DNA from: Fidelibacterota bacterium
Lineage (GTDB): Bacteria > Fidelibacterota > Marinisomatia > SCGC-AAA003-L08 > TS1B11
DNA length: 36,383 bases
Assembly (NCBI GenBank): GCA_020346745.1
Contig: CP070787.1
Coordinates: forward strand, 1-36,383
Direction of reading: 5' to 3'
Under the pieces are notes generated by a model, which saw only the letters and a list, made by a program, of their open reading frames with translations, had not been told where the DNA came from and searched no databases. A program made the translations under genes and the position numbers. Position 1 is the first letter of the stretch, and each line of letters begins with the position of its first letter. Shown piece after piece: positions 1-36,383 of the stretch.

Positions 1-411
1 CAGACCGAACAGCAGGTGAACCAATTCCAAGCGGGAGGGATGGTCCATGTGACTACGAATCTGGCGGCATACATCACGCAGGGGGTATTCCTGCTCAAGG
101 ATGTCCTTGAACAGGATCATGCGTTCCTGAGCATACTTCGGGCCGAAAGTGCGGGTGAAGAAGTCCTTGATGAAGGTCAATTCAGATTTGCGCAACTGCT
201 TATCCGCGTGCATAACGGCGGCGAACAGAACCAGGAGTGATACTCCGAAATCACCAGGTCGGGTGCGGGGATACGCTTCTTCCCGATAGCCGGGGAGCCC
301 TTCTTTCCGCTGATCCCGCATGGAGCCCAGGGCGAAGCCCAGAATCCCACCGATAGGACCCAGCGTGGCCCACCCCAGGCCACCCCAGAGCCATTTCTCC
401 CAACCGGGCAT
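1..411 (-). CDS. TerB-like domain protein, partial (runs off left edge)
   Basis: An open frame of 137 codons starts at the ATG at 411 on the minus strand and has no stop before the window edge. Its product closely parallels the neighbour at 480-1208: both begin with a WEKW...GLGWA..GP.G block, followed by a TRPGDFG / TRAGDFG segment and a helical region with HADKQLRKSE, as in TerB/DjlA-type domains. The visible part ends at LVHLLFGL, which matches residue 136 of the neighbour, so a C-terminal J-like domain may lie outside the window. A purine-rich AAAGGA lies about 15 bases upstream of the ATG. The glycine-rich hydrophobic N-terminus could insert in or associate with the membrane, as in DjlA, but this is inference. 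The two genes look like a tandem duplication. Confidence 0.75.
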   Translation of the reverse strand, partial: MPGWEKWLWGGLGWATLGPIGGILGFALGSMRDQRKEGLPGYREEAYPRTRPGDFGVSLLVLFAAVMHADKQLRKSELTFIKDFFTRTFGPKYAQERMILFKDILEQEYPLRDVCRQIRSHMDHPSRLELVHLLFGL

Positions 412-479
412 CAGCTCAACTCAATCCTTTCCCTGGCACTAGCTCGAGGAAGGGTGCCTAACCTCCCGTAGAAAGAGAA

Positions 480-1208
480 TCAGGTCCATCCCCGCTCCTG
501 TGTAATCCGCTGGTAAGCCGCTTCGAGGGCCTCGAATTTCTCACCGGCTAACTTCTGGAATTCCTCCCCCAGATTACTCACCTGGCCGGGATCATATTTA
601 GCGCCCATTTCCCGGTAAGCCCGCTCCACCGCCTGCCGGTCAGCTTCCGGATCTATCGCAAGTACTGTGTAGGGTGCGTTCGGTTCGTCAACAAACATCG
701 CCCTGATCGAGTTGAAGTCTTCCTGGGTGAGACCAATACTGGTGCTTATCTCCTGGATGGCATCAATTTCAACCTGGTCAAGGTGAGCGTCAGCCTTGGC
801 CAAACCGAAGAGCAGATGGATGATCTCCAGCTTGGAAGGAAAATCCATGAGCTTCTCGACCTGCTGGCAAACTTTCTTTTGAGAATAGTCCAGCTCGAGA
901 AATTTCTCCAGCAACGACATTAAGTCCTGGGCCTGTTCATTGCCAAAGGTGGTCATAAAGAAATAGTGGACAAAATCAATTTCCGGTTGGCTGACCTGCT
1001 GATCAGCGTGGATAACAGGGGGCAGCAAAGCCATGAGCGACAGTCCGAAGTCACCGGCGCGCGTCTGGGGATAGAAGGCATCCTCATCCAGTTGCACATC
1101 CCGATCTCCCGCTGAATCATCCCCCATAGCACGGGCTAGAACGTTGCCCAAGGGTCCAAATACGGCCCAGCCAAGGCCATCCCAATGCCATTTTTCCCAA
1201 ACCGCCAT
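480..1208 (-). CDS. TerB/DjlA-like protein with degenerate J domain
   Basis: The product has 242 residues. Residues 1-28 form a hydrophobic glycine-rich N-terminus. Residues 52-160 are an all-helical TerB-like region with two acidic repeats (HADQQVSQPE and KADAHLDQVE). Residues 178-239 resemble a DnaJ J domain, ending in FEALEAAYQRI, which is typical of DjlA proteins. The TerB plus C-terminal J order matches the co-chaperone DjlA. The HPD tripeptide needed to stimulate Hsp70 is absent: residues 205-208 read YDPG where YHPD is expected. The start at 1208 is chosen because AAAGGAGA lies just upstream and because it aligns with the start of the paralog at 411; an earlier in-frame ATG at 1253 would add 15 residues with no homology. 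Substrate and partner are unknown. Confidence 0.8.
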   Translation of the reverse strand: MAVWEKWHWDGLGWAVFGPLGNVLARAMGDDSAGDRDVQLDEDAFYPQTRAGDFGLSLMALLPPVIHADQQVSQPEIDFVHYFFMTTFGNEQAQDLMSLLEKFLELDYSQKKVCQQVEKLMDFPSKLEIIHLLFGLAKADAHLDQVEIDAIQEISTSIGLTQEDFNSIRAMFVDEPNAPYTVLAIDPEADRQAVERAYREMGAKYDPGQVSNLGEEFQKLAGEKFEALEAAYQRITQERGWT

Positions 1209-1452
1209 GGATTCTGTCTCCTTTGCTTCAGCTTGAGTACACCTGACCCACAATTCCTGACTATGGGAAACTTATCTACGTGGGCTAAAACCTACAAGTA
1301 ATCATGTACGATCTCAGGTGCCGATTTACTAGGAATCCTCTCAGCTCAGGCACTGAGTTTGTCTCCATTTGAGCATTTATGTTGCCAAGTGTGGATTTCT
1401 CTCCATGCAATGTCTATTTTATATGTTATGCAGCGGATAAAAACGGACCGGG

Positions 1453-4314
1453 ATGAGTAGCCAAGTTCACCCGAGAGTGGCCAAGGGAGCCAGGTGGCAG
1501 CGATTTCCAGATTACATCGTTGCCCTTCTGCTGCTCGCGGGAACTCTCCACGCGCAGTTCTATTTTGGCCGCAACAAAATCCAGTACGAACAGTTCGACT
1601 GGCAGGTTCTCAGCACACCCCACTTCCAGATTTATTATTACCCGGACGAGGAATTACTGGCCCGGGCTACTGCTTTCTGGGCAGAAGAAGCCTTCGATGA
1701 GTTCGAGCAGAAGTTCAATCACACCCTGAGCCGGCCCGTACCTCTGGTGATCTACAGTAACCACCTTCATTTTCAGCAGACCAATATCACACCGTACCTG
1801 ATTCCTGAAGGTGTGGGCGGGTTTTTCGAGTATGTAAAAGGGCGGGTGGTCCTGCCAAACAATGGTTCTCTGTTTGATTTCCAGCGTGTTGTTCGTCACG
1901 AATTAGTCCACGTATTCATGCACGCCAAGATCAACGCCAAGGCAAGAGAAGTTGGTGTTTGGGATCAGCGGCAACCACCACTCTGGTTCACCGAAGGACT
2001 GGCAGAATGGTGGTCTACCGGTTGGGACACCGAGGCGGAGATGGTCATTCGGGACGCTCTCCTGCACGATCACCTGCTGCCCCTGGGGAGTCTGACCCTG
2101 GCCGGAGCCGGTTTTTTAGCCTACAAGGAGGGTCAATCTTTCCTGCGTTACTTCGAAGAAACCTACGGATCGGACCGCATACGCCAGGTACTGGAGGAAT
2201 TCTACCACCATGACACATTCGAGGAGGTGGTAGCCCATGTTACCGGGAGGCCGTACCGGCAAATTGCCCGCGAATGGCGACTCACTCTCAAGCAGAAAAG
2301 CGCCGAAGCACTTGCGGGTCAAGGTCTCCCTGGACAGAAGTCCCGCTCACTGACGCGCCTTGGCGCAAACGTCAGTCCGGCCAGCTATCTGGATGCTGAG
2401 GGCCGGCGGCACATCGTCTATCTATCCACCCGCGACGGGTACACCAACATCTACCGCCGGTCTCTGGACCACTCGAAGGAGCGGGTCGTTGTCCGTGGTG
2501 AACGCAGTCCGAATCTTGAATCGCTGCATTTCCTTCAGAGCGGGCTTAGCGTATCAAATGATGGCGTCCTGGCATTTGTGGCCAAATCTTATGAGCGGGA
2601 CATGATACACCTGATCGATTTGACATCCATGAAGCACACAGGTGAGTTTTCCCACGGAGCCTTGACGTCAATCCGCTCGCCGGAATGGTCGCCGGACGGG
2701 CAACGAATCGTTTTCGCCGCCCAAGATCAGGGCGGATTGACGGATCTCTATCTCTGGACCATCGACGAAGCAGGAGCCAAACGCCTGACGAATGATCCTT
2801 ATCTTGACCAGGACCCTTCCTTCAGTCCTGATGGCAGGATGGTAGTGTTCAGCTCTGATCGAGGCCGCCCTGATCTGGATGGGAATACCAATCTCTTTCT
2901 GCTTGAGCTGGATAATCTCGATACGCGCATCGTTACCACCGGTCCGCATCAAGACCAGCGGCCGCGATGGACAGCGGACCACCCTGCGGCCATCTACTTT
3001 GTCTCAGACAGATCCGGAATCCCCAATATCTGGCGCCTGGCCTTGCCACCATCGAGCCAAGGTGGCGATTCGGCACTCACCCTGATTCCCATCACCAACC
3101 TACACACCGGCGCACTAGACATCCGCCCACTGTCGAGCGATAGCCTGCTGATCACCACATTCCAAGGTTACAACTTTCAGCTCCAGTTGGCTCAAGACGA
3201 CCCAGATCCAGCAGTACGGACCAGTGAAAGGATTCACCTGACTGCCGCCGAGAAGGGTTGGATACCGCCGCGCTACAACGGCAAAACAGCGGTGGAGTCC
3301 CGTCCTTACCGGCTCAAATACAGCCTTGACATCGCCCAGACCGCAGTGGCCTATGACCCGATTTTCGGTTTCCTTGGTGGTGCCCAGCTAGGTATATCCG
3401 ACATGCTGGGGAACCGCTACTACCATTTCCTGGTGGCCAATACCGCCCAGACCAGTTCCGATTTCCTGGACCGCTTCAATTTCGCCGTAACCGCCGCCAA
3501 CCTGACCCGGCGCGTCAACCACGCCTGGGGGCTGTTCCGTTTCGCCAACGAATACTACGATCCCTACCAAGGGTTCTTCTTCGAAAAGTCACTGGGTATA
3601 CGGGCTGCGATGAATTATCCCCTGAATGTTTTCCGGCGGGTGGAATTGAGCGGGAGTCTATGGCAATCCTGGAAATCATTCTACGGCTTGCGCAAAGAAG
3701 AAGCCCTGCTGCTGTCGAACTATATATCCTTTGTTCATGACAATTCCTTATGGCTTCCGGTCGGTCCCATTGATGGCTGGCGCCTTAGAATAACCGCAGG
3801 GCTCACGTACAATTTCCTAAGTTCGCGGGTACACAACTATATGACCCTATTTGATAGCCGTACCTACATCCGGCTAGCGCGCCGTTTGACCTTCGCCCAG
3901 CGAACGATGCTGTGGTTCAATACCGGAACGGATATCCGCCGTTTTTATATCGGCGGCAGTTGGGGCCTGCGCGGGTACCGTATCACGGAAGTATACGGGC
4001 GCAAGTATTTCATGCTCAATCAGGAGCTCCGTTTCCCCTTTGCCCAGAGTCTGGTTCTCAACCAAGGTGCTTTTGCCATAGGAATGGCCCCTATCCGCGG
4101 CGCGCTGTTTTTCGATGTGGGAAAGGCCTGGGAGGAGTCCTGGGATGATCCACCCCGCGGAGTGATCGGCAAGGTGATCGGCAGCTACGGCATCGGTCTG
4201 CGGGGCATATTCATGGGCGGTTTAGTTCTCCGGCTGGACTTCGGAAGACGCACCGACTTCCAGTCCAAGGATAGCCCCTGGTTCACCCAATTTTTCTTCG
4301 GCTGGGACTATTAG
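1453..4314 (+). CDS. Secreted metallopeptidase-like / TolB propeller / Omp85-type barrel fusion
   Basis: A 953-residue exported protein. Residues 20-34 are a signal peptide core ending LHA-Q. Residues 45-190 resemble a peptidase MA-type gluzincin: HELVH at 149-153 supplies the zinc histidines and catalytic Glu, and WFTEGLAEW near 181-185 offers the third ligand. Residues about 320-570 carry TolB/WD40-like repeats (SPEWSPDG near 408, DPSFSPDG near 453). Residues about 640-953 look like a beta-barrel of the BamA/TamA surface-antigen type, with GGSWGLRGYR at 834-843 and a C-terminal aromatic (GWDY). The likely location is the outer membrane with the peptidase part in the periplasm or at the surface. 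The next gene starts 2 bases after the stop, so the two are probably co-transcribed. The substrate is not predictable. Confidence 0.85.
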   Translation: MSSQVHPRVAKGARWQRFPDYIVALLLLAGTLHAQFYFGRNKIQYEQFDWQVLSTPHFQIYYYPDEELLARATAFWAEEAFDEFEQKFNHTLSRPVPLVIYSNHLHFQQTNITPYLIPEGVGGFFEYVKGRVVLPNNGSLFDFQRVVRHELVHVFMHAKINAKAREVGVWDQRQPPLWFTEGLAEWWSTGWDTEAEMVIRDALLHDHLLPLGSLTLAGAGFLAYKEGQSFLRYFEETYGSDRIRQVLEEFYHHDTFEEVVAHVTGRPYRQIAREWRLTLKQKSAEALAGQGLPGQKSRSLTRLGANVSPASYLDAEGRRHIVYLSTRDGYTNIYRRSLDHSKERVVVRGERSPNLESLHFLQSGLSVSNDGVLAFVAKSYERDMIHLIDLTSMKHTGEFSHGALTSIRSPEWSPDGQRIVFAAQDQGGLTDLYLWTIDEAGAKRLTNDPYLDQDPSFSPDGRMVVFSSDRGRPDLDGNTNLFLLELDNLDTRIVTTGPHQDQRPRWTADHPAAIYFVSDRSGIPNIWRLALPPSSQGGDSALTLIPITNLHTGALDIRPLSSDSLLITTFQGYNFQLQLAQDDPDPAVRTSERIHLTAAEKGWIPPRYNGKTAVESRPYRLKYSLDIAQTAVAYDPIFGFLGGAQLGISDMLGNRYYHFLVANTAQTSSDFLDRFNFAVTAANLTRRVNHAWGLFRFANEYYDPYQGFFFEKSLGIRAAMNYPLNVFRRVELSGSLWQSWKSFYGLRKEEALLLSNYISFVHDNSLWLPVGPIDGWRLRITAGLTYNFLSSRVHNYMTLFDSRTYIRLARRLTFAQRTMLWFNTGTDIRRFYIGGSWGLRGYRITEVYGRKYFMLNQELRFPFAQSLVLNQGAFAIGMAPIRGALFFDVGKAWEESWDDPPRGVIGKVIGSYGIGLRGIFMGGLVLRLDFGRRTDFQSKDSPWFTQFFFGWDY

Positions 4315-4316
4315 CG

Positions 4317-5489
4317 GTGAGAACATTCCCGTCAAATATCCTGCCTCCGATCGGAATGATCCTGCTTTGCCTGCTGACGGGCTGCGGCCGGGGTCCGAAA
4401 ATTCATCCCGACGAGATCACATCATCAGCACTGCCCCACAGCCTAACGGGGACACCGGAAACTGCCTGGCAGGCCAAACTGCCCAGTCCGCCTTCAGCGT
4501 TGCTGCCCCTGGGCCCGAAAGTTCTTCTGATAACCAGTCACAGGGGCGAGGTGTACCAGCTGGAGCTGCAAGAGGGACAACGCACCACTCCTGTAAGACA
4601 GCCGTTGCGCAAGTCAATCACTTCGACTTTGATGCCGCGCGGCGAATCCCGGCTTTACATCGCTTCGGCTCGGGACGGTGAGCTGCGGGCCTACGATCTC
4701 ATCCGGGGCCGGACCGCCTGGAAGCAGGAAGCTGCCGGAATCACCGGTCCCCTGGCGCTGGCAGAGGGATTGCTCATCGCAGCCAGCACGACCGGTGAGA
4801 TCACAGCTTTCGACACGACTGAGGGCCGTCTGATATGGCGTCGGCAGCTACCCGGCCGCATCCACCAGGGTGTCTGGATGGTGGACGACCTGGCCCTGGT
4901 ACTTAACGACAAGGGCACGCTATACGCCTTCAAGCCCAGGCAGGAAAGCAGTGGCGATGAGACTTTACAAAACCACTATCCCTTTGAATGGCAATGGGAG
5001 TTGGCGGTCAGGCCAAACGCAGTTGTGGCAGCCAATAGAGACAGGCTGGTTGTCGGGGATTCGGATGGCCGCCTGGTGGCGGTTGACCCCGCCACCCGGG
5101 AATCCTCCTTTGAGATTCAACTAGATGCACCCATTCACAGTCGTCCAGCTGTCACCAGCGATCGGGTAGTGGTGGCAACAGCCGCGGGTGAAATTCTGGC
5201 CTTCCAGCTTAACGACGGCTCTCCAGTCTGGCAGGTCCAGGGTGAAGGCCTGGTGAAACACCCCCTGCTGGGCACTGAGGGTCCTGCTCCCCAGTCGATA
5301 CTTATTCCTTTCGCCCGGGGCCAACTGCTCGCCCTGGAACACGCCACCGGACACGAGCTGTGGCGATATGACATGGAGCGACCCATTGAACTGGTCAGCA
5401 TAACCCCTGAGGGCGTTGTTGCCACCAACCGGAGGAACCAGATCGTATATCTGCGCCTGGTAAATTCCGCCGCACCGATGGGAAAATGA
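4317..5489 (+). CDS. PQQ-like beta-propeller lipoprotein
   Basis: A 390-residue protein starting at GTG, 2 bases after the upstream stop. A signal sequence ends in a lipobox (LLTGC, Cys23), so it is probably anchored in a membrane by lipid. The mature part contains repeated blades with the PQQ/quinoprotein-like pattern GxxxW (GRTAWKQE, GRLIWRRQ, GSPVWQVQ, GHELWRYD), as in BamB and related propellers. No enzyme active site is visible; such propellers often scaffold outer-membrane machines. Because it follows directly after an Omp85-type barrel gene, a BamB-like role for that barrel is an attractive but unproven inference. The stop overlaps the next start (ATGA). Confidence 0.8.
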   Translation: MRTFPSNILPPIGMILLCLLTGCGRGPKIHPDEITSSALPHSLTGTPETAWQAKLPSPPSALLPLGPKVLLITSHRGEVYQLELQEGQRTTPVRQPLRKSITSTLMPRGESRLYIASARDGELRAYDLIRGRTAWKQEAAGITGPLALAEGLLIAASTTGEITAFDTTEGRLIWRRQLPGRIHQGVWMVDDLALVLNDKGTLYAFKPRQESSGDETLQNHYPFEWQWELAVRPNAVVAANRDRLVVGDSDGRLVAVDPATRESSFEIQLDAPIHSRPAVTSDRVVVATAAGEILAFQLNDGSPVWQVQGEGLVKHPLLGTEGPAPQSILIPFARGQLLALEHATGHELWRYDMERPIELVSITPEGVVATNRRNQIVYLRLVNSAAPMGK

Positions 5490-5944
5490 CAGCGAGAATC
5501 GGTCTGCTGTTCCTCCTCGCCGCGCTGGTACCCGTGGCAGGGCAGACATCAAATGAGCGGCAAACCGAGAGCATTTCGGATTCCCTCCTTTTTGTTCCTC
5601 TAGCGCTATTCCCGCCCTGGACAGCCCCAGCAGCCATGAGAGCCGCCCCTGAGCCGGACAGTCTGGTCTTTACCCCGCCTTCCATTCAGATAGCCGATAA
5701 GTCTTTCTTCAGGGGCCAACGGCGGATTGGATTGGGCATGGTCATTCTATTCAGCGCACTCTCCTATTACTTCCACCAGGAAGCCGAAGCGGCTTACCAG
5801 GCCTATAGGACTTCCGGCAATCCGGCAGAACTGGAGGATCTATTTAACGAAACCCAGAGATTAGATCAACAGGCCGGGTGGTGCTTCTTAGGAGCAGAGA
5901 CCGGTCTCCTACTGGTAGCGTTCTCAGTTATTCTCAGCCAATGA
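5486..5944 (+). CDS. Small membrane protein of unknown function
   Basis: 152 residues; the family is not recognised. An N-terminal hydrophobic stretch ending near VAGQ looks like a signal peptide. A basic patch (FFRGQRRIG) precedes a hydrophobic segment at about 82-95, followed by a helical, polar EAEAAYQAY region and a second hydrophobic segment at the C-terminus (ETGLLLVAFSVIL). This suggests two transmembrane helices with a short charged loop. The ATG overlaps the stop of the PQQ lipoprotein, and its own stop overlaps the next start, both as ATGA, indicating translational coupling in one envelope operon. Confidence 0.65.
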   Translation: MTARIGLLFLLAALVPVAGQTSNERQTESISDSLLFVPLALFPPWTAPAAMRAAPEPDSLVFTPPSIQIADKSFFRGQRRIGLGMVILFSALSYYFHQEAEAAYQAYRTSGNPAELEDLFNETQRLDQQAGWCFLGAETGLLLVAFSVILSQ

Positions 5945-7203
5945 GATTTATCCTATTACTCCTGGTCACCATCCTAGCCATGACCTGTTCTGATCGGGAA
6001 CGCAGCAATCCCTTAGATCCTGCGAATCCTTATACTCACGGTGCTCCCACCAGCTTTAGAGCCGTCACCAACCGCGATACCGTCCGCCTCTATTGGGATT
6101 CTATGCTGGTTAAGGATTTAACAGGCTATCGCATCTATCGCAGCCTGGGCGAAAATCCCCTAATGGCGTACGATACAATCGCCCCTTGGACCACCCCCTA
6201 CGAAGAGTGGAACCTGAATTACAACCAGCACCATACCTACGCAGTGCAGGCGGTGATGTCTGAAGGGGAGAGCTTCCTGTCACAGCCGGATACAGTGATT
6301 CCCGGCCCACATAATTTCTGGATCGCTGATTTTTACAGCTCTCAGATATGGCGAATCAGTTACGATGGGGCCCATGTTATCGGGCAGGAGTACTTCACTT
6401 CACCGGCAGCCATTGCGGTTTCTCCTGAATCCGACCGGGTCTGGATCGCCGATTACTACGAGCGAGCAGTCTACATCATCAACACTCAATTCAACGAGAT
6501 CGAGAGAGTTACAGTTGATGGACTACCGATCGATCTAGCATTGGTTTCCAGCGGTGATGCTTTTGTCCTTGAACGGCTACCGGACCGCATCTCCAAGATA
6601 AGCATTTCAGGGACTACTCCGGATACACTGACTGTTCCTGACTATATCCATGCAAGTGCCACCCTGGCATATGACGATGTCACCAACACGCTATGGCTCA
6701 GCAATCCAGGATCTTCCACGAGCGGCCATATCTACCGGTGTTGGCCTTACCAGTCCAACAGCCAGTGGGAGCCCGTAGCCTCGCTCGACGATCCCAGGCG
6801 CATCCGAGCCGATCCGCTATCTGGTGGGTGTTGGGTAGCCATAGATACAGGGGTAGTTCACATCAACACCAGCGGTACGTTGACGACTTACCTTCCCTAC
6901 CTGCGTATCCGGGACATCAGCCTTAATCCGACCAATGGAGACTGTTATTTTGTGGGATACACCGGGCAGGAAGGAAGGTGGCAGGCGGGACGCCTCTTTG
7001 GTGGGCAAGCATCGGACGCAGAGATCATTCTTGATAACACCATCACACATCTAGAGGATATCCAAGCCCTATCGGGTGAGGGCCGGGTTGGATTCATGGT
7101 CAGCCAGATATGGACAGGCCAGCTAATCCGCATTGATTCCGGGGGGAATCTTATCGGGCGACTGGGGGGATTCGACTCCTACCTGGAATTGGCCCTGGAA
7201 TAG
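5941..7203 (+). CDS. Lipoprotein with Fn3-like domain and NHL-type propeller
   Basis: 420 residues. The start at 5941 (ATGA overlap with the upstream stop) is chosen because it gives a clean lipoprotein signal, MRFILLLLVTILAMTC with lipid Cys16; an earlier in-frame start at 5878 would bury it. Right after the cysteine comes SNPLDPANP, a motif common in exported lipoproteins of some FCB lineages. Residues about 35-120 resemble a fibronectin type III fold (TSFRAVTN...VRLYWD...GYRIYRS). The rest contains repeated WIAD/VWIADYY blades like an NHL or SMP-30 type six-bladed propeller. It is probably a periplasmic or surface binding or scaffolding protein; no catalytic residues were recognised. Confidence 0.75.
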   Translation: MRFILLLLVTILAMTCSDRERSNPLDPANPYTHGAPTSFRAVTNRDTVRLYWDSMLVKDLTGYRIYRSLGENPLMAYDTIAPWTTPYEEWNLNYNQHHTYAVQAVMSEGESFLSQPDTVIPGPHNFWIADFYSSQIWRISYDGAHVIGQEYFTSPAAIAVSPESDRVWIADYYERAVYIINTQFNEIERVTVDGLPIDLALVSSGDAFVLERLPDRISKISISGTTPDTLTVPDYIHASATLAYDDVTNTLWLSNPGSSTSGHIYRCWPYQSNSQWEPVASLDDPRRIRADPLSGGCWVAIDTGVVHINTSGTLTTYLPYLRIRDISLNPTNGDCYFVGYTGQEGRWQAGRLFGGQASDAEIILDNTITHLEDIQALSGEGRVGFMVSQIWTGQLIRIDSGGNLIGRLGGFDSYLELALE

Positions 7204-7277
7204 CCGGAATACGAGCCGCGACCGATCATCCCAACGATCATGGAATGATTCCTGAGTGTGGCTAAATTAATCCAGCC

Positions 7278-8714
7278 ATGACTGCAACCTGGATCGCCTT
7301 CACTTTGTATGCTATCACCGCGATCGCATTGGGTTGGCGCTCCCATCGGCAGCGAACCTCCAGCACCGACTTCTGGACCGCCGGCCGTCACCTGAACAGC
7401 TCGTCGGTGGGACTCTCCATTTCAGCCGGATTCATGTCTGTCTCGTGGTCATGTGTCTATGCGGTGCAGTTGTTTTACTGGTATGGATTGGGTGCCCTGT
7501 GGCTCATTACCATCCCGTGGTTGATCAGCCTGACCGGCATTTATTTTCTGGCCCGGCGTTACCATTGTTTGCCAGCCTTCAGCCAGCCGGAAATGGTGGG
7601 GCGGCGGTTCGGTCCATCCGCCCGCCGCATTGTGGCCTTGGCCCTGGCGTTTGTCTTTCTGGTCTGGGGCGGGGCAGAAATCTACGTGGCCGCGATACTC
7701 CTATCACCCCAGATGGGGATTTCAGCCAGCAATATGATCCTGATCATTTCGCTGGTTGTGGGTATCTACGCCACGCTGGGCGGATTCCGGGCAGTGGTGG
7801 CTACAGACAAGCTCCAGTTCATCATCGTGGCCCTCTACATCCTGGCCATGGGCTGGATGACCGCCAAGGGATTGAGCCTAACTAACCAGGGGCTACCATC
7901 AGTGGGTGCCACCGGAACCAAGTCGAACCTGGGTTGGACCACCCTATTTTCACCCGGGATAGTCATCATCATGGTAACCTTCGCCGCCTACTTGCCCGGA
8001 TGGCTGTTCGAGACGGATCTGTGGGTACGGGTTCAAGCGGCCAGGAACGACCGAGCTGCCCGGAAAGGGGTAGCCCTGGCGGGAATGAACGCCTTCCTCT
8101 TTGTGGGCCTGCTGCCGCTGTTTATCGGCGTATCGTCGCTGATCCTATTCCCATTGGAAGGGGGAATATACCCCGAAGCGGTGGGAAGCGAAGGTGATTC
8201 CATATTCGCCGCCCTGGTAACCAATTACTCCCCCGGCTGGCTAGCCGTACTGGTTGCGGTCGGCCTGGTGGCCGCCGCCATGAGCACCATTGACACTTGT
8301 GCCAATGTAATGGCCCTGAGCGTGGCCTATGACCTGTTCAAGGTCCATGACCAGCCCCACGGCCAACGCTGGTCACAGGTAACCATGGCGGGTGCGGTTA
8401 TTGCCGCCTGCATTTTTGCCCTCAATACCGAATCACTATGGGATATATTCTACCTATCTTCCGGTGTGCTGACCACGGCAGTGGCTTTCCCCGTGGCCGC
8501 AGTGTTTCTGCCCTGGGCAAATCAACGGGGGACGGTTTGGTCTTCCGCAGCGGGACTGGGGGGAATCATCCTGGCTTATTTCCTGGAGGTACACGGCCCA
8601 CTGGCAGCCTGGGAACCCGCCTGGCTGGCCGACACAGACCTGGGCTTTATCTTGTGGGGCCTCCTGGCAGCTGCGGCGGGATACGGCCTGGGAATGGTGA
8701 CCCAAAGGAACTGA
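7278..8714 (+). CDS. Sodium:solute symporter family (SSS) transporter
   Basis: 478 residues with about 12-13 hydrophobic helices spread over the whole length, the usual size for the SSS family. Family features include the N-terminal DFWTAGR block, GIYATLGGFRAVVATDKLQF in the middle (a core SSS signature) and MSTIDTCANVMALSVAYDL, matching the conserved late-helix region. It should couple sodium entry to uptake of a small solute in the inner membrane; the substrate (sugar, amino acid, vitamin or other) cannot be told from sequence alone. The gene is set off from the envelope operon by 74 bases and has no clear Shine-Dalgarno site; AT-rich TAAATTAAT lies just upstream of the ATG. Confidence 0.9.
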   Translation: MTATWIAFTLYAITAIALGWRSHRQRTSSTDFWTAGRHLNSSSVGLSISAGFMSVSWSCVYAVQLFYWYGLGALWLITIPWLISLTGIYFLARRYHCLPAFSQPEMVGRRFGPSARRIVALALAFVFLVWGGAEIYVAAILLSPQMGISASNMILIISLVVGIYATLGGFRAVVATDKLQFIIVALYILAMGWMTAKGLSLTNQGLPSVGATGTKSNLGWTTLFSPGIVIIMVTFAAYLPGWLFETDLWVRVQAARNDRAARKGVALAGMNAFLFVGLLPLFIGVSSLILFPLEGGIYPEAVGSEGDSIFAALVTNYSPGWLAVLVAVGLVAAAMSTIDTCANVMALSVAYDLFKVHDQPHGQRWSQVTMAGAVIAACIFALNTESLWDIFYLSSGVLTTAVAFPVAAVFLPWANQRGTVWSSAAGLGGIILAYFLEVHGPLAAWEPAWLADTDLGFILWGLLAAAAGYGLGMVTQRN

Positions 8715-8759
8715 CCCCATAAAGTCCTTACATTCTTTCACGCTCATGCAGTTCAAGTG

Positions 8760-9635
8760 ATGGACCCGATCCGGAAAGAACAACTTCTCCCCGACGTAGT
8801 GCTCCTCCTGGCAGCCCTTGTCTGGGGCGCGACGTTCTCGTTGATCAAGGCTGCGCTTAACTACACCAGTCCCTTCATGTTTATGACCTTGCGCTTCGGC
8901 CTAGCGTTGGTGATCATGACCTCTGTCGTGGCACCCCAACTAAGGTCCATTACCCGTCGTGAATGGATGGGCGGCGTATTGACAGGGAGTTCGATATTCT
9001 TCGGGTTCACCTTTCAGACCTGGGGTTTGGTATACACAACCGCCAGCAAGTCGGCCTTCATCACCGGTTTGAACGTGGTACTGGTTCCATTTCTACTGTG
9101 GGGCTTGGGACACCAGCATATACGGACCAAACGGTGGATCGCGGCATTGCTGGCAACGCTGGGATTGTTTCTGCTGACAAATCCTCTCAGGGGTGCAGGC
9201 CTTAACCAAGGCGATCTGCTTACCCTGGCCTGTGCCGTAGCATTCGCCGGGCAGATTATCCTGCTGGGTATCTATGCCCCCGCGCTCAACACCCTACGGT
9301 ATTTCTGGGTCCAGCTCCTTACAGTAGTCTTCCTGGCTGCCTTGGCAACCTCAGTAGTTAATGGATGGAACCTAACCCCGGCTCCCGCCCTCTGGTGGGG
9401 GCTAGGAATTACCGGTGTTTTTGGAACAACCCTTGCTTTCCTCGGCATGACCTGGGCCCAACGACGCACGTCTCCAACCCGTACCGCTCTCATCATTGCC
9501 AGCGAGCCGGTTTTTGGTGCGCTCTTTGCGGTAGCCATCGCCGGCGAATATCTCAGCCCCAGCGCGTGGTTGGGGGGAGTACTTATCGTGGGAGTTATCG
9601 CCTGGTCCGAACTGGGTCAGCGAGCTAGGCTTTGA
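8760..9635 (+). CDS. EamA/DMT-family transporter
   Basis: About 291 residues and ten predicted membrane helices in two EamA repeats. Typical marks are ALVWGATFSLIKAAL near the N-terminus, TASKSAFITGLNVVLVPFLLWG in the first repeat, and RTSPTRTALIIASEPVFGALFA plus GGVLIVGVIAWSE in the second. The family exports or imports small metabolites across the inner membrane; this substrate is unknown. A GTG at 8757 directly precedes the chosen ATG, so either codon may start. The last 11 bases overlap the end of the convergent gene at 9625-10059. Confidence 0.88.
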   Translation: MDPIRKEQLLPDVVLLLAALVWGATFSLIKAALNYTSPFMFMTLRFGLALVIMTSVVAPQLRSITRREWMGGVLTGSSIFFGFTFQTWGLVYTTASKSAFITGLNVVLVPFLLWGLGHQHIRTKRWIAALLATLGLFLLTNPLRGAGLNQGDLLTLACAVAFAGQIILLGIYAPALNTLRYFWVQLLTVVFLAALATSVVNGWNLTPAPALWWGLGITGVFGTTLAFLGMTWAQRRTSPTRTALIIASEPVFGALFAVAIAGEYLSPSAWLGGVLIVGVIAWSELGQRARL

Positions 9636-10059
9636 GTTGGTTCACGAAATTCTCCAGGAAAGCGGTCAGCGCATCCATGGTGGAACCCGTATCTACCAGC
9701 CCAGCCGTTTCCTCGAAAATGGATGCTTTCTCGTGATCCCATGGTCCGGCTTGCGGAGCCAAGTGAAACACAGCCAGGGGCAGACCAGTAATCTCAACTG
9801 TTTCCCGCAGTAGATAACCTGTTTGAACCCAGATCCCGGGAATCAGGATGATGCCCTCGACTTTATTTCGTTGTCTCTGGACAATTTTGCTGGCATTGCT
9901 CTCCGATTGATCCTGGTAGATTTTAAGCTCCACATTCAGCTCGCCCGCCTTCCGGCGTAAAGCCCGATTGATCTTATCCAGAGTCAGTCGGTCGCCGGTG
10001 TTCCGGGAGACCAGTCCCAGCAGATTAAGATTTGGACCATATAGGATCAGAATTTGCAT
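9625..10059 (-). CDS. AroQ-like (type II dehydroquinase fold) protein with altered active site
   Basis: 144 residues, the normal size of type II 3-dehydroquinate dehydratase. The N-terminus ILYGPNLNLLG keeps the signature including the active-site Asn10, and FHLA keeps the His at 99. Other key positions differ. The flexible loop that normally reads RxPxxYG is SRNTGD, so the catalytic Tyr appears replaced by Thr21. The NPGAYTHTS strand reads IPGIWVQTG, so the Asn and His become Ile73 and Gln79. I therefore doubt it makes dehydroshikimate; it may be a pseudoenzyme or have another substrate. It runs in the same direction as the Nudix gene 39 bases upstream and could share its transcript. Confidence 0.8.
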   Translation of the reverse strand: MQILILYGPNLNLLGLVSRNTGDRLTLDKINRALRRKAGELNVELKIYQDQSESNASKIVQRQRNKVEGIILIPGIWVQTGYLLRETVEITGLPLAVFHLAPQAGPWDHEKASIFEETAGLVDTGSTMDALTAFLENFVNQLKA

Positions 10060-10098
10060 CCAACGAGTCTACCTATCAGGAGACAATTTATTCCAAGT

Positions 10099-10632
10099 CT
10101 ACCGAGGAATGTTACCCTCCGATGTGATCCCGAGTGTTGCCGCCGCTTCCTTATACATGCGAATAATCTCCCGGTGACAGCGGAAAGCGATGCGGGGCAG
10201 CTGTTTCAGCGGGAAGAAATGCACCTCCTGCGCGTCGTCGCCCGGAGCGAGCTGTCCAGAAAAATTCTCAGTTGTAAAACCGAGGACCAGCAGATCGCCT
10301 TGCGGACCACCGGGATAGGGACATATTCCCAGAAAGGCGAGCTCTTTGGTCAGTAGTCCGGTTTCTTCCTCCAGCTCTCTCCGGGCGGCATCCACTGCGC
10401 TCTCGCGCATTTCTATAAAGCCGCCCGGGAGACACCATTGACCCTTGGCCGGAGAGACCGCTCGCCGCACCAACAACAGCTCGCCATCGCGGATAGCAAC
10501 TACGGTTGCCGCCGGCTTGGGATTTTCATAGTGAACCACGCCACATTCAGGACAAACACGACGTTTACGTCCATCCCACAAGCGGGTTTGATTACGGGCT
10601 CCACAATAGGAACAGTATTTCAAATGACTCAC
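10099..10632 (-). CDS. Nudix hydrolase with N-terminal zinc ribbon
   Basis: 177 residues. Cysteines 7, 10, 27 and 30 (CSYC and CPEC) form a zinc ribbon as in NudC-like enzymes. The Nudix box lies at 71-93 with the full GX5EX7REUXEEXGU pattern (REL.EE.G around 85-92), so it should bind divalent metal and hydrolyse a nucleoside diphosphate linked to another group. The preceding KGQWCLPGGF is also typical. The protein is shorter than NudC (NADH pyrophosphatase) and may act on ADP-ribose or related compounds; the exact substrate cannot be assigned. It is transcribed away from the S9 peptidase across a 216-base gap. Confidence 0.9.
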   Translation of the reverse strand: MSHLKYCSYCGARNQTRLWDGRKRRVCPECGVVHYENPKPAATVVAIRDGELLLVRRAVSPAKGQWCLPGGFIEMRESAVDAARRELEEETGLLTKELAFLGICPYPGGPQGDLLVLGFTTENFSGQLAPGDDAQEVHFFPLKQLPRIAFRCHREIIRMYKEAAATLGITSEGNIPR

Positions 10633-10695
10633 ATTTCAAATTAGAATTGATTGCTGCGCTTTCAAACTTGCTTTTTCGATAGTCACCACCCTAAA

Positions 10696-10834
10696 ATGAT
10701 TCGCTGTAACTACAGTGTAAAATCCGTCGGTTTCATCGGTGGTTCCAACCTTGCGGCGGACACCCTGCGTAACGGTTCAAGGAGTTGATCGAAGATCCGT
10801 ATAGTATCACAATTCCATTCCCTGCCAACCGATA
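10696..10834 (+). pseudogene. Possible remnant of a proC-like N-terminus
   Basis: In the gap before the S9 peptidase, a 30-codon frame (10696-10788) reads SVGFIGGSNLAADTLRNG, resembling the Rossmann-fold start of pyrroline-5-carboxylate reductase (usual form: IGFIGGGNMAEALIRGL). After its TGA, the frame starting at 10785 continues with LIEDPYSITIPFPANR, which fits the segment expected next in that family, and then stops. A shift of frame between two matching pieces suggests a decayed copy rather than a small gene. The match is short and judged by eye only. Confidence 0.3.
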
Positions 10835-10848
10835 AGGAGCATTTATCC

Positions 10849-12936
10849 ATGAGAAGGATAGAACTGAATCTTTACTCACGCGCTGGTCTGCTGTTCATCA
10901 GCATGTTCGTTGTAGCTCTTGCCCCGATCCGCATCCTGCCGGCGGATGTTTTCAGTACCGAGGATGTCTTCAGGCTCAAGTACGCCACCTCGGCTGAAAT
11001 CAGCCCGGATGGTAAGTGGATTGCCTATACAGTGTCCGTGCAGCGTAAAGTAACCGATCCTCCGGGTGAACGGTACAGCGAACTGCACGTAGTCTCGACC
11101 GAGACGGGCGAGAGCCGGCCATTTGTCACAGGCATGGTCGAAGTGGAATCACCGCGTTGGAGCCCCGAAGGTGATCAGATCGCCTTCCTTTCCAGCCGAG
11201 GCAAAAAGGCTGAGAGGCAGGTCTGGGTAATCCCGGCAGATGGTGGCGAAGCGTCGCAGATCACCCATTCGCCGACGGAGGTTAAGACATACCGCTGGCA
11301 TCCTTTAGGCGACCATATTGCCTATACAGCCACCACACCAGCGAGTGAACGCGAGAAGACCTTGAAGGTAAAAGGATTCGGTTTCATCTTTTATGAGGAA
11401 AACCTCAGACACCGTAACCTCTACTTGCTTGATGCGAACAGATCCTCCGACAGAGCGAACGCAGCACAGCTAACTGAAGGCATCACTATCTGGGACTTCG
11501 AGTTCAGTCCCGATGGCAAGTGGATCGCCGCCAGTGCATCCCAGGAAAACCTGGTTGACCATCGCTACGCCTTCAATAAGATCCATCTCCTGAACCTCAA
11601 GTCCAAAAGGCTGACTGAATTTTCGGAGAATGACGGCAAACTGGGGAACTTCGCTTTCAGCCCGGACAGCAGGACGATGGTCTATACGGCTTCCCTTAAC
11701 CAGCAAGACCACGCTGTAAGCCAGGTCTATTTCAAACCTGTCAACAGAGGGGTAGTTAAAAATCTGACACCTCCCGACTTCCAGGGTCACCTAGTATGGG
11801 CCGGGTGGCGCGACAACGGCACGGTGATCTATCGGGCAGCTGAAGGTACCTGGTATACGTTGAATACAGTATCGATAACCGGTGGTGACCGGCAGGTTAT
11901 TCTCCACTCCGAGAGCGAGAAGGTGGTCTTCGACTCCCCCACCTACACGGCCGACTTCAAGCACTTCGCCTTTACAGGCACGTGGGCAGACATTCCTGAG
12001 GACGTATACTATTGGTCCCCCGGCTCGTCACTCAAGCGACTCACGGTTCTGAATCCCTGGCTGGCGGACCGAAATTTGGGCAAGCAGGAAGTGATCAGCT
12101 ACAAGGCCAGGGACGGCTGGCCTGTGGAAGGGCTGCTCTACTACCCGGTCGGTTATAGGTCGAATAGGAAGTATCCATTGATTGTCAAGGTCCACGGAGG
12201 ACCGGAATCACATTATTCATATGGCTGGCACACTGATTATTTCATCCCACCCCAAGTACTGGCAGGCAAGGGATATGTCGTTCTATTGCCCAATTATCGC
12301 GCCAGTACCGGCTATGGTCTCAAGCACACTGAAGCACACTTCGCCGATCCAGCTGGCGTGGAATTTGACGATGTAGCCGACGGTATTCAGCATCTGATCG
12401 ATATCGGTCTGGTAGATGGAGACCGGGTTGGCCTGGGAGGCGGATCCTATGGTGGATTCGCCGCCGCATGGTTCTCCTCCTATTACACCCAGTTGGTCAA
12501 GGCCACGGTAATGTTCGTTGGGATCAGCAACCTGATCAGCAAGGTAGGCACCACGGACATCCCCTACGAAATGCTCTTTGTTCATTACGGCCAGAAGCTT
12601 GAGGACCGGTGGCAGCTAAGTCTGGAGCGCAGTCCCATATATCATGCCCATAAAAGCAGGACAGCAACGCTCATCATCGGCGGTGCAGACGATCCGCGCG
12701 TCCATCCTTCCCAGAGCCTGGAATTCTATCGGCGCCTGAAAATGAACAATCACCCCGCCGTACGGCTGGTCCAGTATCCAGGCGAAGAGCACGGTAACCG
12801 CGAGCTTCAAGGACGGATCGACGTTCTGCATCGCTCTCTGCAATGGTATGACTGGTATGTCAAGGATGAGAGACCCCTTGACGGTGATATGCCTCCACTA
12901 GACATAAGCGACACCTACGGCCTGGATCTTAACTGA
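10849..12936 (+). CDS. Secreted S9 family serine peptidase (prolyl oligopeptidase type)
   Basis: 695 residues. An N-terminal signal peptide (hydrophobic core LLFISMFVVALAPI) indicates export. Residues about 45-400 form a TolB/DPP-like propeller with repeated SPDGKWIA, SPEGDQIAF and SPDSRTMVY blades. The C-terminal alpha/beta-hydrolase has the nucleophile in GLGGGSYGGF (Ser533), the acid in GGADDPRV (Asp614 or 615) and the histidine in GEEHGN (His648), so the triad is complete. It should cleave peptides, probably dipeptides or acylated peptides from their N-termini, in the periplasm. AAGGAG sits about 9 bases before the ATG. Preference for proline or other residues cannot be read from the sequence. 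Confidence 0.92.
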   Translation: MRRIELNLYSRAGLLFISMFVVALAPIRILPADVFSTEDVFRLKYATSAEISPDGKWIAYTVSVQRKVTDPPGERYSELHVVSTETGESRPFVTGMVEVESPRWSPEGDQIAFLSSRGKKAERQVWVIPADGGEASQITHSPTEVKTYRWHPLGDHIAYTATTPASEREKTLKVKGFGFIFYEENLRHRNLYLLDANRSSDRANAAQLTEGITIWDFEFSPDGKWIAASASQENLVDHRYAFNKIHLLNLKSKRLTEFSENDGKLGNFAFSPDSRTMVYTASLNQQDHAVSQVYFKPVNRGVVKNLTPPDFQGHLVWAGWRDNGTVIYRAAEGTWYTLNTVSITGGDRQVILHSESEKVVFDSPTYTADFKHFAFTGTWADIPEDVYYWSPGSSLKRLTVLNPWLADRNLGKQEVISYKARDGWPVEGLLYYPVGYRSNRKYPLIVKVHGGPESHYSYGWHTDYFIPPQVLAGKGYVVLLPNYRASTGYGLKHTEAHFADPAGVEFDDVADGIQHLIDIGLVDGDRVGLGGGSYGGFAAAWFSSYYTQLVKATVMFVGISNLISKVGTTDIPYEMLFVHYGQKLEDRWQLSLERSPIYHAHKSRTATLIIGGADDPRVHPSQSLEFYRRLKMNNHPAVRLVQYPGEEHGNRELQGRIDVLHRSLQWYDWYVKDERPLDGDMPPLDISDTYGLDLN

Positions 12937-12943
12937 GCACTTG

Positions 12944-12972
12944 TTGACATCCGACTGAAGTCATCCTAAACT
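12944..12972 (+). promoter_or_regulatory. Candidate sigma70-type promoter for the PfkB gene
   Basis: A perfect TTGACA (12944-12949) is followed by a 17-base spacer and TAAACT (12967-12972, 4 of 6 matches to TATAAT). The expected transcription start, near 12979, falls about 2 bases before the ATG at 12981. No Shine-Dalgarno site precedes this ATG, so the mRNA may be leaderless. Confidence 0.5.
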
Positions 12973-12980
12973 GGCCCGTC

Positions 12981-13877
12981 ATGAAAGCTAAGTCCATCCT
13001 GGCCGTTGGCTCAATTGCGCTTGATGAGATCGAAACCCCTCAGGATGAACGCCAGGAGATCTTGGGCGGTTCGGCTATGTATTTCAGCGTTGCCGCTTCC
13101 CTGTTTGCCCCTGTCAGTCTGGTGGGAATTGTGGGATCAGATTACCCTGAAGAGGGGTGGCAGCTATTCCAGGAGCATAACATCGATGTTCACGATGTTC
13201 AGCGGGTTCCGGGGGAAACCTTCCGTTGGGGCGGGCGCTACTCCCAAGACTTTTCGACCAGAGAGACCCTATATACCCATTTAGGGGTATTTGAAAATTT
13301 CCAGCCCATTCTCAGCAAGAAGAATCGCGCGGCAGAGATTATATACCTGGGCAATATTCAGCCCAGCCTGCAACTGACCATCTGTGCCAACTTTTCCGGT
13401 GCACACCACATTATCAGCGACACTATGAACCTCTGGATTGAGCACAACCGGGAAGAGCTGCAGGTTGTGTTGCAGAAGACCCACACTTTTTTGATCAACG
13501 ACGAGGAGGCAGCCCAGTTAACCGGACTGCACGACCTGGAGGCTGCCGCCAGATGGCTTCTGGAGGCAGGGCCTTCGGCGGTGGTAATCAAAAAAGGCAG
13601 CGCGGGCGCCTTGCTGGTGACAGCAGATACTCAACGCCATATTCCGATATACCCCCATGCCCAGCAGGTAGATCCCACCGGTGCCGGTGACAGTTTCGCG
13701 GGCGGATTAATCGGGCACATAGCCAACCGCGGAGGCACTGACCTGGAAGCCGCTGTGATCAACGGGGCGGCCACCGCATCGTATGCAGTGGAGGGGTTCG
13801 GTCTCGAAGGATTGCTGAAAGCTACACCTGCAGGTGTGCTAAGCCGGGGAGACGCGATTCGCAACCTGATGGACTAA
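12981..13877 (+). CDS. PfkB/ribokinase-family sugar kinase
   Basis: 298 residues, the usual length of the family. The N-terminus (VGSIALDEIE and GGSAMYFSVAASLF) matches the substrate-binding start of PfkB kinases. VIKKGSAGALL and DPTGAGDSFAGG (231-242), the latter with the catalytic base Asp237 and anion hole, are the ATP-side signatures. It should phosphorylate a sugar or nucleoside hydroxyl in the cytoplasm; which one is not clear. It lies downstream of the S9 peptidase but appears to have its own promoter in the 44-base gap. Confidence 0.9.
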   Translation: MKAKSILAVGSIALDEIETPQDERQEILGGSAMYFSVAASLFAPVSLVGIVGSDYPEEGWQLFQEHNIDVHDVQRVPGETFRWGGRYSQDFSTRETLYTHLGVFENFQPILSKKNRAAEIIYLGNIQPSLQLTICANFSGAHHIISDTMNLWIEHNREELQVVLQKTHTFLINDEEAAQLTGLHDLEAAARWLLEAGPSAVVIKKGSAGALLVTADTQRHIPIYPHAQQVDPTGAGDSFAGGLIGHIANRGGTDLEAAVINGAATASYAVEGFGLEGLLKATPAGVLSRGDAIRNLMD

Positions 13878-13908
13878 TCCTTTAATCTCTAAACCAGCTG
13901 GCAGTAAA

Positions 13909-13939
13909 TTGACAATCAGGCAATCCCTACAATCAAGAT
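13909..13939 (+). promoter_or_regulatory. Possible promoter before the TPR lipoprotein gene
   Basis: A perfect TTGACA lies at 13909-13914, but the best -10-like element (CAAGAT at 13934-13939, 19-base spacer) matches only 3 of 6 positions. It is 20 bases before the GTG start. It is listed because the -35 box is exact; the call is weak. Confidence 0.25.
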
Positions 13940-13959
13940 ATGACACAACAGGTACAACC

Positions 13960-15054
13960 GTGAAAAAGCAATTTCTGATCGTTCTCCTGGCAGGTATCAC
14001 ATTCATTATCACCCAGGGCTGCGAGAGCCAAGAATTTGTCTCCGCGAAGATGTATGTCCAGCAGGATGAACTGGACAAGGCGGAGGAGTTCTTTCTTAAA
14101 GCCATGGAATTAGAGAGCGACAAGAACAACGCGGAGATTCCCTACCTCCTGGCGAAGGAGATATATGCCAAGCAGCGTCGGTATGAAGAGATGAACAGCA
14201 TGCTAGACGAAGCTCTGAAGAGAAATCCCGCACAGAAGGTGGGCAAATATACTATTGAGGAGTTGGCCCAGAACCTCAGGCAAGTGGAATGGTCTGTTGA
14301 ATACAAGCGGGGTGCCGACCTGTACAACGCGGTGCTTCAAGTTCTGGGTGAGGAGCCACCCACTGACGAACAGCGGGCGCAGATCGAGCAGGCCAAAAAC
14401 CACTTCGAGACAGCGATCCTCATCTGGCCCGAAGAGGGCTCGACATTCACAAACCTGGTATTCTGCTACCGGCAGCTGGGTGACTTAGAGGGAGAGCGAG
14501 CCGCCATAGATAAAGCGCTTGTCAAGGATCCAGATAACGGAACCATATTACTTCTGGCGGGCGAGCGTGCCTGGAGCGACGATCAGCAGGATCAGGCAAT
14601 AGAGTATTACAAGAAGGCCCACGAGCTGCTCCCCGAAAACGTTGACCTGATGCAACGCCTGACTGCCGCCTACCTTGATGCCGGGAATCCCCAGGCCGCT
14701 CTCGAGACCCTGGAGAAAGCTCAACGAAGCGCACCCAGGGAGCCAGACGTGTACTTTAACATCGGCGCAGTCTATGCCAGTATTGGCAATGATGCTCTCG
14801 AAAAAGGCCAGGATCTCTATCGGGAAGCCGTAAGCACCGAAACCGTACCTGTTGATAAGTTGGAAGAAGCCGTAGAATTGTTCAAGCAAGCCCAGAAGGC
14901 TTATTCTGAATCGCTCTATTTCATGGACAACACGCTGGCTCTTAATCCTGACGATACGGCGGCAACCGGCGCTATCAGGGAGCTTCAGAGCACCAAGAAG
15001 ATCCTCGATACCCTCCAGCGGTCTGCCGAGGAAATCCTTCGACAGAACAGATAG
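13960..15054 (+). CDS. TPR-repeat lipoprotein
   Basis: 364 residues from a GTG start at 13960. This start is chosen because the KK plus hydrophobic stretch and Cys21 (ITQGC) then form a lipoprotein signal; the in-frame TTG at 13909 lies on a promoter-like box. The mature protein is made of tetratricopeptide repeats, with visible units around KMYVQQDELDKAEEFFLKA, AIDKALVKDPDNGTILLLAG, DQAIEYYKKAHELLPENVD and AALETLEKAQRSAPREPDV. It is rich in charge and probably helical throughout. It likely works as a periplasmic protein-protein adaptor; no partner is indicated. The next gene begins 7 bases downstream, so the two probably form a unit. Confidence 0.82.
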   Translation: MKKQFLIVLLAGITFIITQGCESQEFVSAKMYVQQDELDKAEEFFLKAMELESDKNNAEIPYLLAKEIYAKQRRYEEMNSMLDEALKRNPAQKVGKYTIEELAQNLRQVEWSVEYKRGADLYNAVLQVLGEEPPTDEQRAQIEQAKNHFETAILIWPEEGSTFTNLVFCYRQLGDLEGERAAIDKALVKDPDNGTILLLAGERAWSDDQQDQAIEYYKKAHELLPENVDLMQRLTAAYLDAGNPQAALETLEKAQRSAPREPDVYFNIGAVYASIGNDALEKGQDLYREAVSTETVPVDKLEEAVELFKQAQKAYSESLYFMDNTLALNPDDTAATGAIRELQSTKKILDTLQRSAEEILRQNR

Positions 15055-15061
15055 GATTCAC

Positions 15062-15661
15062 ATGCCCCGCATGATGAGCCACAGATACGTCTACGCTCTC
15101 CTGTTGGGGTTTATTTTCTCAGTTACTTTCGTTTTCGCAGTGCACTATGGCAAGGGACCTAAGCCTGCCAGTACGAACGCACCCGGTGAAACCAGCTGCC
15201 AAGCTGGGCGCTGCCATAGCCAGTACGAGCTCAATGGTGGAGACGGAGCGTTGACTGTCGAAGGAGTTCCCGGCGCCTATGCTCCCGGGCAGAAATATGA
15301 GCTCACCATCACTATCGCACAAAAGGGCCAGAAACGGTGGGGTTTCCAAATCACCGCCCTGGACACCAACAACCTGCCCGCAGGAGGCTTTTACCTGCTC
15401 GAAAAGGAGCTGACCCAGCAGGTACAATTATCTTCGTCCGAAGGATCACCGCGCCGGTATGTGCAACACACTCTGGAAGGATCTTACCTGGGCAAGAAGA
15501 ACGGCCCGGTCAGCTGGAAGCTGGAATGGGAAGCTCCGGATAAGCCCATGGGTACTGTCTTGTTCTACACGGCTGGCAACGCCGCCAATTTCGACAAGAA
15601 GCCTTGGGGAGACTTTATCTATACCCATATCGATACATCCAGAGAAGCCCAGCCGAAGTAG
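15062..15661 (+). CDS. Secreted choice-of-anchor V / Reeler-like protein with CX4CH motif
   Basis: 199 residues. A hydrophobic N-terminal segment (LLLGFIFSVTFVFA) acts as signal peptide or anchor. Next comes NAPGETSCQAGRCHSQY, where Cys46, Cys51 and His52 form a CX4CH motif. Residues about 65-190 look like a Reeler-type beta domain (YAPGQKYELTITIAQ, WGFQITALD, VLFYTAGNAAN, GDFIYTHI). Related choice-of-anchor V proteins usually carry CXXCH here; CX4CH is known as a haem site in some tetrahaem cytochromes c3. Haem binding is possible but not shown. AGGA lies 8 bases upstream of the chosen ATG. There is no cytochrome biogenesis gene nearby. Confidence 0.75.
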   Translation: MPRMMSHRYVYALLLGFIFSVTFVFAVHYGKGPKPASTNAPGETSCQAGRCHSQYELNGGDGALTVEGVPGAYAPGQKYELTITIAQKGQKRWGFQITALDTNNLPAGGFYLLEKELTQQVQLSSSEGSPRRYVQHTLEGSYLGKKNGPVSWKLEWEAPDKPMGTVLFYTAGNAANFDKKPWGDFIYTHIDTSREAQPK

Positions 15662-15832
15662 TACCCCCTTGCAGGCTTCTCAATCGGAATCATCCGTCTA
15701 ATCCCCAAAGGTACATCTTAATAACCCATGTGGAGAATGAGGACTACTATTCTCGAGCAAGAAGAACCCGGCGAAATAGTCAGCTCCAGATCGGGTCAAC
15801 CGAATGACCACAATCCCTAACTTTTATGTTAA

Positions 15833-17172
<1,340 letters not shown>

Positions 17173-17173
<1 letters not shown>

Positions 17174-17544
17174 TGGCCGCCAGAACAGCCTACAGCAGGC
17201 GGTCACGCCGCAAGCAACCGAACTATTCCCTGCGTGTGAAACGCTGGATCGGGATGGTAGTGGTTATAGTGATTCTCATGTTCATCGTCTTTAACCGTCA
17301 CGGGATGCTGCATCTTTATCGACTGCGAGCCGAACAGGAGCATCTGGAAGCGGAGATTGCGATTCTCCAGGAACGTGCCGCCGAGTTACGGCGAGAAGTG
17401 GCCAGTCTGCAGAGTGACATGTCCTATATCGAGCGCCTGGCGAGAGAAAAGTACCGCATGGTAAAACGGGGCGAGAAAGTATTCCGGGTAATACAGAGCA
17501 GCCCAGAACCTGGGCGTGATGAAGGGGAGCCAGCACCACGGTAG
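17173..17544 (+). CDS. ftsB: FtsB/DivIC-like septum formation protein
   Basis: 123 residues with the classic layout: a basic cytoplasmic N-terminus, one membrane helix (about 26-41), a coiled coil (about 50-82, RLRAEQEHLEAEIAILQE and following) and a short C-terminal domain containing YIERLAREKYRMVKRGEKVF. Such proteins bind FtsL and FtsQ in the divisome and help trigger septal wall synthesis. The symbol follows the family and the position directly after eno; DivIC is an equally fair name. The start overlaps the enolase stop by one base and its end overlaps the next gene by 26 bases. Confidence 0.87.
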
Positions 17545-18391
17545 CATTCCTTTTCCCTCCGTAGGGAACAGGAGGACCAGCCTCCATCCCGGGGCTACAC
17601 CTCACAGCCACAATCTAATCCCAGTACTCATATGGCTTCTGGCCAGCTCACTGAGTGGAGCTTTTGAGGGTGCCGACCTATTCCGGACCGCCCTCGCCGG
17701 GACAGATGGTATCCACCCAGCCGCAATGAACAACCCGGCTCTTCTGCCTGAGCAGCCTCTCTATGGAAGTTTTGGCAGAGGACAACCACTAGGCCGCTCA
17801 TGGGCAGCCTTTAACACCTTTTCTCTAGGCGGGCGATTAGGAACCTGGCGCGGCTCTGCCGGTGTCTGGACCTCAGGCGATGAACTGTATCGTGAATTAA
17901 GTCTGACCACAGCCTTGGCTAAAAGGCTGGGGAGCCGCCTTGACGCCGGATTATGCCTGGCCTATCATCGAGTTACCATCAAGGACTTCGATCCGATAAA
18001 AGCAGATTTTCTCATCGGAGCCGCCCTCAACGCTCCCCTCTCCGATGATATCAGTGTCGGTGTCTGGTACGGCAACCAACCATGGGGACGCAAGAGAGCT
18101 TTTCAAAGCCTGACCAGGCAACTGTTCCAGCTATCAGTGAATGCACACATAGGGGAGAATACCAGCTGGACTATTGCCGCGGAAAAAACACCACCATTCA
18201 CCTTAAGACAACTGGTGGAAATCCGACACCTCACCAAGCGAGGGATACAGCTACAACTGGGCTATCGCACCGGTCCTGGTATGCCCTACCTGGGCGTACA
18301 GCTGCCCTTACTACGGCTCTTACTATCCGTGAGAGTAAACATTCACCCAATCTTCGGATTATCAACTGCATTCGGCCTTGCATTTCAATAG
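17519..18391 (+). CDS. Predicted outer-membrane barrel protein (PorV/FadL-like)
   Basis: 290 residues from ATG 17519 (a GTG at 17516 is directly upstream). A hydrophobic segment (LIPVLIWLLASSLSG, about 34-48) looks like a signal sequence, after an unusually long polar leader that overlaps the ftsB end. The mature part begins with GADLFRTALAGTDGIHPAAMNNPALL, like the plug start of PorV/FadL-type barrels, and then alternates short amphipathic strands rich in G, S, W and Y. The protein ends in FQ after GLAFQ, consistent with a terminal barrel strand. No specific function can be assigned. It overlaps the next gene by 14 bases, suggesting that the two barrels are made together. Confidence 0.6.
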   Translation: MKGSQHHGSIPFPSVGNRRTSLHPGATPHSHNLIPVLIWLLASSLSGAFEGADLFRTALAGTDGIHPAAMNNPALLPEQPLYGSFGRGQPLGRSWAAFNTFSLGGRLGTWRGSAGVWTSGDELYRELSLTTALAKRLGSRLDAGLCLAYHRVTIKDFDPIKADFLIGAALNAPLSDDISVGVWYGNQPWGRKRAFQSLTRQLFQLSVNAHIGENTSWTIAAEKTPPFTLRQLVEIRHLTKRGIQLQLGYRTGPGMPYLGVQLPLLRLLLSVRVNIHPIFGLSTAFGLAFQ

Positions 18392-20225
18392 ATTACTCCC
18401 CTGGTTGCTGCCAGCGATCCTCCAAGCCCAGTCAGTCAATCTCTTTAGCATCGACATTCTTAACTCCCAATTCCTGTCGGATGAAGACCACCTCGCCCTT
18501 GAGTCAATTCTCGACAATCCGGTGAATCTGAACACTGCTACACCGGTGGATCTCTGGTTTCTAAACGATTCCCTGGTCAGCGTCCTGATGGCAGCCAGAC
18601 AGTCCGGTCCGTTTCGCGATTGGAAAGAGGTAGCCCAGCGCACATCATTAGCGAAAGCCAGCATTCAAGCGTTACGTCAACTTCTGGAACTACCCTTGAA
18701 TCAGCGTATCCAGGGCCGATTGTCCACTCGTATCGTGACGAGTGGGACGGATGAGCGAATACGCACGCGTCTGAACCTCGATGGTGATCGTTGGACCCTC
18801 CAATGGGTTGCTCAACGCGATCCCGGTGAATATCACCTTGCAGACCTTTCAGATTTAAGTGCCAGAATTGATTGGGGAGCCACCAGCATATATCTTGGAG
18901 CCCACCGCGTTACCTGGGGACTAGGTCTGGTATTAGGCCGTGAGTTTCCTACTCCCCGTGGAGCAAGCCTTTTGCGGCCTATTTCCAAAGTTCTTTCTAT
19001 ACGAAAAGGATATAGCAACAGCAACACCGGAGTTCTCCGGGGCATCAGTATTCAACATCAATGGATGCGGCTAAAATTTATATCCGGATATTGTTTCCAA
19101 GGAGCAGACATCTCGATTGAAACTGATGGTTACCCACGGGTGATAGCCTATCGCACGCATACCGAAACAGCTCTTACTACCCGCGAGGCACTCCCTTATC
19201 TTGGAGCAACAGTTTCAGTGGGGCACTGGAAGTTCGGTGGCCTGGCTGCGTGGCATGATCTTCAGTCCACATCAACCACTCCCGGCGTACAGCAACTAAT
19301 CTATTCCCTTTACACGGAACGCACCTTCCAAAACCATCTGGGTAAATGGCATATCAGCCATGAAGAGGCACGGCGGACCACGGATCGGGCAGAGTCGCGA
19401 GCTGATGGAGGAGCGCGGCAGACCCGTCTCATGTTCATAAAGCGGCCCGCCCTGAAGGATAGTCAAATGCGGCTAACCCTCATGTATCGCCATTACCCTT
19501 CGGATTGGACACCCCTGCGAGGTCGCCTGGTGGGTAATCAGGCAAGCCGAGGAAATGAAGCCGGGTGGTTTTTAGTCTGGCAGTGGCACTATAGATTCTT
19601 AAAGATCACTGGTCATCTGGACAGCTATCACGAGATAGAATCCCGAGAACTTCAGCTCTGGCCCAGTAACGGTTGGGAATCGGGTTTGGCGGTTGCGGTC
19701 AGGTGGCGCCCACTAGAGGCCTCTCTGAACTATCGCGAATATGAGGACGTCGGATATATGGGATCCCAGAACCCATACGGCCTGGACATCCTGCAGAGGG
19801 AGGTGAGCGCTGGACGGTATCTGCGCTTTTCTCTCTCCTATGTACTTTCCCGGAACCTTACTGCCCGATGCATGACTGTGATAACCGGGTCCGATGCAGG
19901 TGAAAAGCAAGGCGGGGGTGAAACTTTAGGTGGCAGTCTGCGTTACCGCCTGCAAACAGATGCTATTCTCACGATAGGAGCCAACAGATTCAAAACAGAT
20001 GGCTGGGACCTTCGAATCTATACCTATGAAGAGGGCTTGCCGGGTGAATTCAATTTCCAGCCGTTGTTCGGACGCGGTGTGAGGGTCTACGGGAAACTAT
20101 CGCTGCCAATTGGGGAAGGACTGGTCTCGCTCCGCGCGGCACAGCAGTGGCGCTCCACCGATCAAAGCCGTACGGAGACAAAGTCACACCTGCAATTGGG
20201 TATCCAGATGGATATTGCACTCTAG
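18378..20225 (+). CDS. Exported protein: ComEA-like HhH domain plus predicted outer-membrane barrel
   Basis: 615 residues from a TTG start at 18378 that overlaps the upstream stop region. Residues 1-18 form a short signal peptide (LLPWLLPAILQAQ). Residues 49-104 match a helix-hairpin-helix pair of the ComEA type (NLNTATPVDLWFL, then GPFRDWKEVAQ). From about 115 on, the sequence consists of alternating strands with many aromatic and charged residues, typical of a large outer-membrane barrel (for example VSLRAAQQW and SHLQLGIQMDIAL at the end). HhH domains usually bind DNA; here the domain would sit in the periplasm, so DNA uptake or simply protein binding are both possible. The initiation codon is uncertain. 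Confidence 0.7.
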   Translation: MHFNRLLPWLLPAILQAQSVNLFSIDILNSQFLSDEDHLALESILDNPVNLNTATPVDLWFLNDSLVSVLMAARQSGPFRDWKEVAQRTSLAKASIQALRQLLELPLNQRIQGRLSTRIVTSGTDERIRTRLNLDGDRWTLQWVAQRDPGEYHLADLSDLSARIDWGATSIYLGAHRVTWGLGLVLGREFPTPRGASLLRPISKVLSIRKGYSNSNTGVLRGISIQHQWMRLKFISGYCFQGADISIETDGYPRVIAYRTHTETALTTREALPYLGATVSVGHWKFGGLAAWHDLQSTSTTPGVQQLIYSLYTERTFQNHLGKWHISHEEARRTTDRAESRADGGARQTRLMFIKRPALKDSQMRLTLMYRHYPSDWTPLRGRLVGNQASRGNEAGWFLVWQWHYRFLKITGHLDSYHEIESRELQLWPSNGWESGLAVAVRWRPLEASLNYREYEDVGYMGSQNPYGLDILQREVSAGRYLRFSLSYVLSRNLTARCMTVITGSDAGEKQGGGETLGGSLRYRLQTDAILTIGANRFKTDGWDLRIYTYEEGLPGEFNFQPLFGRGVRVYGKLSLPIGEGLVSLRAAQQWRSTDQSRTETKSHLQLGIQMDIAL

Positions 20226-20265
20226 GCAACCATCAATCTAAGTTTTTAGTGAATCGGCTTTTACA

Positions 20266-21843
20266 ATGTGCTATGGGCTTGAGATAGCGAATGAGACAGA
20301 GAAGAGGACTTTGAAGCGTATCCCATCACAAAGACACTATCTGCTCCGATATCGCAGGCTGGTTGCTGCGGCAATATTGTTACCTGCTCTCCTGCTTGCC
20401 GACGAGATAAGAGTAGCTTTCCCTAATCAGTTGCATCGACGGGTCACTCTACGCACATTCTACATAGGAAATGTAGAATACCTAAGCGGTCAAGAGCTAG
20501 CCGAGATTTTTTCCGTAAATACCTACGTGAATGATGATGTAAACAAGCTGGTGCTTTATTTCCGGGAAGGAGAGGTTAAGATCACCGCTTTCTCATCTTT
20601 CGTGGTCGTGAACGAAGAAGCCTTTCAAATGCCATTGCCCACTTACTTTGATGGACAGGAATATTTTCTTCCTGCCAGAGCCTTCTTTTCAGTGCTGGGA
20701 GCTACTGTTCTTCGGGGTGCACGATATAACGAGGCCCGAAGATCTTTTATGGGGCCCAATTCCTACACTGCGTTCAACATATTCTCCGCCAAGGTCGAAT
20801 CCAAACAGAACGGGACACTGATTAGAGTAAAGACGGGTGAGCCATTCGACACCCGCAATATCGTCCGGTATATCACCGACAACGGGTGGCTTGTCGTCCA
20901 GGTGCCCGGGGGTATAGTAGACACCCTGGCCTTGAATCGATCGAGTCTGGGTGGCATTATCAGGAATGCCTGGGGACGCCAGCTGGATAAATCCGCTGAA
21001 TTGCGATTCAAGTTAACCGACCGTGTGAATCTGCCGGAAGTGTATCAAATCAAAGGTGGCGACGAGCTGCACATTGCAATCCGCAATCCCAGCCGACCGA
21101 CGAACGATCGTTCAAATGAGATGCGCGAGCAGTGGTATCTGGACACCATTGTCATAGATCCCGGGCATGGTGGGATAGACGCAGGCACTGTAGGGAAGGG
21201 CGGATTGAAGGAAAAGACGGTAACGCTGGACGTGGGATTACGGCTGGGGCGTCTGATCAAGCGCAAGACCAGCATGAGAGTGGTCTACACTCGTGATGAG
21301 GATATCTTTATACCCCTCTGGCAGCGGACCAAGATCGCCAACGAGGCCAGTGGAAAACTCTTTATTTCCATCCATGTGAATGGGGTTAAGAACCGAGATG
21401 CCCATGGTTTCGAAACCTGGCTTTTGGCCCCGGCCAACACAGAAGAAGCAATCGAAGTGGCCAGGTTGGAGAATAGCGTAATCGCCCTTGAAGAATCCAA
21501 CCACGCCTACCAGGAATTCTCCGATGAGGCCTTGATTCTTTCTACCATGGCCCAGAGTGCCTGGATGAAGGAGAGCGAGGTATTAGCTGCTATCGTTCAG
21601 GAACAACTAGGCAAACGGTTGGATGCCCCCAACCGTGGTGTCAAACAAGCGGGATTCCTGGTATTAATTGGCGCTACCATGCCGAATGTACTGGTGGAGA
21701 CCGGATTCATCAGTAACCGCATTGAAGAGAAAAAGCTAGGCCAGAACGAGTATCGCCAACATATAGCCGAGGGGCTCTATAACGCCATCATGCTCTTCAA
21801 GGAAAAATATGAAGGGGCCATGCTTGCGGAACAGGACAAGTGA
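20266..21843 (+). CDS. N-acetylmuramoyl-L-alanine amidase (Amidase_3), exported
   Basis: 525 residues. A membrane or signal segment (RLVAAAILLPALLLA) follows about 35 polar residues. The middle (about 50-275) has a copper-amine-oxidase-like/AMIN-type wall-binding region. The C-terminal catalytic domain carries the zinc and catalytic residues of the family: His301 in IDPGHGG, Glu316 in GLKEKT, His370 in SIHVNG and Glu478 in LVETGFISN. It cleaves the bond between N-acetylmuramic acid and L-alanine in peptidoglycan, as in daughter-cell separation. The ATG at 20266 lacks a Shine-Dalgarno site; TTG at 20311, preceded by AGAAGAGG, is a credible alternative and would shorten the polar leader. Confidence 0.9.
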   Translation: MCYGLEIANETEKRTLKRIPSQRHYLLRYRRLVAAAILLPALLLADEIRVAFPNQLHRRVTLRTFYIGNVEYLSGQELAEIFSVNTYVNDDVNKLVLYFREGEVKITAFSSFVVVNEEAFQMPLPTYFDGQEYFLPARAFFSVLGATVLRGARYNEARRSFMGPNSYTAFNIFSAKVESKQNGTLIRVKTGEPFDTRNIVRYITDNGWLVVQVPGGIVDTLALNRSSLGGIIRNAWGRQLDKSAELRFKLTDRVNLPEVYQIKGGDELHIAIRNPSRPTNDRSNEMREQWYLDTIVIDPGHGGIDAGTVGKGGLKEKTVTLDVGLRLGRLIKRKTSMRVVYTRDEDIFIPLWQRTKIANEASGKLFISIHVNGVKNRDAHGFETWLLAPANTEEAIEVARLENSVIALEESNHAYQEFSDEALILSTMAQSAWMKESEVLAAIVQEQLGKRLDAPNRGVKQAGFLVLIGATMPNVLVETGFISNRIEEKKLGQNEYRQHIAEGLYNAIMLFKEKYEGAMLAEQDK

Positions 21844-21880
21844 TCCGCGTCGTGATTTCAGCTGCCGTAGTCATCGAACA

Positions 21881-22003
21881 CTATGATTCATTTCCACCGG
21901 CCGGTGGATAGAGATACTTCCCGCTACTATCGATCACCAGATAGGTCTCCATACCTAGCTGCAAGCGCGCAGCTTTTTCATTATAGCAATCCTCGTTATG
22001 CAT
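21881..22003 (-). CDS. Possible 40-residue ORF opposite the folC upstream region
   Basis: A minus-strand frame of 40 codons begins with ATG at 22003, inside the folC start, and ends at 21881. It reads without interruption and contains METYLVIDSSGKYLYPPAGG, which looks protein-like. No Shine-Dalgarno site precedes it and no family is recognised. It could be chance or the tail of an older gene. Confidence 0.18.
   Translation of the reverse strand: MHNEDCYNEKAARLQLGMETYLVIDSSGKYLYPPAGGNES
21893..21908. repeat. Perfect 16-base palindrome between amidase and folC
   Basis: TCCACCGGCCGGTGGA reads the same on both strands. It lies 50 bases after the amidase stop. It could be a protein-binding operator, part of a small palindromic repeat, or a hairpin in RNA. 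No T-run follows, so it is not a typical terminator. Confidence 0.5.
21957..21978 (+). terminator. Possible intrinsic terminator upstream of folC
   Basis: AGCTGC (21957-21962) and GCAGCT (21969-21974) form a 6-base stem around a 6-base loop, followed directly by a run of five T (21974-21978). It could end the amidase transcript. It sits only 19 bases before the folC ATG, so folC would then start its mRNA very close to its own start codon. Confidence 0.4.
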
Positions 22004-23209
22004 GCCCTGCTTGAATACTTGTTCGATTTAGAGCGAAGGGGCGTAAAACTGGGGCTCGAGCACACCCAGGAATTGCTCAGGCGGTGCGGGAATCCTCACC
22101 AGACATTGTCAATTGCCCAGATCGCAGGCACAAACGGCAAAGGCTCAACTGCCGCCATCGCAACCTACATTCTGAAGCAGCATGGTCGTAAAGTAGGTTT
22201 GTTTACCTCGCCACACCTGTGTCGTTATAACGAGCGCATTCGCGTTGACGGTCTCCCGATAGGTGATAGTTATATTATCCGATGGGTGGAGAAGCACAAA
22301 GACGATCTGGATGAGATTCCCTCCACTTTTTTCGAAGCGAATACCGCGATGGCTCTAAGCTACTTCAGGGACCGGCGGGTAGATGTGGCTATCTTGGAGA
22401 CAGGGCTGGGAGGTCGGCTGGACGCCACCACCGCCACCAACCCTAGCTGGACCGCCCTCACACCCATTGATCTGGACCACATGGATATGTTGGGTGATAC
22501 CATACATGCCATCGCCAGAGAGAAGGCAGGTATTCTGCAGTCGGGAGTACCCTGCTTTTCAGCGCCGCAATCCCAGCAGGTCAGCGAAGTAGTTCAAAAC
22601 GAAGCTGAACGCGTCGGTGCCCCGATAATATTCGTCCCCCAGGCAACAGATACCCCAGCTCCACGCAAATTGCCCGGGCGCCACCAGCAGATAAATGCTT
22701 CTGTGGCCCTGGCTCTCACCAATGCTATTCTGGGCAAGGACTTTGACAGTGAAATCGCTAACACTGCCGTCGAGTTGGCCTTCTGGCCTGGTAGATATCA
22801 GCAGGTGAGTGACCATCCCAAAGTAATTTATGATGTTGCACATAATCCTCATGGAATGGCAGCCGTTCTGACAACCATTGCCGAAGAGAAGCTAACCGGC
22901 CAGAAACGGCTGGTGCTTGCCATGCAACAAGGCAAAGAGATTGCCCGGGTCTTGAACATGCTACTACCGGAGTTTGATGCCGTAGTGCTTACGCAAACTG
23001 ATACGCGCAACTTTATTCCAGCTGCCGAATTGGCCGAGCTATCAGGGGCTGCCCATCCCCACATTCAGCAAGAGCCGATTGCCAGTAAGGCCATCCAGGA
23101 GACCCTAAAGAAAGCTAGAAAGAACGATTTTGTGGCCATATTAGGGTCGCACTACCTGGGACCTGCAGTAGCCAAGGTGTTTAAAATTTCATTTGACAAC
23201 CTAAAATAA
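21998..23209 (+). CDS. folC: Folylpolyglutamate synthase / dihydrofolate synthase (FolC)
   Basis: 403 residues, slightly short for the family. It adds glutamate to folates (and in many bacteria to dihydropteroate) using ATP, in the cytoplasm. The N-terminus YLFDLERRGVKLGL is typical. The P-loop GTNGKGST is at 44-51, followed by FTSPHLCRYNERIRVDG. ETGLGGRLDATT and TPIDLDHMDMLGDT hold the central metal- and folate-binding region, and YDVAHNPHG marks the start of the C-terminal domain. No Shine-Dalgarno site is visible before the ATG. No other folate gene is near. Confidence 0.93.
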   Translation: MHALLEYLFDLERRGVKLGLEHTQELLRRCGNPHQTLSIAQIAGTNGKGSTAAIATYILKQHGRKVGLFTSPHLCRYNERIRVDGLPIGDSYIIRWVEKHKDDLDEIPSTFFEANTAMALSYFRDRRVDVAILETGLGGRLDATTATNPSWTALTPIDLDHMDMLGDTIHAIAREKAGILQSGVPCFSAPQSQQVSEVVQNEAERVGAPIIFVPQATDTPAPRKLPGRHQQINASVALALTNAILGKDFDSEIANTAVELAFWPGRYQQVSDHPKVIYDVAHNPHGMAAVLTTIAEEKLTGQKRLVLAMQQGKEIARVLNMLLPEFDAVVLTQTDTRNFIPAAELAELSGAAHPHIQQEPIASKAIQETLKKARKNDFVAILGSHYLGPAVAKVFKISFDNLK

Positions 23210-23698
23210 ATAACTGAATTTCCAGCCAAGAGTCTCAATCCGCTGACACGGTTTCCCATTCAATTTGCTAAGTCTATGTCTTCTATACCGTTTCTCGACG
23301 TGTCAGAGCGAAAATGTTTGGGGCTGCGGGCACGGACTTTAACAGAATTTGTTGACTTGATGGATGCTGGCCGGGAACTCTGAGGCCAGAATATCATTTC
23401 AGATTTGCGGACAAAGGACCATATTTAGAAGTTAAAGGCATAAAAACACCAAATAATTAACCGCCCCTTCTTTTTCAGCTAAGCTTACAAATTCTGATAG
23501 CGGCTTGATTCCGCCAGATGCAGCACTGCCGACTGGTGTAGGCAGCATGAACGGTCGCGGCCACAAGATAAATTTTACGATGGTTTTCCCCAATCCAATT
23601 GTATGGACATCACGAGCACTGGTATATCTGGTCCTCGGCCAAGAATTAGACTTTTCCACCCTTAATGTCAGGTTATCAACGGAAGGATGCAGGCTGTC
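23210..23698 (+). other. Long non-coding gap and candidate structured leader of rho
   Basis: This is the only gene-free stretch over 300 bases. It contains several inverted repeats: CTGACACG (23243-23250) with CGTGTCAG (23299-23306); CTGGCC (23367-23372) with GGCCAG (23384-23389); GCGG/CCGC (23500-23514); CTGCC/GGCAG (23526-23545); and TGGTC/GGCCA (23629-23641). No T-rich terminator tail or tRNA is seen. Rho genes often have a long leader through which Rho limits its own expression, so an autoregulatory leader is a reasonable inference. Two short overlapping ORFs on opposite strands here do not resemble known genes. Confidence 0.45.
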
Positions 23699-24964
23699 AT
23701 GACAGAGCAACCCATCATGGATATCAGCGAATTGCAATCACTGCGGGTAAAGGACCTCACCAAGATGGCGCAGGAGCTGGAAGTGAGCGACTACTCAGGA
23801 CTGCGAAAGCATGACCTTATCCTGAAAATCCTGGAGACCCAGGCTCAGCGACAAGGGAACGTTTATGCCCGTGGAGTGTTGGAGATCATGCCGGACGGCT
23901 ACGGGTTTCTACGATCGTCCGATTTCAACTATCTCCCAGGTCCGGATGACATTTACGTTTCCCCCTCGCAAATCAAGCGGTTCGGTCTGCGTACCGGGCA
24001 CCTGATCAGCGGACAGGTTCGTCCACCCAAGGATAACGAGCGCTTTTTCGCTCTCCTCAGGGTAGATGCCGTGAATGGTATTTCACCTGAAGAAATCAAG
24101 TCATTCCCTCATTTCGTAGACTTGACCCCCCAGTTCCCCGAAGAGCATCTAGTTCTGGAGACAACTCCGAAGGAGCTAGCCATGCGCATCATCGATCTGC
24201 TGGCTCCCATTGGCAAGGGTCAACGAGGGCTCATCCCGGCTCAGCCAAAAACAGGAAAGACTATTCTGCTGCAAAAGATCGCCAACGCCATAACCCAAAA
24301 TCATCCAGACATCCATCTGATCATCCTGCTCATAGATGAACGTCCCGAGGAGGTGACAGAGATGAAGCGGAGTGTGGACGCGGAGGTTGTTTCTTCCACC
24401 TTTGATGAGCCGGCTGAGAGGCACGTACAGGTGGCGGAAATGGTACTGCAACGTGCTCGCCGTATGGTGGAAGTAGGCATGGATGTTATGATCCTGCTGG
24501 ATTCAGTCACCCGTCTTGCTCGAGCGCATAATACCGTCATCCCACACAGCGGGAAAATCCTCTCCGGCGGTGTGGATGCCAATGCGCTACAGAAACCCAA
24601 GCGCTTTTTCGGATCGGCCCGGAATGTCGACGAAGGCGGCAGCCTAACCATCATAGCAACTGCTCTGATTGATACTGGTAGCCGCATGGACGATGTGATA
24701 TTCGAGGAATTCAAAGGTACGGGAAACATGGAGCTAGTGCTGGACCGTAATCTGAGTGATCGACGCATTTACCCGGCCCTCGATATCAACAGAGCCGGAA
24801 CCAGGCGTGAAGAGAAGCTATTGAGCCGGAAGGATCTATCGCGTATCTGGATCTTGCGGCGACTACTCAATGACATGAGTGCGGTGGAAGCCATGGAGTT
24901 CCTGCTGGATCGACTCCAACGTACCAAAAAGAATCGGGAATTCCTGGACACCATGAGCGATTAA
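23699..24964 (+). CDS. rho: Transcription termination factor Rho
   Basis: About 421 residues from ATG 23699; an ATG at 23687 is in frame but its only purine-rich site (GGAAGG) touches it, whereas that site is about 11 bases from 23699. The N-terminal Rho domain ([20 protein letters not shown]) is followed by the RNA-binding cold-shock-like domain with [13 protein letters not shown]. The ATPase core has the Walker A motif AQPKTGKT (181-188), Walker [12 protein letters not shown] and [11 protein letters not shown], and the Q/R-loop region [21 protein letters not shown]. It is a hexameric RNA helicase that ends transcription of untranslated RNA. There is no long insertion, so it is a compact form. 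Confidence 0.96.
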
Positions 24965-24997
24965 ATCTAGCCTAGCAATGAGAGAAAAGAAGAGGAC

Positions 24998-25723
24998 ATG
25001 ATAGTATATCCCCCGACAGAGACGGCACGTGCAATTTGTGTGAGATTTCATACTGACCATCCGGTAGAAGCAACTCCGTATCAATTAAAAGGAGCCATCA
25101 TTCGCAGCTTCCCCAACCATTCGATCATACCATATATCAACGGGGAATACCGAGGACAGATGCGCTATCCGCGGGTTCAGGTGAAGGTACTACGCAATCA
25201 ATTGTGCATATTCGGCCTTGGAAGCGGCTACGACGTCGTCCAGGCTTTTTGTCATGATCTTGAGGAATTTGAAATAGAGGATCAGACCTACAAGGTTGTT
25301 GGAATGGACACGCCGGAGAGCGAATTACAGCTCAATCGACATGCCAGCCATTTTCACCGCTATAAATTCATTACACCTTGGGTTGCCTTAAATCGGCGCT
25401 CTCTGGCCATGTACAAAGCCCTTCTGCCAATGGAACGAGTTGCCTTCCTGAACCGCCTGCTGGTACAGAACCTACTGTTCATCGCCAGGGAACTGGGATT
25501 TAATGTCGGGTATACCCTGAGTGCCCGGGTGAAGCTCCAATCCTTGAGCCCACGAGTGGTGGAGGAGCAGGGCAGTGGTTCCTTCAAAGGCTACTTTACC
25601 TCGAACATGATTCTACCTGATTACCTGGGACTAGGCAACGGTATAACCAAAGGACTGGGTACCATCGTTCAGATTGAAGAGCAACCCATCGACAATCTAC
25701 CGGCCCCCATCACACCTGATTGA
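24998..25723 (+). CDS. Solitary Cas6b-like RAMP protein
   Basis: 241 residues. The N-terminal half (LKGAIIRSFPNHSII, then MRYPRVQVKVLRNQLCIFGLGSG at about 55-77) resembles the Cas6b N-terminal domain. The C-terminal half has YKFITPWVALN (122-132), LLVQNLLFIARELGF, FKGYFTSNMILPDYLGLG and the glycine-rich loop GNGITKGLGTI (213-223), as in the Cas6b C-terminal domain. Cas6 enzymes cut CRISPR precursor RNA. In the stretch where related proteins often carry histidines (LLHNH-like), this one reads SIIPYI, with His41 and Tyr46 as the nearest candidates, so activity is uncertain. AAGAAGAGG precedes the ATG and the gene follows rho by 33 bases. No repeats or other cas genes occur in this window. Confidence 0.8.
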   Translation: MIVYPPTETARAICVRFHTDHPVEATPYQLKGAIIRSFPNHSIIPYINGEYRGQMRYPRVQVKVLRNQLCIFGLGSGYDVVQAFCHDLEEFEIEDQTYKVVGMDTPESELQLNRHASHFHRYKFITPWVALNRRSLAMYKALLPMERVAFLNRLLVQNLLFIARELGFNVGYTLSARVKLQSLSPRVVEEQGSGSFKGYFTSNMILPDYLGLGNGITKGLGTIVQIEEQPIDNLPAPITPD

Positions 25724-25750
25724 TACTCGATCCCGAGACTACCGGCCGTT

Positions 25751-26941
25751 ATGCTGAATTTTGCAGACAGGGCAGCACGAATCGAGAGTTCCATCACCCT
25801 GGAAATGACTGCCCGGGCTGCGGAGCTGCGCACAGCCGGGGTGGACGTTATCAACCTCGCGGTCGGAGAACCGGACTTTCCCACCCCCGCCCACATCGTC
25901 GCCGCTGCCAAACAGGCAATGGATGAGGGTCATACGCGCTATACACCGGGTCCGGGAATACCAGCGTTGCGCGAGGCAATAACGGTGAAACTGGAACGAG
26001 ATAACCGGATTAGCGCTACACCCGAGCAGGTCATCGTGAGCAACGGTGGAAAGCATTCCCTGTTCAACGCCTGTTTGAGTCTATTCGACAAGGGGGACGA
26101 AGTCATCATCTTCACACCCTACTGGCTCTCATTCCCCGATCTGGTCAAACTGGCTCACGCCACACCGATATTCGTAGGGACTGACCCCGAGCGGCAATTC
26201 GAACCCCGTTTTGATGAGCTGAAGGCGAGAATTACCTCACGAACCAGAGGTATTATCATGAACTCCCCTTCCAATCCTACCGGGGGGGTATGGAGCCGAG
26301 AGGCAGTAGAGCTCATGCTTGAACTAGTCAAGGAGCACGACTTGTGGCTGCTATCCGATGAGTGCTACGAAGCGTTGTCCTACGACGAGCCCTTTGAATC
26401 GCCTGCGTCCCTCGCACCGGATGATGAGAAGATCCTAACGTTTCAGAGTTGCTCAAAAACCTACGCGATGACTGGTTGGCGAATCGGTTACATGGCAGGC
26501 CCGGTGGAGCTGGTTGAAACCATGTCCAAAATCCAGGGCCAGAGTACATCCTGCCCCAACGCTATCAGCCAAATGGCCGCGATCGCCGCCTTGACAGGAG
26601 ATCAATCCATAGTGGCTGAATATAAAGCTGCTTTCAAACGCCGACGGGGACTCATGGTAGAGAGTTTATCTCAAATCCCGGGGCTTTCCTGCCGGAACCC
26701 TGGAGGCGCCTTTTACGTTTTCCTGAATGTAAGCGGTCTATTTGGAAAGCGGGCTGACCACCAGACCATTCGAACGCCCAAAGACGTGACTGAATACTTG
26801 CTCACCGCCGTCCAGGTGGTCACTGTGAACGGCGAGGCGTTTGGCGATCAGGAACACATACGCCTGTCGTATGCTGTCTCGGACGAGGATATTACCGCCG
26901 CCGGAGAGCGCATTACTGCTGCGGTGGCACACTTGAACTAA
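25751..26941 (+). CDS. Class I/II PLP-dependent aminotransferase (aspartate aminotransferase type)
   Basis: 396 residues, full length for the fold-type I aspartate aminotransferase subgroup 1b. Landmarks: NLAVGEPDFPTP at the N-terminus, the TRYTPGPGIPALREAI segment, NSPSNPTGG for substrate carboxylate binding, LLSDECYEAL, the PLP lysine Lys236 in SCSKTYAMTGWRIGY, and an arginine in the C-terminal IRLSYAV. It transfers an amino group between aspartate (or prephenate, in related members) and a 2-oxo acid in the cytoplasm. It lies between the Cas6b-like gene and rpmE with a 27-base gap, probably on the same transcript as rho. Confidence 0.92.
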   Translation: MLNFADRAARIESSITLEMTARAAELRTAGVDVINLAVGEPDFPTPAHIVAAAKQAMDEGHTRYTPGPGIPALREAITVKLERDNRISATPEQVIVSNGGKHSLFNACLSLFDKGDEVIIFTPYWLSFPDLVKLAHATPIFVGTDPERQFEPRFDELKARITSRTRGIIMNSPSNPTGGVWSREAVELMLELVKEHDLWLLSDECYEALSYDEPFESPASLAPDDEKILTFQSCSKTYAMTGWRIGYMAGPVELVETMSKIQGQSTSCPNAISQMAAIAALTGDQSIVAEYKAAFKRRRGLMVESLSQIPGLSCRNPGGAFYVFLNVSGLFGKRADHQTIRTPKDVTEYLLTAVQVVTVNGEAFGDQEHIRLSYAVSDEDITAAGERITAAVAHLN

Positions 26942-26956
26942 GGAGAGAACCATCAT

Positions 26957-27169
26957 ATGAGAAAAGACATTCATCCCGAATACCACCTTGTCACGGTACA
27001 CTGCGCCTGCGGTAATTCTTTCCAGACAAGGTCCACGGTCAAGGAGCTGCGGGTGGAAATCTGCAATGCCTGCCACCCTTTCTTCACGGGAAAACAGAAG
27101 CTGGTGGACACCGCTGGTCGAGTAGAGAAGTACCGGCGTAAGTACAAGATCGAAACCCCGGCAGATTAG
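26957..27169 (+). CDS. rpmE: 50S ribosomal protein L31
   Basis: 70 residues. It begins [10 protein letters not shown], the hallmark start of L31, and has cysteines 16, 18, 36 and 39 (CAC, CNAC) that bind zinc, so this is the C+ zinc form. [20 protein letters not shown] is the conserved end. It belongs to the large ribosomal subunit and contacts the bridge to the small subunit. AAGGAGAG lies upstream of the ATG. Placement near rho, DUF1385 and prfA is a common order in several bacterial phyla. Confidence 0.96.
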
Positions 27170-27205
27170 GTCCATAGTACTGACAATCCATTGACGTTGT
27201 TGAAG

Positions 27206-28177
27206 ATGGCTATTCGGCCATTCCCGTTTCTCCTGCTGGCCGCCCAATCCCGTATTCTGGTTGGCGGGCAAGCCGTGATCGAAGGTGTCATGATGCGGGT
27301 ACCCGGCTCCTATGCCGTGGCAGTCCGTGATCCCGAGGGCCAGATCCAGACCAAATGCCAAGCTTTCACCTCCGCAGTGGAGCGTTCCCGCTGGTTGAAA
27401 CTGCCCTTATTAAGGGGAGTGGTGCACTTATTTGAATCCCTGAAGCTGGGACTGAGTACCTTGAACTGGTCGGCGGAGGTGGCCTTCCCCGAAGAGGTTT
27501 CAGGAAAGAGCTCTGCATCCGGAGTCTGGACCACCATCCTGGCCTTTGGACTAGCCATTGGGCTCTTCTTCATAGCCCCCTTATGGATCACGACGAAACT
27601 CCTGCAGCTTGAGCAGCATGCCTTGGGATTTAACCTGGTTTCAGGAGCTATCCGCATCACATTTTTCCTCCTGTATCTTGTGCTGATATCCCTGGCCAAA
27701 GACATCAGGCGGCTATTCGAGTATCACGGTGCCGAGCATAAGACCGTCTATGCTTTCGAGGCGGGAAAGTCTCTCACCGTTGACAGCACCCGGGACTTTC
27801 CTACCCAGCATCCCCGCTGTGGGACCAGCTTTCTATTCATCGTTTTGATCGCTGCCATTCTGGCGTTCGCGTTGATCGACACCATTGTTTTGGCTCTAGT
27901 GGGAAAAATATCCTTAGGCTTACGGCTACTGGTCCACTTGCCGCTCATACCGGTGGTGGCCGGTGCCGGATACGAGGCTCTCAAAATCACCGCCAGATAC
28001 CAGCACATGCGCCTTTTTCGATGGTTCTCCCTACCCGGCATCTGGTTGCAGTATATTACCACCCGAATGCCCGACGACGATCAGGTGACGGTAGCCCTGC
28101 AATCCCTCAAGGTTGCCTTTGGAGATAAACTCCAGGAGGTTGAAGGGCAGGAATACGTGGCCGATGCCATTGCCTGA
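27206..28177 (+). CDS. DUF1385 (YqhQ-like) membrane protein
   Basis: 323 residues from ATG 27206; a TTG at 27191 is in frame but adds only five residues. The family signature GGQAVIEGVMMRVPGSYAVAVR lies near the N-terminus. Later motifs are YHGAEHKTVYAFEAG and TQHPRCGTSFLF, also typical. There are four to five hydrophobic helices (around 110-130, 145-165, 210-235 and 240-265). The biochemical role of DUF1385 is unknown to me; it is often next to rpmE and prfA. Histidines and cysteine in the conserved motifs could bind metal, but this is speculation. Confidence 0.9.
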   Translation: MAIRPFPFLLLAAQSRILVGGQAVIEGVMMRVPGSYAVAVRDPEGQIQTKCQAFTSAVERSRWLKLPLLRGVVHLFESLKLGLSTLNWSAEVAFPEEVSGKSSASGVWTTILAFGLAIGLFFIAPLWITTKLLQLEQHALGFNLVSGAIRITFFLLYLVLISLAKDIRRLFEYHGAEHKTVYAFEAGKSLTVDSTRDFPTQHPRCGTSFLFIVLIAAILAFALIDTIVLALVGKISLGLRLLVHLPLIPVVAGAGYEALKITARYQHMRLFRWFSLPGIWLQYITTRMPDDDQVTVALQSLKVAFGDKLQEVEGQEYVADAIA

Positions 28178-28186
28178 GGCCTTGAA

Positions 28187-29248
28187 ATGATAGAGAAACT
28201 CCACGAAATCATCCAGCGGCATGACGACCTCGCCGCCCGTATGTCGGATCCCGAAACGGCTGCCGATCCCAAACAGTACGCCGATCTGGCCAAGGAACAC
28301 AGCGAGTTGAGCGCAGTCGTGGATAAGGCCCGGAGATACGTGGAATTAAAAACACGACTGGAGGAAGCTGACGATATTCTTATGGGCGACGATCCCGAGC
28401 TCAAGGAACTGGCCCAGGAAGAAATACCGGAGCTGAAAAGTCAGCTGGAAGAGCTGGAGGAGGAGCTCAAGATCCTGCTACTGCCCCGCGATCCCGCTGA
28501 TGACAAGCATACCATTCTCGAGATCCGCGGCGGGACCGGTGGAGAAGAAGCTGCATTATTCGCCGCCGATCTTTACCGGATGTACACCCGCTATGCCGAG
28601 CGTCGGAGCTGGGAGACCGAGGTCATGTCGCTGTCCGAGTCCGAGACGGGCGGCATCAAAGAGATCATCGTCTCGGTGAAGGGCAAGGGCGCCTATGGTG
28701 ACCTGAAGTACGAGAGTGGCGTTCATCGCGTCCAGCGGGTACCAGTGACGGAGGCCAGTGGTCGCATCCATACCAGTGCCGCCTCGGTGGCGGTCCTGCC
28801 TGAAGCAGACGAAGTTGAGGTGAATATTGATCCCACTGAGCTGAAGATCGATACCTACCGGGCTTCGGGTGCCGGCGGGCAACACGTGAACAAGACCGAA
28901 TCCGCTGTGCGAATCACCCATGTTCCCTCCGGCATCGTAGTGACTTGCCAAGATGAGAAATCCCAACACAAGAACCGCACCAAAGCCATGAAGGTACTGG
29001 CCTCCCGTTTGTATGCCCACCAGGTAGAGGAACAGCATCGCCAGCGAGCTGACCAGCGCCGGAGCATGGTTTCCACCGGAGATCGAAGTGCCAAGATACG
29101 CACTTACAACTTTCCTCAGGGGCGCGTCACCGATCACCGTATCAACCTTACCCTCTACCGCCTGAATGAAATCACCGATGGTGATCTGGACGAGCTCATC
29201 GAGCAGCTGCGGGTGCAAGATCGCATGGAACGCCTAGCCGAGGTGTGA
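28187..29248 (+). CDS. prfA: Peptide chain release factor 1 (RF1)
   Basis: 353 residues. It recognises UAG and UAA stop codons and triggers release of the finished protein. The tripeptide PVT (186-188, in [11 protein letters not shown]) is the RF1-type PxT anticodon; RF2 would have SPF. The GGQ motif is at 230-232 ([11 protein letters not shown]). The C-terminal [19 protein letters not shown] is conserved. Together these exclude RF2 and the smaller rescue factors. It starts 9 bases after the DUF1385 stop, so the genes are one unit, and prmC, whose product methylates this GGQ, follows. Confidence 0.97.
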
Positions 29249-29282
29249 CTATCCCGTGCGACTACTTGCCTCGTAGAAATAC

Positions 29283-29312
29283 TGTCATGCTGAGATCCGC
29301 CGGAGCATGACA
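29283..29312. repeat. REP-like inverted repeat between prfA and prmC
   Basis: TGTCATGCT (29283-29291) and AGCATGACA (29304-29312) form a perfect 9-base stem around a 12-base loop (GAGATCCGCCGG). The pattern GTCATGCTGAG...AGCATGAC resembles small palindromic intergenic repeats found in many bacterial genomes. No second copy was seen in this window. The 3-prime arm contains the ATG at 29307, one possible start of prmC. Confidence 0.6.
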
Positions 29313-29345
29313 CCACCAAAAGCAGGTCCTTCCCCACAATCATCA

Positions 29346-30218
29346 ATGGCCGATGCTCAGACGGCCACTTCCAAACGCAAACAGTGGCACATTATCGACC
29401 TGATCCAGTGGGGTACCCAGTACCTGAGCGATAAACAGATCTCCAACGCCAGACTGGAAGTAGAGTGGCTTTTGGCCCACCAATTGGGCACAGAGCGAGT
29501 AGATCTCTACGTCCAGCATGACCGACTGCTCACGCATGATGAGCTTTCGGGTTTCAAGGCAATGGTTCAACGACGGACGGGAGGCGAACCATTTCAGTAT
29601 ATCCTAGGCAAGGCTCCCTTCTATGGCCGCGATTTCAAGGTCACCCCGGAGGTCCTGATTCCCCGGCCTGAATCTGAAATCCTCATTCAAGTGCTGCGCA
29701 AAGGTTCCCCGCCGGAGTCTCTCCTGGATATCGGCACTGGTTCCGGCTGCCTGGCTGTCACGGCAGCAATGCTTTACTCCCGTGCCGAGGTGCTGGCAAT
29801 TGACGTTTCCCCGGCAGCGCTGGAAATCGCCCGGGAGAATGCCCGAACTATGGGTGCTGAAAACGTGACCTTCGGCGAGCTGGATATCCTGACTGCATCG
29901 CCTGAGGGCACTTTCGATGCCATCCTGTGCAATCCACCTTATGTGGCTACAGACGAGGTATCCCGGCTTCAGCGGGAAATCAGGGAACATGAACCACCAG
30001 ATGCCGTCACAGATCACGCCGATGGCCTGACCTTCCATCGCCGCCTGGCGGAGATTGGTCCCACACTATTGAATTCCGGTGGGAGGCTGCTGGTGGAGAT
30101 CGGCGGCAAGGCCCAAGCCAAGCCTGCGCTGGAAATCCTTGAAGGCGCGGGTGCACATGTTATCCTGCATAAGGATCTGCAGGGAGATGATAGAGTTGCA
30201 GAGACTCATTGGTCATAG
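29346..30218 (+). CDS. prmC: Release factor glutamine methyltransferase (PrmC/HemK)
   Basis: 290 residues from ATG 29346. An in-frame ATG at 29307 lies inside a hairpin arm and would add 13 residues without homology, so the later start is preferred, though neither has a good Shine-Dalgarno site. The N-terminal helical domain (LIQWGTQYLSDKQISNARLEVEWLL) binds the release factor. The SAM-dependent core has IPRPESE, LLDIGTGSGCLAV for SAM binding and NPPY at 196-199, the motif that holds the glutamine. It methylates the Gln of GGQ in RF1 and RF2, which increases termination. It follows prfA as in many bacteria. Confidence 0.94.
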   Translation: MADAQTATSKRKQWHIIDLIQWGTQYLSDKQISNARLEVEWLLAHQLGTERVDLYVQHDRLLTHDELSGFKAMVQRRTGGEPFQYILGKAPFYGRDFKVTPEVLIPRPESEILIQVLRKGSPPESLLDIGTGSGCLAVTAAMLYSRAEVLAIDVSPAALEIARENARTMGAENVTFGELDILTASPEGTFDAILCNPPYVATDEVSRLQREIREHEPPDAVTDHADGLTFHRRLAEIGPTLLNSGGRLLVEIGGKAQAKPALEILEGAGAHVILHKDLQGDDRVAETHWS

Positions 30219-30356
30219 TGATCTGATCTGCACTTGAAATGCTGGTACTAAGGATTCGAACATTGAATATGTTTTTCCCCAACCTTTAACCTACCCCCAG
30301 AAATACGAACTATCTCGCTCTCGCACTTGGCAGATTGAGCTCCTAACTTTCCGGCC

Positions 30357-31202
30357 GTGACCACTCTCTATGCGGCCATTAAGATGCTGCGCCCCATCAA
30401 CCTGGTGCTGGGAGCGCTGGCTGTGCTCATCACTGCCGCCCTCATGCCTGTCTGGCCGCCATGGAACGCCATCGCATGGGCGATCGCAACTGTGCTGCCC
30501 TTCAACGCTGCAGCCAACGCCCTGAACGACTACTTCGATTACCCTATCGATAAGGTCAACCGCCCAACCCGGCCGCTTGCCAGCGGGGTCCTGCCACGTG
30601 AAACCGGTTGGGTACTGGCCGTGGCCCTGTTTGTGGCCGGAGCTGTGGCTGCCTTCCAGCTACCGCCGACCGCCCAGATCATCGCCCTGGGAATCGCCCT
30701 GCCCCTAATGGTCTTATACACGCCACTATTCAAGGGCTTGCCTTTGGTAGGGAACGCAGTGGTGGCGATTATTCTAGGCCTGGCGTTCCTGTTTGCCGGC
30801 GCAGCGTTCGGTAATCTGGAGTTAATGTGGACTCCCTTTGGGCTGGCTGCAGGCTTCACCCTTGTTCGGGAGGTGGTCAAGGATATCGAAGACCTGGCCG
30901 GCGATACCCGGGTTGGGGTAGGTACTCTGGCCGTGCGCTGGGGTGTTCCCACCAGCATTAAAGTCGCCCAGATCCTGACATTACTTTTGATGTTTGGCTG
31001 CCTGCTACCGTACATTATAACGGTCTATGGTACCACATATCTGGTAGCTGTGACCATCGGGGTAGAGCTTCCCCTTCTGTACTCGCTTATTTATCTGGTC
31101 AAACATCCCAATCCGGCAGGCGCCGGATGGGTCGCAAAGGTATTGAAAGTGGATATCCTCGCCGGGCTGCTGGCCATTTACTTATCCAAATTTGAGTTTT
31201 AA
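30357..31202 (+). CDS. UbiA-family prenyltransferase, geranylgeranylglyceryl-phosphate type
   Basis: 281 residues with about eight to nine membrane helices, starting at GTG. The first aspartate motif NDYFDYPID (57-65) and the second, DIEDLAGD (176-183), bind magnesium and the prenyl diphosphate. NRPTRPLASG after the first motif and VREVVKDIEDLAGD are typical of digeranylgeranylglyceryl phosphate synthase-like members rather than of menaquinone or haem O synthases. Members in FCB bacteria have been linked to potential archaeal-type ether lipids. A quinone or chlorophyll-type substrate cannot be excluded. It precedes dnaE by 18 bases; this pairing gives no functional clue. Confidence 0.85.
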   Translation: MTTLYAAIKMLRPINLVLGALAVLITAALMPVWPPWNAIAWAIATVLPFNAAANALNDYFDYPIDKVNRPTRPLASGVLPRETGWVLAVALFVAGAVAAFQLPPTAQIIALGIALPLMVLYTPLFKGLPLVGNAVVAIILGLAFLFAGAAFGNLELMWTPFGLAAGFTLVREVVKDIEDLAGDTRVGVGTLAVRWGVPTSIKVAQILTLLLMFGCLLPYIITVYGTTYLVAVTIGVELPLLYSLIYLVKHPNPAGAGWVAKVLKVDILAGLLAIYLSKFEF

Positions 31203-31220
31203 GGTATCGGCCGCTACCTG

Positions 31221-34200
31221 ATGCGAGACTTCGTTCACCTGCACAATCATTCGGATTTCTCCCTGCTGGATGGCGCTCAGACCATCGAGACGATCATCGA
31301 CACCCTGGGCGACCTCAAGATGGACCGGGTGGGAATCACCGAGCATGGCAACCTGTTCAGCTTGCTGCCATTCTACAAGGCAGCGGTGAAGGCCGGCATT
31401 AAACCCATCATCGGCTGTGAGGCCTACGTGGCCAAGGGAGATCATAGGGAAAAACAGGCGACGCGGCAATCAGGCTGGGGGTATCACCATCTGGTCCTGC
31501 TGGCACAGAATGACACTGGCCTGAGTAACCTGCGCAAGCTGGTCTCCATCGGCTACCTGGAAGGATTCTATTACCGGCCACGAATAGATAAGGACCTACT
31601 GCGACAATACAATGAGGGTCTCATCTGCACGTCCGCCTGCCTGAAGGGAGAAGTGCAGGAGAACGCTCTCCATGGCAATTTTGAAGCCGCTCGCACAGCC
31701 GCTCTGGAGTTGGCCGAGATCTTCCCCGGCCGCTTCTATCTGGAACTCCAGCGACACAACCTGCCGGAAGAGGATACCGCCCAAGAAGTGAATATCAAGC
31801 TGGCCCGGGAGCTGAACCTGCCCCTGGTAGCCACCAACGACTGCCACTATGCCCGGCAGGAGCATTGGGAAGCACACGACGTGATGTTCTGTCTAGGAAC
31901 GGGTAAGGACCGGGATGATCCTAACCGCCGCCGCTACGCCACACCGGAATTCTATTTCAAATCTGTTGACGAGATGCACCAGTTGTTCAGAGATGTTCCG
32001 GAAGCCCTAGAGAATACCGTAGCAATCGCCGAGCAGTGCGCAGTGGAGCTTGACCTGGGTCAACTCCATCTGCCTCAGTTCCCCATCCCTGCCGATGCGG
32101 GAACCGACAAGCCCGATGAATATTTACGTATGCTGGTTGAAGAGGGTCTCGGAAAATACTATGGAACCATCACGCCGGAGGTCAAGGCCCGTTTGGAGCT
32201 GGAGCTGAAGGTTATCCGCGACATGAACTATGCCGGATATTTCCTCATCGTGATGGATTTTATCCGCTACGCCCGGAACCAGAACATCCCGGTGGGGCCT
32301 GGTCGCGGCAGTGCCGCCGGCAGTCTGGTCGCTTATGCTTTAGGCATCACCAGTGTGGATCCCATCCGCTATGATCTGCTTTTCGAACGCTTCCTCAATC
32401 CCGACCGTATTTCCATGCCGGATATCGATATCGACTTCTGCCAGGAGCGGCGGGGGGAGGTCATTGAGTATGTAAAGCAGCAGTACGGTGAGAACGCTGT
32501 CAGCCAGATTATCACCTTCGGTAAGATGAAGGCCCGCAGTGTTGTACGGGATGTAGCACGGGTCCTGAACATGAGCTTCGCCGAGGCCGACCGTATCGCG
32601 AAGATGATTCCCGATAGTCCTAAGATCACCATCGACAAGGCCATGGAGGCCAATGCAGACCTGCTACAGGCGGAATCAGTGGACCAAGCTCATAAGAACC
32701 TGTTCGCCTTCAGCCGGGTACTAGAGGGCATGAACCGTCACTCCTCAACCCATGCTGCAGGCGTCGTGATCGCCCCTGGAGACCTTACCGATTATGTGCC
32801 CCTGTACAGGCACCCGAGGACAGGCGAAATCACCACCCAGGTGGATATGAATGGCCTGGAAGACCTGGGCTTGCTCAAGATGGACTTCTTGGGCTTGCGC
32901 ACCCTGACGGTCATCGACAAAACCGTGAAGATGCTTGCCGAACAGGGTGTGGATCTGGACATTGAGCGCGTCACACTGGATGACAAGTCTACTTACAATC
33001 TGTTTTCCAGGGGACAGACCATCGGCGTCTTCCAGTTTGAATCAACCGCCATGCGGGAGTTTCTAAAGAAACTCAGGCCGACGTGCATTGAAGACCTTAT
33101 CGCCATGAACGCCCTTTATCGCCCCGGTCCCATGGCCTACATCGATGATTTCATCAACCGCAAACACGGCCGCACGGAGATGGCCTACCTGCACCCGGCG
33201 TTGGAGCCGATCCTGAAAGAGACATATGGTATCATCGTCTATCAGGAGCAGGTCATGCAGATTGCCCACGCGATTGCAGGATTTACCTTGGCCCAAGCAG
33301 ACATCATGCGCCGTGCAATGGGCAAGAAGAAGAAGCGTGAGATGGCCAAGATGGAGGCTGATTTTCTCCACGGCGCAGAGGCCAAAGGAATACCCCGGAA
33401 AACTGCTCAAGAGATCTACGACCTGATTGCCCGCTTCGCCGAGTATGGTTTCAACAAGAGCCACAGCACGGCCTACGCTCTGGTAGCCTACCACACCGCC
33501 TACTTGAAAGCCCACCACCCGGCCGAGTTCATGGCTGCCAACCTGTCTTCAGAAATGAATAATCCTGATCGCATGCCGATCCTGCTAGCCGAGGCTCACG
33601 CCATGGGTCTGGAGGTTTTGCCGCCGGATGTATGCCACTCGGGACGCAACTTCCGGGTGGATTCGCAGGGTCGTATCCGGTTTGGATTGAACGCCATCAA
33701 ACACGTAGGCCAGAAAGCAGCAGATCACATCAAGAACGTACGTGAGAAGAGCGCTGGGTGGGAAACGCTCCATGCCTTCACGGCTGCTATTGACCTTCAC
33801 ATGGTCAATCGCAAGGCCCTTGAATGTCTGGTAAAATCGGGGGCTTGTGACAGCCTGGCAGGCAATCGCCACCAGAAATTCATTCTGCTTGACGACGCGA
33901 TCAAGTATGCCCAAGGCATGCAGGCAGGTGCCGATCCCAACCAGGAGAGCCTCTTCGGTGGCGAGAACCAGGAGTCTGTGGTATCCGAACCGGCTTTGCC
34001 GCAGGTCCCGCCATGGACCGATGAGGAACACTTCGAGATGGAGAAGGAGCTCACCGGCTTTTATCTCACAGGACATCCCCTTGAGGCCTTTGAGGAAGAC
34101 CTTCAGGAATTCTCCAATTATGATTTCTCCGATCCTGAAGAGGCCAAAAGACTAGAGCAGCTACGGATTGGCGGGCTAGTAACCCAGCTGAAGGCTCATC

Positions 34201-34733
34201 ATACGAAAAAAGGACTGCCCATGGCCTTCTTCACCCTGGAAGGACTGACCGGGCATGCAGAGGTCGTGGTTTTTTCAGATCTGTTCACACGGGTTAAAAG
34301 TCTCTTATCCAAAGACTCCAAGGTATTTGTAATTGGCCGAGTCTCCTCCCGAGGGCTACAATCCAATAGTCCCCACAACGGTGACGGCCTATCAACTAAC
34401 GGCAATCAAAGCGACACCGAGGTGCTTAAGCTCCTTGCAGAGGACATCATTCGCCTCGAGGATTTGCGTCAGCATCTGGCTAAGCGTATTAACATCAGGC
34501 TATACCGGAGCCATCTGGAGTCTGATCTTATCCAGCAGCTCCGTAAAATGTCCGATCGTAACCGCGGCTCTTGCGAGCTCTGGCTACACATCGCCGATGA
34601 TCCCCAGCCTGACAGTTCAGGTGCATCACCCGCTCGGAGAATCCGCTCCAGTGACCTGCGGGTCACTGCGACCAGCAGATTCCTTTCCGAGCTGCGAGGT
34701 CTTATCGGCGATGAGAATGTATGGATATCCTGA
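31221..34733 (+). CDS. dnaE: DNA polymerase III alpha subunit
   Basis: 1170 residues, the usual DnaE size. The N-terminal PHP domain keeps metal-site-like residues ([31 protein letters not shown]), so it may be active as a proofreading nuclease. The polymerase aspartates are in PDIDIDF (Asp401, Asp403) and KMDFLG (Asp555), at the same numbers as in E. coli. [37 protein letters not shown] and the OB-fold ([18 protein letters not shown]) follow in order. It is the replicative polymerase catalytic subunit. There is no intein. The dtd start lies 2 bases after the stop. Confidence 0.97.
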
Positions 34734-34735
34734 CC

Positions 34736-35182
34736 ATGATCGCCGTTCTCCAGCGGGTTTCAAGCGCCAGAGTAGCCGTAGACGGCGAAGTTACCGGTTC
34801 CATTAAGCAAGGGCTGGTGATCCTCCTGGGAGTGCATCAGAACGATACCGAGGAAGACAGCACCTTTCTCATTGAAAAGACCGCTACCCTTCGTATCTTT
34901 AACGATGAGGGCGGAAAAATGAACCTCTCCATCCAAGACGTAGGAGGAAGTGCTCTGGTGGTGAGTCAATTCACTTTGGCTGGGGATTGGCGCAAGGGTA
35001 GGCGACCCAGTTTCATCAATGCTGCGCAACCAGATGAAGGGTGTCGGTTGTATGAGCATTACATGGCTGGCTTACGAGCGCATGACATCCCAGTAGAGAG
35101 CGGTCTGTTCGGAGCCATGATGAAGGTTGAGCTGGTCAACGACGGCCCGGTTACATTCGTGCTGGACAGCAAGGAGCGCTAG
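34736..35182 (+). CDS. dtd: D-aminoacyl-tRNA deacylase
   Basis: 148 residues. The start at 34736 gives the standard N-terminus [13 protein letters not shown]; an in-frame ATG at 34721 overlaps dnaE and adds five non-homologous residues. Motifs SQFTL (77-81) and NDGPVT (135-140, with the cis Gly-Pro) mark the active site, which rejects L-amino acids. It removes D-amino acids wrongly loaded on tRNA, in the cytoplasm. Its stop is directly followed by the GTG of the next gene with no gap, so translation is probably coupled. Confidence 0.95.
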
Positions 35183-35611
35183 GTGGAAAGAAAGATTCGC
35201 ATCTTAATGGCAAAACCGGGTTTGGACGGTCATGATCGGGGTATTAAGGTTCTGGCCCGTGCTTTTCGCGATGCAGGAATGGAAGTGATCTACCTGGGGT
35301 TGCGGCAGACACCAGAAATGATCGTCGCAGCGGCAGTGCAGGAGGACGTGGATGTGGTTGCACTATCTATTCTGTCTGGAGCCCATATGGCCATCTTTCC
35401 CAAGGTTAAGACACTCATGGCCGAGGCTGGTTTGGACGATGTGCTTCTCACCGGTGGCGGAATTATCCCCAAGAAAGATATGCAAGCTCTCCAGAAGCAG
35501 GGTGTAGGACGACTGTTCGGTCCTGGCAGCTCCTTGACAGAGATTACCGACTACATCACCTCCTGGGTTCAGGCAAATCGCCCCGACCTAACTGATGAGA
35601 CAGACGGCTGA
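35183..35611 (+). CDS. Methylmalonyl-CoA mutase, cobalamin-binding (C-terminal) subunit
   Basis: 142 residues from GTG. It starts with [22 protein letters not shown], with the B12 lower-ligand motif DxHxxG as Asp15, His17 and Gly20. LSILSGAH and LTGGGIIP (the SxL and GG motifs) complete the base-off cobalamin fold, and [10 protein letters not shown] is typical of the methylmalonyl-CoA mutase C-terminal domain. Here the domain is a separate polypeptide, as in split mutases; the catalytic large subunit is not in the window. With the following carboxylase gene it points to interconversion of propionyl-CoA and succinyl-CoA. Its stop overlaps the next ATG by one base. Confidence 0.93.
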
Positions 35612-36383
35612 TGGCATCTTCACCGAAGCAGCTTTCTAAGGAAGCATTCCTGGAATCAGTTCGGCAGGAGGCTCTCCTGGGTGGCGGCAAAGAACGCCTT
35701 GAACAGCAGCATGCCAAAGGGAAACTGAGCGCCAGGGAGCGGTTGGATCTGTTCCTGGACAAAGGCTCCTTTACCGAGATCGATATGTTCGTCAAGCATC
35801 GCTCACGGGACTTTGGCATGGATGAGAAGCGTCCCCTAGGGGATGGAGTGGTTACGGGATACGGCCTTGTAAACGGGAGACGTGTGTTTGTCTTTGCCCA
35901 TGACTTTACCATATTCGGTGGCTCCTTGTCCGAGACTTTCTCTGAAAAAATATGCAAGGTCATGGACCTGGCGATGAAGGTGGGTGCACCGTTGGTGGGC
36001 TTCAACGACAGTGGTGGAGCTCGCATCCAAGAGGGAGTACTCAGTCTTGGTGGCTACGCCGATATCTTCCTGCGCAATACCCTGGCCAGCGGGGTTATCC
36101 CCCAACTGAGCCTAATTATGGGGCCTTGTGCCGGAGGTGCCGTTTACTCGCCGGCCATCACAGATTTCATTATCATGGCCAAGGGTACCAGCCATATGTT
36201 CGTAACCGGTCCAAACGTGGTAAAGACCGTTACCCATGAGAATGTCTCGTTTGAGGATCTGGGTGGTGCCGAAACGCACGCTACCAAGAGTGGTGTGGCT
36301 CACTTTTCCTGCGAGAATGAAGCGGAAGCGATCAGAAGTGCCAAGCTGCTGCTCAGCTATCTTCCTCAGAACAATCTTGAGAG
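35611..36383 (+). CDS. Acyl-CoA (propionyl-CoA) carboxylase beta subunit, partial
   Basis: 257 codons are visible from ATG 35611, cut by the right edge. It is a carboxyltransferase: [64 protein letters not shown] and [11 protein letters not shown] are the conserved blocks of the propionyl-CoA/methylmalonyl-CoA carboxylase family (PccB or MmdA), and the visible length and order agree with a protein of about 515 residues. It moves carboxybiotin CO2 to propionyl-CoA or releases it from methylmalonyl-CoA. Which of the two cannot be decided without the biotin partner genes. The start overlaps the mutase subunit stop by one base. Confidence 0.93.

Follow-up and report, generated by a model that had tools for sequence, protein, structure and literature searches.

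A Cas6b homologue lacking its canonical catalytic residues is encoded directly behind rho in much of the phylum Fidelibacterota

Fidelibacterota is a mostly marine bacterial phylum, formerly known as Marinimicrobia or SAR406. The sequence considered here (the window) is a stretch of 36,383 nt from one member of this phylum, and contains an intact open reading frame on the forward strand (24998–25723, 241 aa), encoding a Cas6b-like protein, immediately downstream from rho. The product of rho (23687–24964, 425 aa) was identified from its Pfam Rho_N, Rho_RNA_bind and ATP-synt_ab domains, and only 33 nt separate its stop codon from the Cas6b-like gene, referred to below as rho-cas6b; a scan revealed no terminator-like site on the forward strand between the two genes. 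They are followed, on the same strand, by genes for a class I aminotransferase (25751–26941; PF00155), ribosomal protein L31 (rpmE, 26957–27169; PF01197), a DUF1385 protein (27191–28177; PF07136), release factor 1 (prfA, 28187–29248; PCRF and RF-1 domains) and the release-factor methyltransferase (prmC, 29307–30218; PrmC_N). The first-pass annotation of this DNA described a rho-rpmE-prfA block, and these neighbours are indeed present, with the correction that the aminotransferase gene lies between cas6b and rpmE. It also described a strong Shine-Dalgarno site. An AGAGGA motif can be read at 24991–24996 (+), but it lies just 1 nt from the ATG, so either the true start of cas6b or the strength of the site is uncertain. 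No Rfam family was detected in the window. The rho leader is 477 nt long (23210–23686) and includes a pyrimidine-rich block, ACCGCCCCTTCTTTTTCAGCTAAG, common to the close relatives L030 and L031, which is possibly a rut-like or other regulatory element. A conserved binding site in the leader was considered and rejected: the long rho leaders of family f1 align poorly (51% mean column identity), and the short pyrimidine-rich block is all that they have in common, within the genus.

The window protein matches both Pfam halves of Cas6b above the curated cut-offs (Cas6b_C, E = 2.4e-23, 83 bits for a cut-off of 39.4; Cas6b_N, E = 6.4e-12, 45.9 bits for a cut-off of 25), as the first-pass annotation had proposed. 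PADLOC profiles identified it as Cas6 (1.5e-37) and Cas6b (1.2e-35), and there was no match in NCBIfam. The only significant matches in the PDB were the Cas6b structures of Methanococcus maripaludis, 4z7k and 4z7l (E = 2e-21 for a single-sequence query, 2.9e-40 for a profile query). An AlphaFold2 model of the protein (pLDDT 85.6, pTM 0.81) adopts the double-RAMP fold of Cas6b, and a Foldseek comparison of this model with the PDB, the fold comparison suggested at the outset, placed 4z7k first (E = 3.4e-16, TM 0.80 over the target), with 4z7k and 4z7l followed by other Cas6 proteins. The glycine-rich loop expected near the end of the protein is also present, as GLGNGITKGLG (residues 211–221, 25628–25660, +). 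The product is thus a true Cas6b homologue, by sequence and predicted fold.

The residues conserved in CRISPR-linked Cas6b are mostly replaced in the rho-linked copies. Catalysis by the M. maripaludis enzyme has been linked to two histidines (PMC3652601). The numbers H38, H40 and Y47 used here are those of 4z7k (Mm), read from an alignment in which 74 rho-linked copies were compared with 18 others. A third residue, Y47, is presumably also catalytic in M. maripaludis Cas6b. These three positions are almost invariant in canonical copies (H38 in 16/17, H40 in 17/17, Y47 in 16/17). In the window protein, the place of the canonical xxxHxH is occupied by SIIPYI (residues 42–47, 25121–25138, +), a substitution already noticed in the first reading of the sequence, with P45 at the position of H38 and I47 at that of H40, and M55 (25160–25162, +) replaces the tyrosine. 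The same is true of the rho-linked copies as a group, which have proline at the H38 position in 59 of 74 cases, leucine, isoleucine or methionine at the H40 position in 71 of 74, and F, Y, V or L at the Y47 position in 44, 15, 7 and 3 cases, respectively. The residues N128 and K181 and the basic residue at 206 are mostly replaced in these copies, by T/N/S, D/E and N, respectively; position 206, in the glycine-rich loop, is N in 69/74 rho-linked copies, versus K/R in 16/18 canonical ones. At conserved basic positions 181 and 206, the window protein has E189 and N214, so that it carries neither the histidine pair and tyrosine nor the basic residues of a crRNA endoribonuclease. No conserved histidine replacing those lost was found in the aligned core of the rho-linked copies. 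The mean net charge of the core is also lower, at +3.2 for rho-linked copies versus +7.4 for canonical Cas6b (+1 for the window protein).

Other positions have become near-invariant. A signature consisting of G49 (73/74), R52 (69/74) and R59 (70/74), followed by the shared Q61 (25142–25180, +), characterizes the rho-linked copies, and these three positions are not conserved in canonical copies. In all, the residues P22, T26, Y28, K31, G49, R52, R59, F161, E165, G194 and N214 are near-invariant specifically in the rho-linked clade, whereas Y57, P58, Q61, K63, Y122, W128, N158, N203 and the glycine-rich loop are near-invariant in both groups. The dN/dS ratio among relatives of the same family was between 0.03 and 0.27, with synonymous sites close to saturation, and the rho-linked protein is under purifying selection. 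The loss of histidine is not, in itself, proof of inactivity, because SsoCas6 (Sso1437), a crenarchaeal enzyme, cleaves RNA without the canonical histidine (PMC3652601). However, the joint loss of so many residues makes it likely that cleavage has been lost.

No CRISPR array was found in the 36-kb window, consistent with the first-pass annotation. Searches were extended to whole genomes, via cas genes and a TTGAAAC repeat-end pattern. In the closed 3.1-Mb contig of the genome from which the window is taken (G000), there was no match for Cas1, type III RAMP, Cas3-HD or CRISPR_Cas6, although control genomes were matched in the same searches, and no other Cas6 was found; the finding that would have refuted the initial proposal, a CRISPR locus elsewhere in this genome without a Cas6 of its own, was not encountered. 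Arrays of the TTGAAAC type, the one type covered by the array search of whole genomes, were detected in 8 of 17 genomes and were absent from G000. Genomes G001 and G003 were likewise devoid of the cas genes and CRISPR machinery sought. G000 and G001, both single contigs of 3.1 Mb, are rated only 71% and 67% complete, respectively, perhaps due to sequencing errors or lineage-specific loss of marker genes.

Some relatives do have CRISPR loci. Cas1 is present in just three of 60, each locus having its own Cas6: a canonical Cas6b in G022, a CRISPR_Cas6 in G013 and a divergent Cas6 in G058. Arrays or cas genes were found in the carriers G013, G022, G058, G062, G065, G066 and G118. The divergent protein in G058 (L129, G058:C12, ORF 5700–6383) is Cas6-like, with no clear HxH, and belongs to a CRISPR locus bearing Cas1 and RAMP genes, with a nearby array whose repeat contains ATCAGACTGATAGGATGAAC. 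In G062, which carries rho-cas6b, TTGAAAC-type array matches lie at 2064237–2064767 (L162, G062:C1:2054000–2073900), with a repeat, GTTGAAGTGCCCATTCCATTAAGACAAGGATTGAAAC, also found in G065. There are no type I-B cas query genes within about 10 kb of this array, and the genome has no second Cas6b or CRISPR_Cas6.

The gene is widespread in the phylum. A protein search detected it in 28 of 60 relatives, and a scan of GTDB contigs yielded 19 loci, the majority from Candidatus Neomarinimicrobiota/Marinimicrobia. The Pfam Cas6b_C profile matched 130 of the 245 genomes of the phylum, a family profile giving the same picture, and four of these 130 (G080, G082, G209 and G218) apparently carry a non-rho Cas6b alone. 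The rho neighbourhood proved to be conserved in relatives, as the first reading had invited one to check: the locus was read in 81 Fidelibacterota genomes carrying a rho-type copy, and rho is immediately upstream of cas6b in every one, the median gap being 41 nt among 74 distinct sequences. The genes further downstream are less constant. In family f23, the order is rho-cas6b-ubiA-dnaE, without the aminotransferase, L31, DUF1385 and prfA genes, and the rho-cas6b pair is unbroken. One draft genome with 5% contamination (G160) contains two complete rho-cas6b operons (L179 and L180), and most likely represents two organisms in one bin. Outside the phylum, eight matches were obtained in about 147 other genomes; none adjoins rho and all have HxH, and a rho-linked form beyond Fidelibacterota was rejected on the basis of this set. 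Of these eight, L112 and L113 were confirmed to lie beside cas genes, and L119 to be accompanied by an array. Two matches on Runella plasmids are CRISPR-linked, with HNH.

A second Cas6b occurs in some genomes (e.g., G022, G065, G066, G118 and G129). In G022 (L130), it lies with cas8b (TM1802), cas7, cas5, cas3 and cas1, in a type I-B operon, and the second copy of G066 is likewise located in a type I-B operon. In a maximum-likelihood tree, read without an inferred root, a single branch with support of 99/95 separates the rho-linked from the non-rho copies, and the label changes only once. Among the rho-linked copies, branching follows family: f25 comes first, then f30/f31 and f22/f23, and then the class to which the window belongs. 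A single capture of the gene followed by vertical descent is therefore strongly supported by this phylogeny. Horizontal spread of the rho-linked copies was rejected, given the single label change and a tree that follows taxonomic groups.

An additional 72–141 amino acids, rich in lysine (16% K), are present in 50 rho-linked copies, which come from many families within the class of the window. This tail ends in a variant of the motif FNSxxYHKKQH in all 50 tailed copies, as read from the list, 35 of which match the strict pattern. The pattern was not found elsewhere, beyond the tails, in the 14 genomes searched. Both Cas6b profiles were matched by 41 of 41 tailed members (E ≤ 0.01). In an AlphaFold2 model of one such protein (L021), the tail is docked at about residues 250–275, whereas residues 284–337, including the motif, are predicted to be disordered, as would be expected of a motif that binds a partner. 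The window's own lineage has no tail.

The gene has also been lost. In nine genomes (G005, G012, G014, G024, G026, G011, G041, G045 and G051), cas6b is absent without trace and the aminotransferase gene directly follows rho. Most of the genomes that have lost the gene are small (0.8–1.9 Mb). G005 (L172, G005:C12), which is 95% complete and belongs to the window's own family, displays a clean, recent loss between rho and the aminotransferase gene. Clean losses in several lineages indicate that rho-cas6b, although useful, is dispensable.

Exaptation of this Cas6b away from CRISPR is strongly supported, and we hold it with high confidence. The role acquired is a more tentative matter. The most likely reading, to which we give slightly less than an even chance, is that the protein binds RNA without cleaving it, as a partner or regulator that works with Rho. 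The capture of a Cas6b of the type I-B CRISPR kind behind rho, at an early point in the history of the phylum, and its vertical inheritance since then as a household gene are strongly supported. The catalytic and phosphate-contacting residues have been lost, the double-RAMP fold and the glycine-rich loop have been kept, and new near-invariant residues have been gained. Made from the rho transcript, the protein would act together with Rho, binding specific nascent RNAs or RNA of the rho operon and thereby modulating termination or the expression of rho. In many marine lineages, the disordered lysine-rich linker with its conserved C-terminal FNSxxYHKKQH motif would probably serve as a tether, with Rho, RNA polymerase or the ribosome among the conceivable partners. 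The persistence of the rho-cas6b pair in f23, where the later genes differ, argues for a partnership with Rho; a core less basic than that of canonical Cas6b and the observed dispensability of the gene argue against it. Co-evolution of Rho with rho-cas6b was sought and rejected, a single weak column of Rho alone separating carriers from non-carriers. The wider proposal, that a CRISPR RNA-processing enzyme has entered core transcription in much of the phylum as a non-catalytic cofactor dedicated to Rho-mediated termination, is possible, and is advanced with greater caution.

Among the alternatives, it is conceivable, if somewhat unlikely, that the protein acts on translation or the ribosome, its position beside rho then perhaps being a matter of co-expression with translation genes rather than of joint action. 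L31, prfA and prmC are its neighbours here, translation genes are present in the block in most genomes, and the lysine-rich tail with its C-terminal motif could bind ribosomes, but rho-cas6b persists in f23, where L31, DUF1385 and prfA are missing from the block. We consider it unlikely that the protein has retained endoribonuclease activity through a new active site and processes a cellular RNA, of which the rho-operon transcript would be one example. The precedent of SsoCas6 (PMC3652601), and the location of the new conserved residues K31, R52 and R59, which in the sequence fall within the former active-site region or close to it, would be compatible with such an activity. However, both histidines, the tyrosine, K181 and the basic residue of the glycine-rich loop are mostly replaced, and the core has gained no conserved histidine. 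The first reading had suggested possible recruitment for the binding or processing of cellular RNA, and these losses of basic and catalytic residues disfavour processing. A scaffold role, in which the protein would bind other proteins but RNA no longer, for instance as an inhibitor or stabilizer of Rho, would account for the low net charge and the loss of conserved basic residues, but seems doubtful given that the residues common to canonical Cas6b are near-invariant, suggesting that an RNA-facing architecture has been kept.

The two remaining explanations can be set aside more firmly. The idea that the protein provides Cas6 activity in trans to CRISPR loci at other sites in the genome is very improbable and largely refuted: some carriers have arrays or cas genes, G062 has an array and no second Cas6b or CRISPR_Cas6, and most type III loci apparently rely on Cas6 supplied in trans (PMC12669027), but the few Cas1-bearing loci of carriers have their own Cas6, and no cas gene tested was found in G000, G001 or G003. 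A functionless, decaying CRISPR remnant would fit the lack of a detected CRISPR locus in the genome, the lost catalytic residues and the clean losses, but is refuted by strong purifying selection (dN/dS), phylum-wide retention beside rho, new near-invariant residues and the newly gained conserved tail.

A partnership with Rho, if real, would make rho-cas6b a termination factor of a new type, in a marine phylum that is abundant, and the data suggest that a protein of CRISPR immunity was converted to housekeeping use in gene expression. Genomes with the CRISPR form, genomes with the domesticated form and genomes from which the gene was cleanly lost can all be compared. Fidelibacter multiformis IA91 is cultured and has a 2.79-Mb genome (AP035449) with 45.6% GC (PMC11652737); this cultured relative probably carries rho-cas6b, making the proposal testable.

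The exaptation of CRISPR systems is a recognized trend, parts of these systems having been put to new use by mobile elements and in further functions unrelated to defence (PMC12669027). Well-described solo forms of Cas4 exist (PMC5704561), and, like rho-cas6b, these are Cas proteins outside CRISPR loci with mostly vertical inheritance; unlike rho-cas6b, solo-Cas4 is a nuclease, a different protein with no constant link to rho, and active-site loss is not its hallmark. In the open-access literature, we found no account of a household operon containing a domesticated Cas6, nor of a Cas6 that is fixed in such an operon throughout a large part of a phylum and has lost its active site. SsoCas6 resembles the rho-linked proteins in missing the canonical catalytic histidine, but it is a CRISPR-associated, active processing enzyme from another Cas6 subfamily (PMC3652601). 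The closest known system is the Cas6b of type I-B loci (M. maripaludis 4z7k/4z7l and Fidelibacterota L029/L130), with which the rho-linked copies have in common both Pfam halves, the double-RAMP fold, the glycine-rich loop and the motifs Y57-P58-x-x-Q61-x-K63, TPWxALN and N203-x-x-x-P207. They differ from it in lacking the HxH pair, K181, the basic loop residue and, in most cases, the tyrosine, and in being fixed behind rho and vertically inherited, with no linkage to cas genes or arrays and, in many cases, with a lysine-rich tail. The known partners of Rho include NusG, Psu, Hfq and YihE, which have folds unrelated to Cas6b and none of which is a CRISPR protein; if our inference is right, rho-cas6b would share with them the modulation of Rho.
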